A stretch of DNA of 64,000 bases from Candidatus Rokuibacteriota bacterium (GTDB lineage Bacteria > Methylomirabilota > Methylomirabilia > Rokubacteriales > CSP1-6), in assembly GCA_003220495.1 (NCBI GenBank), contig QHSP01000035.1, positions 1-64,000 on the forward strand. Reading direction: 5' to 3'. Both the position numbers and the translations under genes were made by a program. The notes below the pieces were generated by a model that had not been told where the DNA came from, did not search any database, and saw only the letters and a program-made list of their open reading frames with translations. Shown here piece by piece: positions 1 to 64,000 of this stretch (positions within the stretch are counted from its first letter, which is position 1; each line of letters begins with the position of its first letter).

Positions 1-406
1 GCTTGCCGGGATGGCCGATGCGGCGTCGGTAACGTTTGATCGGCACCATCCCATGCCGCTTCAGGATGTCGCACGCCGTCGAACGGCCGGGCAGCGGCCA
101 TCGCGGCTGGCGCTTGTGCAACAGCGCCAGCAGCTTTTTGCCGCCCCAGGTCGGATGCCGACGCCGGGCGGCCAGGATCGCGCTCACGATCTCGTCGGAC
201 GTCTGATTCGGCGAGCGGCGCGGCCGCCGCGAGCGCTCCTCCAAGCCCGCCGGCCTGTGGCGCAGGTAGCGGTCGATCCACTTGTAGCCGGTCTTGCGGG
301 CGACGCCGTACAGCGCGCACAGCTCCGTGAGCGACAGCGCGTCGCGAAGGAAGTCGGCGATGAACTGCGTTCGCTGGTCCATGGGTGATGCAGCCCTCCA
401 CGGCAT
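1..406 (-). CDS. IS481-like transposase, 3' end cut by window edge
   Basis: The frame starts at an ATG (406) preceded by AAGGAGG and stays open to base 1, giving about 135 residues. The N-terminus reads as a helix-turn-helix (ELCALYGVARKTGYKWIDRY, about residues 31-50). It is followed by an arginine-rich linker (LEERSRRPRRSPNQT) and the GGKKLLALLHKRQP segment typical of the region before the DDE core in IS481/IS3-type transposases. The catalytic domain lies outside the window. A terminal repeat lies just upstream (443-490), so this is the 5' end of an insertion element. I assign IS481 rather than IS3 because a single frame carries the HTH into the core, but this is not certain. Confidence 0.8.
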   Translation of the reverse strand, partial: MPWRAASPMDQRTQFIADFLRDALSLTELCALYGVARKTGYKWIDRYLRHRPAGLEERSRRPRRSPNQTSDEIVSAILAARRRHPTWGGKKLLALLHKRQPRWPLPGRSTACDILKRHGMVPIKRYRRRIGHPGK

Positions 407-442
407 CGGCACCTCCTTGGTGCCTTGCCAGTGTTTTGGGTG

Positions 443-490
443 TCACCCATGTCTCCGGACTAAATTGTTACCGATGTCCCTGGACCGTAC
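443..490. repeat. Terminal end of IS481-like element with two imperfect 18-bp direct repeats
   Basis: TCACCCATGTCTCCGGAC (443-460) is repeated as TTACCGATGTCCCTGGAC (468-485), 14 of 18 identical, with a 25-base period. The pair sits directly upstream of the transposase gene, where the left inverted repeat and transposase-binding sites are expected. The outer end of the element is probably near 485-495, only a few bases from the first attC-like site. The partner repeat is outside the window. Confidence 0.6.
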
Positions 491-499
491 CGTCGAGCC

Positions 500-568
500 G
501 TCTAACATCGCAGTACAGCGGCCGGAGCGAGCAGCGCGAGCTCCGGCCGCTGACCGCGGTCGTTGGAC
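500..568 (+). repeat. attC-like integron recombination site 1
   Basis: The site opens with GTCTAAC (500-506, fits RYYYAAC) and closes with GTTGGAC (562-568, fits the GTTRRRY core), 69 bases in all. Inside is a perfect 12-bp inverted repeat, AGCGGCCGGAGC (517-528) with GCTCCGGCCGCT (540-551), around an 11-base loop. Outside the cores, CCG/CGG extend the symmetry. This matches the layout of integron gene-cassette attC sites. No integron integrase gene is in the window. Confidence 0.65.
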
Positions 569-576
569 GGACAGAA

Positions 577-963
577 TTACCCGAGAGGTTTGATGTGCTG
601 ACGAAGCCAGTCGGTCAGCCGGCGGTGGTCGAGGCGACCTGTGGCGAGATCGAGTATGAGGTGTTCCTGCGCATCGGTGGCGGCATCGATCTCGTGACCG
701 TTGAGGACCAGGAAAGTCTCCATGGCGCCATGCCCGACGCGCTTGTTGCCATCGACGAAAGGGTGGCCCTGAACCAAGGCCAGACACAGTGCCGCGGCCT
801 TCTCGGGAAGAGTGGGGTACAAGTCACTACCACCGAATGTGGCTTTGGGTTGGGCGACTGCCGACTCAAGCGCACCGAAGTCCCGAATGCCGGACGCGCC
901 GCCTGTCGCCGCCAAGAGACGCCGATGGAGTTCGACGATCTCTCCCAGCGTGAGGTAGCGCAT
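577..963 (-). CDS. doc: Doc-type Fic-fold toxin (death-on-curing protein)
   Basis: This 128-residue protein carries the Doc/Fic signature HPFVDGNKRVGH at residues 67-78. Length and N-terminus (MRYLTLGEIVELHRRLL) fit the Doc family, whose members phosphorylate EF-Tu and halt translation. The ATG overlaps the stop of the upstream antitoxin gene by 3 bases (ATGA), as expected for a translationally coupled toxin-antitoxin pair. The pair lies between two attC-like sites and runs opposite to the assumed cassette direction, as in many integron-borne toxin-antitoxin cassettes. All catalytic-motif residues are present, so the toxin looks intact. Confidence 0.92.
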   Translation of the reverse strand: MRYLTLGEIVELHRRLLAATGGASGIRDFGALESAVAQPKATFGGSDLYPTLPEKAAALCLALVQGHPFVDGNKRVGHGAMETFLVLNGHEIDAATDAQEHLILDLATGRLDHRRLTDWLRQHIKPLG

Positions 964-1157
964 CAGGCGAGGCGCCGGTACAGCTCCTCGTTCTTCTGTA
1001 ATACACGCTTGGCGGCGGCCTCGAAGTCGTCGTCCCGAGTCGCCAGCAGATCCGCAACTGCGGCCCGGGCCAGATCCTCCGGCGTGAGGCCAAGGCGCTC
1101 CGCCTCCCGACGTAGGCGCTCACCCTGCGCCTGCGACAGGTCGATGGTGACTTTCAT
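963..1157 (-). CDS. Antitoxin partner of Doc
   Basis: A 64-residue protein starting MKVTIDLSQ, with an N-terminal ribbon-helix-helix-like or Phd-type DNA-binding segment and a charged C-terminal helix ending RVLQKNEELYRRLA. That type of tail is seen in antitoxins paired with Doc-family toxins. I chose the ATG at 1157 because an upstream in-frame start (1196) would run into the attC-like site. It precedes and overlaps doc. Such antitoxins neutralise the toxin and usually repress their own operon; that role is inferred from position and size. Confidence 0.8.
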   Translation of the reverse strand: MKVTIDLSQAQGERLRREAERLGLTPEDLARAAVADLLATRDDDFEAAAKRVLQKNEELYRRLA

Positions 1158-1184
1158 GTGGGTACTGTACCGTGTCGCCGGGCC

Positions 1185-1247
1185 GTCCAACAACATGGTG
1201 GAGCGGACCGGCCCAGAGCGGCCGGCCGCTCACCATGCACGTTATAC
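1185..1247 (+). repeat. attC-like integron recombination site 2
   Basis: It begins with GTCCAAC (1185-1191) and ends with GTTATAC (1241-1247), which departs from GTTRRRY at one position. ATGGTGGAGCGG (1195-1206) pairs with CCGCTCACCAT (1226-1236) leaving one unpaired G, like the extrahelical bases that orient attC. An inner CCGGCC/GGCCGG stem completes the fold. CCG and CGG flank both ends, as in site 1. The two sites share architecture but not stem sequence, as attC sites of different cassettes do. Confidence 0.6.
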
Positions 1248-1256
1248 GGACAATTG

Positions 1257-1430
1257 ATGATTGAGGCTGTACGCAAGACGCTGGAGCTTTGGAGGACGCA
1301 AGGTGTGCGATTGAATCCTGGGGCGTCTCGCGAGGAGATCGCTCGCCTACAGGGCTTGGTGGGTGACCGCCGCAAGCCTCCTGCTTGCGGTACCCTCGTC
1401 GCTTCGCTCCTCGGCGGAGGCTCATGGTGA
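1257..1430 (+). pseudogene. Truncated SMI1/KNR4-like (SUKH) cassette gene
   Basis: An ATG directly after attC-like site 2 opens a 57-codon frame, MIEAVRKTLELWRTQG, followed by LNPGASREEIARLQ. That resembles the beginning of SMI1/KNR4 (SUKH) proteins, where a Pro-Gly-Ala-Ser-rich stretch precedes the helix EEIARLE. After about 35 residues the similarity stops at a GC-rich hairpin (CCGCAAGC / GCTTGCGG, about 1370-1390), so the gene is a remnant. A lone GTTGGGC core-like heptamer follows at 1433-1439. The family assignment rests on a short match. Confidence 0.4.
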
Positions 1431-1515
1431 GCGTTGGGCAGGATCGGGATACCTGCCGCGACCTTCGCGGACCGGTGGGTCTTAGTCGGTAAGCGACAAC
1501 CGGACGGAGGTCACG

Positions 1516-1977
1516 ATGGGAAGGATCGTCGTAACAGAATTCGTCTCGCTCGACGGTGTCATGGAGGCTCCTGGCGGCGGAGAGGGCTACAAGCACGCAG
1601 GTTGGACCTTCAAGATCGATCGCGGAAAGGAGGGCGACAAGTTCAAGCTCAATGAGACCCTCAACAGCGAGGCGCTACTGCTTGGGAGGGTGACCTATGA
1701 GGGCTTCGCTGCGGCCTGGCCGTCGAGGACCAATGAGTTCGCGACAAGTTCAACAGCATGCCCAAATATGTCGTCTCCTCGACCCGCGGTCGTCCTCGGA
1801 AGCGGCAAACGCCTGTTCGGCGATACGACCGACAAGAAGCGCCTGCGGCTCGCGGACTCAAAAACGGTCGGCGACGGGATTACGATTCTCATCTTCCAGC
1901 GGGCGGGTGAAGTCGCTAACAGGGAGGCCCGTGAGGGCGACAACCGGAGCGCCATCCGGGCGGATCGTCGCTGCTAG
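1516..1977 (+). pseudogene. Dihydrofolate-reductase-family (RibD C-terminal fold) gene, internally deleted
   Basis: The N-terminus MGRIVVTEFVSLDGVMEAPGG and the segment EALLLGRVTYEGFAAAWP are typical of YyaP/YwjB-type dihydrofolate reductase family proteins. After TNEFA a one-base loss shifts the frame: a GCG-GAC-AAG-like codon order would restore KFNSMPKYVVSST. The reading then jumps to PAVVLGSGKRLFGDT from near the C-terminus. About 50-60 residues of the usual middle are missing and the original frame is regained, so the ORF survives without a complete fold. It sits last in the cassette-like series and its 3' end abuts the next operon. Most likely inactive. Confidence 0.7.
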
Positions 1978-3254
1978 CGGATCGCCATCTCGGTCGGTTC
2001 GACGCCGCGTAACCCGTAGCGGCCCATGAAACGCAGGAGGCCACGGCTGTAGCCACGGAGCGTGCCCATCCCGGAGGCCTGTAGCGCGATGTGACGCTCG
2101 ATGTGGTTCTGGGCTGCGCTCTTGATGGCGTTGGTCCCGACCGCCATCCAGTCGCGTCCGGCGCGGAAGAGCGCCGCCATCCGGCCGTCGTAGAAGGTCG
2201 CCACCAGATCGAGCCAGGCGGTGAGCATCGCCGTCTGCATCGTCGCGTACGGCCGAAGCGCCGCCTCGAGCTCCGCGAGCGAGGGAGGCTGCTCGGATTT
2301 CGCGAACGGCGCCAGCGCGTCGGCCACCAGCTCGGCCGAGCGAAGCGCCAGGAGCACGCCGGGCGAGAGCATCGGGTCGACGAAGCCGAAGGCGTCGCCG
2401 ACCATCACCCAGCCGGGCCCGAGACCTCGGTGTGAGATCAGCTGGTAGTTGGCGTAGGTCGCGACCGAGGTGACGCGCTTGCTGCCGCCGCCGATCGTCG
2501 ACAGCCACGCGTCGGTCGCGATGGCCCGCTCGAGCCGCTCGGCCGGGCTCGCGCCGAGCCGAGCGGCGTCGTCGCGCCCCAGCACGATCCCGATCGAGAG
2601 CCGCTCGCGGAGCGGGATGCACCAGCTCCAGCCCGCGTCGAGACGCCTGATCAGCACCTGTCCGGGCTCGTCGTCCCAGGCGAAGTTCTCGAAGTGGGCG
2701 AAGTGCGCGACGTCCTTGCGCGGCCCGAAGCGGGCGCCGATGCTCAGGGCGCGCGCGCCGAGGCGGGCGCGCCCGGTGGCGTCCACGACGAGATCGGGTT
2801 GCCGGCCTTCGAGCGACGGCGCGGCGGCCAGGGTTTCGGGCGCCAGGCCGAGCTCGCGCCCACCTTCGCTGATCGGCTCCACGCGCGCGTGGGCCACCAC
2901 GCGCGCGACCCCACACGCGACCGCGCGCGCGAGCACCGCATCGTCGAATCGCGGGCGCGGAATGTTGTAGGCGTATGGGAACACGCCCGGCGCGAAGCGC
3001 TCGAAGGAGAAGCTGAAGCGGTCGTTCGGGGACCAGATGAAGGACACGCCCGGCTTCACACGGCTGAAGCTCGCGGTCTCCTCCTCGAGGCCGAGGCGCT
3101 GGAGGATCGGGACGACGGCGGGCACCAGGGATTCGCCGACGAGGAGCTCGGGACGACGGCCGTCGTCGAAGAGCGTGACCTTCGCACCCTGGCGCGCCAG
3201 CAGGATGGCCAGGGCGGCGCCGGAGGGTCCGGCGCCGACAATCGCGACTCTCAT
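1974..3254 (-). CDS. Flavin-dependent halogenase-like FAD enzyme (carrier-protein type candidate)
   Basis: A 426-residue FAD protein with the dinucleotide motif GAGPSG (residues 7-12) and GESLVP (40-45). It has WSWCIP at 209-214, fitting the WxWxIP halogenase signature, and FVDPMLSPG at 291-299, fitting the Fx.Px.Sx.G motif. Lys67 in SRVKPGVSF is at the place of the conserved lysine in carrier-protein-dependent halogenases. GDAFGFVDP is the usual FAD ribityl-binding region. It is the last gene of the 7504-1974 operon, coupled by ATGA to the adenylating enzyme. The carrier protein in the operon would be the natural substrate holder. A non-halogenating oxidase or geranylgeranyl-reductase-like role remains possible, since related flavoproteins keep parts of these motifs. 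Confidence 0.65.
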   Translation of the reverse strand: MRVAIVGAGPSGAALAILLARQGAKVTLFDDGRRPELLVGESLVPAVVPILQRLGLEEETASFSRVKPGVSFIWSPNDRFSFSFERFAPGVFPYAYNIPRPRFDDAVLARAVACGVARVVAHARVEPISEGGRELGLAPETLAAAPSLEGRQPDLVVDATGRARLGARALSIGARFGPRKDVAHFAHFENFAWDDEPGQVLIRRLDAGWSWCIPLRERLSIGIVLGRDDAARLGASPAERLERAIATDAWLSTIGGGSKRVTSVATYANYQLISHRGLGPGWVMVGDAFGFVDPMLSPGVLLALRSAELVADALAPFAKSEQPPSLAELEAALRPYATMQTAMLTAWLDLVATFYDGRMAALFRAGRDWMAVGTNAIKSAAQNHIERHIALQASGMGTLRGYSRGLLRFMGRYGLRGVEPTEMAIR

Positions 3255-4711
3255 CGCCGAATCTTGCCGCTTGGGGTCCTGGGGACTGCATCCACGACGG
3301 TAAACTCGAGCGGCACCTTATACGAGGACAAAGCACGGGCGCAATGCGATCTTAGGGCATCGAGATCGCAGCCGGCCGGGTCTACGACGACCTCGGCGCA
3401 GGGCACCTCGCCCATGCGAGCGTGGGGGCGCCCGAAGACGCGAGATTCCTTGATCCCCGGGAACTGGTTGATGCAGTCCTCGACTTCCTCGGGGAAGAAC
3501 TTCAAGCCGGCTACCAGGATGAGTGCCTTCTTTCTGCCTTTCAGGTGGAGGGCGCCTGACCGGTCCAGGAAGCCAAAGTCACCGGTGAGGAACCAGCCCT
3601 CGCTCGCGACCTGTTCGCGAAGCCGCCAGGGCGAGTAGTAGGCCGAGAAGAGCCCGTCACCCCTCACCCCGATTTCACCCAACGTCTCCGGAGGTAGAAG
3701 CTTTCCGTCATCCGAGAAGATCGCCACGGCATAGCCGGGCACCGGACGACCGACCGAGGTTGCCGGCAGACCCTCGGTGCCCAGGTTGATACACGGCAGC
3801 CCGGCTTCGATGATGCCGTAGGCCTGACCGACCGGGACGCCGTAGACCGACTCGAAGCGCTCCATCACCACCGGCGCGATCGGCGCCGCGGTCGAGAGCG
3901 TCACGCGAATGCTCGAGAGCGGATCGCTCGGTCCAAGGTTGCCCATGCGCTCGAAGTGGAGCGGCGCCGCGTAGAGCACGCTCGCGCGGAGGCGGCGCGC
4001 GGCGTCGACGATCGCTTTCGGGAGCGTGTCCGGACACAGGAGGATGTGGGAGCCGGCGCGGACGTACGCCGTGATCGTGACCGCGAAGTGGTAGGCGAGG
4101 GGAAGCACCCACAGGATGCGATCCTCCTCGCTGAACTTGAGGACACGGTCGGAGGCCTCCACGCGCGCGGCGGTCGCCTCGTGGGACAGCACGACGCCCT
4201 TGCTCCGCGCGGTCGTTCCCGACGTGAATCGGATGAAGGCGGCGTTCAGCTTGGTGAACTCCACCGGGGCCTCGGCGCGGCGATCGATCCACTGGAACGC
4301 ATAGCCCTCGCACTCGCCGCCCTTCACGACCGCGCGGCGTGCGGAGGCGTCGGCGTGGCCGGGCGCGCTCGGGAGCGGCGCGGCCTTCGGCCACGAGAGG
4401 CAGCCGTTCAGCTGCACCTCGCGGACGATCTCCGCGATCTCGGTCGGCGTGAGGTTGCTGGCGAGCGGCACGAAGCAGGCGCCCGCGGCGAGCAAGCCGA
4501 ACGCGGCGGGCAGATACGTGAGATCGTTCGGGGCCAGGAGCCCGATACGCTGGCCGGGCTCGACGCCCTCGGCCTTGAGGAATGCGGCCAGCCGCTCGGC
4601 TTCGCTGGCGAGCTGGCCATAGCTCACGGACCGCCCCGACCGCACGTCGGTGACCGCGCGGCGCGGCGAATGGCGCTCGGCCGTCGCGAAGAGAATCTCG
4701 GCGAGGTTCAT
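3251..4711 (-). CDS. Acyl/aryl-AMP-forming ligase (ANL superfamily)
   Basis: A 486-residue class I adenylate-forming enzyme. The phosphate loop is FTSGTTARSKG, the hinge region includes GWFLTGDFGFLDRSGALHLKGR, and the catalytic A10 lysine lies in RTPSGKIRR at the C-terminus. The enzyme should activate a carboxylic acid as acyl-AMP and pass it to a thiol, here most plausibly the carrier protein at the head of the operon rather than CoA. The start at 4711 has GGAGGGG just upstream and overlaps the previous stop (ATGA). The substrate cannot be read from the sequence. Confidence 0.85.
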   Translation of the reverse strand: MNLAEILFATAERHSPRRAVTDVRSGRSVSYGQLASEAERLAAFLKAEGVEPGQRIGLLAPNDLTYLPAAFGLLAAGACFVPLASNLTPTEIAEIVREVQLNGCLSWPKAAPLPSAPGHADASARRAVVKGGECEGYAFQWIDRRAEAPVEFTKLNAAFIRFTSGTTARSKGVVLSHEATAARVEASDRVLKFSEEDRILWVLPLAYHFAVTITAYVRAGSHILLCPDTLPKAIVDAARRLRASVLYAAPLHFERMGNLGPSDPLSSIRVTLSTAAPIAPVVMERFESVYGVPVGQAYGIIEAGLPCINLGTEGLPATSVGRPVPGYAVAIFSDDGKLLPPETLGEIGVRGDGLFSAYYSPWRLREQVASEGWFLTGDFGFLDRSGALHLKGRKKALILVAGLKFFPEEVEDCINQFPGIKESRVFGRPHARMGEVPCAEVVVDPAGCDLDALRSHCARALSSYKVPLEFTVVDAVPRTPSGKIRR

Positions 4712-5931
4712 CGCCCCTCCGCGCAGCGCGCGGCCGCCCGGCCGACGGCCTCGCCGGCCGCCAGGCACGTACCGATCACGCGCGCCGAGCCCAGCGCCTC
4801 GTGCGTGGCGCTCATGCAGCGCCCGGCGACGAAGAGGTTCTCGACGTCGCGGGCCTGGAGGCAACGGAGCGGTATGTCGTAGTGAGCCCGGTCGTCGAGC
4901 CACTCGTAGGTGGCGCCGAGGCGGCCCTCTTCCCAGAGCTCGATGGGCCAGCTCGCCCGGGCTACGCCGTCGTCGAACTTGCGGCCGGTCAGCACGTCGT
5001 CGCGCGTGAGCTGATAGCGCCCGATCACGCGGCGGCTCTCGCGGACGCCGACCTGCGGCGCGGCGTGGGAGACGAACGCCCGGGAGAACGCCGGCAAGGT
5101 CTTCAGAAACTCCGTGACGGCGAGGGCGCGCTTGCGGCCTTCCTGCTCGGCCACCGTCAGGAAGTCGCGGCTCGGGGGCAGCTCCTCGGTGATTCCGCTC
5201 AAGGTGAGCTTGCAGACGATCTCGCCGGGCTGGGGCGACGGACCCAGCGCGAGGTTCGCCGCGCCCTTGGGCAGGCGGCCCTCTTGCTCGGCGGTCACGA
5301 GCGACCGCAAGAGCGCCACCCGCGGGCCCGATCCGAGCGCCGCGGTGTCGACGTGCTGCAGGACGAAGACGAGGGACGGCAGCTGGCGCTCGGCCAGCGG
5401 CGTCGTTGCCGTGGCGGTGCCGGCGAGATGCGCCAGGGCGGCGTCGCCGCTGGCGTCCACGACGGCGCGCGCTGCCAGCTCGACGACGCGCTCCCAGGTG
5501 GCGACGCGTACCGCTTCGACACGACCCGGGCGGCTCTCGAGCCCCGTGAGGATCGTGTGGAGATAGACGTCGAGCCCGGAGGCCGACATGGTGAGCTCGT
5601 CGGCGAGACAGGCGAACGCGAACGGAGTGTACGGCAGGACGTGCGTTCGCCCCCGGCGTATCGGCGCGCCGCAGCCGGGCATGGCCGCGAGGCGGCGGGC
5701 CACGTCGTTTGCGAAGCCCTCGTTGAGCGGCTCGGGCGGTCCGGCCGACGAGGTCAGATAGAGGCCGCAGACCGTGCTCACCATGCCCGCGGTCGCCATG
5801 CCGCCGAGAAAGCCATAACGCTCGACGAGCGCGGTGCGAGCGCCCGTGCGCGCCGCCGTCACGGCGGCGGCCATTCCGGCGGCTCCGCCGCCCACCACGA
5901 CGACGTCGTAGCTCAGTGAGCCGCTCGCCAT
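4708..5931 (-). CDS. FAD-dependent oxidoreductase (FAD_oxidored family)
   Basis: A 407-residue flavoprotein with an N-terminal Rossmann motif VVGGGAAGMAAAVTAARTG, then ERYGFLGGMATAGMV, which is typical of the FAD_oxidored (PF12831-like) group. A C-terminal FAD segment reads NLFVAGRCMSATHEALGSAR. No signal peptide or membrane helix is evident, so it should be cytosolic. I start it at 5931, giving a 19-base overlap with the preceding gene; a longer in-frame start exists but lacks family-like sequence. In the operon it may desaturate or oxidise the carrier-bound intermediate; that is inference. Confidence 0.82.
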   Translation of the reverse strand: MASGSLSYDVVVVGGGAAGMAAAVTAARTGARTALVERYGFLGGMATAGMVSTVCGLYLTSSAGPPEPLNEGFANDVARRLAAMPGCGAPIRRGRTHVLPYTPFAFACLADELTMSASGLDVYLHTILTGLESRPGRVEAVRVATWERVVELAARAVVDASGDAALAHLAGTATATTPLAERQLPSLVFVLQHVDTAALGSGPRVALLRSLVTAEQEGRLPKGAANLALGPSPQPGEIVCKLTLSGITEELPPSRDFLTVAEQEGRKRALAVTEFLKTLPAFSRAFVSHAAPQVGVRESRRVIGRYQLTRDDVLTGRKFDDGVARASWPIELWEEGRLGATYEWLDDRAHYDIPLRCLQARDVENLFVAGRCMSATHEALGSARVIGTCLAAGEAVGRAAARCAEGR

Positions 5932-7238
5932 CCCATCCCCTCGCGGATCGCCTCGATGATGCGCGCCACCTCCTGGGTTTCCATCGCGCCCTCGATCCAG
6001 GATACGACCAGGTTGTTCTTGATCCCGCAACGGTTGAAGAATACGCCGACCCCAGGCCGCGGCAGCACCGATGGAGCGTGATATGCGTTGGTGACCCGCC
6101 GTCCGAAGAGCTTCTCGAGCGCGGGTGGAAAATCCGCCAGATCCGCACAGTTGAAGGAAAACGTCTCGCGGGTCGCCGTGCCGGGCAGGTCGCGCAGCAT
6201 CAGCGCGAGCGGCCGGTACTTCAGGAACTCCATCGCCACGGCGTTGGCGTCGATTTGCCCGTCGCGGAGCGCGTCCGTCATCTGCTGGCGCAGCGCCCGC
6301 GTGAGGCGGTCCACGTCGGCCGTCTCCGAGGGCTTGAACCGCGCGAAGTGGAATGCGAGCACGTTGCCGAACGTCGCGCCCGGCTCCCCCTTGGGTCGCA
6401 GGTCGATGGAGACCGGGACCAGAAACGGCAGGTCGGGGAGGCCGCGCCGTCGCCAGAGGTCGGCCATGGTGCTACCGACCAATGCGAGACGCCAGCAGAT
6501 CTCGCGGGTCGAACGCACGCCGCCGAGGCCGTGATCGTCGCCGACGAAGCTCGCCTGCTCGAAACGGACCCGTCCCGGCGACGTCAACCCGGTGCCCGGC
6601 GACACCGGCGCCTCGGGAACCAGCGTCCGCATGTAGCGCTGACTGCTGCGCCCGAGTCGTCCGCGCTCCTTCAGCGGCCGCGGATCAGGCCCGGTGACGA
6701 ACACCGACGGCGCGCCCCCCCACGGCGCGCGCCCGTCGCTCTCGTCGAGGTGCGCGAGGTGCGCGAGCAAGTTCTGTCCGCCGCGCGGGTCCATGAGCGG
6801 GTGAAACCAGGTCACGACGAGGGCGCTCTGCAGCCCCGCGGCTTCGGCCGCGCCGTCGAGGATCGCGAAGCGCAGCGGTGGCTCGCGGCGGGGATCGATC
6901 GCGGCGTTGAGCTCGGCCTCGAGCTCGGCGTGAAGCGCTCCAGGTGAGCTGAGACGCTTGTGCCGCACGGGCGGGGCGGCCAGCGCCGCGCGCGCCCCGG
7001 CGGCCCAGTGGAGCGGTCCCCACGGGAGCCGGCGGCGGAGGCGGGCTGACGGCCACGGGCAGAAGTCGAGAAATCGGTCGAGAGCCCGCCCAATGCGCGC
7101 GTGGTCGAGCGGCCCGTCGCAGTGGACGACCATGAGCGTGTTGTTGCTGATGCCCTCGCGCTTCCAGAGCGCCTGCATCGCTACTAGAACGAGATCGGCG
7201 CCGCGAAGGGGCAGCCGGCGGACGCGTGGTGTGCTCAC
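5913..7238 (-). CDS. Condensation-domain-like acyltransferase
   Basis: A 441-residue protein with the organisation of condensation / wax-ester-synthase-like acyltransferases. The motif WFHPLMDPRGG keeps the catalytic histidine (His146) and aspartate (Asp150) of HHxxxDG, but Phe replaces the first His and Pro the Gly. Further conserved-looking blocks are PFLVPVSIDLRPKG and SFNCADLADFP, near the regions where such enzymes carry DFGWG/NxxxR-type elements. It starts at GTG, coupled to the carrier-protein stop (GTGA). It probably joins the carrier-bound acyl group to an amine or alcohol. Standalone condensation enzymes of this sort are poorly predictable. Confidence 0.65.
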   Translation of the reverse strand: MSTPRVRRLPLRGADLVLVAMQALWKREGISNNTLMVVHCDGPLDHARIGRALDRFLDFCPWPSARLRRRLPWGPLHWAAGARAALAAPPVRHKRLSSPGALHAELEAELNAAIDPRREPPLRFAILDGAAEAAGLQSALVVTWFHPLMDPRGGQNLLAHLAHLDESDGRAPWGGAPSVFVTGPDPRPLKERGRLGRSSQRYMRTLVPEAPVSPGTGLTSPGRVRFEQASFVGDDHGLGGVRSTREICWRLALVGSTMADLWRRRGLPDLPFLVPVSIDLRPKGEPGATFGNVLAFHFARFKPSETADVDRLTRALRQQMTDALRDGQIDANAVAMEFLKYRPLALMLRDLPGTATRETFSFNCADLADFPPALEKLFGRRVTNAYHAPSVLPRPGVGVFFNRCGIKNNLVVSWIEGAMETQEVARIIEAIREGMGWRAAH

Positions 7239-7504
7239 GCGCTCCGTCGACAGATGTAAGCCGCGAAGGCGCGCGCGGTTCTGATGTTGTCGGTGACGAG
7301 GTCCTCGTCAGGCATCCAGAACCCGTAGTGAGCCTCGATGAACAGCAAGACTTTGAGGAGCGCCATCGAGTCGAGTCCGGCCAGCTCGAGATCGTCGTCG
7401 GGTCGCACCGGCCGGGTCCGCGCCATGATGGTCGTGTTGATGAAGTCCGTCACGGCTCTCGCGACCTCTTCGGGATCGAGCCGTGAGAGATTCCCGGTGG
7501 ACAT
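7235..7504 (-). CDS. Acyl/peptidyl carrier protein
   Basis: An 89-residue protein with the 4'-phosphopantetheine attachment motif LAGLDSMALLKVL; the serine of DSM is the expected attachment site. The following FIEAHYGFWMPDEDLV matches helix III of acyl carrier proteins. It is the first gene of the five-gene operon and would tether the intermediate for the adenylating, oxidising and condensing enzymes downstream. The ATG at 7504 is preferred over 7543, which adds residues untypical of carrier proteins. An AT-richer stretch (7505-7560) upstream may hold the operon promoter. Confidence 0.9.
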   Translation of the reverse strand: MSTGNLSRLDPEEVARAVTDFINTTIMARTRPVRPDDDLELAGLDSMALLKVLLFIEAHYGFWMPDEDLVTDNIRTARAFAAYICRRSA

Positions 7505-7599
7505 GATGGGGTTCAATATCCTTATGCGGCTCTTACTTTGCAAGTCTTACGAAATGCCGCCGAGCGCCGCTCCGTCTAACAGGCCAGGAGGTCACGGAA

Positions 7600-8064
7600 A
7601 TGAGGCTCGGCAAAAGCAAGATCGTTCGGCTGTCGGTGCTGGGCTTGCTGTCGGGGCTGATGCTCGCCACCGCGGCTCAGGCCCAGTGGCGCGACGAGAG
7701 GCACGGGCCCGTCTGGCGTGACGAGCACCCCCGCTTCGACCACCGCGCATTCGTCCGGCACGATTGGCGCTTCGACAGGGGCCGGGGCTGGCGATTCGAG
7801 CATCGACCCGGATTCTGGTCCCCGTACTACGTCTGGTGGTGGACTGGCGGACGCGTGGTGATGCTCGCGGCGCCCACCGTCACCGTCGTCAACTATCCGA
7901 CCGGCCAATATCAGCTCCGTGGTGACGGGATCACGGTCCCGTACTACTGGGCGTGGATGCCGGCCCAGGCATACATCGCGGCGCCGCCGCCGCCCGCGGT
8001 ACCGGCCGCTCCGGACGTGCCGCCGGCCGGCTCGCCGCCTCCGCCGCCTCCAGCGGCCGGGTAG
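7600..8064 (+). CDS. Secreted Trp/Arg/His- and Pro-rich small protein, unknown function
   Basis: A 154-residue protein with a signal peptide (basic start, hydrophobic core LSVLGLLSGLMLA, likely cleavage after ATAAQA). The mature part begins with HPRFDHRAFVRHDWRFDR-type repeats rich in Arg, His and Trp, passes through a Tyr/Trp-rich core (YYVWWWTGG), and ends in a proline-rich tail. Similar short YXW-rich envelope proteins are common in proteobacteria and have no assigned biochemical role. AGGAGG precedes the ATG at good spacing. It is probably co-transcribed with the lipoprotein gene 36 bases downstream. Confidence 0.75.
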   Translation: MRLGKSKIVRLSVLGLLSGLMLATAAQAQWRDERHGPVWRDEHPRFDHRAFVRHDWRFDRGRGWRFEHRPGFWSPYYVWWWTGGRVVMLAAPTVTVVNYPTGQYQLRGDGITVPYYWAWMPAQAYIAAPPPPAVPAAPDVPPAGSPPPPPPAAG

Positions 8065-8100
8065 CCGTGCAGCGCGAACCAATTGAGGAGGCTTGAGACC

Positions 8101-8241
8101 ATGACCAGAACGAGTGTGCTTCGACGATTGGGTGCGACGTTTCTGCTTGCGTGCGTCGTAGGGATCAGCACCGCGGGATGTCTTCTGGTGCCGGTGCCGG
8201 TGGGCCCGGGCCGTGGATACCATCGTCACGATCGCTGGTAG
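8101..8241 (+). CDS. Small lipoprotein (46 residues)
   Basis: A short gene with GAGGAGG upstream of the ATG. It reads MTRTSVLRRL, a hydrophobic segment LACVVGI, and a lipobox STAGC whose cysteine (Cys27) would be lipidated. The mature peptide is only about 20 residues and contains VPVPVGPGRGYHRHDRW, a Pro/Gly then His/Arg/Trp-rich tail that echoes the composition of the neighbouring secreted protein. The strong ribosome site and complete lipobox argue that it is real. Function unknown. Confidence 0.65.
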   Translation: MTRTSVLRRLGATFLLACVVGISTAGCLLVPVPVGPGRGYHRHDRW

Positions 8242-8252
8242 CAACACCTTCG

Positions 8253-8286
8253 CGCGCAGCCTCCTGGTTCGCCAGGGGGCTGCGCG
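8253..8286 (+). terminator. Long stem with TTCG loop after the lipoprotein gene
   Basis: CGCGCAGCCTCCTGG (8253-8267) pairs with CCAGGGGGCTGCGCG (8272-8286) over 15 positions, one a T-G pair, across a TTCG tetraloop. It lies 11 bases after the lipoprotein stop codon and ahead of the Rieske gene. No T-run follows, so it may be a transcript 3'-end stabiliser or a weak terminator rather than a classical intrinsic terminator. Confidence 0.5.
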
Positions 8287-8348
8287 TGCGTTCGGACACC
8301 GCGTACGACTTGACTCCGTTCACTCGTGGGCGCTAAGGAGAGGGTGCC

Positions 8349-9620
8349 GTGAAGCGACTACGATCGCGCGCCCCGAAGCCGAAAGCCGGTCCGTTCGACG
8401 GCTATCGGCGCCGCGAGGTCCCTCCGCCCGATCCCGAGCTGACCCAGGTCGGTCCCGGAACGCCGTGCGGTGAATATCTCCGCCGCTTCTGGCAGCCGGT
8501 CGCGTTCGCGCGCGATCTCACATCGGCGCCGCTGAGGATCCGGATCCTCGGTGAAGACCTGGTGGTCTTCCGCGACCGCGGCGGGCGCGTCGGCGTGCTG
8601 CACTTGCACTGCGCGCATCGCGGGACGTCGCTCGAGTTCGGGATCCCGCTCGAGCGCGGCCTTCGCTGCTGCTACCACGGCTGGGTCTACGACATCGATG
8701 GCCGGTGCCTGGAGACGCCGGGGGAACCCGCGGGTAGTCGTCTCAAAGAGCGCATCTGGCAGGGCGCCTATCCGACGCACGAGCTCGCGGGCCTCGTGTT
8801 CGCGTACCTGGGCCCGGCCGACCGGCGCCCCGCGTTCCCGATCTACGATAGCTTCGACGTGCCTGGCCATCAGCTGATGCCCGCCGCGAAGTTCATGCTG
8901 TCCTGCAACTGGCTCCAGGTGAAGGACAACAGCATGGACCCGGTGCACACCGCGTTCCTGCACGCGCTCAGCAGCGGCTACCAGTTCACGGAGGCGTTCG
9001 GCGCCGTCCCCGAGCTCGACTGGAAGCTGACCGACGCCGGCATGGTCTATCTCGCGACGCGGCGCGTGGGTGATCGCGTGTGGGTCCGCGTGTGCGACTT
9101 CATGCCGCCGAACGTGCATCAGTTCACGCGCGAGATCGAAGACGCGAGCGAGCCGAAGCCGGCGAGCCGTCCCGTAATCATTCGCTGGGCCGTGCCCAAC
9201 GACGACACGCACACGACCAACTTCGAGCTGGCGCAGGTGGATCCGGCGTGGGGGCTCACGGCGGAGCAGGTGGGCCGGCCGGGCTTCGGCCAGTCCGACG
9301 ACCGCCCCTACGCCGAGCGGCAGCGCTTTCCGGCCGACTTCGACGCGCAGTCGAGCCAGCGGACGATCGCCGTGCACGCGCTCGAGAACCTGGCATCGAC
9401 CGACCGCGGCGTGATCATGCTCCGCCGCATCGTGCGAGACGGCATCCGCGCGGTGGCGCGCGGCCGCGATCCGTACGGAACGCGGCGGCCCGAGGGCAAG
9501 GTGATCCCGACGTTCACGCAGGACGTCGTGCTGCGCGTGCCGCCGGCGTCGAGCGCGGAGGCGGACCGCAAGCTGCTGCGGGCGACCGGACGGTCAGTGC
9601 TCGCGAACGGGCGAAGCTAG
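8349..9620 (+). CDS. Rieske non-heme iron oxygenase
   Basis: A 423-residue oxygenase with a Rieske [2Fe-2S] centre (Cys88-x-His90 and Cys107-x2-His110, in CAHRG and CCYHGW). The mononuclear iron site is NSMDPVHTAFLH (His200, His205). The single-gene layout resembles phthalate-type or vanillate O-demethylase oxygenases, which hydroxylate or demethylate aromatics using electrons from a separate reductase. No reductase or ferredoxin gene is adjacent. It starts at GTG with AAGGAGAGG upstream. Its neighbours (flavin monooxygenases, TfdA-like enzyme) suggest aromatic or herbicide-like substrate breakdown. Confidence 0.88.
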   Translation: MKRLRSRAPKPKAGPFDGYRRREVPPPDPELTQVGPGTPCGEYLRRFWQPVAFARDLTSAPLRIRILGEDLVVFRDRGGRVGVLHLHCAHRGTSLEFGIPLERGLRCCYHGWVYDIDGRCLETPGEPAGSRLKERIWQGAYPTHELAGLVFAYLGPADRRPAFPIYDSFDVPGHQLMPAAKFMLSCNWLQVKDNSMDPVHTAFLHALSSGYQFTEAFGAVPELDWKLTDAGMVYLATRRVGDRVWVRVCDFMPPNVHQFTREIEDASEPKPASRPVIIRWAVPNDDTHTTNFELAQVDPAWGLTAEQVGRPGFGQSDDRPYAERQRFPADFDAQSSQRTIAVHALENLASTDRGVIMLRRIVRDGIRAVARGRDPYGTRRPEGKVIPTFTQDVVLRVPPASSAEADRKLLRATGRSVLANGRS

Positions 9621-9651
9621 AGAGCGGAGCCGATCGAGCGGCCCGTCGCGG

Positions 9652-10821
9652 CTAGAGCCGCGCTTCGTCGATCTTCAGGCCGAGCCAGTAGCGGCCGATC
9701 AGCTCGTAGTGGGCGAGGCGTCCCTGCAGGTGCTGCGTGATCACGTGGATGTCCTGGAAGTGCCGCTGGATCAGGTTGTCTTCGTACGCGGCGGTCGCGC
9801 CCGCGGCGTTGTAGAGGCTGTCGATGATCTGGGCCGCCAGGCGAATGCCGTGCGTGGTGGCCAGCCGGAGATTCGCGCGGTGCTCGAGCGCGAGCACGTT
9901 GTTCACGCTCGCCGCCCACGCCTCGCGTACCGCCTCGTAGAGGAACGCGCGCCCCGAGCGCAGCGCCGCCTCCGCCTGGCCGACCGTCATCTGGACCATC
10001 GGCTGCTCGCGCAGCAAGGTCGGCATCGCGCGGGGCGTCTTGGCGCCGGCCAGCTCGCCGAACGTCTCCAGACACGTGCGCGACATGCCGAACGCGACCG
10101 CGGCGTCGCCGGAGGCGAACAGCAGGGTGCGGGGGATCCGGTAGAGCGGCGCGTCCTCGACGAGCGTTGCCGTCTGCGAGAGCACGGTGCGCTCGGTCGG
10201 CACGAAGACGTCCTTCACCGCGAAGTGGTGCGTGCCCGTGCCGCGCATGCCGCGGGTGTGCCAGGTGTCGAGCAGCTCCGCCTCGGCGACCGGCACGAAC
10301 ATGTAGCGCGCCTCGGGCGCGGCGCCCTCCATGCGAATCTGGCCGTTCTCGGTGATCTGCGCGTGCGCCGCGACCCACGATGCGTGTCGGCAGCCGGTGC
10401 TGAATCCCTGGCCGCCCGGGGGGCTGGTGACGCGATAGCCGCCCGGCACCACGATCGCCCTGGCGGTCGCCGCCGGGGTGTTCGCCACGACGGCGCGCGG
10501 TACGTCGGCCCAGATCGTGCGCGCGACCGCGCGCGGCATGCGCGCGGCGTACGTGCCGAAGATGGCGCCCTGGTTCAAGCACCAGCCCGTGCTCGCGTCG
10601 GCCTTGCCGATCTCCTCGATCACCTGGACGTACGTGGGCAGGTCGATCTCACCGCCGCCGATGGCCCGCGGGATCGCCATGTGGAACAGCCCGGCGTCGG
10701 CCATCGCCTCGAAGAGCGCGCGCGGCAGCTCGCGGTTTTGGTGGATCTCGTCCGCGGCGGCGCGGATCTGCGGGACGAGCTTGCGCGCGGCGTCGAGTGG
10801 CGAGCGGCCGTCGGTGTCCAG
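9652..10821 (-). CDS. HsaA/DszC-like flavin monooxygenase (acyl-CoA dehydrogenase fold)
   Basis: The reading frame has the N-terminal helices (AARKLVPQIRAAADEIHQN), GLFHMAIPRAIGGGEID, the middle beta domain (WHTRGMRGTGTHHFAVKDVFVP) and C-terminal helices of acyl-CoA-dehydrogenase-fold oxygenases such as HsaA and p-hydroxyphenylacetate hydroxylase C2. These use reduced flavin supplied by a reductase. From the ATG at 10704 the protein would be 350 residues and lack the first 39 family residues. Similarity continues to a CTG at 10821 (389 residues, the normal length) with no ATG, GTG or TTG in between. I annotate from the CTG but the start is uncertain. The gene follows the TfdA-like gene by 16 bases. 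Confidence 0.78.
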   Translation of the reverse strand: MDTDGRSPLDAARKLVPQIRAAADEIHQNRELPRALFEAMADAGLFHMAIPRAIGGGEIDLPTYVQVIEEIGKADASTGWCLNQGAIFGTYAARMPRAVARTIWADVPRAVVANTPAATARAIVVPGGYRVTSPPGGQGFSTGCRHASWVAAHAQITENGQIRMEGAAPEARYMFVPVAEAELLDTWHTRGMRGTGTHHFAVKDVFVPTERTVLSQTATLVEDAPLYRIPRTLLFASGDAAVAFGMSRTCLETFGELAGAKTPRAMPTLLREQPMVQMTVGQAEAALRSGRAFLYEAVREAWAASVNNVLALEHRANLRLATTHGIRLAAQIIDSLYNAAGATAAYEDNLIQRHFQDIHVITQHLQGRLAHYELIGRYWLGLKIDEARL

Positions 10822-10837
10822 GGCAGGAGCTCGCGGG

Positions 10838-11725
10838 CTAGGAGCCGGCCGAGACGAGCGCGGGCTCGGCGATATCGAGGGTGGTCACGCGGCGAAGCTC
10901 GCGACGATATTTCGCGTCGTCGAACGGCGTCGCGCGGTGCATGGTCGCACGGTTGTCCCAGATCACGAGGTCGCCGACGCGCCAGGCGTGACGGTAGACG
11001 TTCTCGCGCTGGGTCGCGTGCTCCGTCAGGTCGCGCAGCAGGAGCCGGCCCTCCGCGATCGGCCAGTCGATGACGCGCGACTGGTGCGAGGCCAGGTAGA
11101 GCGAGCGCCGGCCGGAGCGCGGGATGATCCGCACGAGCGGATGGATCGCGCCCTTCAGCTGGTCCTGCTCGTCTTGCGAGTACTCGAAGCCGAGGATCTG
11201 ACGTGAGTGCGTGATGGAGTGATGCGTGCGCAGGCCCTCGATCAGCGTCTTCGTCTCGGCGGGCAGCGAGTCGTACGCGGCGCGCATGTCGGCGTACTCG
11301 GTGTCGGCCGAGACCGGCGGCACGACCTTCGCGTGCAGCATCGAGTAGCGGCCCGCCGGATCGCGGAACGACGCGTCGGTATGCCACAACCGGTTGCCCA
11401 GGCCGTACTGCCGCCGGCGATCATCGGCCTGCATGATCTCGCCTTCCCTGTCGAGGTTCGAGATGTCGGCGAGGGCCTCGTTGCCGAGCCGATTCTTCGT
11501 GATCACGCGACTCCCGGTGCCCTCGTGGAGCTGCCCGTCCAGGCGCTGAGCGAACGCGAGCTGTTCCGCGTCGGCGAACGGCTGATCGCGGAAGACGAGC
11601 ACGGCGAATTCGTCCAGGCCCGCGCGGATTTTCGCGAGCGTTGCTTCGTCACGGACGGTGCGGAGCTCGATCGGACTGGCTTCGCCGACGAAAACCGGGT
11701 GGAGCTTCCGGAATGAGACCGACAT
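10838..11725 (-). CDS. TauD/TfdA family alpha-ketoglutarate dioxygenase
   Basis: A 295-residue Fe(II)/2-oxoglutarate dioxygenase. The iron ligands are in LWHTDASF (His-x-Asp) and the distal His in NRATMHRATPFDD; RRELRRVT supplies the 2-oxoglutarate-binding arginine. Length and N-terminal layout fit TfdA/TauD enzymes that cleave aryloxyacetates, taurine or related substrates by hydroxylation. It lies upstream of the HsaA-like monooxygenase in the same direction. The substrate is not predictable, though the oxygenase-rich neighbourhood favours an aromatic ether or xenobiotic-like compound. Confidence 0.88.
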   Translation of the reverse strand: MSVSFRKLHPVFVGEASPIELRTVRDEATLAKIRAGLDEFAVLVFRDQPFADAEQLAFAQRLDGQLHEGTGSRVITKNRLGNEALADISNLDREGEIMQADDRRRQYGLGNRLWHTDASFRDPAGRYSMLHAKVVPPVSADTEYADMRAAYDSLPAETKTLIEGLRTHHSITHSRQILGFEYSQDEQDQLKGAIHPLVRIIPRSGRRSLYLASHQSRVIDWPIAEGRLLLRDLTEHATQRENVYRHAWRVGDLVIWDNRATMHRATPFDDAKYRRELRRVTTLDIAEPALVSAGS

Positions 11726-11810
11726 GGTCCCAAGAGGGTAGGACGGCGCAGGCGGTCCGTCAAGCGTTTGGCCGGTCGAAATTCGCGGGGAACGCCGCGA
11801 GCTCGGGCAC

Positions 11811-12245
11811 TCAATCCGGGTAAACGGAGAAGCCGCTGGCTCGCGCTGCTGCGGCCAGCCTGGTGTCGAAGGTCGCGAACGACGCCGCGCGCCCGGACGC
11901 TGCTAGCGCCAGATGGAGCGCGTCGGCGGCACGCAACGGAGCCGCCTGCAACGAGAGCAGGAAATGTTCCGCTCGGCGGTGGACGTCCTGTGTCAGCTCG
12001 ACGCGGTGGTAGACCCCCTCGTCGAGGCGCGTGAGGATCGCGTGCTGAAGTCGCCGCGCCGTCTCCCGCGTGAGCGACTTCTGGTGAAGTCGCCGCGCAG
12101 CCGCCGAGCCGACTTCGGTTACGGCCAGATCGGATACGAGGACATCTTGTCGTCCCTCTAGCACTTCGTTGAGCTCGTCGCCTCCGGGTTCGGGCAGGTA
12201 CAGCTTCAGCAGGGCGCTGGTGTCGCAATAGAGAGGTCCGGGCAG
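11811..12245 (-). CDS. PIN-domain (VapC-like) toxin, start unclear
   Basis: The frame encodes a PIN ribonuclease fold: LYCDTSALLKLYLPEPG with the first catalytic Asp, SDLAVTEVGSA with the Glu, RAADALHLA with the second Asp, and FATFDTRLAAAARASG with the last acidic residue. A GTG start at 12164 would remove the first Asp. The frame is open further up and the only possible start near the expected N-terminus is a CTG at 12245. Either a CTG start is used or the start has been lost. A short antitoxin-like tail lies just upstream. All PIN acidic residues are present, so the domain itself is not eroded. Confidence 0.6.
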   Translation of the reverse strand: MPGPLYCDTSALLKLYLPEPGGDELNEVLEGRQDVLVSDLAVTEVGSAAARRLHQKSLTRETARRLQHAILTRLDEGVYHRVELTQDVHRRAEHFLLSLQAAPLRAADALHLALAASGRAASFATFDTRLAAAARASGFSVYPD

Positions 12246-12297
12246 ACTCGCCCGATAGGCGGCCTGTCGCTCAGCGAGCCACGCTGGGGCACGCCTT

Positions 12298-12360
12298 CTA
12301 GAAGCGATCTTCGCGATCCCGGGCGACAGTCTCGGACAGGGGAGGATCGAGGACCGGCAT
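12298..12360 (-). pseudogene. Remnant of a VapB/Phd-type antitoxin C-terminus
   Basis: A 20-codon tail, MPVLDPPLSETVARDREDRF then stop, resembles the charged C-terminal end of antitoxins that precede PIN toxins. An in-frame stop a few codons upstream, and the start of the next gene on the other strand (12378/12423), leave no room for the DNA-binding part. The antitoxin is probably decayed, leaving the PIN gene orphaned. The identification rests on position and a short sequence. Confidence 0.35.
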
Positions 12361-12422
12361 CGCCTGCTCGAGCGTTCATGCGTCTTGACCTCGCCGTACG
12401 CCCGTCACATCATTGGCGCGGC

Positions 12423-13592
12423 ATGACCCCCGACGCGTACCTGCAACGGGTTCGCTCGCTGCTCCCGGCGCTGCGCGAGCGCGCCGATCAGGCCGAGCGG
12501 CTCCGCCGGCTGCCCGACGAGACCTTCGCGGAGTTCCAGGACGCCGGGCTTTTTCGCTGCCTGCAGCCCAAGCGGTATGGCGGCTACGAGCTCGATCCGG
12601 GCACGCTCTATCAGGCCGTCATGGAAATCGGCACTGTGTGCGGCTCGAGCGCCTGGATCCTCGGCGTCATCGGCGTCCACAACTGGCACCTCGCGCTCTT
12701 CGCGCCCGAGGCGCAGGACGACGTCTGGGGCAAGGACACGAGCCTCCAGCTCTCGACGTCGCTGGCGCCCACTGGGTCGGTCGAGCGCGTCGACGGAGGA
12801 TTCCGTCTGCGGGGCCGGTGGCCGTTCTCGAGCGGGTGCGACTTCTGCCACTGGGCCGTGCTCGGCGGCGTTGTCCCGCCGCTCGCCAAGGACGCGCCGC
12901 CGGACGTGCGGACCTTTCTGGTGCCGCGCTCTGATTACGTGATCGACGACACGTGGCACGCGGTCGGCCTCTGTGGCACCGGCAGCAAGGACCTCATGGT
13001 GGACGGCGCCTTCGTGCCGGAGTATCGGACCCACTCGTACCGCGACGCGTTCTATCTGACGAATCCTGGCGCGGTGGTCAACGACGCGCCCCTCTACCGC
13101 TTGCCGTTTGGCCTGGTCTTTCCGGCGTGCATCGGCTCGCCGGCAATCGGCGTCGCTCTGGGGGCGGTCGCGGCGTTCCGCGAGCAGACGACCACGCGCA
13201 TCTCGCCGCGTGACCAGAGCCGGGTCGCCGAGGATCCATTCGCACAGCTCGCGCTTGCGGAAGCGTCGGCCGAGGTGACCGCGGCGCGCGACCGGCTGCT
13301 CGGGAATTTCGCCGAGGCGATGCAGCTCGCGCGCGAGGGGTCGGAGATCCCGCTGGCCCAGCGGGCACGCTATCGGTGGGATACCGCGAAGGCCACGGAT
13401 CGATCCGTCCGGGCCGTCGATCGCCTGTTCGAGGCCAGCGGCGGCCGCGCCGTCTATCTCAACAATCCGATACAGCGAGCCTGGCGCGACGTCCACGCGA
13501 TCCGCGCGCACGCCGGCAACAATCTCGAGAAGGCGGCGGCCGTGTTCGGCCGCTCCGAGTTCGGCCTGCCGCCCGTCGATCTCCGGTTTTAG
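12423..13592 (+). CDS. HsaA/C2-type flavin-dependent monooxygenase (acyl-CoA dehydrogenase fold)
   Basis: A 389-residue protein. It has an N-terminal helical region (QRVRSLLPALRERADQAERL), DAGLFRCLQPKRYGGYELDPG, a middle domain with GRWPFSSGCDFCHW and DTWHAVGLCGTGSKDLMVDG, and C-terminal helices with YLNNPIQRAWRDVHAIRAHAGNN. These are hallmarks of group D two-component flavin hydroxylases such as HsaA and HpaH/C2. I use the ATG at 12423; an upstream ATG at 12378 adds residues not seen in the family. It is a diverged paralogue of the product of 9652-10821. No flavin reductase is next to it. Confidence 0.85.
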   Translation: MTPDAYLQRVRSLLPALRERADQAERLRRLPDETFAEFQDAGLFRCLQPKRYGGYELDPGTLYQAVMEIGTVCGSSAWILGVIGVHNWHLALFAPEAQDDVWGKDTSLQLSTSLAPTGSVERVDGGFRLRGRWPFSSGCDFCHWAVLGGVVPPLAKDAPPDVRTFLVPRSDYVIDDTWHAVGLCGTGSKDLMVDGAFVPEYRTHSYRDAFYLTNPGAVVNDAPLYRLPFGLVFPACIGSPAIGVALGAVAAFREQTTTRISPRDQSRVAEDPFAQLALAEASAEVTAARDRLLGNFAEAMQLAREGSEIPLAQRARYRWDTAKATDRSVRAVDRLFEASGGRAVYLNNPIQRAWRDVHAIRAHAGNNLEKAAAVFGRSEFGLPPVDLRF

Positions 13593-13618
13593 CCGCTCGC
13601 GGCGCGACGGTTCTCGAT

Positions 13619-15652
13619 CTACATCGTCAGCACACCCGTATGAAGGGCGCGCACCTCGACCACGCCGCCGTCGCCCTCAACGAGCATGCCCAGCGCGATT
13701 GGCGCCAGCTCCGCCACCATGGAGCCGCCGGCACCACGTGCGGCGGAGACACCCGCGACCCACGCACGCAGCGGCGCCCCGCGCGGGTTCACGAATTCGA
13801 CCACCGCGCCCGAACCCACGCCGAGCCGGGCTGCGGCTTCAGCGCTGAGCCGCACCGCACGTCCGTTCTGGGCATCGAGCCCGGCGCCCGCGACGGCGCG
13901 GAGGCGCACTCGCGCGGCGCGTAGCTCCGCGCGGCGCGCGGTCGTCGCCGCCTCGTCGGGCTGGCCCGCGCGCAGCACGACACCGTAGATCGCCTCCGCG
14001 GCCGCCGGCGTGACGTAGCCCTCGCCCACGTCGGCCACGACGCGCGCCGGATCGCGCGCGAGCGGATCGCCAAACCCGCCGCCGCCGCTCGACTCCATCA
14101 GCAGCACGTCACCGAGCTCGAGCGGGAACGCGCTCACCTTGCCCGGCAGGGGAGACGGCTGAATGCGGGCACCATCGCGCCGCACCCAGAAGCGATTCGT
14201 CGCGCCGGGGCCGCCGCCGCAGACGCCGAAGGGCGGCAGCACCGCCTTTTCCGCGAGCACCGAGAGCTGAGTGCCCGACGTGAGGATGCGCACCTCGCGC
14301 GTGAGACCGAGCCCGCCGCGCCAGCGCCCGGGCCCGCCGGAATCCTCGCGCAGCGCCGTGCGCTCGATGCGCACGGGATAGAGCTGCTCGACCGCCTCGA
14401 TCGGCTGGAGCGTCGTCATATCGCTCTCGGTCCACGCGCGCACAGTGTTGCTGCCGTCGCCGCCGTCGAAGCCGCCGGTGCCGCCGGCCGGATATTCGTA
14501 GAAGATGAACGTCTCGTTCGTCCGTGGATGAGGCCCTCCGACGTAGCAGTGATTGCCGCCGCCCTTGAGGTCGCCGGCGATCTTGCCGTCGAGCGCCTGG
14601 GCGAGCGCGCCCATCACGGCCGACTCCACGCAGTACTTCACCTCGACCATGCCGCCGCACGGCGCGGGCGGGTTGGCGTTCACGATCGTGCCAGGCGGCG
14701 TGATCACGGTGAGCGGACGGAACGCGCCCGAGTTCACGTCGGCGCCCGGATCGAGGAACGACTTGATGATCGTGAAGGCACCGGTCGGCGCCATCGCCGG
14801 GCCGACGTTGGTCGGCCCGCGCGTCTGCGGCGAGGTGCCGGCCAGGTCCACCGTGATCGTGTCGCCGGCGACGGTGACCCTCGCGCGCACCGTGAGGGGC
14901 TCGAGCCGCTCGGTGCCTGCCTCGAGGTGCGCCTCGTATACGTATTCGCCCGGGCGCAGCGCGCGGATGGCGCGGCGCATCCGACCCTCGGCACGATCCA
15001 TCAGCTCGGCGACGGCGTCGCGGATCGTCGCCGCGCCATAGCGCGCGACCAGCTCCTCGATCCGCTCGGCGGCCTTCCGGCAGGTGCCGAGCATCGCCTG
15101 GAAGTCACCGCGACGCTCGCGCGGGCCGCGCATGTTGCTGAAGATCAGATCGAGCGCGGCGTCGTTGGGCCGGCCGCGATCCACGATCCGGATCGGCGGG
15201 ATGCGAACGCCCTCTTGAAAGATCTCGGTCGCCCGGCCCGAGAGGCTGCCCGGGCTCATCCCGCCCACGTCGCCCCAGTGCGCTCGCACGACGGGAAAGA
15301 CGAACATGCCGCCGTCCGGCGCGAAGAGGGGATAGATCATCGCGACGTCGTTGAGGTGAGTCCCCCCGGTGTAGGGCTCGTTGTGCAGGAAGATGTCGCC
15401 GGGATGGATGTCGTCGCCGAATTTCTCCCGCACGGCCTTCATCGACCAGCCGACCGGCACGATGTGGAGCGGATGGTCCTGGCCCCTGGACATGGCGACG
15501 ATCTGCGCCTGGCCGTCCATGAGCACGCAGGAGAAGTCTTCGCCTTCGTAGAGGATGGACGAGTACGCGGTGCGCACGAGGGTCACGCGCATCTCGCGCA
15601 CGATCGACACGAATGCTTCGCGCAGCACCTCGAGGGTGATGGGATCGATCAC
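13619..15652 (-). CDS. hyuB: Hydantoinase B / oxoprolinase beta-type subunit
   Basis: A 677-residue HyuB-family protein beginning VIDPITLEVLREAFVSIVREM. It has DFSCVLMDGQAQIVA, HPGDIFLHNEPYTGGTHLNDV, a glycine-rich NPPAPCGGMVEVKYC segment and the terminal SSGGGGFGDPLARDP motif. An extra ~110-residue C-terminal extension includes RLSAEAAARLGVGSGAVVEF. With HyuA it should open cyclic amide (hydantoin, oxoproline) or similar rings using ATP, or act as an acetone/acetophenone-carboxylase-like enzyme. The GTG start overlaps the hyuA stop (GTGA), so the two subunits are translationally coupled. Confidence 0.9.
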   Translation of the reverse strand: MIDPITLEVLREAFVSIVREMRVTLVRTAYSSILYEGEDFSCVLMDGQAQIVAMSRGQDHPLHIVPVGWSMKAVREKFGDDIHPGDIFLHNEPYTGGTHLNDVAMIYPLFAPDGGMFVFPVVRAHWGDVGGMSPGSLSGRATEIFQEGVRIPPIRIVDRGRPNDAALDLIFSNMRGPRERRGDFQAMLGTCRKAAERIEELVARYGAATIRDAVAELMDRAEGRMRRAIRALRPGEYVYEAHLEAGTERLEPLTVRARVTVAGDTITVDLAGTSPQTRGPTNVGPAMAPTGAFTIIKSFLDPGADVNSGAFRPLTVITPPGTIVNANPPAPCGGMVEVKYCVESAVMGALAQALDGKIAGDLKGGGNHCYVGGPHPRTNETFIFYEYPAGGTGGFDGGDGSNTVRAWTESDMTTLQPIEAVEQLYPVRIERTALREDSGGPGRWRGGLGLTREVRILTSGTQLSVLAEKAVLPPFGVCGGGPGATNRFWVRRDGARIQPSPLPGKVSAFPLELGDVLLMESSGGGGFGDPLARDPARVVADVGEGYVTPAAAEAIYGVVLRAGQPDEAATTARRAELRAARVRLRAVAGAGLDAQNGRAVRLSAEAAARLGVGSGAVVEFVNPRGAPLRAWVAGVSAARGAGGSMVAELAPIALGMLVEGDGGVVEVRALHTGVLTM

Positions 15653-17697
15653 GTCCTGGCCTCCCGCTCGAAGCGCAGGTTGCCGTGCTCGTCCACCACA
15701 CCGCGCCAGCCCGGCGGCACGATCGTCGTCGCGCCGAACTCCTCGACGACGGCAGGACCACCAAGCGCCGCCCGCTCGGGCAGCCGCTCGCGCTCCCAGA
15801 CCGGGCAGTCGTGCGGCGCGCCGTCGAACCATACGGCTCGGCGCTCGACCAGGGCGGCGTCGAGCGAGTCGGCCGCGCTTCGGTACGGCGCGCCGGAGGG
15901 CCTGGGGACCAGGCCGTAGGCTGCCAGCCGCGCGTTGACGAGCTCGATCGCTGCACCCGGGCTCGAGTGGCCGTAGGCGGCGAGGTGCTGGCGGTGGAAC
16001 GCGTCCTCGATCGCGTTTGGTGCGAGCCCGTGCGCGCCCGCCTCGCCGACCGCCACGTTCAGCTCGAACGCCTGGCCGTGGTAGCGCAGATCGAGCGAGC
16101 GGACGAGCCGCTGCTCCTGGGCGGCGAAGCCTTCGAGCCCCAGCTGGTGGCGTGCCGCGTCCTGCATCTCGCCGAAGAGCTCGAGTGCCACGGCGAGGCG
16201 ATCGCGCAGCGGGCCGACCCGCGTCCTGACGTCGTCGTGCTTGATCTGTGAGGCGAGGAGGCCGAGCGCCGAGAAGTTCCCGGGATGGCGGGGCACGAGC
16301 ACACGCGGAATCCCGATCTCCTGGGCCAGCGCGAGGGCGTGCATCGGGCCAGCGCCCCCGAAGGCGATCAAGGTGAAGTCACGCGGGTCGTGGCCGCGCT
16401 GGATCGAGATCTCGCGGATCGCCGAATTCATCCGCGCCACGGCGATCGTGATGACACCCTCCGCGAGCGTCTCGACCGTCATCGAGCGCCCGAGGCGCGC
16501 GCCCAGCTCGGCGAGCGCCCGGCGCGCGCTCGTCGCGTCGATCGCGATACTGCCGCCGAGGCGCTTCGTCGTCCCGATGCGGCCGAGCACCACGTTGGCG
16601 TCGGTCACCGTCGGCTCGGTCCCGCCGAGGCCATATGCGACGGGGCCCGGCGAAGCGCCGGCGCTGCGCGGCCCCACCTGGAGGCTTCCATCGACGTCGA
16701 GCCACGCGATCGAGCCGCCGCCCGCGCCGACGCTGTGCATGTCGAGCTGCGGGACCTTGACGGGAAACGCGCCGAGCATGCCGTCGGACGTGGTCAGGGG
16801 CGCGAGATTGCGCACCAGGCAGACGTCGGTCGAGGTGCCGCCCATGTCGTACGTGATGAAGTCGCGCACGCCCGCGACCTCGCCCACGAAGCAGGCCTGG
16901 CTCACGCCGCCCGCCGGCCCCGAGAAGATCGTCTTGATCGGCAGGCGCCGCGCCGTGTCCGTCGTCATCATGCCGCCGCTCGAGGCCACGGTGAGGACCC
17001 CGTGCGCGTAGCCGGTAGCGCGCAAACGCTCCTCGAGCCCAGCCAGATAGCCGTCCATGATCGGCTGAAGATACGCATTGAGCACGGTGGTCGAGAAGCG
17101 CTCGAACTCGCGATACTCGGCGACGACGTCCGCAGAGCACGAGACGGGCAGCCGCGGATACCGACCCTTTGCCGCGTCGGCCACAGCGCGCTCGTGAGCC
17201 GGATTCAGGTACGCGTGGAGAAGACAGACGGCGAGCGCCTCGGCGCCCGAGGCCGCCGCGGCGTCGAGCGCCCGCTCGACGCTGGCCGGATCGAGCTCAA
17301 CCAGGACGGCGCCGTCGGCCGCCAGCCGCTCGACGACCTCGAAGCGGTGCTTGCGCTCGACGACCGGTTTGGGACGCACGAAGGTCGGCACGAAGAGCGC
17401 CGGAATGTTGCGCTTGGTGCGGCCGATCTCGATCAGGTCGCGAAAGCCGGCCGTCGTGAGGATCGCCACGCGCGCGCCGCGTCTCTCGAGCACCGTGTTG
17501 GTCCCGACGGTGGTGCCGTGGACGAGGCGCCGTACGTCGCGGCCGGCGATGCCCAGGGCCTGAAGGCCGGCCAGGACCGCGGCAGCTTCGTTACGCGGCT
17601 GCGACGGGACCTTGGTGACGACGACCTTGCCGGTCGCGTCGTCGACCGCCGTCAGATCGGTGAAGGTGCCGCCGACGTCGATCCCGACGATGAACAC
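15649..17697 (-). CDS. hyuA: Hydantoinase A / oxoprolinase alpha-type subunit (ATPase)
   Basis: A 682-residue ASKHA-fold ATPase subunit starting FIVGIDVGGTFTDLTAVD (phosphate 1 loop). LVHGTTVGTNTVLERRG, ITYDMGGTSTDVCLV (phosphate 2) and SVGAGGGSIAWLD follow, all typical of hydantoinase/oxoprolinase alpha subunits. HyuB follows directly. I chose GTG at 17697 because the Rossmann-like start begins there and the longer frame runs into the divergent aminotransferase gene. Only 40 bases separate the two divergent starts, so promoters must overlap or lie within the genes. Confidence 0.9.
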   Translation of the reverse strand: MFIVGIDVGGTFTDLTAVDDATGKVVVTKVPSQPRNEAAAVLAGLQALGIAGRDVRRLVHGTTVGTNTVLERRGARVAILTTAGFRDLIEIGRTKRNIPALFVPTFVRPKPVVERKHRFEVVERLAADGAVLVELDPASVERALDAAAASGAEALAVCLLHAYLNPAHERAVADAAKGRYPRLPVSCSADVVAEYREFERFSTTVLNAYLQPIMDGYLAGLEERLRATGYAHGVLTVASSGGMMTTDTARRLPIKTIFSGPAGGVSQACFVGEVAGVRDFITYDMGGTSTDVCLVRNLAPLTTSDGMLGAFPVKVPQLDMHSVGAGGGSIAWLDVDGSLQVGPRSAGASPGPVAYGLGGTEPTVTDANVVLGRIGTTKRLGGSIAIDATSARRALAELGARLGRSMTVETLAEGVITIAVARMNSAIREISIQRGHDPRDFTLIAFGGAGPMHALALAQEIGIPRVLVPRHPGNFSALGLLASQIKHDDVRTRVGPLRDRLAVALELFGEMQDAARHQLGLEGFAAQEQRLVRSLDLRYHGQAFELNVAVGEAGAHGLAPNAIEDAFHRQHLAAYGHSSPGAAIELVNARLAAYGLVPRPSGAPYRSAADSLDAALVERRAVWFDGAPHDCPVWERERLPERAALGGPAVVEEFGATTIVPPGWRGVVDEHGNLRFEREART

Positions 17698-17737
17698 GCG
17701 CGAGATGATAGCATCGGGCCAGAGAGGGGGGCCCCCC

Positions 17738-19081
17738 ATGGCGACGAGCGGCGAGGCGATCAGGCACCTCTGGACCCACAAGACGCAGGATCATCCGTGG
17801 CTCGCCGACGAGGAACTCGTGATCGAGCGGGCCGAAGGCGTGCACGTTTGGACCGAGCGCGGCAAGAAGCTCATCGACGGCTTCGCGGGCCTCGCGGTCG
17901 TCAACGTGGGGCACGGCCGTCGGGAGATTGCCGAGGCGATCGCCGAGCAGACCGTACGCCTGGCCTACTATCCGACGACTCGCCAGTTCTCGAATCGACC
18001 CGCTGCGGAGCTGGCCGCGAAGCTCGCCTCCCTCACGCCGGGCGATCTCGACTATTCGTTCTTCGCCGTCAGCGGCGCCGAGGCCAACGAGCGCGCCATG
18101 CAGATGGCCCGCCACTACTGGCTCGCCTCCGGCAAGCCCGGAAAGCACAAGGTCATCTCGCTGCAGGGTGGCTACCACGGCGGGACGACGGGCACCTTCG
18201 CCGTCTGCGGGCTGCCGCATCTGACGGAGGCGTACGCCGATCTTCACGTGCCGGGCTTCGCGAAGGTCACGCCGCCGTACCCGTACCGCGACCGTGGTAC
18301 CGGGACCGACGACGAGCTGGTCCGGCGCCGCGCGCGTGAGCTGCGCGAGGCGATCGTCAAGGAAGGGCCGGAGACCGTGTCCGCGGTGATCATGGAGCCG
18401 GTGATCTCGTCCGGCGGCTTCATCATGCCGCCGATCGGCTGGCTGCGCGCGGTCCGCGCCATCTGCGACGAGCTCGAGGTGCTCATGATCGCCGACGAGG
18501 TCATCACCGGGTTCGGTCGCACCGGGCGGTGGTTCGCGGTCGAGCACGACGGCGTCGTCCCCGACCTCATGACGGTCGCCAAAGGCATCACGTCGGGCTA
18601 CATCCCGCTCTCGGCCGCCATCGCGCGGCGGCGGCTCGCGGACGCGTTCCCCGACGACGCCACGGAGGAGAACGTGCACCCCGGCACGTACGCGGCGCAC
18701 CCGGTCGCGTGCGCGGCGGCGCTCGCCAACATCCAGATCATGGAGAAGGACAACCTGATCGCGAACGCCGAGGCGATGGGGGTGCGGCTCCGCGATGGGC
18801 TGCAGCAGGCGGTGGGCAAGAAGCGGATCGTCGGCGAGGTGCGCGGGCGCGGGCTCCTGGTGTGCGCCGAGCTCGTGGAGCCGGACGGCTCCGGCCGTCC
18901 GCTCGACAAGAGCAAGGTCGCCCGGCTCGACCGCAAAGCGTGGGATCGGGGCGCCATCGTCTACGCGCGCGGCCAGGTCGTGAGGCTCGCACCGCCGCTC
19001 TGCATCACGCGTGAAGAGGTCGACCAGCTCGTGGACGTCGTCGCGGCCAGTATCGGCGAGCTCGACGCCGAGCTCGTCTGA
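17738..19081 (+). CDS. Class III aminotransferase (omega-amino acid/polyamine type)
   Basis: A 447-residue PLP enzyme with GFAGLAVVNVGHGRREIAEA, the SGAEANERAMQMARHYW block, MEPVISSGGFIMPP, the IADEVITGFGRTG motif and the Schiff-base lysine in MTVAKGITSGYIPLS. These place it with beta-alanine/putrescine/taurine-pyruvate aminotransferases that deaminate terminal amines. GAGAGGGGG precedes the ATG, inside a GGGGGGCCCCCC palindrome. Together with the spermidine-dehydrogenase-like gene two positions downstream, it suggests oxidation of polyamines or omega-amino acids. Confidence 0.9.
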   Translation: MATSGEAIRHLWTHKTQDHPWLADEELVIERAEGVHVWTERGKKLIDGFAGLAVVNVGHGRREIAEAIAEQTVRLAYYPTTRQFSNRPAAELAAKLASLTPGDLDYSFFAVSGAEANERAMQMARHYWLASGKPGKHKVISLQGGYHGGTTGTFAVCGLPHLTEAYADLHVPGFAKVTPPYPYRDRGTGTDDELVRRRARELREAIVKEGPETVSAVIMEPVISSGGFIMPPIGWLRAVRAICDELEVLMIADEVITGFGRTGRWFAVEHDGVVPDLMTVAKGITSGYIPLSAAIARRRLADAFPDDATEENVHPGTYAAHPVACAAALANIQIMEKDNLIANAEAMGVRLRDGLQQAVGKKRIVGEVRGRGLLVCAELVEPDGSGRPLDKSKVARLDRKAWDRGAIVYARGQVVRLAPPLCITREEVDQLVDVVAASIGELDAELV

Positions 19082-19098
19082 CCCGGGACAGGAGCGGC

Positions 19099-19515
19099 GT
19101 GAGCGAGATCATGGATCAGGACCGGGACCGGATGCGTGCTCTCAGCAGCCGGCTGCTGAGACTTCACGGAGTTCTCCTCGACCGGGAGCGCCGCGCGTAC
19201 GAGGACCGCCACGGGTCCGTCGCCTCGCGCGAGCTCCTCCACCTCTTGCTTCACGACCAGCAGTTCTCCTGGCTCCGCTCGCTCTCGAGCATGATCGCCA
19301 AAATCGACGAGGTGATCGATGCGGACGAGCCGCTCCCGCCGCAGAGCGTGCAGAGCGCGTTCCGCGAGGCGCACCGGCTCCTGAAGTCCGGAGCGGGCGG
19401 AGACTTTCAGGAGAAATACCATCTCGCGCTGCAAGACTCGCCGGACGTGATCATGGCGCACGCGGCGGTGAGTCGCGTCCTGTCCGACTCGGACTCCGGC
19501 CCGGGAACACGCTGA
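19099..19515 (+). CDS. Conserved alpha-helical protein, unknown function
   Basis: A 138-residue cytosolic protein with no signal peptide or membrane segment. It has a helix RLLRLHGVLLDRERRAYEDRHG, then LLHLLLHDQQFSWLRSLSSMIAKIDEVIDAD and a helical C-terminal half. Short proteins with this RLLRLH...WLRPLS...IDE pattern are widespread in soil bacteria without a known role. It starts at GTG 17 bases after the aminotransferase stop and ends 34 bases before the flavoprotein gene, so it is probably in that operon. Confidence 0.7.
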   Translation: MSEIMDQDRDRMRALSSRLLRLHGVLLDRERRAYEDRHGSVASRELLHLLLHDQQFSWLRSLSSMIAKIDEVIDADEPLPPQSVQSAFREAHRLLKSGAGGDFQEKYHLALQDSPDVIMAHAAVSRVLSDSDSGPGTR

Positions 19516-19549
19516 CCGGCGTCCGGTAGCGCCGGACGCGGCACGGCCC

Positions 19550-21460
19550 TTGAGCCAGCTTGCGCGACGCGACTTCCTGAACGGCGTCGCGCTCACCGTG
19601 GGCGGCGCGCTGCTCTCACCGCGCGACGCGTTCGGGCTCGGCCTCGACGATCCCGCACGTGGCCGGGCGTCCTATCCTCCATCGCTCACCGGTCTCCGGG
19701 GCAGCCACGCCGGCTCCTTCGAGGTCGCGCACGCGCTGCGCGACGGCTCGTTCTGGGCCACGGCGGGCGCGCCGTCCGACACGGGCGAGAGTTACGATCT
19801 GGTCGTCGTTGGCGCCGGCATCAGCGGCCTGGCGGCGGCCTGGTACTTCCGCCAGGCCGCCGGCCCATCGGCGCGCATCCTCATCCTGGACAACCACGAC
19901 GATTTCGGCGGCCACGCGCGCCGCAACGAGTTCCGGGTCGGCGGCCGCACGCTGATCAGCTACGGCGGCACGTTCGCCATCGACAGTCCGGCGCCGTACA
20001 GCGCGGCCGCGAGCGCCCTGGTCGCCGCGCTGGGCGTGGAGGTCTCACGCTGGCCACGCATGTTCGAGCGCGGTCTCTACCGCGGGCTCGGCATGAGCGC
20101 CGCGATCTTCTTCGACCGCGAAACGTTCGGCGTCGATCGGCTGGTGCAGGCGCCTGCCGGAATCGCGGAGCCGGGCGGGGCGACGTCCGGGCCCGGCCAG
20201 CCCGATCCGCTCGCCGCGTTTCTGGCCGGTGCTCCGCTGTCGGAGTTGGCCGGGCGCGACATCGGTCGACTGTTCAAGTCACCGGTCGACTATCTTCCCG
20301 GACTCGATGACCGCACGAAGAAGGCGCGGCTCGCGCGGATGAGCTACGCCGACTTCCTGCTGTTGAGCGCCGGCTGCCATCCCGATGTGCTCCCGCTCTT
20401 CCAGGCGCGTCCCCATTCACTCTACGGTCTGGGTATCGATGCGGTCTCTGCGCTCGATGCATGGGGCCTCGGTCTCCCCGGCTTCATCGGGATGAACCTC
20501 GAATCGACGGCCGGACCCGGCATGGGACTCGACGCGCGCCCGGGCCCGCGCTCGCCGTTCCTGCATTTCCCCGACGGCAACGCGACCATCGCCCGGCTTC
20601 TCGTCCAGCGACTCATCCCACGCGCCGTCCCGGGCCGCGGCGCCGACGACGTGGCGGTCGCGCGCGTCGACTACGCGCGGCTCGACCGGCCGGGTCCGGC
20701 GCGGCTGCGTCTGGAAAGCACGGTCGTGCGTGCCCGCCAGGCGAGCGAGGCGGCGCGAGTGGAAGTCGATTACGTCCGCTCCGGGCGGCTACAACGTGTG
20801 CGCGCCCGGAACTGTGTGCTGGCTTGCTGGAGCAGCGTGATCCCGTTGCTCTGTCCGGAGCTACCCGAGGCCCAGCGCGAAGCGCTGGCCTACGCGACGA
20901 AAGTCCCGATCGTCTACACGAACGTGGTGTTGCGGAGCTGGAGGAGCTTTCACGCGCTGCGGGTCAGCCAGGCCCACTGTCCGGGCAGCTTCCACACGTC
21001 GGTCGGCCTGGATCTTCCTGTGCGCGTGGGAAGCTATCGGCCGCCGCGCCGGCCCGAAGAGCCGATCGTCGTGCAGATGATGCGCACGCCGTGCCGGCCT
21101 GGACTCCCGGCGCGCGAGCAGCACCGAGCCGGCCGTCAGGAGCTGTTCACGACGACGTTCGACACCTTCGAGCACAACGTGCGCGGGCAGCTCACGCGCA
21201 TGCTGGGGGCGGGGGGCTTCGACGCGACGCGGGACATCCTGGCCCTCACCGTGAACCGCTGGCCGCATGGCTACGCCTACCAGTACAGCTCGCTCTGGGA
21301 TCCGTTCTGGATCGACGGCGGGCCGTTGCCGTGCGTGGCCGCGCGACAGCCGTTCGGCCGCATCGCCATCGCCAATGCGGATGCCGCGGCGTACGCCTAC
21401 ACGGACGCGGCGATCGATCAGGCCCACCGCGCGGTCGGCGAGCTGGTACGCCGCACGTGA
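19550..21460 (+). CDS. Tat-exported FAD oxidoreductase, spermidine-dehydrogenase-like
   Basis: A 636-residue flavoprotein with a twin-arginine signal (LARRDFLNGVALTVGGALL), then SYPPSLTGLRGSHAGSFEVAH, which is characteristic of spermidine-dehydrogenase-like proteins. The FAD motif is VVVGAGISGLAAAWYFRQA with DNHDDFGGHARRNEF, and a GGPLPCVAARQPFGRIAIANADAA-type C-terminal FAD segment follows. It would act in the periplasm on an amine substrate. The start is a TTG at 19550; no ATG or GTG is available in frame upstream. It is the last gene of the aminotransferase operon. Confidence 0.82.
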   Translation: MSQLARRDFLNGVALTVGGALLSPRDAFGLGLDDPARGRASYPPSLTGLRGSHAGSFEVAHALRDGSFWATAGAPSDTGESYDLVVVGAGISGLAAAWYFRQAAGPSARILILDNHDDFGGHARRNEFRVGGRTLISYGGTFAIDSPAPYSAAASALVAALGVEVSRWPRMFERGLYRGLGMSAAIFFDRETFGVDRLVQAPAGIAEPGGATSGPGQPDPLAAFLAGAPLSELAGRDIGRLFKSPVDYLPGLDDRTKKARLARMSYADFLLLSAGCHPDVLPLFQARPHSLYGLGIDAVSALDAWGLGLPGFIGMNLESTAGPGMGLDARPGPRSPFLHFPDGNATIARLLVQRLIPRAVPGRGADDVAVARVDYARLDRPGPARLRLESTVVRARQASEAARVEVDYVRSGRLQRVRARNCVLACWSSVIPLLCPELPEAQREALAYATKVPIVYTNVVLRSWRSFHALRVSQAHCPGSFHTSVGLDLPVRVGSYRPPRRPEEPIVVQMMRTPCRPGLPAREQHRAGRQELFTTTFDTFEHNVRGQLTRMLGAGGFDATRDILALTVNRWPHGYAYQYSSLWDPFWIDGGPLPCVAARQPFGRIAIANADAAAYAYTDAAIDQAHRAVGELVRRT

Positions 21461-21476
21461 TCAGCGCTGGTGTCGG

Positions 21477-22097
21477 CTAGCTCGAGCTCCAGGCGAACGG
21501 CGCGAAGTGGCCGTTGTTGCGGCCCGAGGTGTCGTCCCAGTTGATGCCGAACCCGTGCATGTGGCCGCGGGAAGCCTTCGCGAGCGCGAGCCGACGCGCC
21601 GCCGGATGGCCCACGTTGTCGAAGTAGATCGGCTCGTCCGGCTTGGCGCCGGCGATGCCTTCGATCGCGATGTCGAGCGTGCCCGGGATCGTCACGGAGC
21701 GGCGCATGCCATTCATCTCGAACTTGATGGGCTTCGCCTCGGCGCCTGCGAATTTGCTGATCAGCGGCGCGACCGCCGCCATCGGACCACCACCCTGGCC
21801 GCTCGCGATCGTGGTGAGCGCGTCGCGCTGCTCCTTGGAAGCGCGCTCGTCCAGGATGAGTCCGACTATCCAGTTACCCTGAATCATCGGGCCCGGCGTA
21901 TGGAGCAGGACGGCGAAGCTCAAGCCGTCGAGCCGGGTGGCTCCGTACTGACCTCGGTCGACGCGGAAGACGAGCCCCGCGTCGCAGTAACCCTTGGTCG
22001 GCCGCGCCGCGAGCCCGGACGTCGGGCATGGACACACGGAATCACAGCTGCAGGCTTCGCAGTATTCGCCGCTGATCTGCCACTGAACGTTCGCCAT
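21477..22097 (-). CDS. DUF1326 family protein
   Basis: A 206-residue protein beginning MANVQWQISGEYCEACSCDSVCPC. The Cys-rich CxxCxCxxxCxC segment at residues 13-22 is diagnostic of DUF1326. The remainder (GYCDAGLVFRVDRGQYG, NWIVGLILDERAS, HMHGFGINWDDTSGRNNGHF) matches the usual length and order. Function is unknown; the cysteines suggest metal or redox chemistry. DUF1326 genes commonly lie beside DUF2182 membrane proteins, as here (upstream in the same direction). An elaborate hairpin (22153-22195) lies between the two genes. Confidence 0.9.
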   Translation of the reverse strand: MANVQWQISGEYCEACSCDSVCPCPTSGLAARPTKGYCDAGLVFRVDRGQYGATRLDGLSFAVLLHTPGPMIQGNWIVGLILDERASKEQRDALTTIASGQGGGPMAAVAPLISKFAGAEAKPIKFEMNGMRRSVTIPGTLDIAIEGIAGAKPDEPIYFDNVGHPAARRLALAKASRGHMHGFGINWDDTSGRNNGHFAPFAWSSS

Positions 22098-22152
22098 GTC
22101 ACCCTCCAGCCGCAGGCTGCCCATAAGGGCCGTCTGCTTCGTTGACGCCCTC

Positions 22153-22195
22153 GGCTGCACGCTCAACGTACATCAAGTACGCCTCGCGTGCAGCC
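22153..22195. repeat. Compound inverted repeat between DUF2182 and DUF1326 genes
   Basis: GGCTGCACGC (22153-22162) pairs perfectly with GCGTGCAGCC (22186-22195). Inside, CGTAC (22167-22171) pairs with GTACG (22177-22181) around a 5-base loop, with a symmetric 4-base interior loop between the stems. It sits in the 158-base gap upstream of the DUF1326 start, so it could be a protein-binding site or an RNA element controlling that gene. No T-run follows on either strand. Confidence 0.5.
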
Positions 22196-22230
22196 TTCGG
22201 GCGCCGCCTCGCATCTGGACCCTTCTGAGC

Positions 22231-22251
22231 GGCCTGCAGATCAAGCAGGCC
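22231..22251 (-). terminator. Hairpin directly after the DUF2182 gene
   Basis: GGCCTGC (22231-22237) and GCAGGCC (22245-22251) form a perfect 7-bp stem with a 7-base loop, four bases past the end of the DUF2182 gene on its own strand. The position suits a terminator or processing site. The lack of a T-tract makes it weak evidence. Confidence 0.35.
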
Positions 22252-22255
22252 TGCG

Positions 22256-23068
22256 CTACATCGAGTGGCCGCCGACTCTCAGAACCAGGGCGAGGCCTGG
22301 ACGGACGGCGACGGCCACGCCGAGAAGCACGAGCGCGACGCCGATCGTTCGCGCGATCCACTCACCCCGCGGTAGAAGCTTTTCCGCCGCCACGACGGCG
22401 GCGATCAGCAGGACCCAGAGCAGACCCATCGCGCCGGCCACGACCAGCACCAGCATGAGCGCCCAGCAGCAGCCCAGACAGTAGAGCGCGTGGGCCCGGC
22501 CCATCGCCAGACCGCCCTGCCAGCCCTCGCGCCAGTGGCCGAACAGGAATCCGAGGGGACTCCGGCAGTGACGCAGACACACCTGCTTGAGCGGCGAGAG
22601 CTGGAAGATCCCGGCCGACACGAGCACGCCGGCCACGACGTAGGCGAGCACGCCGGCGCCCACGGCGCTGAGGACGACGCTCGCGAAGTAGATCGGAACG
22701 CCCGTCAGGGCCCAGAGCCCGAGGTACATGAGGGCGAACAGCCCGACCCGGATCGCCTTCAACGGTGTGCTCCCCGCGTTCCGCTGGGTCGCGGCGTAGA
22801 GGTCGATCATGGGCAGAGCGCTCGGCAGCATCATCGCCGTCATCATGACGGCCCACGCCGCCACGTAGGCCACCGCGTCGATCACCGACGGCGTCATCGC
22901 CATCTCCATGCCCGCCATGTCGGCGGCCTGCATCGGCGAAACCAGGACGCGGGCCCACGCGGCGACGGCAAGCAGGAACAGGAGCACCGTGGCGAGCATC
23001 GCGAAGGGCTCGCGGCCGGTTACTTGGGAGAGATCGGGCGGCGGCTCGCCGGAACCGCTGGCGCGCAT
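22256..23068 (-). CDS. DUF2182 multi-spanning membrane protein
   Basis: A 270-residue integral membrane protein with about seven hydrophobic segments. The Met-rich stretches MAGMEMAMTPS and AWAVMMTAMMLPSALPM are the DUF2182 hallmark, and CLRHCRSPLGFLFGHWREGWQGG with ALYCLGCCWALM provides Cys/His residues facing a possible metal site. The family is described as a predicted metal-binding integral membrane protein. It lies directly upstream of the DUF1326 gene in the same direction, a common pairing, so the two probably work together in an unknown metal- or thiol-related process. Confidence 0.9.
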   Translation of the reverse strand: MRASGSGEPPPDLSQVTGREPFAMLATVLLFLLAVAAWARVLVSPMQAADMAGMEMAMTPSVIDAVAYVAAWAVMMTAMMLPSALPMIDLYAATQRNAGSTPLKAIRVGLFALMYLGLWALTGVPIYFASVVLSAVGAGVLAYVVAGVLVSAGIFQLSPLKQVCLRHCRSPLGFLFGHWREGWQGGLAMGRAHALYCLGCCWALMLVLVVAGAMGLLWVLLIAAVVAAEKLLPRGEWIARTIGVALVLLGVAVAVRPGLALVLRVGGHSM

Positions 23069-23107
23069 CGCGGAAACTCCCTCGTCCGCGGCCGCCGAGT
23101 CCGTCGC

Positions 23108-23998
23108 TCAGCCGATGCGTGCGCGCACGAAGTCGCCGATGCCCGCGATGGCCTTCTCGGCCTCGTCCAGCATCGGCAGGAACCAGTGCCAGACGTGGAC
23201 CATCGCGGGCCATTCCTCGACCTTGACGTCCACACCGGCCGCGCGGGCCCGAGCGCCGAGACCGAGCGCGTCATCGAGCAGAACCTCGTCACTGCCCACC
23301 TGGACGAGCAGCGGCGAGAGACCTTTCAGATCGGCGTAGAGCGGAGAGACGAGCGCGGCCTTGCGGTCGCCGGTCCCGACGTACGCCTGCGCCATCGCCT
23401 CGACGCCGTCGCGCGTGACGATCGGATCTGCTGAAGCCTTGGTCGCGTAGCTGGCGCCACTGCACGTCAGGTCGACCCAGGGCGAGATGCAGATGCCGCC
23501 GCCTGGTCGAGGGAGCCCCCGGTCGCGAAGCGCGATAAGCGTCGCGACGGTGAGGCCGCCTCCGGCGGAGTCGCCGCCGAGGACGATCCGCCCGGGCGCG
23601 AGGCCGCGAGCGAGCAGCCACTGGTAGGCCTCGACGGCATCGTCCAGCGCGGCCGGGAAGGGGTGTTCCGGCGCCAGCCGGTAGTCGAGGAGCAGCGCCC
23701 GGATGCCGGCCGCTCGCGCGATCGCGGCGGCGAGGTGGCGGTGCGAGCGCGGCGAGCCGATTGCGTAGCCTCCGCCGTGGAAGTAGAGCACGACCGCGTC
23801 GGCTCTGGCTGCCGGCGGCGTGAGCCACTCGGCGGGCCGCTCCGGCGTCTCTACGATCTCCACCGCCACGTCGGCGGGTGTCGGGAAGACGCGCTCGGCG
23901 CGATCGTACTGGGCTCGGCGCTCCGCCAGGGTGAGCGAGCTCGACGGGGGAAGCTTCGCCAGGTGCTCCCGGACAGCTCGGATTCCACGCGCGGTCAT
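23108..23998 (-). CDS. Alpha/beta hydrolase, hormone-sensitive-lipase family
   Basis: A 296-residue cytosolic esterase. It has the HSL oxyanion motif YFHGGGYAIGSPRSH, nucleophile elbow GGDSAGGG, the acid in QVGSDEVLLDD and catalytic His in MVHVWHWF. The segment LLDYRLAPEHPFPAALDD is typical of the family, which hydrolyses short acyl esters. The start at 23998 overlaps the upstream nucleotidyltransferase stop (ATGA), so the two are one transcript. It also begins MTARGIRAVREHLAKLPP, the usual cap region. The physiological substrate is unknown. Confidence 0.9.
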   Translation of the reverse strand: MTARGIRAVREHLAKLPPSSSLTLAERRAQYDRAERVFPTPADVAVEIVETPERPAEWLTPPAARADAVVLYFHGGGYAIGSPRSHRHLAAAIARAAGIRALLLDYRLAPEHPFPAALDDAVEAYQWLLARGLAPGRIVLGGDSAGGGLTVATLIALRDRGLPRPGGGICISPWVDLTCSGASYATKASADPIVTRDGVEAMAQAYVGTGDRKAALVSPLYADLKGLSPLLVQVGSDEVLLDDALGLGARARAAGVDVKVEEWPAMVHVWHWFLPMLDEAEKAIAGIGDFVRARIG

Positions 23999-24789
23999 GT
24001 TCCCTCCAGCCTGGCAATCGCCGGGAAGACCACGGAGTGCGCACGGTGTAGATCCTCGGCGAAATCGACCTCGGTCCACGGCAACCCGGTCACGCCCACG
24101 GCCTCGACCCGTTGCCGGCTCACCAGCAGATGCAGCGCGTCCTCGTACTCGCAGATCCCCTGGCTATCCTCGATGACCTGCTCGAGCAGCCCGATCAGCT
24201 CGCGGCCAGCGTCCGGCCCGCACGTGAAGAAACCGACGCCCTCGCCGACGCGGTCCCATGCAGGGGGCACGACCTTCTTACCCAGCGCGATGACCCGGCC
24301 GCCCTGTACGTAGATCTTCACTTCCTCGCCGGTGTCGGCAAAGCCTTCGTCGATCAGGAACGCCTGCGCTGCCGGCGAGGCGACGAGCCGTCGCAGGAAC
24401 TCCCGCGGAAACACGACGTCGGCGTCCATGATGAGCGTGGGCCGGCGTCTGATCACGTCGCGCGCGCAGTAGAGGGACAGCGACGAGCCCTTCTGGTAGG
24501 CCGGGTTGTCGATGCACTCGATCGTCATCCCGAGGGGCGCCGTCGCCGCGAGCGCTCGGACCTGATCGGCGCAGTGTCCGACCACGATCACGACGTGCCG
24601 CACGCCGACCGCGTGGAGCGCGTCGAGCATCCGCGCGAGGATCGCTCGGCCGCCGACTGGAAGGAGCGACTTCTGGGTGTGGTCCGTCAGGGGCGCCAGC
24701 CGCCGGGCAACGCCGGCAGCCAGGATGATCGCCGTCAGCTCGCGCGCCGCCCCGGGGCCCGCCGCGTCTCGGCTCGCTGGTTCGTTCAT
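23995..24789 (-). CDS. Nucleotidyltransferase, LicC/sugar-phosphate type
   Basis: A 264-residue nucleotidyltransferase with LTAIILAAGVARRLAPLTDHTQKSLLPVGGR, the NTP- and Mg-binding N-terminus, then NPAYQKGSSLSLYCARDVI and LIMDADVVFPREFL. The pattern after the first motif fits cytidylyltransferases that activate phosphocholine, aminoethylphosphonate or similar head groups (LicC/PntC-like) as well as glucose-1-phosphate enzymes. The CDP-glycerol-transferase-like gene at 25992 on the opposite strand would be a natural consumer of such a CDP-activated group. The exact substrate is not readable. Confidence 0.8.
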   Translation of the reverse strand: MNEPASRDAAGPGAARELTAIILAAGVARRLAPLTDHTQKSLLPVGGRAILARMLDALHAVGVRHVVIVVGHCADQVRALAATAPLGMTIECIDNPAYQKGSSLSLYCARDVIRRRPTLIMDADVVFPREFLRRLVASPAAQAFLIDEGFADTGEEVKIYVQGGRVIALGKKVVPPAWDRVGEGVGFFTCGPDAGRELIGLLEQVIEDSQGICEYEDALHLLVSRQRVEAVGVTGLPWTEVDFAEDLHRAHSVVFPAIARLEGT

Positions 24790-24895
24790 GCGTTCACGGG
24801 GCCTATAGTATCCTGTGCGTAACCGAAATGGCGCAGGATCGGCACCAACGCGCGCTCTCGTGGCCCGCGGTCAATGACGGGAGGTTGACGCAGAA

Positions 24896-25693
24896 TTGAG
24901 CAAGACGACGACCCGGCAGTCGGAGACGGCTCTGGCGCCCGATTCTGCGCCGTCTCAGCGGGACGTGTTCCAGCGTGATGGCTTCGTGGTGGTGCCGGGC
25001 CTCTTCGACAAACAGGAAATCGCGCGAATTTCGGCGTGGACCGACGAGCTCGAGCGTGCTGCCGAAGTGCCCGGCCGAGCCATGAAGTACTTCGAGCCGA
25101 GCCTCTTGCGTCCGGGCGAGCGGGTGCTCCAGAGGATCGAGAACTTCTGCCCGTTCCACGCCGGGTTCGCCGAGCTGTGCGACGGGGACAAGCTCCGCGG
25201 CTTGGTGTCGCGCCTCCTCGGCGAGCCCGCGGTCCTCTTCAAGGACAAGATCAACTTCAAGCTGCCCGGCGGCGACGGCTTCAAGCCACATCAGGATCAG
25301 CAGGCCGGCTGGAGCGCCTACGCCGACCTCTTCGTCACCGCGATGGTCAGCGTCGACTCCACGACGGCCGAGAACGGGTGCCTCGAGCTGTGCGCCGGAC
25401 ACCACACGCGCGGGCTCATCGGCGAGGAGTGGAAGCCGCTCACCGACGACGACATGCGTCGCCTCGGGGGCCGCGCGGTGCCGACGCAGCCGGGTGACGC
25501 CGTGTTCTTCGACTCCTACACGCCGCACGCTTCGGCCCCGAATCTCACCGCCGAGCGCCGGCGCGTGCTCTACATCACCTACAATCGCCGGTCGGCCGGC
25601 GACCACCGCGTGCGGTACTACGCCGACAAGCGGAAGAGCTTTCCGCCCGACATCGAGCGAGATCCCAACCGGACCTACACGTTTCGTGTCTGA
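24896..25693 (+). CDS. Phytanoyl-CoA dioxygenase (PhyH) family protein
   Basis: A 265-residue Fe(II)/2-oxoglutarate oxygenase with DVFQRDGFVVVPGLFDKQEI at the start, the iron-binding HQD in GFKPHQDQQAGW, the distal His in YTPHASAPN, and RRVLYITYN with the 2-oxoglutarate arginine. It starts at TTG. It is divergent from the nucleotidyltransferase gene with 106 bases between, and upstream of the membrane and glycerophosphotransferase-like genes. It might hydroxylate the group that is later activated or attached to the cell surface; this is a contextual guess. Confidence 0.85.
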   Translation: MSKTTTRQSETALAPDSAPSQRDVFQRDGFVVVPGLFDKQEIARISAWTDELERAAEVPGRAMKYFEPSLLRPGERVLQRIENFCPFHAGFAELCDGDKLRGLVSRLLGEPAVLFKDKINFKLPGGDGFKPHQDQQAGWSAYADLFVTAMVSVDSTTAENGCLELCAGHHTRGLIGEEWKPLTDDDMRRLGGRAVPTQPGDAVFFDSYTPHASAPNLTAERRRVLYITYNRRSAGDHRVRYYADKRKSFPPDIERDPNRTYTFRV

Positions 25694-25717
25694 GTCACGA
25701 CGCGAGGAACCCACCGC

Positions 25718-25930
25718 ATGATCGTGAGTCGAGCCCTTCACATCGCGCTCGTCCTGGTGGCCTGGTTGTCGATCGCCTCGCCGGCCTACGCCTATCTCGA
25801 TCCGGGCACGGGCAGCATGCTCATCTCGGCGGTGCTCGGGGTGGCGGCGGCCGTCGCGCTCGCGGTCAAGATGTTCTGGTATCGCGTGGTCGGTTTTTTC
25901 CGCGGCAAGAGGCCCGCAGCGGACAAGTAG
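25718..25930 (+). CDS. Small membrane protein with YLDPGTGSM motif
   Basis: A 70-residue protein with two hydrophobic segments: an N-terminal signal-like one (HIALVLVAWLSIASPAYA) and a second (ISAVLGVAAAVALAVKMFWY). They flank AYLDPGTGSMLI, a motif found in a family of small envelope proteins that sit beside surface-polysaccharide genes. A basic cytoplasmic tail (GFFRGKRPAADK) follows. It lies 24 bases after the PhyH gene and 61 before the transferase gene. Probably a membrane partner of the transferase system; molecular role unknown. Confidence 0.75.
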   Translation: MIVSRALHIALVLVAWLSIASPAYAYLDPGTGSMLISAVLGVAAAVALAVKMFWYRVVGFFRGKRPAADK

Positions 25931-25991
25931 CGCGGACGAGCGCGAGCGCACGCACGCGACGGCGGGTGTCGCACCGAATGTCGCGCCGATC

Positions 25992-27230
25992 ATGAGCATG
26001 TGGCAGGACTGGAAGAGCTTTCGCCGTTTCCACAAGCTTCCGCCCCGCGACCGCAGCATCGTCTTCTATTCCGAGACGCATCAAGATTGGCATCATCTGC
26101 AGCCGCTCATCGACTTCCTGATCGAGCGACTGTCGCGGACGGTGTGCCACGTCACCTCGGAGCGCACCGCGCCGCTACCGTCGGCGCCCGACGCGAGCCA
26201 CACCTTCCGCATCCGGCCCGGCGCGCTCTGCACCTGGTTCTTCCAGACGATCAGGGCGGACGTGTTGGTGCTGACCATGCTCGATCTGCAGAATTTCCAC
26301 CTCAAGCGCTCGGTCCATCCCGTTCACTATGCCTACGTGTTCCACAGCATGGGCAGCACGCACATGGTGGACCACGCGAGCTCGTACGATCACTACGACA
26401 GTCTTTTGTGCGTGGGCCCCCATCACGTCGCCGAGATCCGGCGGCGCGAGGAGCTGCACCGCTTGCCGCCCAAGCATCTCTTCGCTCACGGCTATCCGCG
26501 GCTCGAGCGTCTCGTCGCGCTGGCCGGCGATGGGGAGCCGGCCCCAGCCCCGCGACGGCCTGCAGCGCGAACACCCGTTGAGAGTCGCGCCTCGGCCGGC
26601 GGGCCCCCCGCCCCGCGACGGCCTGCGGCGCGAACAACCGCCTTGCTCGCGCCGACGTGGGGTGAGCACTCGATCCTGCACGTCTGCGGCGAGCCCTTGA
26701 TCGCCGCCTTGCTGGGCGCCGGCATCCGCGTGATCCTGCGCCCGCACTACCAGACGACGCGTCTGGCGCCGCAGGTCGTCGAGCGCCTGGTCGCCCGGTT
26801 TGGCTCGGATCCGGGCTTCCGCCACGTCGTGCGCATGGAAGAGAGCGACTCGCTCCTCGAATCCGACGTCCTCATCTGCGATTGGTCCGCCATGGCGATC
26901 GAGTACGCCCTCGGCCTCGGCAAGCCCGTGCTCTTCGTCGACGTGCCGCCCCGCGTCCGGAACCCGAACTACGCCGAGCTCGGCCTCGAGCCCATGGAGA
27001 TGCGCATCCGGCGCGAGCTCGGGGCCGTCCTGCCGCTCGACCGCGTGGCCGACGCGCCGCGCCACGTCGCCGAGCTGTTGAGCGGCACCGCGGACCTCCG
27101 CAAGCGCAACGCGGCCCGGCGAGAGGAATGGGTGTTCAACTTCGGCCGCAGCGTCGAGGTGGGCGCGCGCGAGATCGCGCGGATCGCCGACGAGCGGGCC
27201 GGTATCGGCGCGCGCGGCCGACAGGCGTGA
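25992..27230 (+). CDS. CDP-glycerol glycerophosphotransferase-like (TagF-like) protein
   Basis: A 412-residue protein. The C-terminal half has the TagB/TagF-like block ALLAPTWGEHSILHVCG, RVILRPHYQTTRLAPQ, LLESDVLICDWSAMAIEYALGLGKPVLFVD, typical of enzymes that transfer polyol-phosphate from a CDP carrier. The N-terminal half (IVFYSETHQDWHHLQPLIDF, YVFHSMGSTHMVDHASSYDHYD) fits the GT-B-like first domain. Between them is a ~45-residue Pro/Ala/Arg-rich insert built on a 63-base duplication (26547-26640), unusual for the family. It is followed by an overlapping (GTGA) YejM-like gene. Confidence 0.8.
   Translation: MSMWQDWKSFRRFHKLPPRDRSIVFYSETHQDWHHLQPLIDFLIERLSRTVCHVTSERTAPLPSAPDASHTFRIRPGALCTWFFQTIRADVLVLTMLDLQNFHLKRSVHPVHYAYVFHSMGSTHMVDHASSYDHYDSLLCVGPHHVAEIRRREELHRLPPKHLFAHGYPRLERLVALAGDGEPAPAPRRPAARTPVESRASAGGPPAPRRPAARTTALLAPTWGEHSILHVCGEPLIAALLGAGIRVILRPHYQTTRLAPQVVERLVARFGSDPGFRHVVRMEESDSLLESDVLICDWSAMAIEYALGLGKPVLFVDVPPRVRNPNYAELGLEPMEMRIRRELGAVLPLDRVADAPRHVAELLSGTADLRKRNAARREEWVFNFGRSVEVGAREIARIADERAGIGARGRQA
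26547..26640 (+). repeat. Direct repeat with 63-base period inside the TagF-like gene
   Basis: GCCCCGCGACGGCCTGC, a purine, then GCGCGAACA begins at 26547 and again at 26610, about 30 bases nearly identical per copy. The period of 63 (21 codons) keeps the frame, so the protein contains APRRPAART twice. The intervening bases are GC-rich and low in complexity. It could be a duplicated copy of a dispersed genomic repeat. Confidence 0.7.
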
Positions 27231-29020
27231 GCCCGAGAAAGCGGCTGCTCCGCTGGCTGGGCTGGTTCGCCGTCGTGAACGCGGCGCTCCTGGGGATCAT
27301 CGGTCTTCGCTACCTCTGGCTCTACGCGGCGCTCGGCCGGACGGTCTCCTGGAGCTACGCCCTCGTCGCCTCCGTCGGCCACCTGAGCGCGCTCGCCTGC
27401 GTTCCGCTGCTCGTGTTGCTCGTTCCCGTGGCGACGCTGATCCCGCGCGCGCGCCTGGTGCTGCCGCTCGGTGTCGTGCTGGCGAGCGCCGGCGTCGCCG
27501 TCCTCGTGCTCGACAGCCTCGTCTTCGCCGAGAACCGGTACCACCTGAACGTCCTGACCTTCACCCTACTCGAGCCGCAGACGTGGGCGTTCCTCGCGCT
27601 CTATTTCCTCGTGGCCCTCGCGATCGAGTCGATGCTGGCGAGCTGGGTCTGGCAGCGGACGGCGCGCCCGACGCGCCGGGCCGGACGGTATCTCGCGCTC
27701 GGCCTCGTCGGTTGCTTCGTCACCGCGCACCTCGTCCACGCCTGGGCCGAGGCCCACTACGACGGCTCGGTGATGGCGCTCACCCGATACCTGCCGTTGT
27801 ACTACCCGCTCCGCAACATCGGTCTCCTGGCGCGGCTCGGCCTGATCGATCGGACGGCCGCACGCGAGCGCGGGGTCGGCGCCGCGCTCCAGCGGCCGGC
27901 GACCGGCGACCTGCACTATCCGCTGGCCCCGATCCAGTGCGCGCCGCGTACGCCCGCGCTCAACGTGTTGCTCGTCGTGATCGATGCCATGCGGGCCGAC
28001 GCCCTGACCCCGGAAGTCGCGCCAAGGCTCACCGGACTCGCGCGGAGCTCGATCGAGTTCGACCGGCACTACAGCGGCGGCAACTCGTCGCGCGCCGGGA
28101 TGTTCTCGTTGTTCTACGCCATCCCCGCGACGTACTTCGACGAGTTCGCCAGCCGCGCCCGGCCGCCGGTGCTGATGGACGTGATCCGCCAGCACGGTTA
28201 CGAGCTCGGCCTATTCGCCAGCTCGCCGATCTACCGCCTGGTCGACCTCGATCGCACGGCCTTCGCCCACGTGCCCAATCTGCGTCTGGAGACCTCCTCG
28301 GGCGACGACTCCAGCGGGAGAGATCGCGTGCTGACAGGCGAGTGGCTCGAATGGCTCGGCCGGCGGGACCCGTCGCGTCCGTTTTTCGGCTTCCTCTACT
28401 ACAACGCCGCGGTCTCCATCGAGGCGCCCGCCGACTATCACCCGGCGATTCCACCGCCTACCCGCTCCTCGGCGCAGCTGCGGTCGCGCAACGTGCGGTA
28501 CCTCGAGGCTGTGCACTACGTCGACTCCTTGCTGGGACAAGTGCTCGACGACCTGCAACGCCGCAAGCTCCTCGATCGCACGGTGGTGATCGTCACCTCC
28601 GACCACGGCATCGAGTTCGACGAGAACGGCCTCGGCTTCAAGGGCCACGGCACCTCGTACAGCGACTACCAGATGCGCACGCCGCTCGTGGTGCGCTGGC
28701 CCGGGCGCCCGCCGGGCAAGGTCGCGCGGCGGACGTCTCACAACGACATCGCGCCGACGCTGCTCACGGAGCTGTTCGGGTGCGCGAATCCGCCGTCCGA
28801 CTACGCGAGCGGATCCAGCCTCTTCTCGGACGCTCAGTGGAGCTGGCTCGTCGTCGCGAGCTACCGCGAATATGCCGTGGTCGAGCCCGAGCGCGTGACG
28901 GTGGTGTTCCCGGCCGCCTACGAGGTTCGCGGTCCCGACTATCGGCTTGTGCGCACCCAGGCGCCCCCCCGCGACGTCCTGCGCGCCGCGATGCTGGAGA
29001 TGAGCCGGTTCTACCGATGA
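27227..29020 (+). CDS. YejM/PbgA-like inner-membrane protein (DUF3413 plus sulfatase-fold domain)
   Basis: A 597-residue protein. The first ~190 residues hold five hydrophobic helices and LGWFAVVNAALLGIIGLRYLW, DSLVFAENRYHLN and AHLVHAWAEAHYDGSVM, which match the DUF3413 membrane domain of YejM/PbgA. The C-terminal sulfatase-like domain has VLLVVIDAMRADAL, HYSGGNSSRAGMFSLFY and VIVTSDHGIEFDENG. In enterobacteria PbgA governs LPS/cardiolipin balance through LapB/LpxC. Here SDHG and VIDAMRAD keep acidic metal-type residues, so enzyme activity is possible. The GTG start overlaps the previous stop; the gene sits between the TagF-like and YidC genes. Confidence 0.87.
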   Translation: MSPRKRLLRWLGWFAVVNAALLGIIGLRYLWLYAALGRTVSWSYALVASVGHLSALACVPLLVLLVPVATLIPRARLVLPLGVVLASAGVAVLVLDSLVFAENRYHLNVLTFTLLEPQTWAFLALYFLVALAIESMLASWVWQRTARPTRRAGRYLALGLVGCFVTAHLVHAWAEAHYDGSVMALTRYLPLYYPLRNIGLLARLGLIDRTAARERGVGAALQRPATGDLHYPLAPIQCAPRTPALNVLLVVIDAMRADALTPEVAPRLTGLARSSIEFDRHYSGGNSSRAGMFSLFYAIPATYFDEFASRARPPVLMDVIRQHGYELGLFASSPIYRLVDLDRTAFAHVPNLRLETSSGDDSSGRDRVLTGEWLEWLGRRDPSRPFFGFLYYNAAVSIEAPADYHPAIPPPTRSSAQLRSRNVRYLEAVHYVDSLLGQVLDDLQRRKLLDRTVVIVTSDHGIEFDENGLGFKGHGTSYSDYQMRTPLVVRWPGRPPGKVARRTSHNDIAPTLLTELFGCANPPSDYASGSSLFSDAQWSWLVVASYREYAVVEPERVTVVFPAAYEVRGPDYRLVRTQAPPRDVLRAAMLEMSRFYR

Positions 29021-30552
29021 GACGGCGGCCGCTCGGTGTGGCGCTCCTCTGCGTCATGTGCGCGGCCGCCCCACCCGTCTTTGCCGATGAAGGACGAGGT
29101 GGAAGCGTCCGCGTGGCAGGAGATGGTCTGGAACTCGTGGTCGCGCTCGACGGCGCCACGCCGGTCGAGTGGCGGGCCTGCCATCCGTCCTGTGCCGGCG
29201 CCGACCGCGGCTCCGGCACCGACATGCGTGTCGTCGCCGCCGACGATCCGGCGGCGATCCGGCTGATCATCCGCGACCTGGAGCCGCCGGTCGATCTGCA
29301 ACGCCTGCGATTCTCCGCCGAGCTCGGCGAGGACGAGCGCTCTCGGATCGCGACCCTGGAGGCCGACCTGCCGGTGCCCGGTGTCCGCTTCGTGAAGTCG
29401 TTCGCGGTATCCCGCGACGGCTACGGAGTCGTGATGACGGCGCGCATGGTCGGGCCGAACGCGGCCACGTTCATGTCGGGGCGGCGCCTCGAGCTCGAGC
29501 TGAGCGCCGGCCGTGGTCTGCTCCCGCCGCCGGCGGCGGGATTCGCCGCGATGCTCGAGCGAATGAGCCGGGTCATCGTCGCCGGCGGCGCCGTACGCGT
29601 GGTCGGCGACGACCGCCGCGAGCCGACGATGCTGCGCGCCGGCGACTGGATCGGATTTCGCAGCCGCTTCTGGACCCTGCTGGTTCGCTCCGACGGCGCC
29701 GCGGGCCTCGAGCCGCGACCCGGCGCGCCGGCCCCGCTGGGGCTGTCGGACGAGCGAGGGCGGCTCGCCTGGCGCTACACGTTCTATGCGGGCCCGCTGG
29801 AGCACGGTGCGCTGGCCCGCGCCGATCCGCAGCTCGGCCGGCTGCTCTTTTCCGGGCTCTGGTTCTGGCTACGTCCGCTGAGCTTCGGGCTCCTGTTTCT
29901 TCTGCGCGGGCTGACCGAGCTCATCGGCCATCCCGGCGCCGCGATCATCGCTCTCGCCGTGTCGGTCAAGATCCTCCTGCTGCCGCTGACGACCGTGGCC
30001 GAGCGTCTTCAGGAGCAGGTGAACGTCACGCAGGCGCGACTGCAGCCCGGCATCGACGCGATCAAGGCGGCCTACCGCGGTGAGGAGCGCACCCGGCGCA
30101 CCATCGCGCTCTACCGCGAGCAGGGCGTCCATCCGCTCTACACGCTCAAGAGCCTCGCGGGCTTCATGATCCAGCTTCCGGTGTTCGTCGCGGTGTTCGA
30201 CATGCTGGCGGAGGACTTCGATCTCCAGCGCGTGTCGTTCCTCTGGATCCGGGACCTGGCGCGACCGGACGCGCTGGCGCGGCTGCCCGCGTGCGTGCCG
30301 TTCTTCGGGTGCGACCTCAACCTGTTGCCGTTCCTGATGAGCGGCGTGTCGCTCGCGACCCTGCTGCGCTTCCGCTCCTCGGTCCTCACGCCGCCGCTGG
30401 TCCACCGCCAGCGGCGAAACTTGACGATCATCACGGCCCTGTTCTTCCTGCTCTTCTACACGTTCCCGGCCAGCATGGTCCTCTACTGGACCTCGACGAA
30501 CTCCTTCCAGCTCCTGAGCCAGGAGCTCGGGCGGTTATGGCGCCGGACGTGA
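29017..30552 (+). CDS. yidC: YidC/Oxa1-family membrane insertase, divergent copy
   Basis: A 511-residue protein with a signal-like N-terminus (LGVALLCVMCAAAPPVFA), a ~230-residue periplasmic domain, then the YidC core. The core blocks are IIALAVSVKILLLPLTTVAE, RTIALYREQGVHPLYTLKSL, MIQLPVFVAVFDMLAED, LLPFLMSGVSLATLL and FPASMVLYWTSTNSFQLLSQ. The groove arginine of canonical YidC is Lys here (SVKILLLPLT), and the central loop departs from the usual NPLGGC. It is coupled by ATGA to the YejM-like gene, not to rnpA/trmE, so it is likely a second, specialised insertase. Confidence 0.87.
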   Translation: MRRRPLGVALLCVMCAAAPPVFADEGRGGSVRVAGDGLELVVALDGATPVEWRACHPSCAGADRGSGTDMRVVAADDPAAIRLIIRDLEPPVDLQRLRFSAELGEDERSRIATLEADLPVPGVRFVKSFAVSRDGYGVVMTARMVGPNAATFMSGRRLELELSAGRGLLPPPAAGFAAMLERMSRVIVAGGAVRVVGDDRREPTMLRAGDWIGFRSRFWTLLVRSDGAAGLEPRPGAPAPLGLSDERGRLAWRYTFYAGPLEHGALARADPQLGRLLFSGLWFWLRPLSFGLLFLLRGLTELIGHPGAAIIALAVSVKILLLPLTTVAERLQEQVNVTQARLQPGIDAIKAAYRGEERTRRTIALYREQGVHPLYTLKSLAGFMIQLPVFVAVFDMLAEDFDLQRVSFLWIRDLARPDALARLPACVPFFGCDLNLLPFLMSGVSLATLLRFRSSVLTPPLVHRQRRNLTIITALFFLLFYTFPASMVLYWTSTNSFQLLSQELGRLWRRT

Positions 30553-30573
30553 ATGCGATACCCTGAATGAAGC

Positions 30574-31362
30574 GTGAACCTTGCGCGAGCATGGACGCTG
30601 GCGTCGATGATCGTCGTCGCGTCGTGGCATCCGGCTCCGGCGATGGCCCAGGCGCAGTCCGCCGCGTTCTCGAAAGAGCGCGTCACCTTCAAGAGCGACG
30701 GCCTCACGCTCGTCGGTTTCGTTTTCAAGCCCGACGGCTCCGGGCCGTTCCCCGGGCTCATCTGGAACCACGGCAGCGAGAAGAGTCCCGGGACGATGCG
30801 GCAATTCGATGCCGTCGCGGCGATCTTCGTGCCGGCGGGTTACGTGGTCTTCGCCCCGATGCGGCGAGGGCACGGCGACTCGGAGGGGCCCTGCGTCATG
30901 GACCAGCTGCGGAGGGGACAGGACAATCACGTCGCCGCGTCGCTCGCCGTGCGCCTAATGGAGGGCGAGCACCTGGACGACCAGCTCGCCGGACAGGCGT
31001 ACGCGAAGCGCCTGCCGTACGTCGATCCGCAACGCCTCGTCGTGGCGGGTTGCTCGTTCGGCGGGATCCAGACCTTGCTCGCGGCCGAACGCGGCGCGGG
31101 GTACCGCGCGGCCGCGGCGATCTCGCCTGGAGCCCTCAGCTGGAACGGGAACCCGCTTCTGATTCAGCCTCCGAAGGACGCCAGCCTCGAGCCGAGCCGG
31201 GTCCTCGGCGCCGAGCTCGAGCGGCGCGGCAAGCCGAACGCCGTGAAGGTCTATCCGCCCGACATGCCCGAAGATCAGCAGGGCCACTGCTTCGGCGGCG
31301 CCCGCGGCATGCACGTCTGGGCTCAGGACGTCCTGGCGTTCTTCGCCGGAGCGCTCCGCTGA
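30574..31362 (+). CDS. Secreted alpha/beta hydrolase (dienelactone-hydrolase-like), internally short
   Basis: A 262-residue protein with a signal peptide (ending PAMAQA) and an alpha/beta hydrolase core: FPGLIWNHGSEKSPG, GYVVFAPMRRGHGDSEG, nucleophile GCSFGG and a late His in QQGHCFGGARG. Between SPGALSWNGNP and LLIQPPKDASLEPSRVL about 20 residues usual in this family are missing, and the expected Asn-Asp of the acid loop reads Lys-Asp. It may be a recent small deletion. The GTG start follows the yidC stop by 21 bases. The following kinase gene overlaps its stop. Confidence 0.75.
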   Translation: MNLARAWTLASMIVVASWHPAPAMAQAQSAAFSKERVTFKSDGLTLVGFVFKPDGSGPFPGLIWNHGSEKSPGTMRQFDAVAAIFVPAGYVVFAPMRRGHGDSEGPCVMDQLRRGQDNHVAASLAVRLMEGEHLDDQLAGQAYAKRLPYVDPQRLVVAGCSFGGIQTLLAAERGAGYRAAAAISPGALSWNGNPLLIQPPKDASLEPSRVLGAELERRGKPNAVKVYPPDMPEDQQGHCFGGARGMHVWAQDVLAFFAGALR

Positions 31363-33650
31363 CCCCGCCGCGCCGTCGCGACGACGACGTCGCGCGGTTG
31401 CGCGAGACAGTCGCCGACCTCGAGCGCCAGCTGCACGAGCTGAGCCGCGTCGCCCGCCTCGTCAACGAGCGTCACGACCTGGCCACCGTGAGCGAGCGAA
31501 TCGCCGAGGGCGTGCTCGGCCTGCTCGAGGTCCACAGCTCGGCCATTCGCCTGCTCCAGCCCGACGCCTCGCTGACCGCGATCGCGCTCGGAGGCCGGGC
31601 GAAGGAATATCCGTCGAACCGCGATACCGTTCCCGCCGGCGTCGGTCTCGTCGGACGAGCGGCCGTCGAGGGCCGCCCGATGTGGACCGAGGACATCCGG
31701 ACCGACCCGCGCTTCCAGATGACCCCGCAGATGCACGAGCGAAACGCCGCGGTCGGGATCGTCGCCGGGCTCGCGGTGCCGTTGCGCGTCACCGGGCGGG
31801 TCATCGGCGTCCTGTCCGTGGGCAGCCCGACACCCCGCGCGTTCACCGAGGCCGAGATCGCGCTGCTGCAGTCGTTCGCCGACCAGGCGGCCGTCGCCAT
31901 CAACAACGCGCAGACCCAGCAAGTCCTCGCGACTCAGGCCGAGCGCCTGCGCATCCTGCACGAGATCGATCAGGCGCTGATCGCCCAGCAGGCGCCCGAA
32001 GCGATCGCGGAGGCGGTGGTGCGGCCGCTGCGAGAGCTGCTCGGCATCCCGCGCGTGATCGTGAACATCTTCGATATCACGGCCGGCCAGGTCCAGTGGC
32101 TGGCCGCGGCCGGTCGTCATCGGGTCTATGCGGGCCCCGACATCCGCTATTCGTTGCAGCTCGCCGGCAACGTGGACGCCCTGAGCCGGGGCGAGCCGCA
32201 AATCATCGACGTCGGCGCGCTCCCCCCGAGCGCGGAGGCCGAGGCGCTGCTGGCTTCCGGCGTGCGCGTCTACATGGTGGTGCCGATGATCGCCGGCGGC
32301 GAGCTCATCGGCTCGATCAGCCTCGGCGCGGCGGCGGAGCCGTTTCCGCCCGAGCAGGTCGGAATCGCCCGCGAAGCCGCCGCGCAGCTGGCGATCGCGA
32401 TCACGCAGGCGCGGCTGCTCGAGCGCGTGAAACGGCAGGCGGCGGAGCTCGAGCAGCGAGTGGCGGAGCGCACACGCGAGCTCAGCGCGGCGACCGCGGA
32501 GGCGGATCGGGCGAACCAGGCCAAGAGCGAGTTCCTGTCGCGGATGAGCCACGAGCTGCGGACGCCGTTGAACGCGATTCTAGGATTCGCGCAGCTCCTG
32601 GAGCTGGACGCGGAGTCGAGCGAGCAGCAGGAGAGTGTGGGACAGATTCTGCGCGCCGGCCGCCACCTGCTCGGGCTGATCAACGAGATCCTCGACATCA
32701 GCCGGATCGAGGCCGGCCGCCTCCAGCTCTCGCTCGAGCCGGTGCCGGTGCACGAGACAATCCGGCAGGCGATCGACCTGGTCCAGCCGTCGGCGGTCGA
32801 CGCGCACGTGACCGTGCGGTCGGACGCGATCGACGCGCGCCTGCACGTGCTGGCCGATCGGCAGCGCCTGCAGCAGGTGCTCCTGAACCTGCTGTCGAAC
32901 GGCGTGAAGTACAACCGTGAGAGCGGTGCGGTGACCGTGTTGTGCGTCGAGGTGGCAGGGGGCCGGCTGCGGATCGACGTGACGGACACGGGGCAGGGCA
33001 TCGCGGCGGACAAGCTCGAGCGGCTGTTCACGCCGTTCGACCGGCTGGGCGCCGAGTCGAGCGCGGTGGAGGGGACGGGGCTGGGTCTGGCGCTTTCGAA
33101 ATCGCTGCTCGAGGCCATGGGCGGCACCTTGCACGTGCAGAGCGAGGTGGGAGTCGGGTGCACGTTTTCGCTCGACCTGGCGCTGGTGCCCGGGCCCTCG
33201 GAACGCGTGCCGCCGGCGGCGGCGCGCCCACCGGAGGTGACGGAGATGCGGCCGCGGGAGCCGCAGAAGATCCTGTACATCGAGGACAACCTGTCGAACC
33301 TGGCCCTGGTCGAGGGAATCCTGGCGCGGCGGCCGGGGACGACGGTGCTGTCGGCCATGCAGGGGCGCGTCGGCGTGAATCTGGCGCGGGACCATCAACC
33401 GGCCCTGATTCTGCTGGACCGGCACCTACCGGACATTCCGGGCGAGGAGGTGTTCCGGCTGCTGCGCGCCGACGAGCGGACGCGCGACATCCCGGTGATC
33501 GTGCTGAGCGCCGACGCGATGTCGTCGCGGATGCGGCAGTTCCTGGACGGAGGGGTCCGGGCGTATCTGACGAAGCCGCTGGACGTTCCGGCGCTCCTGG
33601 CGGCCATCGACGAGACCCTCCGCGAAGAAGCGCGCCTCGATCCGTCTTGA
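31359..33650 (+). CDS. Hybrid sensor histidine kinase: two GAF domains, HisKA/HATPase, receiver
   Basis: Order: a coiled-coil start (VADLERQLHELSRVARLV); GAF 1 (LATVSERIAEGVLGLLEV to ADQAAVAINNAQ); GAF 2 (LRILHEIDQALIAQQ to AAQLAIAITQARLL); HisKA with His in RMSHELRTPLNAILGFAQ; HATPase with LLNLLSNGVKYN, DTGQGI and GTGLGLALSKS; then a C-terminal receiver with Asp in LILLDRHLPDIPG and Lys in YLTKPLD. No membrane helix is evident, so it should sense a cytoplasmic signal. The only start near the expected N-terminus is a CTG at 31359, forming CTGA with the previous stop; a TTG at 31398 is the alternative. Confidence 0.87.
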   Translation: MTPPRRRDDDVARLRETVADLERQLHELSRVARLVNERHDLATVSERIAEGVLGLLEVHSSAIRLLQPDASLTAIALGGRAKEYPSNRDTVPAGVGLVGRAAVEGRPMWTEDIRTDPRFQMTPQMHERNAAVGIVAGLAVPLRVTGRVIGVLSVGSPTPRAFTEAEIALLQSFADQAAVAINNAQTQQVLATQAERLRILHEIDQALIAQQAPEAIAEAVVRPLRELLGIPRVIVNIFDITAGQVQWLAAAGRHRVYAGPDIRYSLQLAGNVDALSRGEPQIIDVGALPPSAEAEALLASGVRVYMVVPMIAGGELIGSISLGAAAEPFPPEQVGIAREAAAQLAIAITQARLLERVKRQAAELEQRVAERTRELSAATAEADRANQAKSEFLSRMSHELRTPLNAILGFAQLLELDAESSEQQESVGQILRAGRHLLGLINEILDISRIEAGRLQLSLEPVPVHETIRQAIDLVQPSAVDAHVTVRSDAIDARLHVLADRQRLQQVLLNLLSNGVKYNRESGAVTVLCVEVAGGRLRIDVTDTGQGIAADKLERLFTPFDRLGAESSAVEGTGLGLALSKSLLEAMGGTLHVQSEVGVGCTFSLDLALVPGPSERVPPAAARPPEVTEMRPREPQKILYIEDNLSNLALVEGILARRPGTTVLSAMQGRVGVNLARDHQPALILLDRHLPDIPGEEVFRLLRADERTRDIPVIVLSADAMSSRMRQFLDGGVRAYLTKPLDVPALLAAIDETLREEARLDPS

Positions 33651-33681
33651 CCTCTCGAGAACGCCCGCCTAGGGTGTGATC

Positions 33682-35100
33682 ATGAGTGACGCCGAAGACT
33701 TCGCGACCCTGTTCGCCCGTGAATCCGCTCGAGCGGTGCTGGAGATCGGACAGGTCGTCAAAGGGCGCGTGATCCAGATCTCGGCCGAGAGCGTGTTCGT
33801 CGACGTCGGCGGCAAGGGCGAGGCGTGGATCGAGCGCGCCGAGCTGACCGACGGGGAGGGCAAGCTCCGCGTGGCCGTCGGCGACGAGGTCGAGGCGACG
33901 GTCGTGTCGACCGGCGACGAGATCCGGCTCTCACACAAGCTTCGCCAGGGCGCTCAAGCCCGGCAGGCGCTGGCCATGGCCGCTCAGACCGGCATCCCGG
34001 TCGAGGGCAAGGTGGCGGCTGTCATCAAGGGCGGCTACGAGGTCACGGTCGGCGGGCTGCGCGGGTTCTGCCCGTTCTCGCAGATGGACCTGCGACGCGT
34101 CGAGACCACGGACGACTACGTGGGCCGCGTGCTCGAGTTCCGCGTGACGACCTTCAGCGAGAACGGACGCAATCTGGTCGTCTCCCGCCGGCGCCTGCTG
34201 GAGGAGCGCGCCGCCGAGGCGGCCGAGGAGACGCGGAAGAAGCTCCTTCCGGGCGCGGTGCTGGCGGGGACCGTCGCCTCGCTCGCGGACTTCGGCGTGT
34301 TCGTCGACCTGGGCGGCGTGCAGGGCCTCGTGCCCCTGTCCGAGCTCTCGCATTCGCGCGTGAGCCGTCCCGCCGATCTCCTGCGCGTCGGCGACGCGGT
34401 GTCCGTCAAAGTGCTGAGGGTCGATCAGGAGAAGGGGCGGATCTCGCTCAGCTTGAAGGCTCTCGAGGGCGATCCGTGGACCGCGGTGGCGGGACGGCTG
34501 CGCGAGCGGCAGGTCGTGCGCGGGCGCGCGGTTCGCTCGACCGAGTTCGGCATCTTCGTCGAGCTCCTGCCCGGTGTCGACGGCCTCCTGCACGCCACCG
34601 AGATTCCGCGGAGCCGTCAGGGCGCACTGCGGGAGTCCGCGGCCAACGGAGCGGAAGTCACCGTGCTGATCGTCAGCATCGACCGGGAGAAGCGCCGCGT
34701 CGCGCTCGCCCTGGCGCCCGAGGGCGCCGAGCTCGGGCAGCAGATGGAGTCGCGCGTCGAGGTGGGCGCAGTGCTCGCCGGGACGGTCGAGCGCCACGAA
34801 TCGTTCGGCGTCTTCGTGCGCCTCGGCCCCGGCCAGACCGGGCTCGTGCCCACCGGAGAGCTCGCGATGAGCCGCGGCGCCGATCCGCGCAAGACGTTCG
34901 CCGTGGACAGCGAGATCAAGGTGCTGGTGCTCGCGATCGAGGAGGGCGGCCGGCGCATCCGCCTCTCGCACGCCCAGGCGCTCGCGCGTGAGGAGCAGGC
35001 CGAGACGCAGGCGTACATGCAACAGAGTCCCAGACGCGGCGGCGGCTTCGGGCTCACGCTCGGCGAGCGCATGAAGCAAGGCTCGAAGAAGCGACTGTGA
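33682..35100 (+). CDS. Five-repeat S1 RNA-binding domain protein (RpsA-like)
   Basis: A 472-residue protein built of about five S1 modules. Their cores read GQVVKGRVIQISAESVFVDVG, a second diverged one (EGKVAAVIKGGYEVTVGGLRGF), PGAVLAGTVASLADFGVFVDL, RQVVRGRAVRSTEFGIFVEL and VGAVLAGTVERHESFGVFVRL. The tail is basic (GERMKQGSKKRL). Ribosomal protein S1 usually has four to six such repeats, so this may be an S1-like paralogue that binds mRNA or ribosomes; rpsA itself normally neighbours cmk, which is absent. The ATG at 33682 is preferred to the GTG two codons upstream. Confidence 0.85.
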   Translation: MSDAEDFATLFARESARAVLEIGQVVKGRVIQISAESVFVDVGGKGEAWIERAELTDGEGKLRVAVGDEVEATVVSTGDEIRLSHKLRQGAQARQALAMAAQTGIPVEGKVAAVIKGGYEVTVGGLRGFCPFSQMDLRRVETTDDYVGRVLEFRVTTFSENGRNLVVSRRRLLEERAAEAAEETRKKLLPGAVLAGTVASLADFGVFVDLGGVQGLVPLSELSHSRVSRPADLLRVGDAVSVKVLRVDQEKGRISLSLKALEGDPWTAVAGRLRERQVVRGRAVRSTEFGIFVELLPGVDGLLHATEIPRSRQGALRESAANGAEVTVLIVSIDREKRRVALALAPEGAELGQQMESRVEVGAVLAGTVERHESFGVFVRLGPGQTGLVPTGELAMSRGADPRKTFAVDSEIKVLVLAIEEGGRRIRLSHAQALAREEQAETQAYMQQSPRRGGGFGLTLGERMKQGSKKRL

Positions 35101-35137
35101 CGATGGTGCCGCACCGGTGCCGGGCAAGGAGGCCAGC

Positions 35138-36604
35138 ATGACGGCTCAGAATCACTACGGCTTTCGCGTGGGACCCGGGATGCGCCAGGGGCTGCGCAGC
35201 GCCGTGCCGATCCCGACGCGACTGGTGTCCAACGAAGAGTTTCCGCCGATCCCGCAAACGGCCGAGCAGCGCCGGGTGGAGGATCGGATTCTCGCCGAGG
35301 CGGCGCGGATGGCGCCGCGACTCGGGCTGAGCCGGAGGGAGTTCCTGAGCCGGGGCACCGGCATGGCGGCCTCGCTGCTCGCGCTGAACGCGGTCTTCGG
35401 CCGGTTCTTCGACGTGCTGCCGGTGGAAGCGGCCGATCCGGCGGCGTTCCAGGAGCGCAGCGGCCCGCCGGTCTTCATCTTCGACGTCCAGCTCCACTAC
35501 GTCAGCGCGGGCTACGACCCGACGAATGCCGAGGGGAGCCGCAAGGGCGCGGTCTCGAAGCAGGCGCTTCTCGGGCTCCGCCGGAGCTCGCGCCGGTTGA
35601 ACCCCAAGCTCGAGTCCGATCGCGGCACGATGGCCGATCTGTCCTGGGAGAACATGATCAAGGAAGTGTTCTTGGACAGCGAGACCTCGATCGGGCTCAT
35701 CTCGACGCCGCCCGGGCCGTATCCTCAAGAAGCGGTCGTCCCACCGAGGGAGATGACGCATATCCGCGACGAGATCAACCGCGTCACGCAATCGCGGCGG
35801 ATGCTCGCCCACGGCCTTGTCTCGCCGCAGCTCGGCCAGGCCGACCTCGATTTCATGGATCAGCAGGCCGCCGCGCTCAAGGTCGACGCCTGGAAGGCGT
35901 ACACCGGCGCCGCCGCCAAAGGATTCGAGCACGGCTGGTTCCTCGACGACGAGAAGATCGCCTATCCGATGCTCGAGAAGGCGCGCAAGACCGGCGTGCG
36001 TCGCTTCTGCGTCCACAAGGGGCTGCCGCTGGGGCCGGTCGCGGACTACAACCACCCGCGCGACCTGATCAAGGCGGCCAAGGACTTTCCCGACATCGAT
36101 TTCCTCGTCTATCACGCGGGGCTGCTCAACGTGTCGGCGGGCAAGCCGACCGGCGAAGTCCCGTGGACGACCGAGTTCTGCCAGATGGCGAAGCCGGCCG
36201 GACTCAAGAACATCTACATGGAGCTCGGCTCGACCTTTGGGCAGCTCGTCACGACCAATCCCACCACGTGCGCCCATCTGCTGGGTCAGATCATCGGCGC
36301 GTTCGGGGCGGACCACGTGCTGTGGGGTACCGACTCGATCTGGTACGGGACGCCCCAGTGGCAGATCGAGGCGTTCCGCCGGTTCGAGATGCCCGCGGCG
36401 CTCGTCGAGAAGCACCACTACGCGCCCCTGACGCGCGGCGAGAAGGAGCAAATCTTCGGACTGAACGCCGCCCGCGTCTTCGGTATCGACGTGACCGCCA
36501 AGCGCAACGAGATCCCCAAGGACTACCTGACTCGCATGAAGATGGCGTATCTCGACGAGGGAGCCACCCCGAGCCACCGCTGGTACGGCTGGGTCACGGG
36601 CTAG
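35138..36604 (+). CDS. Amidohydrolase (TIM-barrel, amidohydrolase_2-like) with Tat-like signal
   Basis: A 488-residue protein. A ~55-residue leader contains LSRREFLSRGTGMAASLLAL, a twin-arginine-type signal placed unusually far from the N-terminus. The body has the metal-dependent TIM barrel features VFIFDVQLHYVS, RRFCVHKGLPLGP, DIDFLVYHAGLL and HVLWGTDSIWYG. The first motif has Gln-Leu-His rather than HxH, as in many amidohydrolase_2 enzymes that hydrolyse or decarboxylate aromatic or lactone substrates. AAGGAGG precedes the ATG. A carboxymuconolactone-decarboxylase-family gene follows 30 bases later, so the pair may act on one substrate. Confidence 0.82.
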   Translation: MTAQNHYGFRVGPGMRQGLRSAVPIPTRLVSNEEFPPIPQTAEQRRVEDRILAEAARMAPRLGLSRREFLSRGTGMAASLLALNAVFGRFFDVLPVEAADPAAFQERSGPPVFIFDVQLHYVSAGYDPTNAEGSRKGAVSKQALLGLRRSSRRLNPKLESDRGTMADLSWENMIKEVFLDSETSIGLISTPPGPYPQEAVVPPREMTHIRDEINRVTQSRRMLAHGLVSPQLGQADLDFMDQQAAALKVDAWKAYTGAAAKGFEHGWFLDDEKIAYPMLEKARKTGVRRFCVHKGLPLGPVADYNHPRDLIKAAKDFPDIDFLVYHAGLLNVSAGKPTGEVPWTTEFCQMAKPAGLKNIYMELGSTFGQLVTTNPTTCAHLLGQIIGAFGADHVLWGTDSIWYGTPQWQIEAFRRFEMPAALVEKHHYAPLTRGEKEQIFGLNAARVFGIDVTAKRNEIPKDYLTRMKMAYLDEGATPSHRWYGWVTG

Positions 36605-36634
36605 CTCGCGAGAAGTTCTGATCAAGGAGAGAGC

Positions 36635-37177
36635 ATGGCCAGACTGCCCGATCCCCTCACCACCCTGACACCCGACTCCAGGCGCGTCTACGACAAGATC
36701 ACCGCCAAGCGCGGCCAGATGAAGGGCGGCCCGTTCGCCTCGCTCATGCACCACCCGGCGCTCGCCGAAAAGGTCGGTGACCTCGGCGAATACCTCCGGT
36801 TCAGCAGCACGCTCCCCGGCGACATTCGTGAGATGGCCATCCTGATCACCGCACGCTCGGTCAATCAGGCCTACGAATGGGTGGCCCACGCCCGCATCGC
36901 GCGCACCGAGAAGCTGCCCGACGACGTCATCGAGCGGATCCGGACGGGCGGCGATCTCTCGACGATTCCCCCGCGCTACGCGCGCGCGGCGCGCCTGGTC
37001 CAGCACGTGCTCGCCTACGAATCGATCCCGCAGGATCTACAAGATCAGGTCAAGAACGAGCTCGGCATGCCCGGGCTCATCGAGCTGGTGACCCTGGCCG
37101 GGCAGTATCGCTTGATCGCGGGCGTGCTCTTCGCGTTCGACTCGCCGCTACCGGAGGGCACGCCGCCGCCGTTTTGA
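36635..37177 (+). CDS. Carboxymuconolactone decarboxylase (CMD) family protein
   Basis: A 180-residue, all-helical protein with the CMD/AhpD-like core GPFASLMHHPALAEKVGDLGEYLRF, DIREMAILITARSVNQAYEWVAHARIA and LIELVTLAGQYRLIAGVLFAF. The redox CxxC of AhpD is absent (AYEWVAH instead), so it belongs to the non-peroxidase branch, which includes decarboxylases. AAGGAGAG lies upstream of the ATG. It is in line with the Tat amidohydrolase gene. Confidence 0.88.
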   Translation: MARLPDPLTTLTPDSRRVYDKITAKRGQMKGGPFASLMHHPALAEKVGDLGEYLRFSSTLPGDIREMAILITARSVNQAYEWVAHARIARTEKLPDDVIERIRTGGDLSTIPPRYARAARLVQHVLAYESIPQDLQDQVKNELGMPGLIELVTLAGQYRLIAGVLFAFDSPLPEGTPPPF

Positions 37178-37205
37178 CGGGGCTCGATCGCATTCACCGA
37201 CCGGG

Positions 37206-37379
37206 ATGACGTTGCGAGGGGTGCGAACGCGGGCGCTCATCGCGCTGGCTCTGGGTGTGCTCGTGGCAGGCGCAACGACCTCATGGCTGCTTGGTTCGCG
37301 GCCCGACCGCCTACGCCTCCGAGGTTGTTGGATTCCTGCTCGAGCACCTGCGCCCCGCTCCCTGACGGATGGAATCTGA
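37206..37379 (+). CDS. Possible short signal-bearing peptide, uncertain
   Basis: A 57-codon frame begins at an ATG 28 bases after the CMD stop. Its N-terminus (RTRALIALALGVLVAGATTSW) has the charge and hydrophobic pattern of a signal or anchor sequence, after which the sequence becomes Arg/Pro-rich and has no recognisable fold. It may be a truncated secreted protein or a chance frame; the ribosome site is weak. Confidence 0.25.
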   Translation: MTLRGVRTRALIALALGVLVAGATTSWLLGSRPDRLRLRGCWIPARAPAPRSLTDGI

Positions 37380-37401
37380 CGGCACTGCCGTCCCGTCAGA
37401 T
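37374..37401. terminator. Inverted repeat at convergent gene ends
   Basis: ATCTGACGG (37374-37382) and CCGTCAGAT (37393-37401) form a perfect 9-bp stem with a 10-base loop. It spans the stop codon of the dioxygenase beta-subunit gene and the end of the plus-strand short frame, so it may end transcription in both directions. Neither side carries a strong T-run. Confidence 0.4.
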
Positions 37402-37944
37402 GAAGAACGTCAGATTCTTGGCGAGCAGGACACTCTGGTCGAGAACGACCATGCGCCGGGCGATCTTCCAGGCGCCGTCCACGCGACGCAGCACGTCCTC
37501 GCGCTTGCCGACCAGCACGTCGGTCTCCGTCTCGACGCGATTGCGGTAGACGAGAAAGCGACAGCGGACGGCGACCTCCGACGGCGCCGCCGACCCCGAA
37601 GGCGACGCGCGCAGCACCTGGACGTTCGAGACCATGTGGCAGATGCGTGAAGGGGGCTCTTCGGCCCAGTGGATGCCGGTCTGGATCTGCGCCACGCGCC
37701 GCCCGAGCGTGTCCTTGCCCTCGTCGAACCAGTTCACGTCGGCGCCGTCGCGCGTGAACTCCCGCTCGCGGTCGTCGGGGGGCACGTTGCGGCGCATCGG
37801 CATCCAGTAGCGCGCGTCGTCGGTGAAGAGCGCGAGCCATTCGTCGAAGCGGCGCTTGTCCAGCAGCTCGGCCTCGTTGTACAGAAACTCCTCGACCTCC
37901 CGCTGGAGCAGGAGCCGCGCGAGGGCGGCCGTGTCGGCGCTCAC
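37396..37944 (-). CDS. Ring-hydroxylating dioxygenase beta (small) subunit
   Basis: A 182-residue protein with the BphE/NdoC-like layout REVEEFLYNEAELLDKRRFDEWLALFTDDARYWMP, then ICHMVSNVQVL and RCRFLVYRNRVETETDVLVGKREDVLRRVDGAWKIARR. These are family-typical segments of the cone-shaped beta subunit that stabilises the alpha3beta3 oxygenase. The GTG start overlaps the alpha-subunit stop (GTGA), so both are made from one message. No ferredoxin or reductase is encoded nearby. Confidence 0.92.
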   Translation of the reverse strand: MSADTAALARLLLQREVEEFLYNEAELLDKRRFDEWLALFTDDARYWMPMRRNVPPDDREREFTRDGADVNWFDEGKDTLGRRVAQIQTGIHWAEEPPSRICHMVSNVQVLRASPSGSAAPSEVAVRCRFLVYRNRVETETDVLVGKREDVLRRVDGAWKIARRMVVLDQSVLLAKNLTFFI

Positions 37945-39293
37945 GAGGGCATCAGCCCGGTCCAGCTCTCGGCCTCCATGAACTGGCGCCAGCGGGTGTA
38001 GAACCCGCGCTGGTTGTGCTCGCTGGCGTTGGCCTGGGTCACATCGCTGATCGCGCCGGGGAGCTTGAGGCCGTGGTCCTCGAAGGCGCGCGTGGCGCGG
38101 CCGAGGCCCATCTCGTAGTTATAGGGATACTGGCGCGCGATGGTGCCGCGACTCGCCTTGTGCGCGTAGTTCCAGTTCTCCATGTCGTCCTGCTCGGTCA
38201 TCCCGGACGGGCCCGAATAGCGGATGTAGTAGTGGCGCAGGAAGTCCTTCACCTCCGTCGGCGCGTCGGCGTCGACGAAATACCAGCGCCAGACCTCGGT
38301 CTGGTGCGGCCCGCGCGGGTGCCACACCGCGAGCGTGCGCGGCTGCCGCGCCAGCGGCGAGACGTTGGGGAACATCGTGCCGGGGCCGCCGAAGAGCCGC
38401 CAGTACTCCCCGCGCCGGCGCCGGCGCTCTTCCTCGCAGCGCCGGAAATAGTCCGCGACGATCGGGGCGTCCTGGTAGGCCGGCGCGAGCGGCGAGTCGT
38501 GCTTCCGGAGGAATGCGATCATCGAGTGACCGAGCTCCGGGAACGAGACGTCGAGCCACCGCGCCTCGTTGCGCTCCTGCATGTCGCGGCGCCCCTTGCC
38601 GCTCGGACCGATGCCCACCATGTCCACCGAGCGGTGGCTCACGCCGTGATAGCGGTCTCCCGAGAAGTTCTCGGCCGGAAACTTCCAGTTGCAGGGGATG
38701 AGCCACTTGTGGATGCCGCCGATCGCCTCGGTCCCGCCCTCGCGCCCGTCCCACGAGTCGAGGAGGAGATCGAGATAGAGCTTGTAGCCGCCGACGTACT
38801 CGGAGAAGGACGGCGCCGACTGGTCCCATGTCGCCCAGATCGTGCCCTTGTAGTTCTCCATCCGGGCAACCTCGACGAGGCCCCACTGGCTCCGATCGAG
38901 CTGCGCGCCGTAGGCGTCCCTGGCGAACGGCACGCCCACCAGCGCGCCATCGGTTCCGTAGCTCCAGCCGTGGTACGGACACTGGAACTCGACCGTGTTG
39001 CCCTCGTCGTACCGGCACACTTTCATCCCGCGATGGCGGCACGAGTTGAGAAAGACGCGGATCCGTCCCGCGCGGTCGCGGCACAGGATGACCGACTCTT
39101 CGCCCATGGACGACGTGAGATAGTCACCCGGCTTCGGGATCTGGCTCTCGTGGCCGATGAAGAGCCAGGCGCGGGCGAAGACCCGCTCGAGCTCCTGCCG
39201 ATAGATCTCGTCGCTCACGAAGATCTCGCGACTGATGATCCCGCGCTCGACGTCGACCAGGCTCTTCAAGGCTCCCGGCTCTGGACTGGCCAT
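37941..39293 (-). CDS. Ring-hydroxylating dioxygenase alpha (large) subunit
   Basis: A 450-residue oxygenase. The Rieske ligands are Cys85-x-His87 and Cys105-x2-His108 (SCRHRG, CPYHGW). The mononuclear iron site is in ENFSGDRYHGVSHRS (residues about 209-222). Together with the coupled beta subunit it should insert O2 into an aromatic ring to give a cis-dihydrodiol. GAGGAGG sits upstream of the ATG; the frame is open beyond it, but the family N-terminus begins at SLVDVERGIISREIF. A CoA-transferase gene diverges 174 bases away. The substrate is not predictable. Confidence 0.92.
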   Translation of the reverse strand: MASPEPGALKSLVDVERGIISREIFVSDEIYRQELERVFARAWLFIGHESQIPKPGDYLTSSMGEESVILCRDRAGRIRVFLNSCRHRGMKVCRYDEGNTVEFQCPYHGWSYGTDGALVGVPFARDAYGAQLDRSQWGLVEVARMENYKGTIWATWDQSAPSFSEYVGGYKLYLDLLLDSWDGREGGTEAIGGIHKWLIPCNWKFPAENFSGDRYHGVSHRSVDMVGIGPSGKGRRDMQERNEARWLDVSFPELGHSMIAFLRKHDSPLAPAYQDAPIVADYFRRCEEERRRRRGEYWRLFGGPGTMFPNVSPLARQPRTLAVWHPRGPHQTEVWRWYFVDADAPTEVKDFLRHYYIRYSGPSGMTEQDDMENWNYAHKASRGTIARQYPYNYEMGLGRATRAFEDHGLKLPGAISDVTQANASEHNQRGFYTRWRQFMEAESWTGLMPS

Positions 39294-39467
39294 GCTCGTC
39301 CTCCTCGAGCTCCGTCCGTGGACACCGCGCGGCCCTCCGGCCGGCGCAGAATCATGGTAGGTCAAGACGCGCCCCCGCGATAGCCTGCTACCGAGGCTGG
39401 TGGGTCCGTCCGAAGAGGCTCGCGCGCCGATGGCGGATGCCGCCTCGACCGGGTAGACTGCCGCTCC

Positions 39468-40664
39468 ATGACAGAGCCCCGACGACCGCTGGAGGGAATC
39501 CGGGTGCTCGAGCTCGCCCAGGTGGTCGCCGGCCCGTTCTGCGGCGCGCTGATGGCCGAGTTCGGCGCCGAGGTGATCAAGACCGAGATGCCCGGCCGCG
39601 GTGACGACCTCCGGCGTCTCGGCCCGACCGAGGACGGCTGCACGTACTGGTTCGCCGTCGACAATCGCAACAAGAAGCTCATGACGCTCGATCTGCATCT
39701 GCCAAAGGGACAGGACATCGTCCGGCGGCTGGTCGCGCACTGCGATGTCGTCCTCGAGAACTTCCGCCCGGGCGTGCTGGAGCGCTGGGGGCTCGGCTGG
39801 GAGGCGCTGCACGCGATCAATCCGCGCCTGGTGATGGCGCGGATCACCGCCTTCGGCCAGACCGGCCCGCTCAACCAGGGGCCCGGCTACGCCGCGATCG
39901 GCTCGGCGTTCGGCGGCACGTGGTACGTGAACGGGCCGGCCGACCGGCCGCCCGCGCGCCCCACGCCCGTCTATCCCGACTACATGACCGGGCTCTTCAC
40001 GGCCTTCGGCGTGATGGCCGCGCTCCGCCACCGCGACGCGACCGGCCAGGGGCAGTGGATCGATGCGGCGCTCTACGAGTCGGCCTTTCGCGTCATGGAA
40101 TTCACGGCCACGCTCTACGGCCGGCAGGGCATCGTCCGCGAGCGCGGCGGCCTGCAGCACGCGGGCTGGCCCGGCGGCGCGTTCGAGACGCAGGACGGGA
40201 AGTGGATCGTCTTCACCGCTCCGGCGCAGCATCTCTTCGAGCGTCTCTGCGTCATGATCGGGCAGCCCGAGCTTCCGCGCGATCCGCGCTTCGCCTCCGC
40301 CGCCGAGCGGCCGCAGCACATTCCCGTCATCCTCGACCTAATGACGAAGTGGTTCGCGGCGCGGCCCTTCGAGAAAGCGCTCGCCGAGCTCAAGGGCGCC
40401 GACATCCCGCACTCGCCGGTCATGAGCATGGCCGACATCTTCGCCGACCCGCACTACCGCGCGCGCCAGATGATCATCGACGTGCCCGCAGACGGGCTCG
40501 GCGCGCTGCCACAACCCGGCGTCGTGCCGAAGCTCTCGCTGACCCCCGGACGCGTCACGCACGCCGGCGGGGCCCTCGGAAGCCACACCGACGAGGTCCT
40601 CTCGCAGCTGCTCGGCATGAGCGGCGACGAGATCGCCGAGCTGCGCGCCGGCTGCGTCGTCTAG
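39468..40664 (+). CDS. CaiB/BaiF family III CoA-transferase
   Basis: A 398-residue enzyme with PLEGIRVLELAQVVAGPFCGALMAEFGAEVIKTE, NRNKKLMTLDLHLPKGQDIV, ENFRPGVLERWGLGWEAL and the YPDYMTGLFTAFGVMAAL segment carrying the catalytic Asp. Family III transferases move CoA between a CoA thioester and a free acid, often at the entry to catabolism of aromatic or carnitine-like acids. It diverges from the dioxygenase alpha gene, consistent with a shared degradative pathway. Length is normal. Confidence 0.93.
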   Translation: MTEPRRPLEGIRVLELAQVVAGPFCGALMAEFGAEVIKTEMPGRGDDLRRLGPTEDGCTYWFAVDNRNKKLMTLDLHLPKGQDIVRRLVAHCDVVLENFRPGVLERWGLGWEALHAINPRLVMARITAFGQTGPLNQGPGYAAIGSAFGGTWYVNGPADRPPARPTPVYPDYMTGLFTAFGVMAALRHRDATGQGQWIDAALYESAFRVMEFTATLYGRQGIVRERGGLQHAGWPGGAFETQDGKWIVFTAPAQHLFERLCVMIGQPELPRDPRFASAAERPQHIPVILDLMTKWFAARPFEKALAELKGADIPHSPVMSMADIFADPHYRARQMIIDVPADGLGALPQPGVVPKLSLTPGRVTHAGGALGSHTDEVLSQLLGMSGDEIAELRAGCVV

Positions 40665-40756
40665 CCGCGCTGCCGGCGCCGCGCGCGCAGTCGTCGTCGC
40701 ACAGCCTTCCGCAGTTCGTCACACATTCATCGACGTCTCGTCACATTCCCATCATC

Positions 40757-40902
40757 TAGTCCTGCGACAAGAGCCTCGACGACGCTCAGCTCCTGGCGCT
40801 GTTCATCGGCCCCGACATCGCCGCGCCTGACCGCGACGAGCACGGACACGACGATGGTCACGGCAGCGGCCGCGACGACAACGAGGACGACGAACCTGTT
40901 TG
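40757..40902 (+). pseudogene. Asp/His-rich C-terminal remnant without a start
   Basis: After an in-frame TAG, the frame reads SCDKSLDDAQLLALFIGPD and then a tail very rich in Asp, His, Gly and Glu before a TGA. There is no usable start codon or ribosome site, so this looks like the end of a lost gene, perhaps a metal-binding secreted protein. It lies in the 245-base gap between the convergent CoA-transferase and MFS genes, which otherwise shows only a short repeat of CGTCACA-TTC near 40715-40750. Confidence 0.3.
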
Positions 40903-40909
40903 AGCAGCC

Positions 40910-42178
40910 CTAGCCGCGTGGAGTCGAGGCCGAGGCCAGCGCCGGCCGGCGCAGCAACGTGGCGCCGAGCGGCCCGAGGACAAGCACCGCACCAACCGTA
41001 TTGAGGATCGTGAAGCCCCACATGCCCAGAATCATGCCGCCGGCCGCGGAGCCGAATGCGCCCATCAGCCCCATGAACAGATCCGCGAGGCCCTGGGTCG
41101 ACGCGCGCTCGCTGGGCGAGAGCGCATCGGTCAGGAGCGCGCTGCCGGCGACGAACGCGAAGTTCCAGCCGACGCCGTTGAGAAACAGACCGAGGATCAC
41201 CAGCGCGCGATCGCTACCCGGCGCGAGCCCCGCGAGCATCACGGCGCCGGTCAGCACGAGCGCGCCGACCCCGATCATCGGAAGCCGGCCGAGTCGATCG
41301 CATAGCCAGCCCGAGAGGGGCGAGGCCACGTACATGCCGCCGAGGTGGAGGGACACCGCCAGCCCGATCGTCTGCACGGTGTGACCGTGGTCGTGCAGGT
41401 GCACCGGTGACGTCGAGGTCGTGCTGATCATGACGAACTGACTGATCGTGAGCGTCGCCAGCGCGAGCTGCACGCGGACGTCGCCGAGGATCTCGCCGAG
41501 GCCGCGCGCGGGCTCGGCCGGGCGTCCGCTCGCGACGCTCTCGTGAAGCTGGCGCGCGACGGCCAGCGGGTCGGGGCGCAGGAAGAGCTCGACGAGGAGG
41601 GCCGCCACGGCGTAGCCGGCGACGCTGATCAGGAACGCGCTCGCCTCGGGCGCCATGCCGAACGAGCGGCCGAGCCCCAGCGCCGGCTCCATCAAGTTGG
41701 GCCCGAGGATCGACCCGGCGCTCGAGCCCCAGACGATGAGCCCCATCGCCCGACCGCGCTGGGCGCCGGAGCTCACGTCGGCGGCGGCGTAACGGGCCAG
41801 CAAGTTCGAGGTCTGGGAGACCCCGAAGAGCGCCATGCCGCCGAGCAGCAGCGCGAAGCTGCGGGTCGTGACGGCCACCATGGCCACGAGCGCGCCGACC
41901 ACGGCGAGCCCGTAGCCGAGCGCCAGCCCGGGCCGCCGCCCGGAGCGCGCCATCAGCCGCGAGAGCGGCCAGCTCGCGAGCGCGGTGCCGAGCGCGCCGA
42001 CGGCGACCGGCATGCCCGACCACGTGTTCGTGCCGGTGATGCCGGCGGCCATGATGCCGCCGATCGCCATTCCGATCGAGTGTCCGGTGCTCCCGCACAC
42101 CTGCGCCGCGAACAGCGTCGTCATCAGTTTCCCGGCGCGGCTCGTCGGCGTGCGAGGCGTCGTTGCCTTCGTGCTCAT
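40910..42178 (-). CDS. MFS transporter
   Basis: A 422-residue protein with about 12 hydrophobic segments and MFS loop signatures: SRLMARSGRRPGLALGYG after helix 2 and CDRLGRLPMIGVGAL after helix 8. A longer loop lies near the middle (RQLHESVASGRPAEPARGLG). The family exports or imports small organic molecules by proton coupling. Its substrate is unknown; the surrounding genes suggest an aromatic acid or drug-like compound. It is transcribed alone, convergent with the CoA-transferase gene. Confidence 0.92.
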   Translation of the reverse strand: MSTKATTPRTPTSRAGKLMTTLFAAQVCGSTGHSIGMAIGGIMAAGITGTNTWSGMPVAVGALGTALASWPLSRLMARSGRRPGLALGYGLAVVGALVAMVAVTTRSFALLLGGMALFGVSQTSNLLARYAAADVSSGAQRGRAMGLIVWGSSAGSILGPNLMEPALGLGRSFGMAPEASAFLISVAGYAVAALLVELFLRPDPLAVARQLHESVASGRPAEPARGLGEILGDVRVQLALATLTISQFVMISTTSTSPVHLHDHGHTVQTIGLAVSLHLGGMYVASPLSGWLCDRLGRLPMIGVGALVLTGAVMLAGLAPGSDRALVILGLFLNGVGWNFAFVAGSALLTDALSPSERASTQGLADLFMGLMGAFGSAAGGMILGMWGFTILNTVGAVLVLGPLGATLLRRPALASASTPRG

Positions 42179-42326
42179 CGAGTCGTCAGTGTAGGGGGCC
42201 GACTAGACTCGGTAAACGGCCAATCGGGGGAAATCGAGAAAATCATTGGCCCGACGCGGGCGATGGCCGACGCTTGACACTTGACGCGAGACGAGCTCGA
42301 GGCTACAGGTGATCGGGATTCAGACC

Positions 42327-42704
42327 ATGGTGACTCTGGTGAGCTTCGACATCGACGGCACCCTGGAGGTGGGCGACCCTCCGGGCATCGTGTCCATCGC
42401 GCTCGTGCAGACGGCCAAGCGCCTGGGCTATCTCGTCGGCAGCTGCTCGGACCGGCCGATCAGCCATCAGAAGAGTCTGTGGGAGCGGCTCCGGATCACC
42501 GTCGACTTCACGGTGCTCAAGCACGAGCTCGCGACCGTCAAGGCGCGCTTCGCGGCCGCGGCCTACTACCACATCGGCGACACCGACGTCGACGACTACT
42601 ATGCGACGGGCGCCGGCTTCCGGTTCCTCAAAGCCGACGCTCCCGGCCGTCAGCTCTGGCCGGTCGAGCTCTTCGCCGACCCTCCCGGCCAGGCTCGCCC
42701 GTGA
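42327..42704 (+). CDS. HAD-like hydrolase
   Basis: A 125-residue protein with the HAD motif I, LVSFDIDGTLEVGDPP (nucleophile Asp and general acid Asp), a motif-II-like serine in GSCSDRP, a later lysine in FTVLKHELATVKARF and motif IV in YHIGDTDVDDYYA. It is a small capless member of the family. I prefer ATG 42327 to the upstream GTG (42309). Its stop overlaps the start of the following MFS gene (GTGA), so they are co-expressed. Confidence 0.8.
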   Translation: MVTLVSFDIDGTLEVGDPPGIVSIALVQTAKRLGYLVGSCSDRPISHQKSLWERLRITVDFTVLKHELATVKARFAAAAYYHIGDTDVDDYYATGAGFRFLKADAPGRQLWPVELFADPPGQARP

Positions 42705-43855
42705 CCGCGGACGCTCCGGGCCGCCGCGCCGCGCTCACCATCGCGCTCGCCGGTCTCATCGCGCTCGCCGTAGCCATGGGGATCGGCCGCTTCGCGTTCA
42801 CGCCGATCTTGCCGATGATGCAGGAGGACGCCGGCGTGTCGATCGCGATGGGAGGCTGGCTCGCGTCGGCGAACTACATCGGCTACCTGGCCGGGGCGCT
42901 GTCGGTGATCTGGTGGCGCATCAACGCGACGACGGGGATCCGCGCGGGGCTCGTCACGATCGGGCTCGCGACGCTCGCGATGGGTCTCGAGCATCACCTG
43001 GCCGTGTGGCTCGTTCTTCGCGCGCTCGCCGGCGTCGCGAGCGCGTGGGTGCTCATCTACGTGTCGGCGTGGTGTCTCGAGCGGCTCGCGTCGCTTGGAC
43101 GGCCCGCGCTGAGCAACACGGTGTACGCGGGAGTGGGCGCGGGGATCGCGCTGGCCGGCGGGCTCTGTCTCACGCTCATGCACGTCGGCGCCGGCTCGGC
43201 CCGCGCCTGGATCGTGCTCGGTCTTCTCTCGATCGTGCTCTCCGCCGGGGTCTGGGCCGTGTTCAGATCTCGGGCCGCCGACTCGCCTCGGGCGAGCGCG
43301 GAGCGAGCGTCCCCTCGCGGAATGGCCTGGGACCGCGAATCGCTCCGGCTCGTGCTTTGCTACGGCGCGTTCGGCTTCGGGTACATCATTCCCGCGACCT
43401 TCTTGCCGATCATGGCCAAGCAGGTCATCCGCGACCCGGCGGTGTTCGGCTGGTCCTGGCCGGTCTTCGGCGCGGCGGCGATGGGATCCACGCTCGCGAC
43501 CGCGATGCTGCGCAGCGCCGTCACCAACCGCCGCCTCTGGGTCGCGAGCCATCTCGTCATGGCGTTCGGCGTCGCGCTGCCGATCGTCTGGTCCGGCATC
43601 GCCCCGATCATGCTCGCCGCGTTGTTCGTCGGCGGCACGTTCATGGTGATCACCATGGTCGGGATGCAGGAGGCACGCAGCGTCGGCGGCGTGCGCGCCA
43701 CGGGACTGATGGCGGCGCTGACTTCGGCCTTCGCCCTCGGCCAGATCGCCGGACCGGTCAGCGTGAGCCTCGTCGTCGGCGCCGGAGGCAATTTCTCGAC
43801 GGCCCTCGTGATCGCCTGCGTCGCGCTCGTCGTCAGCGCCTACGCGCTGACCTGA
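42701..43855 (+). CDS. YbfB/YjiJ-type MFS transporter
   Basis: A 384-residue protein with 12 hydrophobic helices. LIALAVAMGIGRFAFTPILPMM is the hallmark opening of the YbfB/YjiJ MFS subgroup, followed by WLASANYIGYLAGAL and a second-half repeat YIIPATFLPIMAKQ. Substrates of the subgroup are largely unknown. The GTG at 42701 overlaps the HAD gene stop by four bases. It ends 86 bases before the convergent CMD gene. Confidence 0.92.
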   Translation: MTADAPGRRAALTIALAGLIALAVAMGIGRFAFTPILPMMQEDAGVSIAMGGWLASANYIGYLAGALSVIWWRINATTGIRAGLVTIGLATLAMGLEHHLAVWLVLRALAGVASAWVLIYVSAWCLERLASLGRPALSNTVYAGVGAGIALAGGLCLTLMHVGAGSARAWIVLGLLSIVLSAGVWAVFRSRAADSPRASAERASPRGMAWDRESLRLVLCYGAFGFGYIIPATFLPIMAKQVIRDPAVFGWSWPVFGAAAMGSTLATAMLRSAVTNRRLWVASHLVMAFGVALPIVWSGIAPIMLAALFVGGTFMVITMVGMQEARSVGGVRATGLMAALTSAFALGQIAGPVSVSLVVGAGGNFSTALVIACVALVVSAYALT

Positions 43856-43941
43856 TACCTCGCCGGAGTACGCGAAGACGATTCCGTTGCGTCAGCAAGC
43901 AGCGGAGTCGAGCCTCATCCTCGTCGAAGGCCTCGCGCCGT

Positions 43942-44328
43942 CTACTTGATGTCCAGGAGCGCGCTGAGCCCGCGATGAAACGTGGGGGCGCCGCCCGGGA
44001 CCATGCACGTCTCCAGCACCTCGAACAGCTCCTCGCGCGTCGCGCCCAAGCGCATCGCGCGCTCCATGTGCGCGACGAGGGCCGCCTTCTCGGAGCCGCG
44101 GAACGCGAGGAGTGCGATGGCGATGAACTCGCGCACCTTGGCCGAGACGTGCTGGCCCTCGCCCAGGCCGAGCTCGTAGATCCGGTTGTAGGCCTCGACG
44201 AAGTCCGGATCCTGGCGGGCCGCGAACTCCCACTCCGGATAGATGTAGCCGCGCGCCTTCTTCATGCGCGCGATGAGCGCGTCCGCGCGCTCGCTCCGGT
44301 CCTTGTCCATCGCCGCTTTCTCGGGCAT
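43942..44328 (-). CDS. Carboxymuconolactone decarboxylase family protein (second copy)
   Basis: A 128-residue helical CMD protein with DPDFVEAYNRIYELGLGEG, SAKVREFIAIALLAFRGSEKAALVAHMERAMRLGATREELFEVLETC and a histidine late in the chain (PTFHRGLS). It lacks the AhpD-type CxxC. GGAGGAG lies upstream of the ATG. It lies 19 bases downstream of the D-threonine-aldolase-like gene in the same direction and may share its transcript. Exact reaction unknown. Confidence 0.9.
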   Translation of the reverse strand: MPEKAAMDKDRSERADALIARMKKARGYIYPEWEFAARQDPDFVEAYNRIYELGLGEGQHVSAKVREFIAIALLAFRGSEKAALVAHMERAMRLGATREELFEVLETCMVPGGAPTFHRGLSALLDIK

Positions 44329-44347
44329 CGCTCTCCTCCGCGGGCGC

Positions 44348-45409
44348 CTATCGGACCTTGCCGCGCGCCGCGACCGGCCAGGTGACCTCGACCGCTCCGT
44401 TCCTGACGCCGTAGACCTCGTCCACCATGTTGGTGACGACGCAGCAGTGATTCGGCACCACGTGGACGATATCTCCCACCTTGGGGCGCTCGGCGCAGGC
44501 GGATAGGTCGACGGTGCCGTGCTCCTCCGAGAGGCCCGTCACGGCCGCCTCCGGATACTCCATCACGTGTCCGTAGCCCTTCATGAAGTAAAGATCCGAC
44601 GTGAGCACCTTGGAGCCGGCGTCGAGGATCGCGCGCGTCGGCGTCGGACGGCTCACCACCGTCGCCCGCACGCGCATGGCGCAGTTGTCCCAGGTGGCGG
44701 TGCCGGTGGAGACGACCATCGCGTCGTTGTAGACGCAGGTGCCAGCCCGATGCTCGGTGAGCATCGGAAAGTTCTGCGCGGTGAAGAGCGCGGGCGTGCC
44801 GCCGCCGGAGACGACCGGCACCGGGATGCCGGCCTGCTTGAAGAGCGCCAGCGCGCGCTCGAAGAAATCGCGCGTGTTCGGGTCGCGGTTGGGGAAGGTC
44901 ATCAGCCCCTCGAAGTGCATCCGGGGGAGCCGCATGACTCTCCGCGCGAGATCGAACGCCTCGTCGGGCGTCTGGACCCCCGTCCGACCGAAGCCGGTGT
45001 CGCACTCGACCAGGAAGCGCACGTCGGCGCCGGCGTGCCCCGCGGCCTCGGACAGCTCGCGCCCGACGACATCGTTGTCGAGGACCACCGTGAGGCGGCG
45101 CACGCGCTTGATCAGCGCCATGAGCCGGTCGGTCTTCTGCCGGCCGAGGATGTTGTAGGTCAGGAGGACGTCGTCGGTGACGCCGGCGTTCACGAACACC
45201 TCGACCTCGCCGAGCTTCTGGCACGTGATGCCGATGGCGCCCGCCTCCATCTGCATCCGTCCGATCGCGGGGATCTTGTGCGTCTTGATGTGCGGCCGAT
45301 TGCCGATCGAGTGCCGCGCGAGATGGGCCTGAACGCGGCGGATGTTGTCCCGCATGATGTCGAGATCGACGGTGACGACCGGCGTGTCGAGGTCGGCGAC
45401 GGATGTCAT
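44348..45409 (-). CDS. D-threonine aldolase-like PLP enzyme (alanine-racemase fold)
   Basis: A 353-residue fold-type III PLP enzyme. RPHIKTHK carries the Schiff-base lysine, and AGAIGITCQKLGEVEVFVNAG, LVECDTGFGRTGVQTP, VVSGGGTPALF and the metal-site-like VPNHCCVV near the C-terminus match D-threonine/D-3-hydroxyaspartate aldolases. Those split beta-hydroxy D-amino acids into glycine and an aldehyde using a divalent cation. A racemase-like activity is the main alternative. It precedes the CMD-family gene. Confidence 0.88.
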   Translation of the reverse strand: MTSVADLDTPVVTVDLDIMRDNIRRVQAHLARHSIGNRPHIKTHKIPAIGRMQMEAGAIGITCQKLGEVEVFVNAGVTDDVLLTYNILGRQKTDRLMALIKRVRRLTVVLDNDVVGRELSEAAGHAGADVRFLVECDTGFGRTGVQTPDEAFDLARRVMRLPRMHFEGLMTFPNRDPNTRDFFERALALFKQAGIPVPVVSGGGTPALFTAQNFPMLTEHRAGTCVYNDAMVVSTGTATWDNCAMRVRATVVSRPTPTRAILDAGSKVLTSDLYFMKGYGHVMEYPEAAVTGLSEEHGTVDLSACAERPKVGDIVHVVPNHCCVVTNMVDEVYGVRNGAVEVTWPVAARGKVR

Positions 45410-45420
45410 AGCTTCCTTTC

Positions 45421-46194
45421 CTATCTGGCGCGCTCGTAGACCGACACGTGGGCGCCGCTCGACGCGTCGAAAGCCTCACGACCCCAGCCGCCCCACCGTT
45501 CGCGCAGGCGGAGGCCGGCCAAGCGTGCCATCAGGTCGAGCTCGGACGGCCAGGCGTAACGGATCTCGACCGGGTACATCCGGACGCCACGTTCGTTGAT
45601 GACGACCTGCTGGGAGCGTACGCGCTGGGCGACCGGATCGTGGACGCTGGTTTCGAGATGGACCGCGTCGGTGCCGACGCTGGTCACGCCCACACGCTGG
45701 CCGTGCGTGAATCGAGCCAGATCTGGCACGAATGCCTCGATCACGAAGACGCCGTCGTCGGTGAGGTGCTCCGCGACCCCTCTGAAGCAGCGGACCTGAT
45801 CCTCCTGCGTGAGCAAGCCGAAGAACGTGTTGAACGCGACGAAGACCAGCGAGAACCGGCCGGCGATCGCCATATCGGCGAAGTCGCCCATCGCGATCGT
45901 GACGCGGTCGGCACCCGGTTTCGCGCGGAGCTTGGCCACCATCGCGGGCGACGCGTCGATGCCGTGAACCGCGAAGCCCCGCTGGACAAGCGGCAGGGCG
46001 AGGCGACCGGTCCCGATGCCGAGCTCCAGGATCGGGCCGCGCCGGGCCGCGGCCGCGAGAAACTCCACGGCGCGCTCGGTGCTGGCGGGCAGGCGCGGCA
46101 AGTGGTCGTACACGTCGGCGATGCGCTCGCCGTAGGTCGTCACGTCGTACGGGCGCGGCGCAGCCGGCCCGCGGGCCTCGGCCCCATCAATCAT
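45421..46194 (-). CDS. SAM-dependent methyltransferase
   Basis: A 257-residue class I methyltransferase with the SAM motif PILELGIGTGRLALPL, acidic residue in HGIDASPAMVAKLRA, GDFADMA and LVFVAFNTFFGLL. The length and absence of signal or membrane segments fit a small-molecule methyltransferase of the cytosol. It lies 12 bases upstream of the aldolase-like gene and 13 bases downstream of the amidase, all on the minus strand, so the four genes are likely one transcript. Methyl acceptor unknown. Confidence 0.9.
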   Translation of the reverse strand: MIDGAEARGPAAPRPYDVTTYGERIADVYDHLPRLPASTERAVEFLAAAARRGPILELGIGTGRLALPLVQRGFAVHGIDASPAMVAKLRAKPGADRVTIAMGDFADMAIAGRFSLVFVAFNTFFGLLTQEDQVRCFRGVAEHLTDDGVFVIEAFVPDLARFTHGQRVGVTSVGTDAVHLETSVHDPVAQRVRSQQVVINERGVRMYPVEIRYAWPSELDLMARLAGLRLRERWGGWGREAFDASSGAHVSVYERAR

Positions 46195-46206
46195 GGCCGC
46201 GGGTCT

Positions 46207-47628
46207 CTAGAGCGTCGGCCATCGGCCGGCCCACGGACGCGCCTGCTCGAGCTGCGCGGCGAGCCGGAACAGCGTCGCCTCGTCCCCGTAGCGGCCAGCG
46301 AACTGCACGCCGATCGGTAGATTCTCCTGGTTCCAGAAGAGCGGCACGGACATCGCCGGCTGGCCGGTCGCGTTGAAGATGGGCGTGAATGGCACGAACT
46401 GCGCGGCCCGGAAGATCCCCTGCATCGGGTTGTCGGGTGTCGGGTCGAAACTCCCGAGCGGCAGCGGGGGCTCGGCGAGCGTGGGCGAGAGCCACACGTC
46501 GTACTCGACGAAGAAGTGCGCGACCTGCCGCGAGACGCGCTGGAGATCCTGAACGGCGAGCAGGTAGTCCGCGGCGCGGCGCCGGTTCCCCATCTCGTAG
46601 AGAGCCCAGGTGAGGGGCTCGAACCGGTCCGCGCTCGGCGTCTGTCGGCTGCGCCGCGCCCAGTCGTCGATACCCCACGCGGTGCCCGCCGACCACACGG
46701 TGATGAACGCCTGGCTGATCACGTCACCCTCGAGGTCGGGGAGCGCCTCGGTCACGTCGTGGCCGAGATCTTCGCAGAGCTTCGCGGCGTCCTCCACGGC
46801 GCGCGCGCAGTCGGCGTGCACGGGCACTCCGGTCGCGGCACGCGAGGTGAAGGCCACGCGCAGGCACTCGGGTGGCCGGTTGATCTCCTCGAGAAACGGG
46901 CGAGCGGGCGGGGGCGCGGTGTAGGGGTCGCCCAGATCGGGGCCTGCGGTCGCGTCCAGCAGGGCGGCGCTGTCGCGCACCGAGCGTGTCACGGCGTGCT
47001 CCACCACGAGGCCGCCGAAGATGTCGCCGTAGAACGGACCGAGCGGGTTGCGGCCGCGCGTGGGCTTGAGGCCGAAGAGCCCGCAGCACGAGGCGGGAAT
47101 GCGGATCGACCCGCCGCCGTCGTTCGCGTGGGCCATCGCGACCAGACCTGCTGCCACGGCGGCGGCCGACCCACCGCTCGAGCCGCCCGGCGTGCGGTCG
47201 AGGCTCCACGGATTGCGCGTGGGCCCGAACAGCCGGGGCTCGGTCGTCGGGAGAATCCCGAACTCGGGCGTGTTCGTCTTGCCGAGCACGATGAGGCCCG
47301 CGCGCCGCAGGCGCCGGGTCAGCTCACTGTCGGCCTCGGGCGTGTAGCGCCCGTCCAGGAAGGCGGAGCCTTCGGTCAACCGGACGCCCGCGTATTCGGC
47401 GAGCAGGTCCTTGAGCAAGAAAGGCACACCCGTGAACGGGCCGTCGGCTGGCGTCACGGCCGCCTCGGCACGCGCGCGGTCGAACATCGGCGTCACGACG
47501 GCGTTGAGCTTGGGGTTCAGACTGGCGATGCGCGCGATCGCCGCCTCGACCAGCTCGATGGGCTTGACGGATTTTTCTCGCACGAGCGCGGCCTGCGCCG
47601 TTGCGTCAAGCCGCCAGAAATCACTCAC
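46207..47628 (-). CDS. Amidase-signature family hydrolase
   Basis: A 473-residue enzyme with the Ser-Ser-Lys triad of the amidase signature family: Lys in [11 protein letters not shown], the cis-Ser in [15 protein letters not shown], and the nucleophile Ser in [15 protein letters not shown]. The rest ([33 protein letters not shown]) is typical. I start at GTG 47628 because GGAGG sits at proper distance and [15 protein letters not shown] is the usual N-terminus; an ATG at 47676 adds 16 untypical residues. It hydrolyses an amide to acid and ammonia, possibly feeding the downstream amino-acid enzymes. Confidence 0.92.
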
Positions 47629-47790
47629 GACCACCTCCGTGGCGGGAATAGTGCGCTCGCTGGCGTCCGAAGACAAGGTTGGCGGCCGGTGTCACGCGCG
47701 ATCATGGAGTTGATCTGAAGCGCATCGCGACGAGCGCGAATACCGCGGGCGCGAGAGCCATCACACACAGCGTGCGGGATTCGCGAGGTC

Positions 47791-47819
47791 TTGACATCAG
47801 GTCAACACGTGTTTAGTAT
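47791..47819 (+). promoter_or_regulatory. Sigma-70-type promoter with overlapping palindrome
   Basis: TTGACA (47791-47796) and TAGTAT (47814-47819) are separated by exactly 17 bases. TTGAC-ATCAG-GTCAA (47791-47805) forms a palindrome over the -35 box, followed by CACGTG, so a repressor could bind there. The predicted start of transcription would lie just ahead of the GGGGAGG ribosome site of the gene at 47845. The AT-richer composition contrasts with its surroundings. Confidence 0.6.
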
Positions 47820-47844
47820 TTGACAGGTAGGGGAGGTGTCTCCG

Positions 47845-48135
47845 ATGAACCCGGTAGAACGTGTGTTGCACCAGGAGCTTACGGGACTTCTCGATCGCCT
47901 CGCGACGTCGGTATCCGAAGGAGGCTTCGAGAGCATTCGCGCGGCCAACCCGACGTTGAAAGCGAGATTGGACGACGCGGACGCGAAACTGGCGGCCGTG
48001 CGTGAGTCCCTGCTCGACGACTACGGGCGGTGGCGTCGGGCACTGGAGGATCTCGAGAATCTCTGGGCGCTGGGCGCCTGGCGGTCAGCCGCGGCCGAAG
48101 AGTCGACCGAGCAGTCCGCGGCTCTCGCCGCCTGA
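47845..48135 (+). CDS. Small helical hypothetical protein
   Basis: A 96-residue protein, acidic and predicted helical (VERVLHQELTGLLDRLA, ARLDDADAKLAAVRESLLDDYGRWRRALEDLENLW), with no cysteine and no signal peptide. GGGGAGG precedes the ATG and a good promoter lies upstream, so it is probably real. Its 3' end overlaps the end of the convergent gene by 51 bases. Nothing in the sequence indicates a function. Confidence 0.65.
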   Translation: MNPVERVLHQELTGLLDRLATSVSEGGFESIRAANPTLKARLDDADAKLAAVRESLLDDYGRWRRALEDLENLWALGAWRSAAAEESTEQSAALAA

Positions 48136-48552
48136 TTCGAGGTGCTTGGCGTAGACGATGCGGCCTGTCTCGAAGCGCTGCCAGTAGTCGGGCAGCTCGC
48201 GCGCCAGCACGACGTGCACGCCGAGCAGCCGTTGCGTCTCGTCGCCGGGCGCGCGCTCGGCGGCGGCGACTTTCTGGCGTTGCTCCTCGCTGAGCGTCGG
48301 AGCGATCGCCTGCCAGAGCTCGGCGAGGAAGGTGTGGACGCTCTGCGTGAACTCTTGTCGGTCGCGCGTGTTGTCCGCGCTCGGCGGCGGCAGCGAGAGA
48401 GCTTGCCGCCGTTTCACGAGCGCCTCGAGACACACGAAGTCCACCGCTTCCTCGAGGCGCTCGCGGAGCTGCGCTTCGATGCGCGCGTTGAGATCGGCGG
48501 GCTGATTCGGGTCGCGCCGCAGCGAAGTCCCGAAGAACGAGCTCGGTGTCAT
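48085..48552 (-). CDS. Hypothetical protein
   Basis: A 155-residue cytosolic protein: a polar N-terminus, then helices with AQLRERLEEAVDFVCLEALVKRRQ, FTQSVHTFLAELWQAIAPTLSEEQRQKV and a C-terminal LPDYWQRFETGRIVYAKHLES region. It ends in a small glycine/arginine tail (LLGRLFGRG). I do not recognise the family. It is divergent from the NamZ fusion gene (31 bases between starts) and convergent with the preceding gene, and the ORF continues without a break. Confidence 0.6.
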   Translation of the reverse strand: MTPSSFFGTSLRRDPNQPADLNARIEAQLRERLEEAVDFVCLEALVKRRQALSLPPPSADNTRDRQEFTQSVHTFLAELWQAIAPTLSEEQRQKVAAAERAPGDETQRLLGVHVVLARELPDYWQRFETGRIVYAKHLESGGESRGLLGRLFGRG

Positions 48553-48583
48553 AGTCTCGGGCTCACAATGCTAAGATCCTAAG

Positions 48584-50956
48584 GTGCTCGTCGCTCGCAT
48601 CGTCGTTGTGACGCTCGCCATGCTCGCGCTTCCCGCGTCCGCCTTCGCTCCCCCGAGAGAGGTTTCCGGAGCGCTCGATTTTTCTGGAATCGACGAAGCT
48701 GCCAACGAGGCCGTCGCCAGCGGCGAGGTCCCCGGCGTGGTGGTGCTGGTCGGTCGCGGCGACGACGTCTTGCTCCACCGAGCGTACGGATCGCGGCGCC
48801 TGCTCCCGCAGCCCGCCCCGATGACGCTCGACACCATCTTCGACCTCGCGTCCCTCACGAAGCCCTTTGGGACCACCTTGGCGGTCATGAGCCTGGTCGA
48901 GCGGGGAGCCATCAAGCTCGATGCCCCGCTCGGACGATACCTCAAGGAGTTCCGCGACAAGCAGCTCGATGAGATCACGATCAGGAGGCTCCTGACCCAC
49001 AGCGCCGGCCTCGCCGCCTATCCCGCGAACTCCATGGTCTCGGCCGGCTTTCCGAGCGCGGCGGGCGCGATTGTCAAGATGCCCCTCGATTATCCCCCCG
49101 GCTCTTCGTTCCAGTACAGCGATACCGGCTTCATCCTGCTCGCCGAGGTCGTCCGCAGGGTCAGCGGGGCTCCCCTCGACAAGTACCTGGAGCGAACGGT
49201 GTTTCGACCGCTCGGGCTGGCGGACACGAGCTTCCATCCGAAGGTGAGCGCGCTGCCCCGCGTGGCGCCGACAGAATTCGTCAACGGCATCCTCCTTCGG
49301 GGCGAGGTCCACGATCAGCGCGCACGCCTCCTCGGCGGGGTCGCCGGCCACGCTGGGATGTTTTCGACCAGCGCCGATCTTGCGCGCATCGTGCGGATGC
49401 TGCTGAATCGGGGCACGCTCGACGGCCAGCATATCCTCGGGCCGGCTACGGTGAAAGAGATGTGGGAGCCGGGACCCGACAAAAACATGGGTCGGGCGCT
49501 GGGCTGGGACGTCAGCTCGTCGTTCTCGAAAACGATGTCGCCGTTCTTTCCGGAGGGCTCCGTCGGCCACCTCGGTTTCACCGGTACCGCGGTCTGGATC
49601 GACCCGGCAACCAGAAGCTACGTGATCCTGTTGTCCAACCGTGTCCACCCGTATGGGGGAGGTGCCTCACGCATCCGGGATCTCAGGATTCGTGTCGCGG
49701 CCGCCGCCGGCGCCCAGCTCTTCCAGCCGCCCGTCGTCGCCGATCCAGGACCGATCAGTGGCCCGGCGGCCGATGGGTCGGCGCCCGAGATTCGACTGAT
49801 GCCGGGCGAGCCCGTGCTGCCGCAGGAGCGCGTCCTGACCGGGCTCGACGTGCTTACCGACCAGAAGTTCGCGCTGCTGTCAGGACACTCGGTCGGCCTG
49901 ATAACCAACCAGACCGGCATCGATCTGCACAGTCGCCGGGCGATCGACCTTCTCGCCCGAGCGCCGGGCGTCCGGCTGCAGGCGATCTTTTCGCCCGAGC
50001 ACGGGCTCATGGGCGTGGCCAACACGGACGTGCCACACAGTCGCGACGTCGTGACCGGCCTGCCGATCTGGAGTCTCTACGGCACCACCCGCCGGCCGAC
50101 CTCGGCGATGCTCAAGGACGTCACGCTCCTGGTCTTCGACATCCAGGACGTCGGCGTCCGCTACTACACCTACCTCACGACCCTCGTCTACGTCATGGAG
50201 GAGGCCGCGAAGCAGCGGATCCCCGTTCTGGTGCTCGACAGACCGAATCCCATCAACGGCCGGGTGGTCGAGGGACCGTTGATGGACCCCGATCTGCAAT
50301 CGTTCACCGCGCCCCACCCGATCCCGGTGCGGACCGGGCTCACGATCGGTGAGTTTGCGAGGCTGGCTGCCGCCGAGCGGAAGATCCCGGTCTCGCTCAC
50401 GGTGGTGCCGCTGGTGGGCTGGGATCGTGACCGCTGGTTCGACGAGACCGGACTGCCCTGGGTGAACCCGTCGCCGAACATTCGATCGGTCACCCAGGCG
50501 TTGCTCTACTCGGGCGTGGGGCTCCTCGAGGCGACGAACCTCTCGGTGGGCCGCGGGACGGACATGCCCTTCGAGGTCATCGGCGCGCCCTGGATCGAGC
50601 CCCGAGGTCTCGCCGAGGCGCTCAATCGGCAGGGACTCCGCGGTGTGAGATTCGACCCGATCTGGTTCACCCCGACGGCAGACGTCTACACCAACATCTC
50701 CTGTGGCGGGGTCAGGGTGGTGGTCACCGACCGCGAGGCGATCCGACCGGTGACGGTTGCCTTCGCGCTGGCGCGGACTCTACGCGAGCGTCACCGGGAC
50801 CAGTTCAGGCCGGAGAGCATCCAGAACCTTCTGGTAAACCGGTCGACGATGTGGGCCTTCCTCAGGGGCGAAGTTCTCGACCGGCTCGTCGCCTGGGCCG
50901 AGGTTGACCGCAGCAGCTTCTTGAATCGCCGCGCGTCGTACCTCATGTATCACTAA
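48584..50956 (+). CDS. Fusion of serine beta-lactamase-like hydrolase with NamZ (DUF1343) exo-muramidase
   Basis: A 790-residue exported protein (signal VVVTLAMLALPASA). Residues about 30-375 are a class C beta-lactamase/esterase domain with Ser90-x-x-Lys93 (SLTK), FQYSDTGF as the Tyr motif and GHLGFTG in place of KTG. Residues about 415-790 are DUF1343: GLITNQTGID, IFSPEHGLMG, FDIQDVGVRYYTYL, LDRPNPINGRVVEGP and TNLSVGRGTD. DUF1343/NamZ removes terminal MurNAc from peptidoglycan fragments, and the N-terminal domain could act on peptide or ester groups, so the fusion is probably a periplasmic wall-recycling enzyme. GTG start. Confidence 0.9.
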   Translation: MLVARIVVVTLAMLALPASAFAPPREVSGALDFSGIDEAANEAVASGEVPGVVVLVGRGDDVLLHRAYGSRRLLPQPAPMTLDTIFDLASLTKPFGTTLAVMSLVERGAIKLDAPLGRYLKEFRDKQLDEITIRRLLTHSAGLAAYPANSMVSAGFPSAAGAIVKMPLDYPPGSSFQYSDTGFILLAEVVRRVSGAPLDKYLERTVFRPLGLADTSFHPKVSALPRVAPTEFVNGILLRGEVHDQRARLLGGVAGHAGMFSTSADLARIVRMLLNRGTLDGQHILGPATVKEMWEPGPDKNMGRALGWDVSSSFSKTMSPFFPEGSVGHLGFTGTAVWIDPATRSYVILLSNRVHPYGGGASRIRDLRIRVAAAAGAQLFQPPVVADPGPISGPAADGSAPEIRLMPGEPVLPQERVLTGLDVLTDQKFALLSGHSVGLITNQTGIDLHSRRAIDLLARAPGVRLQAIFSPEHGLMGVANTDVPHSRDVVTGLPIWSLYGTTRRPTSAMLKDVTLLVFDIQDVGVRYYTYLTTLVYVMEEAAKQRIPVLVLDRPNPINGRVVEGPLMDPDLQSFTAPHPIPVRTGLTIGEFARLAAAERKIPVSLTVVPLVGWDRDRWFDETGLPWVNPSPNIRSVTQALLYSGVGLLEATNLSVGRGTDMPFEVIGAPWIEPRGLAEALNRQGLRGVRFDPIWFTPTADVYTNISCGGVRVVVTDREAIRPVTVAFALARTLRERHRDQFRPESIQNLLVNRSTMWAFLRGEVLDRLVAWAEVDRSSFLNRRASYLMYH

Positions 50957-51121
50957 TCGCCAACGCTAATCGCCAACGCTCTGCGTCCCGCGGCGCGGGC
51001 TGCGCGGGGCGGTTGTTCTTGCCTAGGACGAGACATGGGAGAACCGGCAGGAGCGGATTCGGTGCCGGATCGCATCCACCTGCCCTGCTCGGCCCAGTCA
51101 ATTTCGTGTCGGTGCTTCTTG

Positions 51122-51150
51122 CGGGGTGGGGGGGACGGGCGGGGGAGGGA
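51122..51150 (+). other. G-rich tract with G-quadruplex potential
   Basis: Five runs of three or more G occur within 29 bases (GGGG, then a seven-G run, GGG, GGGGG, GGG) on the plus strand, between two convergent genes. Such spacing can fold as a G-quadruplex in DNA or RNA. It directly precedes the 51162-51184 hairpin. Role unknown; composition bias alone could explain it. Confidence 0.4.
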
Positions 51151-51161
51151 GTCACGCGGCG

Positions 51162-51184
51162 GCCGGGCTCCGTGTGAGCCCGGC
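51162..51184. terminator. Perfect 9-bp hairpin between convergent genes
   Basis: GCCGGGCTC (51162-51170) pairs with GAGCCCGGC (51176-51184) across a CGTGT loop. It lies in the 263-base gap between the NamZ fusion (ends 50956) and the deacetylase gene (ends 51220), where both transcripts must stop. The gap also has a tandem AATCGCCAACGCT pair at its left end (about 50955-50980). There is no T-run. Confidence 0.5.
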
Positions 51185-51219
51185 TCGCCGGTCGAGGGTC
51201 TGACGGGAGCGGAGTCGTG

Positions 51220-52176
51220 TCAGCGTTCGACGACTCGCTGGGTTCGGTACTCGTCACGTAGGCGATCGCGGCGCGCCGTCGGCACGGTAACCGAGTTCGG
51301 GTCGCCGTCGCTCACGAATCGCTCGGTCGGGTTCTTGTCGAAGTAAGTCAGCCAGTACGCGAGCTCACGCTCGGTCGCCTGAATGCGGGGCAGGCGCACC
51401 GCATCGAACGAACGCGAATATGGCGACGGCGCTGCGCCGCCGGCGACCATCAGCACGGCGTCGTGGTTGTAATTCATGCCCTTGGCGGAGCCTTTCAGCA
51501 CCCAGCTCACATCGGCCGGATAGGAGCCGTGCGGCAACGCCAGCGTACGGGTCTTGTAGTCGGGGACGTGGCGCTGGATCCACACCTGCGCCTCGGCCAC
51601 CTGCGCCCGGACCGTTGCCTCAGGATACTTGGCGAGGTTGGCGTGCCAGAGCGTGTGGTTACCGATCTCGTAGCCCTGGCTCACCAGGTACTGGAGCTTC
51701 TTGCCTTCCAGGGCGGGCTGATTGAAGAGCCGGTTCGGCGGGCTTGCGCCCGGGAGCACGTAGAACGTGCCTCCGCGGCCGAAGTCCGGGTGCTCGCGCC
51801 TGAACGCCTCGAGGACACCGATGCCCGACTTGGGATCGATCTCGAGGGTGCCGTTGTGCTCGAGGTAGCGGAACTGACCGGGGGAGGAGTCGTCGAACGT
51901 GAGAACGACCGGAGTCGTCCCGGCCGGCAGGGTGATGCGCCGGTCGAGGAGGTCTCCCAGGTTGATCAGCCGATAGCCCTTGGCGTAGAGCGTCTCGAGG
52001 TCGCGACGGAAGTTCTCAGGCGTCCGAGTCCAGCGCTCTTCGGGGTAGTCGATCTTGTGATACTCGAGAATCATGACGCGCCCGAGCTCGTTGGGGGTGA
52101 GCTCACCGGCGCCGGCGAACGATACAAACAGCAAAGCCGCCGTGAGGATCAGTGAGAGTACGAGCAAAAGTTTCAC
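51220..52176 (-). CDS. Polysaccharide deacetylase (NodB-type), exported
   Basis: A 318-residue protein with a signal peptide (LLLVLSLILTAALLFVSFAGA) and NodB motifs: VVLTFDDSSPGQF (catalytic Asp and metal Asp), IGNHTLWHANLA (HxxxH metal site) and ALPHGSYPADVSWVL. Such enzymes remove N- or O-acetyl groups from peptidoglycan or exopolysaccharide in the periplasm. The GTG start overlaps the stop of the upstream DUF4015 gene (GTGA), so the two act together on a polysaccharide. Confidence 0.92.
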   Translation of the reverse strand: MKLLLVLSLILTAALLFVSFAGAGELTPNELGRVMILEYHKIDYPEERWTRTPENFRRDLETLYAKGYRLINLGDLLDRRITLPAGTTPVVLTFDDSSPGQFRYLEHNGTLEIDPKSGIGVLEAFRREHPDFGRGGTFYVLPGASPPNRLFNQPALEGKKLQYLVSQGYEIGNHTLWHANLAKYPEATVRAQVAEAQVWIQRHVPDYKTRTLALPHGSYPADVSWVLKGSAKGMNYNHDAVLMVAGGAAPSPYSRSFDAVRLPRIQATERELAYWLTYFDKNPTERFVSDGDPNSVTVPTARRDRLRDEYRTQRVVER

Positions 52177-53618
52177 TTAGTCCCTGAGGCCTCTTTCTGC
52201 CGCAGCGCGCCGGCCGTATAGTCGTTCCGGGGGTTCCAGAGCATCCAGCCGACCGCCCCGGCATCGTCGGCTCCCTTAATCTGGGCGCGGATCTCGGTCA
52301 CGCCGAAGATCCGCCTGTCGAATGCATAGTCCTTGAAATCCTGGAGCCACGGCCGTACCCGCACCTTCTGGTTCGCGGCGCGCTGGCGAATGAGCCGCAC
52401 GCTCTCGCGGACTATCTCATAGGGGTGCTGGACGGGGTTGCGGAATCCAGGGATGCCCACGTGGTAACCCGAGGGGTAGACCATGGGGCAGAAGTAGTCG
52501 AGGTGCGGCGCCAGCTCCTCGATGCGCTGGCCGATGTCCGTGTCGTTTTCGTTGAAGGCGGTGTAGCCGAAGACGTCGGCGGCGACGTAGACGCCCAGCG
52601 GGCCGAGCTCGCGCCGAGCCAGGCCGAGGAAGCCGGCGATGGCGGGGAGCCTCGTCACCTTGTTGTTGGGTGCCGAATACTTCGCGGCGCCCAGCTTGCC
52701 GTCGGTCGGGAAGCGGACGTAGTCGAACTGGATCTCGTCGAACCCCTTGGCGGCGGCCTCGCGTGCGATCGCGACGTTGTACTTCCAGACCTCCTCGCGG
52801 AAGGGGTCGACCCAGGCGAGCTTTTCGTTGTCGATCCACGGCTTCCCGGTGCGCGTGTCGATGATGGCGAGGTCGGGACGGCGGTTGGCGAGGATGTTGT
52901 CCTTGAAGGTCACGATGCGCGCGATCGTATAGATGCCCCGCGCCTTCAGATCGGCCATGAGCCCATCGAACTCCTTGAGCGTGGCTGGTCCCTGGGCGCC
53001 CACCGCCAGCGCCTCCGGCACCTCGGTACGGTAGACGATCCAACCGCGGTCACCCTTCACATCGATGACGACGGCATTGAGCTCGGTGCGCGCGGCCAGC
53101 TCGAGGACGCGGCCGCGGATTTCCTTGTGACCGATGCCGAAGTACGTGAGGTACGCCGCCTTGATCATTTGCGGCTTCAGGACGACCTCGAGCGCGGCCC
53201 GGGTGGGGGGCACGGTCACCCTCGCGAAGCCCGGGCGCTTGACGAGGAGCAGAGCGTCCGGTGGGTGGCCCTCGACGGTGAACCGTCCCTCGGCGTCTGT
53301 CCGGTGCTCGACGCCACCGATGACGACCGACGCGCCCTCGAGCGGAGCACGGCTGTCGTCAAGGATCTGACCACTGACCATCTTTGGCCAGGTCAGACGC
53401 GCCGGCTCGGGAGCGCGCTCGACCGGCTTGCCGAGATACTCGGAGACTGGACCAGGAGTTGGCGCTGGCTGAGGTCGAGCCAGCGTCGTCGCGCGGGCGA
53501 GGCTCGACGGAGCCAGCACCGCGTAGCCGGCAACAATCGCAACGATGAGAAGCCCGGCTGTATACGCTCCATCCAGGACGTTGCGACGACGATTCTGCGA
53601 CGTGCGCTCGTCACTCAT
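52173..53618 (-). CDS. DUF4015 putative glycoside hydrolase with N-terminal anchor and carboxypeptidase-regulatory-like domain
   Basis: A 481-residue protein. A single N-terminal transmembrane helix (YTAGLLIVAIVAGYAVLA) is followed by a Pro-rich linker and a small beta domain (GQILDDSRAPLEGASVVIGG to LEVVLKPQ) resembling a carboxypeptidase-regulatory fold. The DUF4015 barrel then has TELNAVVIDVKGDRGW, IYTIARIVTFKDNILA, FDEIQFDYVRFPTDGKLG and DYFCPMVYPSGYHVG. DUF4015 is a GH13-related presumed glycosidase. The longer open frame upstream is not family-like, so ATG 53618 is used. It works with the deacetylase next to it. Confidence 0.88.
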   Translation of the reverse strand: MSDERTSQNRRRNVLDGAYTAGLLIVAIVAGYAVLAPSSLARATTLARPQPAPTPGPVSEYLGKPVERAPEPARLTWPKMVSGQILDDSRAPLEGASVVIGGVEHRTDAEGRFTVEGHPPDALLLVKRPGFARVTVPPTRAALEVVLKPQMIKAAYLTYFGIGHKEIRGRVLELAARTELNAVVIDVKGDRGWIVYRTEVPEALAVGAQGPATLKEFDGLMADLKARGIYTIARIVTFKDNILANRRPDLAIIDTRTGKPWIDNEKLAWVDPFREEVWKYNVAIAREAAAKGFDEIQFDYVRFPTDGKLGAAKYSAPNNKVTRLPAIAGFLGLARRELGPLGVYVAADVFGYTAFNENDTDIGQRIEELAPHLDYFCPMVYPSGYHVGIPGFRNPVQHPYEIVRESVRLIRQRAANQKVRVRPWLQDFKDYAFDRRIFGVTEIRAQIKGADDAGAVGWMLWNPRNDYTAGALRQKEASGTK

Positions 53619-53687
53619 CGGTACTTTCGACAATACCCGGCGCGTGAAGGCGCACAAAGCAAAAATTTTGCGGATACAATTCGGCGC
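53619..53687. promoter_or_regulatory. Divergent promoter region
   Basis: This 69-base gap is AT-richer than its surroundings (includes AAAAATTTT). A -10-like TACAAT (53675-53680) would start transcription at or near the plus-strand ATG at 53688, so that message may be leaderless; no ribosome site is seen there. On the minus strand, TATTGT (53635-53630) could be the -10 of the DUF4015 gene. -35 boxes are weak on both strands. Confidence 0.3.
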
Positions 53688-54542
53688 ATGCCACTCATCA
53701 CACGCTTGGGATGTGAGACCGCGCGCAAACGTTCGGTCGTGGTCGGCGGACTTCGCTTGAGCTTCCTCGAGTGGGGAATCGCCGGGCACCCGGTCCTCTG
53801 TTTCCTCCACGGCGGCTCCGCCCATGCCCACTGGTTCGACCTCGTCACACCTGCGTTCACGGATCGATTTCACGTGATCGCGCTCGATCAGCGCGGTCAC
53901 GGCGAGAGCCAGTGGGCGAAGCCTCCGGCCTACGCGACCGAGAACTTCGCGGCGGACCTGCTCGGCTTCATCGACGCGCTCGGCCTGGCGCGAGTCGCGA
54001 TGATCGGTCACTCGATGGGCGGCCACAACGCCATGTCGTTCGCGGCCTGGCACCCGGACCGAGTGAGCGCGCTCGTGATCGTCGACTCACGGCCGACCAT
54101 CCCGACCGACCGGCTCGACCGGCTGCGCCGGCGCGGTGAGCGCACGCTGAGGCCGTATCCGACGCGTGAGGCCGCGGCGCAGTCCTTTCGTCTGTTGCCG
54201 CGCGAGACGAACGCCGACCCGGCCCTGCTCGCGCACCTGGGCACCGCGGGCGTGGTCGAGCGAGACGGGGCGTGGGTCTACCGCTTCGATCCGGCCAGCA
54301 ACGCCGAGCGCCATCCGGTCGACGCGTGGACGCTGCTCGATCGGATCACGGCGCCGACCCTGATCGCGCGCGGCGAGCTGAGCCCCGTTCTCCCGCGCAC
54401 CATGGCCGACAAGTTGCGGGGGGCGATCCGGGGCGCGTCATTGGTGGAAATTCCGGCGAGCTACCATCATCTAGTACTCGACAACCCCGGCGGATTCGTT
54501 CAAGAGCTGGACGCGTTCCTCGCGGCGTCGCCGCTGATGTAG
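53688..54542 (+). CDS. Alpha/beta hydrolase
   Basis: A 284-residue cytosolic hydrolase with CFLHGGSAHAHWFD (oxyanion), VIALDQRGHGES, nucleophile elbow MIGHSMGGHNAM, a late Asp/Glu region (PTLIARGELSPVLP) and His in PASYHHLVLDNP. The fold is close to haloalkane-dehalogenase-like and proline-iminopeptidase-like esterases. A leaderless start is possible since TACAAT lies only 8 bases before the ATG. The substrate is unknown. Confidence 0.9.
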   Translation: MPLITRLGCETARKRSVVVGGLRLSFLEWGIAGHPVLCFLHGGSAHAHWFDLVTPAFTDRFHVIALDQRGHGESQWAKPPAYATENFAADLLGFIDALGLARVAMIGHSMGGHNAMSFAAWHPDRVSALVIVDSRPTIPTDRLDRLRRRGERTLRPYPTREAAAQSFRLLPRETNADPALLAHLGTAGVVERDGAWVYRFDPASNAERHPVDAWTLLDRITAPTLIARGELSPVLPRTMADKLRGAIRGASLVEIPASYHHLVLDNPGGFVQELDAFLAASPLM

Positions 54543-54615
54543 TCAGCGCGCGCCCGCGCCTCGACTCCAGTCCATACGGCGAGCGTCGCCGCGGGGGCAG
54601 GCTTTCCGCAGCCTG

Positions 54616-55731
54616 CTAGCGGTCGATGCGGTAGCGCGCGATCGCGTCCGGGTCGAGCTCGACGCCGAGCCCCGGCCCCGACGGCACGCGGATCTCCCCG
54701 TTCACAGGGACGATGGGCTCGGTCACGATGTCGGCCCCGAGCGCTCCGCTGACCCCGACCGCGAACACGCCCTCCATGAGCGCGCCGGGCCAGGCCGCGC
54801 AGAGCTGCGCGACCGCGGCCGTCGCGACGCTCGTGCTCGGATGGTTGCCGGGGTAGATGCGCATTCCGGCCGCCGACGCGAGCGTCCAGAGGCGCCAGAC
54901 GCGATACATGCCGCCGTTCTTCGCGATCTTGGTCTGCACGACCGTGGCGGCGCGCCGGCGAATCACCTCGAGGAGCGAATGGTCGGTCGAGACCGACTCG
55001 TCGGCCATGATCGGAATGCTGGTCGCGCGGCACAGTGAGGCCAGGCCCTCGAGATCCCAGATCGCGATCGGCTGCTCGGCCACGTCGATCTCGTAGGGCT
55101 CCAGCTTCTTGAGAAGGGCGAGCGCCGCGTCGTAGGTGAGGGCGCCGTTGGCGTCGACCCTCAGCACGACCCGGTCCCCGAAGCGCTCCCGAAGCGCGAC
55201 GACGTTGGCGAGATCTTGTTTCGGATCGATCCCGATCTTCAGCCCGAAGTGGCGAAAGCCACGCTCATAGAAGCTCTGGGCCGATTCCATGAGCTCGCCG
55301 ACGGTGGGCTTCATCGCCAGGAGACCACCCACCCGGACCCGGTCGCGACACTCACCGGCGAAGAGCTTGTGAACCGGCAGGCCGACCGCCTTGCCGGCGA
55401 TGTCGTAGAGCGCGTCGGCGACGGCCGCCTGCGCGTAGAGCGTGTTGTAGAGCGCCTCGTTCAGCGTGTTCAGGATTCCGCCGATATCGAAGGGTGAGCG
55501 TCCGGCGATCAGCGGCTCGAAGTGGTCCTTGATGGTGCGGACGAGGCTCCAGAGCAGCTCCGCGCTACCCTGACGGCGCCACGCCTGGGTCTCGCCAATG
55601 CCGATGATGCCCTCGTCGGTGTGCACGCGCACGATCAGGGTCTCGAGCGTCTCGCGGGCGCCCTGGGAGATCTTGAACGGCTGGGCGAAGGGCAGGCGCA
55701 GCGGGATCGTTTCGAGCTCGGTGATCTTCAC
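54616..55731 (-). CDS. Enolase-superfamily enzyme, muconate-lactonizing/epimerase type
   Basis: A 371-residue enzyme with the N-terminal capping domain (RLPFAQPFKISQGARETLETL) and barrel residues HFGLKIG (first Lys), LRVDANGAL (Asp), DVAEQPI (Glu), IMADESV (Asp) and VVQTKIAKNGG (second Lys). This is the MLE/dipeptide-epimerase arrangement, with acid-base chemistry at a carbon alpha to a carboxylate and a Mg2+ site. Substrate could be a muconate, a dipeptide or an amino acid. It starts at GTG two bases after the MetX-like gene stop. Confidence 0.88.
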   Translation of the reverse strand: MKITELETIPLRLPFAQPFKISQGARETLETLIVRVHTDEGIIGIGETQAWRRQGSAELLWSLVRTIKDHFEPLIAGRSPFDIGGILNTLNEALYNTLYAQAAVADALYDIAGKAVGLPVHKLFAGECRDRVRVGGLLAMKPTVGELMESAQSFYERGFRHFGLKIGIDPKQDLANVVALRERFGDRVVLRVDANGALTYDAALALLKKLEPYEIDVAEQPIAIWDLEGLASLCRATSIPIMADESVSTDHSLLEVIRRRAATVVQTKIAKNGGMYRVWRLWTLASAAGMRIYPGNHPSTSVATAAVAQLCAAWPGALMEGVFAVGVSGALGADIVTEPIVPVNGEIRVPSGPGLGVELDPDAIARYRIDR

Positions 55732-55733
55732 GG

Positions 55734-56885
55734 CTACTGCTCGAGCCCGGCGATGAAGTCCTTCAAGGTGGGTCCCCACTTCGCCCACTCCGGGCCGCTG
55801 GCGGAGTGTCCGAGCTCGGTGTCGATCTCGAAATACTTGGCGTCCACACCGGCCCGGGTGAGCTTGTCCATCACGCCGGGCGCGATGGACGGCGGGAAGA
55901 TCTTGTCGGTCCGCGACAGGACGTAGAGCACCTTCGCGCGCACCCTGGTGAAGTCGCGCTCGGCGTCGAACTTCACCGCGGCCTTGCGCAAGGCGATCAT
56001 CGAGTTGGGGTCGAATTGACGGGCCCAGCCTTCCGCGAGCTGCCGGAGGCGCGCCGCACGCTGATCGGGGTCGGCGATCGTGCGCGCGAGCACCTCGTTC
56101 TGCCCGTAGCGCTCGAGCGTCTCGATGCGGAGCTTGAGCAGCGTGGGGAAGATCCCGCCACGCTCGTAGTGCCAGCCGCCGTTCCAGTTCGGGTCGGTGG
56201 CGAAGCGATCGAGCAGACTCTTCACGGCGGCGTCCCCACCAGAGCCCTTGGGGGCGGACACGACCGCGACGGCGCCGCTCATGAACGTGGGATAGGTCAC
56301 CGCCCACTGGAACGTCTGGTAGCCGCCGTACGACGGCCCCGCGACGGCGACGAGGTGCTGGACGTCGAGCGCTTCCAGCAGGGTCTTCTGGGCGCCGACG
56401 ATGTCGCGCAGGGTGATGTCCGGGAAGTCGGGACCGTACGGCTTGCCGGTCTTGGGATTCTTGCTCGCGGGCGCCGTGGAGCCGAACGAGGAGCCGAGCA
56501 TGTTGGACGACACGACGTAGTAGCGGTCGGTGTCGAGCGCCTTGCCCGGGCCGATGAGCCCGTCCCACCAGCCGACGGTCGCGTCGGTGACGGCGTACTT
56601 GCCGGCGGCGTGGTGGTTGCTCGTGAAGCCGTGGGTCACGAGGATCGCATTGCGACCCCCGGGCGCGAGCCGTCCGTACGTCTCGTAGGCGAGCGTCAGC
56701 TCGGGCAGCACCTGGCCGCTCTCGAGCTTGAACGCGGGCACCGTGAAGGTCCGGCTCAACACGCGCTCCAGCGAGTCCGGCGGATTCGCGGTGCCGCCGT
56801 TGCCGTTGCTGTGAATCGGGCCCGTTTCAGCGCAGGCAGACAGAGCCAGAGCGAGGAGACCGGCCAGCCAGGTCGCACGTGCCAT
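55734..56885 (-). CDS. MetX-like alpha/beta hydrolase, lipoprotein
   Basis: A 383-residue protein with a lipobox (LALALSAC, Cys18) followed by a homoserine-acetyltransferase-like fold: LPELTLAYETYGRL, AILVTHGFTSNHH, the nucleophile in VAVAGPSYGGYQTFQW, the Asp in LSRTDKIFPPS and the His in TELGHSASGPEW. MetX enzymes are cytoplasmic, so a lipid-anchored copy probably has a different hydrolase or acyltransferase role in the envelope. GSSFGSTAP matches the MetX GS-x-P region. It shares an operon with the enolase-superfamily gene. Confidence 0.87.
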   Translation of the reverse strand: MARATWLAGLLALALSACAETGPIHSNGNGGTANPPDSLERVLSRTFTVPAFKLESGQVLPELTLAYETYGRLAPGGRNAILVTHGFTSNHHAAGKYAVTDATVGWWDGLIGPGKALDTDRYYVVSSNMLGSSFGSTAPASKNPKTGKPYGPDFPDITLRDIVGAQKTLLEALDVQHLVAVAGPSYGGYQTFQWAVTYPTFMSGAVAVVSAPKGSGGDAAVKSLLDRFATDPNWNGGWHYERGGIFPTLLKLRIETLERYGQNEVLARTIADPDQRAARLRQLAEGWARQFDPNSMIALRKAAVKFDAERDFTRVRAKVLYVLSRTDKIFPPSIAPGVMDKLTRAGVDAKYFEIDTELGHSASGPEWAKWGPTLKDFIAGLEQ

Positions 56886-56982
56886 CTATGCCTCCTGATC
56901 ATCGAGCGCTCATGTCGGCCAAGCATAGGCCGCCTCGCCGTCGCAGGCAACCAACGCCGGGCGGTCTGCGTCCCCGTGGTCG

Positions 56983-57699
56983 CTACGCGGTGCCGACGTG
57001 GAGCGCGATCGTTCCCAGGCCGAATCTCCGATAGGTGACGTCGCGCAGCCCGACCTTCTCCATCAGCTCGGACAGCTCGTCCGGCGTGACGAAGCGATCC
57101 ACCGACTGCGGCAGGTAGGTGTACGCCTGCCGATCGCCGGCCACGAAGGCGCCGATGGCCGGGACCACGTGATTGAAGTAGGCGCCGAACGCCTTGCCCC
57201 AGAGAGGCTGCGCCGGGCGCACGATATCGAGGGTGACGACGCGGCCCCCCCGGACCGTCACGCGGCGCATCTCCGCAAGACCGCGCTCGAGATCTTCGAG
57301 ATTCCGCAGGAGGAACGCCGACATCACGCACGCAAAGGCGCCGTCGCGAAACGGGAGCGCCTGCGCGTCGGCGACGAGGAGCTGCAGGCGGGTTACCCCG
57401 CGCGCTCGAAGCTTGGCCTGCCCGACCCGGAGCATCCCTTCGGAGAAGTCTGCGCCGGCGACGAACCGGCCGGGCGTGCGGGCGCCTACGGCGATGGCGA
57501 GGTCGGCCGTGCCGGTGGCGAGATCGAGGACGGGCCCGCTCGGAGCGCCGGCGGCGGTGTCGGCGACCCGGCGGCGCCAGGCATGATGCCGGCCACCGGT
57601 CATGAGCGAGTTCATGAGGTCGTACCGGCGGGCGATGCGCGTGAACATCGTCCGCACGGCCTCGGCCTTGGACGCAGAGAACGTCGGCGAGGCCGGCAC
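56983..57699 (-). CDS. ubiE: Quinone-biosynthesis C-methyltransferase (UbiE/MenG)
   Basis: A 238-residue methyltransferase with the UbiE/MenG signatures: VRTMFTRIARRYDLMNSLMTGGRHHAWRR, VLDLATGTADLAI, GADFSEGMLRVGQAKL, ADAQALPFRDGAFACVMSAFLLRNL and GGRVVTLDIVRP. It methylates demethylmenaquinone (or the ubiquinone precursor). The GTG start overlaps the ubiA stop by one base (TAGTG). Whether the cell makes menaquinone, ubiquinone or both cannot be told from this region alone. Confidence 0.93.
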   Translation of the reverse strand: MPASPTFSASKAEAVRTMFTRIARRYDLMNSLMTGGRHHAWRRRVADTAAGAPSGPVLDLATGTADLAIAVGARTPGRFVAGADFSEGMLRVGQAKLRARGVTRLQLLVADAQALPFRDGAFACVMSAFLLRNLEDLERGLAEMRRVTVRGGRVVTLDIVRPAQPLWGKAFGAYFNHVVPAIGAFVAGDRQAYTYLPQSVDRFVTPDELSELMEKVGLRDVTYRRFGLGTIALHVGTA

Positions 57700-58544
57700 T
57701 ACCGCAGGCCGAGCACCACCGCGGCGAGCACGATCAGCGCGATGTAGCCGTTCACGTTGAAGAAGGCGACGTCGAGCCGCGAGAGATCGCGCGGGCTTAC
57801 GAGCGAGTGCTCGTAGGCGAAGAGCGCCACGACGGCGAGCCAGCCGACCCAGTAGAGCGGACCCAGGGCGAGCTGCCAGCCGAGCGCAGCGAGCGCTAGC
57901 GCGGTGAGCGCGTGGTTCACGCGGGCCGCGATCAGCGCGGCCCGCACGCCGAAGCGGGCGGCGAAAGAGTGGAGCCCCTGCGCGCGGTCGACCGCCACGT
58001 CCTGGCAGGCGTAGATCAGGTCGAAGCCGCCGATCCACGTCGTGAGCGCGAACCAGATCACGAAGGCGGGCGCCTCGAACGCGCCCCGGACCGCGATCCA
58101 GCCGCCGGCGCCCGCGATGCCGTCCGTGAAGCCGAGCACCCAGTGCGAGAGCCACGTGAAGCGCTTCATATAATGGTAGCCGACCAGGAAGACGAGGGCG
58201 AGCGGCGCCAGCACGAAGCAGAGCGGGTTCAGCATCCACGCCGCCTCGAACATGAGCACGGCGCCTGCGACCGCGAGCGCGCGCATCTCGCCGACGCCCA
58301 GCAAGCCTCGCGGCAGGTGCCGGCTCGCCGTCCGCGGATTCTGCGCGTCGATGAAGCGATCGATGACCCGGTTGGCGGCCATCGCGCACGTGCGGCCGCC
58401 GACCATCGCGGCCGTCACCCAGCCGACCGTCCACCAGCCGGGCCAGCCGCCCGCGGCCAGCACCATGGCGATGTAGGCGAAGGGGAGGGCGAAGATCGTG
58501 TGCTCGAACTTGATCGCCTCGAGCACGCGCCGTAGCTTGCTCAG
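57699..58544 (-). CDS. ubiA: 4-hydroxybenzoate-type prenyltransferase (UbiA family)
   Basis: A ~281-residue membrane prenyltransferase with eight or nine hydrophobic helices, the first Asp-rich motif NRVIDRFIDAQNPRTASR and the second DVAVDRAQGLHS. It transfers a polyprenyl chain to an aromatic acceptor in quinone synthesis. The best family-like start is a CTG at 58544 (reads SKLRRVLEAIKFEHT), forming CTGA with the ubiD stop; the first ordinary start is GTG at 58526. Flanked by ubiD and ubiE, it belongs to one operon. Confidence 0.92.
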   Translation of the reverse strand: MSKLRRVLEAIKFEHTIFALPFAYIAMVLAAGGWPGWWTVGWVTAAMVGGRTCAMAANRVIDRFIDAQNPRTASRHLPRGLLGVGEMRALAVAGAVLMFEAAWMLNPLCFVLAPLALVFLVGYHYMKRFTWLSHWVLGFTDGIAGAGGWIAVRGAFEAPAFVIWFALTTWIGGFDLIYACQDVAVDRAQGLHSFAARFGVRAALIAARVNHALTALALAALGWQLALGPLYWVGWLAVVALFAYEHSLVSPRDLSRLDVAFFNVNGYIALIVLAAVVLGLR

Positions 58545-60001
58545 AGCCCGTACTCCTTCCAGCGCCGCGTCACCCGCTCGCGCATCTCGTCGGTCATCAC
58601 GATCTCGTCCGGCCAGGGCTGGGCGACGTCGTCGAGCGCGCTTTTCTCGGTCGCGTCCACGCCGAGCTTGCCGCCGTAGCGGTGGCGCAGCGCCGCGTGG
58701 TCCAGATCGTCCATCGGCCCCTCGACGATCATGAGGTCGCGGCGTGGATCGATGTTGCCGGTCGCCCGCCAGGCGACTTCCGAGAGATCGTGGACGTTCA
58801 CGTGCTCGCTGACGACGACGATGGTCTTCGCCAGCATCATGAGTCCCATGCCCCAGAGGCCGCTCATGACCTTGCGCGCCTGGCCGGGGTAGCGCTTCTT
58901 GATCGAGACGATCACGAGGTTGTGGAACACACCCTCAGCCGGCATGTTCATGTCGACGACTTCCGGCAGCATCAGCCGGATGATCGGCAGGAAGAGCCGC
59001 TCGGTCGCCTTGCCGAGCCAGTAATCCTCCTGCGGCGGGCGCCCCACGATGGTCGTCGGATAGATCGGCCGCGCGCGGCGCGTGACGGCCGTGAGATGGA
59101 ACACCGGGTAGTCGCGTGCCAGCGAGTAGTAGCCGGTGTGATCGCCGAACGGCCCCTCGCGCCGGCGCTCGCGCGGGTCGACGTAGCCCTCGAGCACGAT
59201 CTCGGCGTGCGCCGGCACCTCGAGATCGTTCGTCACGCAGCGCACCAGCTCGACGCCGTGGCCGCGGAGCCAGCCGGCGAACACGACCTCGTCGACGCCG
59301 GGCGGCAGTGGCGCGGACGCCGCGTAGATCACCGCCGGATCGCCGCCGAGCGCGATCGCGACGGGCATACGGTCCCGCGTCGCGGCCTGCTCTTCGGCGA
59401 CCCGGTGATGCTCGGCGCCACCCTTGTGGGTCTGCCAGTGCATGCCGAGCGTGCGGTCGTCGAATACTTGGAGTCGATACATCCCCACGTTGCGCTGGCC
59501 CGAGCGCGGGTCGCGGGTGAAGACAGCCGGCAAGGTGATGTAGCGGCCGCCGTCGGCGGGCCAGCACTGGAGCGCCGGCAGCCCTGCGAGCGACGGGCGC
59601 GCCGTCTCGACGAGCTCCTGGCAGGGGCCGGCGGTCACGCGCTTGGGCCCGGCCTTCACGAGGTCGAAGAGTGTGTGAAGCTTGCCGAGACGCTCGGCGA
59701 AGGTGCCGGGCAGCTTCAAATCCAGGAGCTTGGCGACTCTCTCGCCGAGCTCGTCGAGGTGGCTCACCCCGAGGGCGGCGGCCATCCGGTCCTGGGCGCC
59801 GAAGGCATTCACGAGCACAGGCATGTCGAAGCCCTCGACGCGCTCGAACAGCAGCGCCACGTTGCGGTCGGGCGGGCTCTTCGAGACGCGGTCGGTGATC
59901 TCGGCGATCTCCAGATCGCGCGAGACGGACGCCGTCACCCGCTTGAGCCGCCCGTGCTTCTCGAGATGGTCGACGAACTCGCGGAGGTCGGTGAAGCTCA
60001 C
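58541..60001 (-). CDS. ubiD: UbiD-type decarboxylase
   Basis: A 486-residue protein matching UbiD: FTDLREFVDHLEKHGRLKRV, NVGMYRLQVFD (the prenyl-FMN region arginine), HKGGAEHHRVAEE, REGPFGDHTGYYSLARDY with the conserved Glu-Arg region around it, and LRHRYGGKLGVDATEK. UbiD uses prenylated FMN to decarboxylate 4-hydroxy-3-polyprenylbenzoate; the cofactor maker UbiX is not in this window. The GTG start overlaps the stop of a small membrane gene. Length is normal. Confidence 0.94.
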   Translation of the reverse strand: MSFTDLREFVDHLEKHGRLKRVTASVSRDLEIAEITDRVSKSPPDRNVALLFERVEGFDMPVLVNAFGAQDRMAAALGVSHLDELGERVAKLLDLKLPGTFAERLGKLHTLFDLVKAGPKRVTAGPCQELVETARPSLAGLPALQCWPADGGRYITLPAVFTRDPRSGQRNVGMYRLQVFDDRTLGMHWQTHKGGAEHHRVAEEQAATRDRMPVAIALGGDPAVIYAASAPLPPGVDEVVFAGWLRGHGVELVRCVTNDLEVPAHAEIVLEGYVDPRERRREGPFGDHTGYYSLARDYPVFHLTAVTRRARPIYPTTIVGRPPQEDYWLGKATERLFLPIIRLMLPEVVDMNMPAEGVFHNLVIVSIKKRYPGQARKVMSGLWGMGLMMLAKTIVVVSEHVNVHDLSEVAWRATGNIDPRRDLMIVEGPMDDLDHAALRHRYGGKLGVDATEKSALDDVAQPWPDEIVMTDEMRERVTRRWKEYGL

Positions 60002-60171
60002 TCGTGATTGAAGACGGGGCCGCCGGGCGTGACCACGCCGGCCTGCATCAGGCCTGCCAACAGGAGGGCGACAACCATCGGCAACGCAGGATCCTTCAGG
60101 TATGCGACGCCGGCGAGGACTACTGCGACGCCGGCAAGCACGAGTGTCGAGGTGTCCAGCGGCGACCGCAT
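59998..60171 (-). CDS. 57-residue membrane protein upstream of ubiD
   Basis: A short frame, ATG at 60171 to a TGA that overlaps the ubiD start (GTGA). It reads MRSPLDTSTLVLAG, two hydrophobic stretches (LVLAGVAVVLAGVAYL and LPMVVALLLAGLMQAGVV), then a Pro/Gly tail. The overlap and coupling to ubiD, with predicted helices, support a real gene. Function unknown; perhaps an assembly partner of the membrane quinone enzymes. Confidence 0.55.
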   Translation of the reverse strand: MRSPLDTSTLVLAGVAVVLAGVAYLKDPALPMVVALLLAGLMQAGVVTPGGPVFNHE

Positions 60172-60217
60172 CGCGTCATTATTGCATAGGGATAGGGGGT
60201 CCGTTCATACTCGGAGG

Positions 60218-63200
60218 ATGGCGCGCGTCACGAAGAAGCATGAGGGCGTCAAGGGCCTCCTCGACAACCTCAACGAAGCGCTCGTCATCCTCGATCCCGC
60301 CCTCGAAGTCGTCGAGTGGAACCCGGCCATGGAGTCCCTCACGGGGGTGAAGTCGACCGACGCCATCGGACACAGCGCCGCCGCGATCTTGCCGCTGTTC
60401 CGTGACACGACCCTGGTCCCGCTGATCCGCCGTGCGCTCGCCGGCGAGACGCCCGATGCGGTCGAGCTCCCGCACACGGCCGCCGGCGACGATCGGGTCC
60501 TGTGGCTCAAAGCGCGCTGCGTGCCGTGGCGCGACGGCGAGGGGGCGATCACCGGCGCCGTCGCGCTGTTCAGCGACGTCAGCGACCAGCAGCGGCACGC
60601 GCTGCTGCTGCTGGCGATGGAGGCCATCGGCCACTCGCTCACCTCGTCGCTCGATCTCAACGAGGTGCTCGACACGATCGTCAACAAAGCGCTCGAGGTC
60701 ATGGGCGCCGAGTCGGCGATGGTCGTGCTGGGCGATGCGACCGTGCCCGAGTTCCGTGTGATGCGCGCGACAGGTCGCCTGAGCGCGCAGTACACGCACG
60801 TCGGCAGCATCCCCGTCGGCGGTGGGCCCGTCAGCGTGGCGGTGCGCGAAGGGCGCACCGTGACCACGCGCAACGTCCTGACCGACACGCGGCTCTGGCT
60901 CGCGCCTACCCGCCGCAGCGACATCGAGCGCGAGGGCTTCAAGGCCACCGCGGCGGCGCCGCTCGCGGTGAAAGACCGGATCCTCGGCGCGCTGGTCGTT
61001 CACTACTGGACCGAGCGCACCTTCGGCAGCGAGGAGACGGCCGCGCTCGAGTTCCTGGCCAAGCAGGCCGCCATCGCGATCCGCAACGCCTCGCTCTACG
61101 AGGCCGAGCACGCCGAGGCGACGCGCATCCGCGCGCTGACCAACGTCAACCGCCGCATCTCGAGCGCGCTCGAGCTGGACGCTTTGCTGCGAACGATTTC
61201 CGACTCGGCCGCCGGGCTCACCGGCGCGCGCCTGGTGACCTTCTGGCTGGCCGACGAGCAGCGCCGCACGCTGTCGTTCACCAGCAGCACCGTGCCCGAG
61301 ATGATGGAGTCCTACTCGCCGACCATCATGACCTACGAGCAGGGCGGAACGGGCTGGGTCGCCCGTCACCGCGAGCCGCTGATCATCGACGACATGCTCG
61401 CCGACGAGCGACTCGTGAATCGCCCCTGGACGGAGCGCTGGGGCATTCGCAGTTATGCGGGCTACCCGGTCCTCGCGGGCGACGAGCTGCTCGCGGTCAT
61501 GGCGCTCGGCCACACCGAGCCGCTGCGCTTCGGCAAGGACAAGCTCGACCTCATCGATCTCTTCCTGGCCCAGGCGGCCATCGCCATCCAGAACGCGCGA
61601 CTCTTTCGCGAGGCCAAGCGGCGCCGCGACGTGGCCGAGGTGCTCGCGCGTCTGGCCCGCGAGCTGACCTCGACCCTCGAGGTGGAGCCGATCGCCAAGC
61701 TGCTGGCGCGGGGCGCCGCGGAGCTGGTCAACGCGCGCGCCGCCGGCGTCTTCCTGATCGAGCCCGAGGATGGCTCGCTGCGCGCGACGTCGACCTACGG
61801 CGCCGACGCCGACATCATGCGCGAGCTGATCTTCAAGTCGGGCGAGGGCGCCGTGGGCCGCGCCATCGTCGATCGGCGGATCGTCATCACCGCCGACGTC
61901 CTGTCCGATCCGGCGATCCAGCTCGCGGCGTGGGTCCGCGAGCGCATCCGGGCGAGCGGCTACCGCGTGGTGGTGGGCGTGCCGCTCTTGACCCACGAGC
62001 GCGTCATCGGCGCCCTCGGCCTCGGCGCCGATCCCGGCAGCATGTTTTCGCGCGAGGAGCTGCAAACGCTCGAGGCGCTTGCCGACCAGGCATCGCTCGC
62101 GTTCGAGAACGCGCGTCTGTATGCCAGCGCGCGCGACAGCCTGGTGCGGCTGGGCGAGAAGCAGGTGCAGCTCGTGCAGGCGGCGAAGATGTCGGCGCTC
62201 GGCCAGCTCGTCTCCGGCGTCGCCCACGAGCTGAACAACCCGCTCAGCGTTATCGTGGGCTACGGCCAGCTCCTGCTCGCACGCGAGGTGCCGGCGGCGG
62301 TGCTGCGGCCGATCGAGCTGATGGTGAGCCAGGCCGACCGCATGGCGAAGATCGTCCGGAACCTCTTGCTCTTCGCCCGCCAGCGTCCGGCCGAGCGCAC
62401 GACCGTCAACATCAACGAAGTGCTCGAACAGACCCTGGCGCTCCGGATCAACCAGCTCACGGTCTCGGGCGTCGCCGTCGAGAAGAAGTTCGCCCGCGGC
62501 CTGCCGTCGGTCATGGCGGACCCGCATCAGCTCGAGCAGGTCTTCCTGAATCTGCTGCTGAACGCCGAGCAGGCGATGCTCGAGGGCAAGACCGGCGGCC
62601 GCATCGTCCTGAACACGACCGTGAGCCGTGACGGGCGCATGGTGCACGCCGAGGTGATCGATGACGGTCCCGGGATTCCACATGACGCGCTCCCCCACGT
62701 CTTCGAGCCCTTCTTCAGCACCAAGCCCGTCGGCAGCGGTACCGGCCTCGGGCTCTCGGTCTCGTACGGCATCGTCGAGGAGCACGGCGGCCACCTGGTC
62801 GTCGAGAGCCGCCCCGGCCGCACGATCTTCCGATTGGAGCTGCCAGTGGCGCAGACAGCGGCCGCCCAGCGCGCGGTGCCGGCAGGCTCGCCCATGATCG
62901 TCACGGGCGAAGGCCGCATCGCACTCGTCGTCGAGGACGAGGCGAGCGTGCTCGATCTGATCGTGACGATCCTGAGCCAGACCGGCTGGCGCGTGGACGT
63001 CGCCACCGGCGGCCGCGAAGGGCTCGAGCGCGTGCGCCGCCAGCGCTACCACCTGATCGTGTCCGACATCCGGATGCCCGACGGCGACGGAGAGTCGTTC
63101 TATCGCGCCGCGGTCCAGGACGATCCCGCGCTCGGCCAGCGCTTCATCTTCATCACGGGCGACACGGCCAACCGCGACGCATTCGCGTTCTTGAAGGACG

Positions 63201-63274
63201 CGGGCGTGCTGATTCTGGAAAAACCGTTCCAGCCCACGTACTTCCTCGACGCCGTCCGTCGCGTCACGTCGTGA
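60218..63274 (+). CDS. Hybrid histidine kinase: PAS, three GAF domains, kinase core, receiver
   Basis: A 1018-residue protein with no membrane helix. Residues about 10-130 are a PAS domain (LDNLNEALVILDPALEVVEWNPAME, FSDVSDQQRHALLLL). Three GAF domains follow (about 140-300, 310-480, 490-660), each ending in an IAIQNARLF-type helix. The HisKA His is in SGVAHELNNPLSVIVGYGQ, and the ATPase has FLNLLLNAEQAM, DDGPGIP and GTGLGLSVSYGIVEEHGG. The C-terminal receiver has VVEDEASVLDLI, VSDIRMPDGDG and LEKPFQP. The layout resembles NtrB-like or redox/light-sensing kinases. GGAGG abuts the ATG with no spacer, so the start is less sure. Confidence 0.9.
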   Translation: MARVTKKHEGVKGLLDNLNEALVILDPALEVVEWNPAMESLTGVKSTDAIGHSAAAILPLFRDTTLVPLIRRALAGETPDAVELPHTAAGDDRVLWLKARCVPWRDGEGAITGAVALFSDVSDQQRHALLLLAMEAIGHSLTSSLDLNEVLDTIVNKALEVMGAESAMVVLGDATVPEFRVMRATGRLSAQYTHVGSIPVGGGPVSVAVREGRTVTTRNVLTDTRLWLAPTRRSDIEREGFKATAAAPLAVKDRILGALVVHYWTERTFGSEETAALEFLAKQAAIAIRNASLYEAEHAEATRIRALTNVNRRISSALELDALLRTISDSAAGLTGARLVTFWLADEQRRTLSFTSSTVPEMMESYSPTIMTYEQGGTGWVARHREPLIIDDMLADERLVNRPWTERWGIRSYAGYPVLAGDELLAVMALGHTEPLRFGKDKLDLIDLFLAQAAIAIQNARLFREAKRRRDVAEVLARLARELTSTLEVEPIAKLLARGAAELVNARAAGVFLIEPEDGSLRATSTYGADADIMRELIFKSGEGAVGRAIVDRRIVITADVLSDPAIQLAAWVRERIRASGYRVVVGVPLLTHERVIGALGLGADPGSMFSREELQTLEALADQASLAFENARLYASARDSLVRLGEKQVQLVQAAKMSALGQLVSGVAHELNNPLSVIVGYGQLLLAREVPAAVLRPIELMVSQADRMAKIVRNLLLFARQRPAERTTVNINEVLEQTLALRINQLTVSGVAVEKKFARGLPSVMADPHQLEQVFLNLLLNAEQAMLEGKTGGRIVLNTTVSRDGRMVHAEVIDDGPGIPHDALPHVFEPFFSTKPVGSGTGLGLSVSYGIVEEHGGHLVVESRPGRTIFRLELPVAQTAAAQRAVPAGSPMIVTGEGRIALVVEDEASVLDLIVTILSQTGWRVDVATGGREGLERVRRQRYHLIVSDIRMPDGDGESFYRAAVQDDPALGQRFIFITGDTANRDAFAFLKDAGVLILEKPFQPTYFLDAVRRVTS

Positions 63275-63389
63275 GGAGCTCGGCCCTGAACTAGGTCGTT
63301 GGCGCTTCGGTCGCGCGACGTGACTCGTTCGGCTTCACGTCGTGATTGACACGGTCTCTCCGTCAGGCTAGTAGAGAGGCTGGGCCGCG

Positions 63390-63662
63390 ATGACCAAGGC
63401 CGAGATCGTAGCAATCATGGCGAAGAGTGCGGGCGGCTCGAAGACCTCCGCCGAGCGCGCCATGAACGCGTTCGTCGGCGGCATCGTCGAGTCGCTCCGC
63501 CGCGGCCGTCGCGTGACGATCTCCGGCTTCGGCACCTTCGTCGTCGCGCGCCGCGCCGCGCGCAACGGCCGCAACCCGCGCACCGGCAAGGAGATTCAGA
63601 TTCCGACGGCCAAGGTCCCGCGCTTCCGCCCGAGCCGCACGCTCAAGTCCGCGATTCGCTGA
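63390..63662 (+). CDS. HU-family nucleoid DNA-binding protein
   Basis: A 90-residue basic protein: MTKAEIVAIMAKSAGGSKTSAERAM, FVGGIVESLRRGRRVTISGFGTFVV and the DNA-arm region ARRAARNGRNPRTGKEIQIPTAKVPRFRPSRTLKSAI. The proline-containing arm (NPRTG) and GFGTF loop are HU/IHF hallmarks. It bends and compacts DNA as a dimer. It is a single gene, 115 bases after the kinase and just ahead of two tRNA genes. The ribosome site is weak. Confidence 0.94.
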   Translation: MTKAEIVAIMAKSAGGSKTSAERAMNAFVGGIVESLRRGRRVTISGFGTFVVARRAARNGRNPRTGKEIQIPTAKVPRFRPSRTLKSAIR

Positions 63663-63768
63663 CTCTGGTGGTGTCGCGTTTCCGGAGCTTCAGCTTCATC
63701 TTCATCTGAGGTGTTCTCCTGCGCGGGACGGTCGTTCATTGGAGGTATGGTAAGGTTGGGTGCGTTGG

Positions 63769-63842
63769 TGGGGGATCGTCTAGTGGTAGGACGCGTGGCT
63801 CTGGACCACGTAGCGGGGGTTCGAATCCTCCTCCCCCAGCCA
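63769..63842 (+). tRNA. tRNA-Gln (anticodon CTG)
   Basis: Acceptor strands TGGGGGA and TCCCCCA pair over seven bases. The anticodon stem CGTGG/CCACG encloses a seven-base loop CTCTGGA, giving anticodon CTG (reads CAG, glutamine). The T-arm GGGGGTTCGAATCCTCC is intact and CCA is encoded. 74 nucleotides. It is transcribed in the same direction as the tRNA-Glu 64 bases downstream, possibly as one unit. Confidence 0.93.
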
Positions 63843-63906
63843 ACAAATCTCGTGTAAGTTGCGGTCGCGTTCGTCGTGTTCGGCGTTGCGCTCGTTGCGC
63901 TTGGCC

Positions 63907-63982
63907 GGCCCCATCGTCTAGAGGCCCAGGACACGGCCCTCTCAAGGCTGAAACACGGGTTCGAATCCCGTTGGGGCCACCA
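63907..63982 (+). tRNA. tRNA-Glu (anticodon CTC)
   Basis: Acceptor strands GGCCCCA and TGGGGCC pair. The anticodon arm CGGCC-CTCTCAA-GGCTG holds anticodon CTC (reads GAG, glutamate). The T-arm ACGGGTTCGAATCCCGT is complete and CCA is encoded. 76 nucleotides. It follows tRNA-Gln, a common pairing in bacteria. Confidence 0.93.
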
Positions 63983-64000
63983 TGGCTGGTGGGACAGGTA

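Follow-up and report, generated by a model that had tools for sequence, protein, structure and literature searches.

The window (the whole 64-kb stretch of DNA analysed) is contig C60 of a Rokubacteria genome of 6.0 Mb in 159 contigs. Close to its start, a toxin-antitoxin operon lies between two attC sites, with the features listed by position in the window:

1-412, minus strand: IS481-like transposase, N-terminal part, truncated at the contig start (LZ_Tnp_IS481 and helix-turn-helix Pfam matches)
500-568, plus strand: attC1, the site of the preceding cassette (R1 21.4 bits, R2 33.9 bits, fold); boxes R'' GTCTAAC at 500-506 and R' GTTGGAC at 562-568, crossover point 562/563
563-1241, plus strand: gene cassette, very probably, from the TT of the attC1 R' box through the G of the attC2 R' box, as delimited by DNA similarity
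577-963, minus strand: Doc-family toxin of 128 aa with the motif HPFVDGNKR (PF02661, TIGR01550, Doc structures)
963-1157, minus strand: antitoxin of 64 aa (co-conserved with doc; weak RHH_1 and NikA-like matches in relatives)
1161-1171, no strand: palindrome GGTACTGTACC, putative operator, 4-14 bases upstream of the antitoxin start
1185-1247, plus strand: attC2, the own site of the Doc cassette (R2 28.9 bits, match to the attC of genome G001); boxes R'' GTCCAAC at 1185-1191 and R' GTTATAC at 1241-1247
1242-1430, plus strand: start or remnant of the following cassette, where copy-to-copy similarity ends; holds a short ORF

The toxin carries the Doc/Fic motif HxFx(D/N)xNKR and exceeded the family cut-off (TIGR01550, 55 bits with a cut-off of 38.65; PF02661, E 8.6e-19); it resembles solved Doc structures (3k33, 3dd7 and others). 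The antitoxin gene is placed as that of a cognate antitoxin, directly upstream in the same operon with its stop overlapping the doc start (TGATG), and is conserved together with Doc at other loci. Its product has a conserved C-terminal KNxELYRRLA and probably a ribbon-helix-helix N-terminus. A phd-doc pair in the strict sense has a Phd-family antitoxin; here no Phd match was obtained in Pfam or NCBIfam, nor any curated family assignment, and the only signals were the weak RHH_1 and NikA-like ones. The palindrome GGTACTGTACC occurs once in the 64 kb vs 0.01 times expected, its core is largely retained in homologous cassettes, and its position would suit autoregulation by the antitoxin. A consensus scan returned no recognisable sigma-70 promoter and no terminator.

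The sequence-only reading had placed two palindromic attC-like sites around the Doc pair, with an unpaired base in the sites and one imperfect box. Both sites are where it had put them: folded as single-stranded DNA they gave z values of -5.7 to -6.5 (attC1 alone, -5.7 to -6.0), and none of 200 shuffles was equally stable. Arm lengths are those of classical attC sites (R'' 7 bases, spacer 7, L'' 8, and 15 from the L' start to R'), and the unpaired bases proved to be extrahelical bases in the left arm, as in attC, so that both sites are directed along the plus strand.

Two covariance models were used, R1 trained on nine attCs from class 1 integron cassettes on plasmids, and R2 consisting of the R1 set plus 11 attCs of relatives, with no sequence from this genome. 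With R1, attC1 ranked first in the 64 kb (21.4 bits, E 0.0057) and attC2 reached 15.8 bits (E 0.15), tied with one chance match at 16087; with R2, attC1 scored 33.9 bits (E 1.7e-6) and attC2 28.9 bits (E 3.5e-5), both on the plus strand, and the runner-up among distinct places in the window 16.2 bits (the Infernal E-values of both models are rough, because the calibration was short). The model scan that had been suggested as a check thus came out positive for both sites. R1 also detected attCs that adjoin intI in relatives. No attC was matched in a scan against Rfam, in which two tRNAs only reached the gathering score, and a strict attC pattern had zero matches in this genome. For covariation, 30 attCs were aligned by placing the two arms around an N spacer, loop lengths varying among attCs. 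Both sides changed in 9 of 16 pairs, with 58 such cells vs 26 in shuffles, and 89% of cells paired but only 25-37% once the arms had been slid; since the alignment was fitted to the known attC layout, this result leans towards that layout. The plus strand has genuine attC sites at 500-568 and at 1185-1247, and attC2, by its R2 score and the covariation, has what marks an attC at a cassette end (R'', L'', L', R', a palindrome and an extrahelical base).

The same cassette, whole or broken, was found in six other genomes of the family (G001, G008, G038, G055, G045 and G019), each time with different neighbours. Their Doc homologues were 71-84% identical to the toxin, some being partial, each was accompanied by an antitoxin of 78-92% identity, and the attCs lay on the strand opposite to Doc. 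In the alignment of these cassettes DNA similarity started on the left at CGTTGGACGG, which is the attC1 R' box, and stopped on the right at CACGTT, the start of attC2 R'. Identity to G001 was 23/61 just outside the left boundary and 35/40 just inside it, 501/584 in the cassette body, 56/59 in the shared attC and 11/57 outside on the right. The similarity is that of a mobile unit, bounded at the G^TT of the R' boxes with flanks that differ among arrays, and limits at GTT are the pattern predicted by IntI recombination at G^TT. The imperfect box is the GTTATAC of attC2, and it is imperfect because its last six bases, TTATAC (1242-1247), come from the next cassette; the boundary alignment makes directly visible how an attC can come to have an imperfect-looking R' box. 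The short ORF within 1242-1430 had no Pfam family match.

An ordinary chromosomal toxin-antitoxin locus surrounded by chance GC-rich hairpins or other repeats is exceedingly improbable. Hairpins are common in this GC-rich genome, and attC2 under R1 alone did no better than one chance match; against this stand strong covariation, R2 scores that nothing else in the window approaches, the presence of intI in relatives and that of further attC clusters in this genome, and the pair of chance hairpins is rejected because the similarity among genomes is bounded exactly at both crossover points. The earlier view of the pair as an integron cassette is borne out by those bounds, and 563-1241 is very probably one gene cassette of a chromosomal integron array in this genome. 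Plasmid records held no close copy of the Doc cassette. In G019 the toxin-antitoxin cassette is followed by a short stretch (L195:3435-3745) whose attC (3683-3745) is 89% like attC2, which would fit the exchange or duplication of an attC.

Counting this genome, seven copies of the cassette are known. Doc is intact in this genome, G001, G045 and G055; in the other three (G008, G038 and G019; L194:1523-1876, L193:4254-4547 and L195:3027-3211) it is broken or cut, with the antitoxin intact. The order of decay is that the toxin goes first and the antitoxin stays, and the seven copies offer a natural experiment in the spread, the decay and the constancy of orientation of toxin-antitoxin cassettes.

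Genome-wide, R2, trained on none of them, found about 11 attCs on six contigs: besides those of the window, three each on C80 and C143, and others on C115, C85 and C102. By the CALIN-type definition an attC cluster needs two or more attCs spaced by less than 4 kb (PMC9668308); attC1 and attC2 are separated by 617 bases, and C80 and C143 hold further clusters. The suggested look for an intI gene on another contig turned up a truncated copy. This sole recognisable intI is on C85, is followed by an attC and the beginning of another cassette, and is an N-terminal fragment covering TIGR02249 positions 1-105 (E 9.7e-33) that is related to 2a3v and 49% identical to IntI1. At the C85 contig end (L127:9933-10694) the truncated intI runs into a cassette-like membrane-protein ORF, which is followed by an attC and then by an ORF start MTVKRMDNVGIVVE; as read from this gene order, the contig end is an integron remnant. 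No intact intI was found in the 159 contigs of this genome, so that present mobility of the cassette is only putative.

The IS481-like element probably ends near 489, an inferred end point about 10 bases before attC1. The only other copy of its fragment at window 1-312 is at the end of C102 (L168:5691-6000), which makes the insertion sequence the probable point of the contig break; C102 and C60 are plausibly neighbours joined via a common IS481, with 3 differences in 310 bases between the copies.

Of the 57 genomes of the family, 24 had intI matches above the TIGR02249 cut-off, among them six of the eight other species of the genus, and 53 had R2 attCs; across the phylum, intI passed the cut-off in 32 of 95 genomes. 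The IntI proteins of relatives are full-length, share about 54% identity with IntI1, and retain both the IntI-specific region and the catalytic motifs. The sequence-only reading had named two outcomes that would count against it, failure of both sites to score and lack of integrons in relatives; the scores given above and these counts show the reverse of each. In all 16 contigs with both, an attC follows intI on its downstream side and shares its strand, so that intI is transcribed toward the array; a placement of the cassettes upstream of intI had been considered and was wrong for these genomes, in which they are downstream. That layout is already known from Treponema (PMC3607928), which belongs to a different phylum. 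Integrons were also seen to be widespread at loci L108-L126 and L144-L155 of other Rokubacteria genomes.

The family was placed in Rokubacteria by way of its member G009, whose locus L177 agrees at 100% identity over 3375 bp with L071 of the MAG Candidatus Rokuibacteriota AR40. Rokubacteria are, as had been pointed out for this DNA, an uncultured lineage outside the classical host groups. The phylum list of integron hosts in PMC8618304 does not include it, and no integron report for Rokubacteria, Rokuibacteriota or Methylomirabilota was found in the open-access literature, where absence is no proof; as an integron host the lineage is apparently unreported. The genomes above extend integrons to this uncultured candidate phylum, in which they are widespread.

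The array could also be a dead relic, an attC cluster without a working integrase in which the toxin-antitoxin pair persists as a selfish or neutral passenger. This has a considerable probability, somewhat short of even. The only intI found is the N-terminal fragment, the IS481-like element sits just before attC1, and several homologous toxins are broken; on the other side, the assembly, in 159 contigs, breaks within arrays and may for that reason lack an intact intI, six other species of the genus have intI over the cut-off, and IntI may act in trans.

Both genes of the pair are on the minus strand, antiparallel to the attC direction, as had been noticed at the outset. In the fetched arrays 45 classified cassettes were parallel to attC. 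Three non-Doc cassettes were called antiparallel, and one of these calls (C80:656-1445) was rejected as an artefact of a GNAT-like ORF running into attC. Doc cassettes were antiparallel in all five cases bounded by two attCs and in both cases with one attC. Fisher's test (antiparallel in 5/5 Doc vs 2/47 other cassettes) gave 8e-6, with counts that are not independent because the Doc copies are related by descent. Doc runs parallel to attC in an Acidobacteria MAG (L028), in two Anaerolineae MAGs (L020 and L042) and in Gemmatirosa (L259), so the reversal, as far as these sequences go, looks like a trait of this Rokubacteria lineage. A wider proposal, that Rokubacteria integrons keep a standing Doc-antitoxin cassette whose reversal is selected and that this addiction module has spread through the arrays of the whole candidate phylum, is considered doubtful; if true, the selected reversal uncouples the operon from array promoters and sets the antitoxin promoter against its own attC.

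The cassette would have been moved by an IntI recombinase acting on the folded bottom strand of its attC. Its cargo is a Doc-family type II toxin-antitoxin operon, in which the antitoxin gene precedes that of the toxin and which is inserted antiparallel to attC. We infer that the operon would be expressed from its own promoter adjoining attC2, and that the antitoxin may repress it at the palindrome GGTACTGTACC. Doc of phage P1 inactivates EF-Tu. By analogy, on loss of the cassette the antitoxin would decay and Doc would act on elongation factor Tu; cells without the cassette would then be disfavoured and the array stabilised. Stabilisation of arrays by toxin-antitoxin cassettes is established in Vibrio cholerae (PMC11551772). 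An addiction mechanism of this kind is favoured for the present cassette as probable though well short of assured; with the toxin broken or cut in three copies, addiction is not strictly enforced.

The reversed operon might instead serve in defence, as an anti-addiction module against homologous Doc systems of plasmids or phages. Anti-addiction has been described in the case of toxin-antitoxin cassettes (PMC8618304), contigs of a viral collection include Doc homologues, and the antitoxin remains whole in the copies with a broken toxin. The viral Doc homologues are, however, at most 53% identical, which makes cross-neutralisation doubtful, and the toxin is intact in four of the genomes (this one, G001, G045 and G055); the defence role is unlikely.

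Integrons are well known to carry toxin-antitoxin cassettes, phd-doc among them (PMC8618304, PMC9668308), and for the chromosomal integrons of Vibrio phd-doc and other toxin-antitoxin cassettes are described (Guerout 2013, Iqbal 2015, both cited in PMC8618304; PMC11551772). The present cassette is like those of Vibrio in that a single attC cassette of a chromosomal integron holds both a Doc-family toxin and its antitoxin. It is set apart by its host and by the orientation of the pair, antiparallel to attC in 7/7 copies, and unlike theirs its antitoxin of 64 aa is probably of the ribbon-helix-helix type, lacking a Phd match in Pfam and NCBIfam. With class 1 integron cassettes on plasmids (aadA1, aacA4 and others) it shares the order R''-spacer-L''...L'-spacer-R', equal spacing and the extrahelical base, whereas it is chromosomal, has GC-rich attCs of other sequence and holds no resistance gene. 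The Doc cassette is of a known kind, a toxin-antitoxin cassette, in an apparently unreported host, and its reversed orientation is conserved.

Plasmid 1 of Gemmatirosa kalamazoonensis, a replicon of 1.1 Mb from another phylum, was scanned as a control, and R2 found ten attCs in 6.4 kb (L259, 827667-834073). This array has one Doc gene, homologous to the present toxin, within its run of ten attCs, but DNA identity was 66.7% over just 58% of the query and, as noted, Doc is parallel to the attCs there.

Beside the array of the window, a run of minus-strand genes occupies 1974-7543. Its first ORF encodes a tryptophan-halogenase-like flavoprotein (tested against Pfam), and the later ones by their look resemble an AMP-ligase, an FAD oxidoreductase, a condensation-like protein and a carrier protein; the run is possibly a small biosynthetic cluster.

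Follow-up and report, generated by a model that had tools for sequence, protein, structure and literature searches.

The five overlapping minus-strand genes at 7504-1974 of contig QHSP01000035.1 encode a discrete carrier protein and four further proteins, and we propose with moderate confidence that the first four (ACP-C-FADox-LIG) form an undescribed module present in more than one phylum. The mark of this module would be C, a condensation-fold family without a Pfam entry, and the Rokubacteria would have made it halogenating through HAL, which pairs with C and travels with it as a cassette, and in most cases through a methyltransferase as well. The window, i.e. the whole stretch of DNA analysed, comprises 64,000 nucleotides (positions 1 to 64,000 of the contig) from a Candidatus Rokuibacteriota genome of 5.98 Mb that is 98% complete. 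In order of transcription, the operon consists of:

7235..7504, minus strand: ACP, discrete acyl carrier protein, 89 aa (PF00550)
5913..7238, minus strand: C, condensation/CAT-fold acyltransferase-like protein, 441 aa (predicted fold; without Pfam family)
4708..5931, minus strand: FADox, FAD-dependent oxidoreductase, 407 aa, optional tailoring slot (PF12831)
3251..4711, minus strand: LIG, stand-alone adenylate-forming acyl ligase, 486 aa (PF00501 and PF13193)
1974..3254, minus strand: HAL, flavin-dependent-halogenase-like protein, 426 aa (PF04820)

The genes lie head to tail, and successive neighbors (ACP/C, C/FADox, FADox/LIG, LIG/HAL) overlap by 4, 19, 4 and 4 bases, which reproduces exactly the five frames and the 4- to 19-base overlaps of the original prediction of a compact five-gene operon. 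That prediction had also noted the lack of a thioesterase, a phosphopantetheinyl transferase (PPTase) and a modular NRPS. Inspection of the adjoining genes revealed no transporter, regulator, thioesterase or PPTase; two PPTases are encoded away from the operon (an AcpS-like protein on contig C120 and a 231-aa protein on contig C1). Not a single PF00668 condensation domain was found in the whole source genome, and judged by its gene content the operon is not a modular NRPS cluster. Downstream (3′) of it are genes for a RibD_C-domain protein and a Fic protein, and upstream (5′) a small gene without assignment and an opposite-strand Rieske oxygenase gene, followed by HsaA-like and TauD genes. We rejected the Rieske, HsaA-like and TauD genes as pathway members, as they lie outside the operon and none was seen at the examined loci of other genera. 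Assignments to primary metabolism, as a fatty-acid CoA ligase or a geranylgeranyl reductase, were likewise discarded, with scores far under the respective NCBIfam cut-offs.

ACP matched the PP-binding profile PF00550 with 29.7 bits (cut-off 20.8). Its phosphopantetheine serine, Ser46 (7369-7367), is invariant together with G43 and D45 among 12 orthologues and is retained in homologues outside the phylum; with profile, modified serine and a PPTase in the genome, all the marks of a carrier protein are present. LIG carries an AMP-binding domain (PF00501, 224 bits) and an AMP-binding_C domain (PF13193, 53 bits) with an invariant A10 lysine, K483 (3265-3263). In an alignment of LIG to EntE and the A domain of EntF, EntF reads TPCSFDVSVWE (D) at the position of the amine-binding Asp, whereas LIG reads LPLAYHFAVT and lacks the Asp, as do its homologues outside the phylum (HFVVT). 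On this alignment LIG is unlikely to be an alpha-amino-acid adenylation domain, and the acid it loads is therefore probably not an amino acid.

No Pfam or NCBIfam family matched C at cut-off, and PDB searches with its sequence or a profile returned no match. An AlphaFold2 model of moderate confidence, built with 17 orthologues (pLDDT 65.7, pTM 0.72), yielded 254 Foldseek matches in the PDB at E ≤ 0.001, headed by AzeD (3.5e-17) and AmbE CmodAA (7e-16), with NRPS C, Cy and E domains ranking next. The predicted fold is that of the NRPS condensation/CAT superfamily, with a two-lobed, CAT-like shape. The HPLMD motif (H146...D150) maps to 6803-6789; H146, D150 and G153 show no variation across phyla, the motif reading F/C-HPLMD-P/A-RG in Rokubacteria and DHxxxD outside the phylum. 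C holds HxxxD only, without the leading His and the terminal Gly of the full HHxxxDG, and with no match to PF00668 it is, by sequence, not a condensation domain proper. The ‘condensation-like’ identity originally proposed is thus borne out by the fold, though no sequence library supports it. From HxxxD and the modelled fold, the full HHxxxDG being absent, we infer that C may release the product by condensation. The profile of C also weakly recovered a 1760-aa protein that ligase queries matched as well and that is NRPS-like by sequence.

HAL matched Trp_halogenase (PF04820) with 75.3 bits (cut-off 21) and contains GAGPSG, K67 (3056-3054), WSWCIP (2630-2613) and FVDPMLSPG (2384-2358). Among 16 homologues G7xG9xxG12, WSWCIP (one residue variable) and F291xDPMLSPG are invariant, as are the individual residues K67, W209, W211, I213, P214, F291, P294, S297 and G299. 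K67 aligns with the lysine seven residues ahead of W in CmlS, CndH and 8zop, which are also the nearest solved structures in the PDB. The sequence of HAL includes the complete set of flavin-halogenase motifs as well as the lysine for positioning HOX. The same set of GxGxxG, WxWxIP and Fx.Px.SxG previously led to a working halogenase (PMC12645471), and WxWxIP belongs to the published motif definitions (PMC8407142). A carrier-bound substrate is indicated by the ACP in the same operon and by the closeness of CndH and CmlS, both enzymes of carrier-associated pathways, yet the C+HAL cassette described below has no adjoining ACP or ligase. HAL may be a carrier-linked halogenase, probably a new one, and its motifs suggest that the product is halogenated.

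FADox matched FAD_oxidored (PF12831) with 312 bits; its AlphaFold model is poor (pLDDT 40.8). The gene is cleanly missing from four Rokubacteria loci (L031, L034, L036 and L047), and no other copy was found in these genomes, so that we regard it as optional. Outside the phylum, two different PF12831 types fill its slot.

GTDB contigs matching C stem from Candidatus Rokubacteria/Rokuibacteriota metagenome-assembled genomes, mostly of the ‘AR’ soil series. Orthologues of C were present in 14 of the 95 genomes of the phylum, spread over six genera of one family, compared with 16 genomes for LIG and 15 for HAL. HAL accompanies LIG in 15 of its 16 genomes (n = 95; Fisher p ~1e-16, uncorrected for relatedness), and the co-occurrence of C, HAL and LIG gave Fisher p values of ~1e-15 to 1e-16 (95 genomes, likewise uncorrected); the presence/absence sets for these tests were taken by hand from tables. 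Four genera (g4, g10, g13 and g23) each include genomes with and without the set, and among the set-free genomes are two that are 98-100% complete (G011 and G032). This patchy presence inside genera, combined with the co-occurrence, indicates that C, HAL and LIG were gained or lost together. The order ACP-C-(FADox)-LIG-HAL was retained at all intact Rokubacteria loci examined, and the compared genes are under purifying selection (Nei-Gojobori dN/dS 0.02-0.19). Conserved order, dN/dS and the co-occurrence of HAL and LIG show that the arrangement is more than chance, and chance or an assembly artefact was ruled out on these grounds. The original prediction of an undescribed system would have failed had the order been unique to this contig; instead, the order recurs in related metagenome-assembled genomes of several Rokubacteria genera, and no described cluster was found to match it.

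A second C+HAL pair, 60-65% and 69-72% identical to the operon copies, lies elsewhere in the source genome (L008) without adjoining carrier or ligase, and six further genomes of the same genus also contain this cassette. In the gene trees of both C and HAL the cassette forms a single fully supported clade, which implies that the two genes were duplicated together, though FADox and LIG separate them in the five-gene operon. Two genomes (G008 and G001) have an ACP-FADox-LIG locus without C and HAL, and carry C+HAL solely as the cassette; the HAL frame of G008 is broken in the assembly. The two sets therefore complement each other, which suggests that the cassette draws on the carrier of the other locus. 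G005 likewise has ACP-FADox-LIG with no C or HAL orthologue detected in its fragmented assembly (820 contigs), so that absence is not proven there. At most loci of both kinds, a UbiE/COQ5-type methyltransferase gene lies next to HAL in convergent orientation, or next to LIG where HAL is gone. The window operon has no adjoining methyltransferase; the source genome encodes one by the cassette (L008:9882-10610) and another on contig C102, close to an ORF that resembles a transposase. The linked methyltransferase and the cassette, like the HAL-less version outside the phylum, had not featured in the original prediction.

A profile search with C also identified relatives outside the phylum, in two families (G114 and G402; G311, G388, G389 and G390) that may belong to one phylum. 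A scan with two short patterns had restricted C to Rokubacteria, a sensitivity artefact in view of these homologues. All six outside genomes keep the order C-FADox-LIG, at identities to the window proteins of ~23-25% (C), 30-34% (FADox) and 34-36% (LIG). ACP was resolved ahead of C in four of the six; it was left unresolved by the ORF filter at L103, and the contig ends at L106. HAL was found at the homologous loci of none of the six genomes. This HAL-less version marks the halogenase as a dispensable, apparently later part, and the core reaction as independent of halogenation. ACP-C-FADox-LIG is likeliest the older module to which HAL was added in Rokubacteria; alternatively, the other lineages may have lost HAL.

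The most economical reading of these data is the one originally claimed, namely a single orphan carrier pathway that activates, tethers, modifies and transfers an acid. We consider the chances evenly poised that the operon encodes such a small discrete carrier-protein pathway, comprising activation, tethering, halogenation, optional oxidation, transfer and, in most lineages, methylation, with catalytic steps, substrate, acceptor and product deduced from sequence. LIG would adenylate a non-alpha-amino carboxylic acid, probably aryl or short acyl, and load it onto Ser46 of an ACP primed by a PPTase encoded elsewhere in the genome. HAL, supplied with FADH2 by a general flavin reductase, would then chlorinate or brominate the tethered acyl group, which FADox would also oxidize or desaturate in some lineages. 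C would move the finished acyl group from ACP onto an amine or alcohol, replacing a thioesterase as the release step, and the linked UbiE-like methyltransferase would probably methylate the product or the acceptor. The product may be a secreted natural product or, for instance, a lipid or envelope part.

HAL might instead be a flavin monooxygenase (hydroxylase) or another halogenase-fold oxidase, leaving the product hydroxylated and not halogenated. The known UbiE-type methyltransferases act on hydroxylated rings, and the linked enzyme is of this type. Moreover, the model ranked first by E-value for HAL in NCBIfam is QhpG, a halogenase-fold monooxygenase (PMC7876137), and the remoter HAL-like proteins of many Rokubacteria genomes (~28-38% identical) need not be halogenases. 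However, the QhpG score of 117 bits is far under its cut-off of 240, all three halogenase motifs are invariant, as is the lysine, WxWxIP is proposed to prevent monooxygenation (PMC8407142), and the closest solved structures are named halogenases. We consider such an activity possible, though less likely than halogenation.

The preferred halogenating pathway has further competitors regarding the role of C and the fate of the product. The module could build or cap an envelope-bound lipid or pigment of aryl-polyene-like type, in which LIG and ACP would supply a starter or acyl group for attachment by C and the product would not diffuse. In three genomes of the second outside family (L094, L104 and L105) the module indeed adjoins an ACP gene and two ketosynthase-type genes, with additional PagL-like and lipid-A-acyltransferase-like genes at L094 and L104; brominated aryl-polyene clusters, too, unite AMP-ligase, ACP, halogenase, methyltransferase and acyltransferase (PMC3949708). 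We deem this unlikely, as no ketosynthase or lipid genes were recognized at the window operon or the examined Rokubacteria loci, and in the first outside family (G114, G402) the module is instead preceded by a B12 radical SAM gene. Least probable, in our estimate, is that C modifies the tethered acyl group, e.g. by a dehydration like that of AzeD or AmbE CmodAA, while the product leaves by hydrolysis or through another enzyme. The two best fold matches of C are precisely this dehydratase and this dehydrating condensation domain, but ranks inside one fold carry little weight when the model has a pLDDT of 65.7, and many ordinary C domains score at most three to four orders of magnitude worse than the top match.

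Several known systems resemble the operon in part. The chloramphenicol set CmlK/CmlM/CmlS shares with it a discrete AMP-ligase, a discrete ACP and a flavin halogenase, is thought to tether the acid ahead of halogenation (PMC4249514), and includes CmlS, which ranks among the top three solved structures matched by HAL. Yet CmlS has 570 aa and a covalent flavin link compared to the 426 aa of HAL, CmlK is grouped with salicylate and DHB ligases, and the dichloroacetylation set lists no PF12831 oxidoreductase and no stand-alone C-like gene. In the beta-tyrosine module of C-1027, SgcC1 is the A and SgcC2 the PCP component. Together with the halogenase SgcC3, the oxygenase SgcC and the C enzyme SgcC5, they cover the five roles of the operon, also as discrete proteins; SgcC and SgcC3 are carrier-dependent, and SgcC5 is a free-standing condensation enzyme (PMC10212144, PMC6165268). 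In C-1027, however, the substrate activated by SgcC1 is an amino acid, whereas LIG has no Asp at the alpha-amine position, and SgcC is a group D (HpaB-type) oxygenase, whereas FADox is PF12831; C falls beyond Pfam Condensation, and enediyne or other acceptor genes are absent here. By analogy of gene roles the operon may work like the chloramphenicol and C-1027 modules, and none of the tests made places it in either. The pyoluteorin/marinopyrrole systems (PltA, Mpy16, Bmp2) similarly use ligase, carrier, flavin oxidation and a flavin halogenase on a tethered acyl group, but their oxidizing enzyme is of the acyl-CoA-dehydrogenase type, unlike the PF12831 FADox, they have no C-like transferase, and HAL is closer to CndH, CmlS and 8zop. 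The xanthomonadin/arcuflavin aryl-polyene clusters match in AMP-ligase, ACP, halogenase, methyltransferase and acyltransferase (PMC3949708); unlike in these, no ketosynthase, dehydratase or exporter was recognized at the window locus. Open-licence literature yielded no paper on a Rokubacteria halogenase, 8ZOP or PF12831 in biosynthetic gene clusters, which is weak evidence of novelty.

In a survey of soil metagenome-assembled genomes, Rokubacteria had a moderate number of biosynthetic clusters and seldom many condensation domains (PMC7298704). This fits a pathway whose condensation-type enzyme escapes the usual model: as C has no Pfam family, mining tools that require a recognizable condensation domain would probably miss the pathway as NRPS-like. 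For in vitro reconstitution, the operon of this uncultured soil bacterium provides five enzymes that are small and soluble, and the natural series of loci with and without FADox, with and without HAL, and with C+HAL split off lets the contribution of each enzyme be tested.

The UbiE-like methyltransferase gene found beside the halogenase-like flavoprotein gene (HAL) in most related loci has an orthologue on a 6 kb contig (C102) of the window's own genome:

L083, 3323-4102: methyltransferase, orthologous to the HAL-adjacent gene of relatives
L083, 4915-5934: transposase-like ORF

Because this orthologue lies near a transposase-like ORF, the arrangement suggests that the methyltransferase was relocated from the window's operon to C102.

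Genes flanking the operon in the window are:

8349-13592: genes for a Rieske oxygenase, a TauD dioxygenase and two flavin monooxygenases of the HsaA/acyl-CoA-dehydrogenase type
963-1196 (-): small antitoxin-like ORF, immediately preceding the next gene
577-963 (-): Fic/DOC-family gene (PF02661, 68.6 bits)

The Rieske and HsaA-like genes adjoin the operon across the window's genus, and none were seen at the operon loci examined in other genera. The last two genes, close to the operon's 3′ end, probably form a Doc/Phd-type toxin-antitoxin pair.

The HAL frame is broken into two pieces in two genomes:

L043, 10874-12101: sole HAL copy of G008
L047, 6565-7774: HAL of G048

The condensation-like gene C is also split in G048; these disruptions reflect either assembly error or decay. 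Many Rokubacteria genomes encode a distinct halogenase-fold flavoprotein, ~28-38% identical to HAL; a HAL-like match (E ≤ 1e-20) occurred in 48 of 95 genomes. The copy of this flavoprotein in the window's own genome (L009, 9449-10726) retains a WLWFIP motif.

In one family outside the Rokubacteria phylum, the position of the FAD oxidoreductase (FADox) is occupied by PF12831 genes:

L094, 8618-9919
L105, 8292-9482
L106, 3132-4304

Additional ORFs separate the adenylate-forming ligase gene from FADox in L105 and L106. Two distinct PF12831 types (~26% identical) fill this slot in otherwise similar operons, as if they had been swapped.

Follow-up and report, generated by a model that had tools for sequence, protein, structure and literature searches.

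The window analysed here, a stretch of 64 kb on contig C60 of a 6.0-Mb MAG of an uncultured soil bacterium, has a GC content of about 70% and contains a block of six genes whose features are listed in Table 1. Contigs homologous to it come from Candidatus Rokuibacteriota. The preliminary description of this region listed five of them, all of which are real genes with homologues conserved along their full lengths, but overlooked the sixth, a small gene between those for the PhyH oxygenase and the TagF-like transferase, which codes for a membrane protein of 70 aa that carries a YLDPGTGS motif. The translational coupling that it proposed for the last three genes is seen in two four-base overlaps: GTGA (27227-27230), formed by the TagF-like stop and the YejM-like start, and ATGA (29017-29020), formed by the YejM-like stop and the YidC2 start. 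No acceptor or transport gene is found inside the six-gene block. A neighbouring alpha/beta hydrolase gene (23108-23998) was rejected as a member, because it is absent from the blocks of two related genomes (G026 and G080) and switches to the other side in a third (G007).

Table 1. Genes and other features of the six-gene block, in coordinates of the 64-kb window.
Feature	Coordinates	Strand	Remarks
LicC/PntC/IPCT-type nucleotidyltransferase (P0001)	23995..24789	-	Divergent from the other five genes; NTP_transf_3 3.1e-17
LicC-like/PhyH intergenic region	24790..24895		Probable bidirectional promoter, inferred from gene arrangement
PhyH-family Fe(II)/2-oxoglutarate oxygenase (P0002)	24896..25693	+	TTG start; PhyH 5.3e-28
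Membrane protein of 70 aa, motif AYLDPGTGSM (P0004)	25718..25930	+	Conserved in 7/7 clusters
TagF/TarL-like CDP/CMP-linked phosphotransferase, predicted GT-B fold (P0003)	25992..27230	+	PF04464 above cut-off
25-base repeat, two copies	26548..26635	+	Within window-specific insertion in the TagF-like gene
YejM-like membrane protein (P0005)	27227..29020	+	GTG start; DUF3413 1e-50 and Sulfatase 2e-35
YidC2 (P0006)	29017..30552	+	Shortened periplasmic domain, divergent Oxa1/YidC core; 60KD_IMP 1e-24

Profile matches to the TagF-like gene are found in seven of 95 genomes of the phylum (G000, G003, G007, G026, G077, G080 and G082) and those to YidC2 in the first six of these, with the YidC2 of G082 seen only as a fragment at a contig end; counting this fragment, the two genes occur in the same seven genomes and nowhere else in the set. 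This is the co-occurrence on which the preliminary description had staked its joint system, and an exact coincidence of seven in seven has a probability of about 1e-10 under independence, a value uncorrected for relatedness. All six genes are linked in every cluster that lies on a sufficiently long contig, even in G082, where the order is changed to YejM-like, LicC-like, PhyH, small protein, TagF-like and YidC2. When the window was compared with G026 and with G080, and these two with each other, the block was the only common stretch within the stretches compared, and it therefore has the behaviour of a movable unit, roughly 6.6 kb long.

That these genes are chance neighbours with no joint function is extremely improbable. 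The LicC-like gene does lie on the opposite strand, and in genome G008 a YejM-like gene fragment stands alone beside ABC-transporter genes, with no TagF, but the linkage survives both rearrangement and different genomic sites, the co-occurrence is exclusive, and related components are fused in another phylum (described below), all of which uphold the proposal of one joint system. A contig profile scan with the TagF alignment gave matches in Rokubacteria only, because the peptide patterns used for it were narrow. Among plasmids, neither three TagF-like sequences nor the YidC-sulfatase had any match, and the YejM query returned chiefly ordinary enterobacterial yejM.

The LicC-like gene is kept in all seven clusters, and the nearest solved structures to its product are CTP:inositol-1-P cytidylyltransferase (9e-13), PntC (6pd1; 2e-9) and LicC (1jyk; 1e-8). 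PntC, rated the third-best solved relative, is not closer than the inositol-phosphate or phosphocholine enzymes, and a tree of LicC-like proteins was not resolved, owing to long branches. The adjacent PhyH oxygenase keeps the HxD...H motif, with H132, D134 and H211 invariant in seven sequences, and its best curated family is the methylphosphonate hydroxylase PhnY (NF052437; 1.8e-51), although its score of 175 bits is far below the cut-off of 500.

The TagF-like transferase scores barely above the gathering cut-off of the Glyphos_transf family (PF04464; 24.1 versus 22.1 bits), with its relatives scoring 34-43 bits. Its structure model (pLDDT 82) is matched best in Foldseek by TarL with CDP-ribitol (7.8e-9), and TagF (3l7k) aligns with residues 1-405 (Z 21.2, rmsd 4.4, 330 aligned); UDP-GlcNAc 2-epimerases tie with TagF by Z, and the TagF alignment starts at residue 1. 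The enzyme is thus modelled with a GT-B fold of the TagF/TarL type. For the small protein encoded immediately upstream, a degenerate DNA pattern for AYxDPGTG matched 14 of 387 genomes (a reversed-pattern control gave 0 matches), and among the phylum genomes sampled it matched the six with TagF and no others. Six more genomes, from other families, have the small gene next to one for a 462-490-aa protein, which in the single member scanned matched no Pfam family, and a membrane sulfatase gene beside the pair, so that partnership of the YLDPGTGS protein with membrane sulfatase-type enzymes is a frequent one.

Outside the phylum, only G199 among the 387 genomes of a domain-wide sample has a TagF-like gene that is a close match (2e-76), and there it lies in a row with genes for a YLDPGTF small protein, a PepM-cytidylyltransferase fusion, Ppd, an Fe-ADH and a membrane sulfatase. 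A genome of the same class, G420, likewise has the TagF-like gene with PepM, Ppd and Fe-ADH genes. In G434 and G435 a YVDPGTG segment is fused to the N-terminus of the TagF-like enzyme, and this gene overlaps one coding for a fusion of a YidC domain with a membrane sulfatase, with PepM and Ppd genes near; G434 has in addition a LicC-like gene and a class-V aminotransferase gene. The motif EDKx5NS is present in the PepM proteins of all four genomes. These relatives, the family hint from PhyH and a pepM/ppd pair on contig C82 of G000, the genome of the window, suggest a phosphonate substrate. As assembled, however, the G000 pepM is broken by a frame shift and by a deletion within the gene, and the other six cassette genomes are without any pepM, so that no intact copy (with EDKx5NS) accompanies the cassette within the phylum; intact pepM is present in nine cassette-free genomes. 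For this reason we reject phosphonate as a settled substrate, and a scavenged phosphonate, phosphocholine or another phospho-alcohol is possible. Of the LPS and phosphonate genes that the preliminary description proposed to look for, LpxC is present in this genome, as in an LPS-bearing cell, and intact pepM is missing from all seven cassette genomes.

The YejM-like protein shares with YejM/PbgA/LapC a DUF3413 transmembrane part and a periplasmic sulfatase-fold domain of the alkaline-phosphatase superfamily, and it can be aligned with E. coli YejM from end to end (4e-69). It scores 287 bits against NCBIfam NF038282 (YejM), below the curated cut-off of 825. All five full-length copies have D253, S288, D459, H460 and H474; TSDHG stands at the position of YejM TAGRG, so that Asp459-His460 take the place of the Gly-Arg of E. 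coli and Salmonella YejM, and Ser replaces the Thr nucleophile. In YejM, Thr302, Asp268, Arg451 and His468 have been placed at the corresponding site (PMC7576196). The acidic metal ligand, Ser/Thr nucleophile and Asp-His pair of the LtaS/EptA type are all present in the YejM-like protein, and its domain scores against LtaS (NCBIfam, 8.8e-7; 2w8d, 5e-6); the AlphaFold model, with pLDDT 50, is too low in confidence for use. Because the metal-binding Asp-His pair is kept, these residues make an LtaS/EptA-like transferase or hydrolase more likely than an LpxC regulator.

We therefore consider it very improbable that the protein controls LpxC turnover as in enterobacteria and that its neighbours are unrelated LPS-modification genes. 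The common architecture, the E. coli YejM match and the presence of LpxC speak for this, but the metal ligands lost in YejM are kept, the score falls well short of the YejM cut-off, and close homologues have a patchy distribution, in five of 59 relatives within an LPS-bearing phylum, so that the protein is not needed for LpxC control. A role as LpxC regulator is rejected on the metal ligands and the distribution, and what the preliminary description says of YejM and LPS control is not transferable to this protein. Its pairing with a TagF-like enzyme, which had been called unusual, is also less odd than it appeared, as related TagF-like enzymes adjoin membrane sulfatases in phosphonate clusters.

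The YidC-like protein is a second YidC, as proposed: a canonical YidC with a full periplasmic domain is encoded on contig C159, near genes that we take from sequence recognition to be mnmE, parA/parB and dnaA. YidC2 has the 60KD_IMP core of the YidC/Oxa1 insertases (87.3 bits versus a cut-off of 35) but its periplasmic domain is reduced, and it has in common with the YidC domains of the sulfatase fusions a four-residue insertion that lengthens the first cytoplasmic loop, together with the loss of two residues and the gain of three after the HP/NP motif, indels that are absent from 19 canonical YidCs. By its sequence, YidC2 is a paralogous clade of the YidC/Oxa1 superfamily, because the tree sets it apart from the canonical orthologues, with canonical (19 sequences; 83/95), YidC2 (98/94) and fusion (100/100) proteins as separate groups. 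The groove residue, Arg or Lys in canonical YidCs, is Lys (K318) in YidC2 and Ser or Thr in the fusions.

Proteins of the YidC/Oxa1 family have an established role in membrane insertion, and YidC2 may act simply as a dedicated insertase or chaperone for the YLDPGTGS and YejM-like proteins, without itself contributing to the chemistry or moving lipids. This is a serious alternative, although less likely than not, with which both the translational coupling to the YejM-like gene and the basic residue at the canonical groove position are consistent. The genome already has a canonical YidC, however, and in the fusions both the Ser/Thr groove residue and the one-to-one tie to a sulfatase-type enzyme are odd for an insertase. 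The fusion of YidC domains with what is probably a surface-modifying enzyme hints at a job for YidC-type proteins of which we found no report; a literature search joining YidC with CDP-glycerol, LicC, pepM or YejM paralogues found nothing relevant. E. coli YidC scrambled lipids in liposomes (preprint PMC10491306), so lipid movement by YidC2 is physically plausible, and this in vitro activity, with the fusion to a periplasmic phosphotransferase-type enzyme, makes a lipid-moving role directly testable. It is a speculative and rather unlikely proposal that the YidC2 clade is a recruited flippase or scramblase of a phosphoryl/phosphonyl surface-tailoring machine, in which the TagF-like enzyme would load a lipid with the group at the inner side, YidC2 would bring it to the other side, and the YejM/LtaS-type enzyme, coupled to YidC2 or fused with it, would release the group there.

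The explanation that we favor, with a probability of about 0.6, is that the six genes form a movable cassette that decorates the cell surface with a phosphoryl or phosphonyl group, and we infer the following order of steps. The LicC-like enzyme would make a CMP-linked donor from a small phosphoryl or phosphonyl compound, which PhyH may hydroxylate either ahead of this activation or following it. Anchored to the membrane through the YLDPGTGS protein, the TagF/TarL-like enzyme would then pass the group on to an acceptor, either lipid or glycan, at the cytoplasmic face, and the YejM-like protein, whose metal site is intact, could perform a final transfer to an envelope acceptor on the periplasmic side. 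YidC2 would be dedicated to the cassette, in which it would either insert the membrane components or carry the modified lipid to the other side. The activation and transfer of a phosphorus-linked group, as in the preliminary description, is thus probably correct, with phosphonate as the substrate suggested but not established.

TagF and TarL are wall teichoic acid polymerases, and the cassette could in principle make a teichoic-acid-like poly(alditol phosphate), with the LicC-like enzyme supplying a CDP-alditol, the TagF-like enzyme polymerising it and the YejM-like protein acting like LtaS. TarL and TagF are among the top structural matches, the predicted GT-B fold, PF04464 and full-length alignment with TagF are in common, and the YejM-like domain scores against LtaS. 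We nevertheless regard this as improbable: the cassette enzyme has only about 400 aa and 14-16% identity and belongs to an LPS-bearing cell, the block is without a TagD-fold CDP-glycerol synthase, a primase, an export pair or other teichoic genes, PhyH is left unexplained, and the nearest TagF-like relatives are in phosphonate clusters.

The cassette also resembles two other systems. The first is the Pnt phosphonyl-tailoring pathway, in which the LicC-like PntC provides CMP activation of phosphonates, and in which the tailoring steps after C-P bond formation have been called enigmatic (PMC6697681). As is proposed for the cassette, a LicC-like cytidylyltransferase there activates a group for the cell surface, and the TagF-like relatives of the cassette lie inside PepM/Ppd clusters; the cassette differs in the lack of intact pepM in its genomes and in the addition of YejM-like, YidC2 and YLDPGTGS parts, and TagF or CDP-glycerol enzymes are unmentioned in the text of PMC6697681. 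Little is known of how CMP-activated groups arrive at their final site in the envelopes of diderms; the cassette offers a compact, movable set of genes that includes a definite candidate for the transferase, along with a small conserved partner protein and a YidC of a special clade.

The second is the Lic phosphocholine pathway (LicA-D), which likewise combines phosphoalcohol activation of the LicC type with transfer to surface glycans. The cassette transferase is, however, TagF-like and not LicD-like, a PhyH oxygenase is present, and no LicA, LicB or LicD was found in the block or in the adjoining genes scanned. We note that a few other genomes among the 387 sampled have weak TagF-like matches beside LicC-like genes in glycosyltransferase clusters.

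The PepM protein encoded by the ppd-pepM pair of the cassette-bearing MAG is fused to a LicC-like domain, and its gene has a frame shift and an internal deletion in this assembly. In other phyla (L045-L048), TagF-like and LicC-like genes are paired within glycosyltransferase-type clusters, with no pepM seen in the stretches read.

Features and their coordinates (bare positions refer to the window)
Feature	Position
ppd-pepM pair, same MAG as cassette	G000:C82 (L057:1861-4480)
YLDPGTGS family small membrane protein	25718-25930
25-base direct repeat, two copies, in TagF-like gene	26548-26635
YidC domain fused to membrane sulfatase-type domain	L083:3496-6288
YidC domain fused to membrane sulfatase-type domain	L083:6325-9066
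YidC domain fused to membrane sulfatase-type domain	L084:10736-13474

The YidC-sulfatase-type fusions are about 912–930 aa long and occur as tandem gene copies in G434, a genome of another phylum; we found no published description of such a fusion. Neither Pfam nor NCBIfam has a model that matches the YLDPGTGS family above cut-off. In other genomes (G116, G169, G303, G099, G219, and G411) its gene adjoins one coding for a 462–490-aa protein, with no Pfam match in the single member scanned, and this pair is itself adjoined by a membrane sulfatase.

Both copies of the 25-base repeat sit within an insertion found in the window's TagF-like gene but not in its homologues, and are possibly a small mobile repeat or a local duplication. 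No TagF-like gene was found in the genome of G008, of the same phylum, where a YejM-like gene (L015), cut at the contig end, adjoins ABC-transporter permeases.

A DUF1326 and PpoB2 copper-chaperone-like pair (21477-23068) adjoins the cassette, as it does in G007, another cassette-bearing genome. The window also encodes a Tryptophan-halogenase-like flavoprotein (1974-3254, reverse strand), and a single gene (48584-50956) unites a beta-lactamase-fold domain with NamZ exo-N-acetylmuramidase domains.
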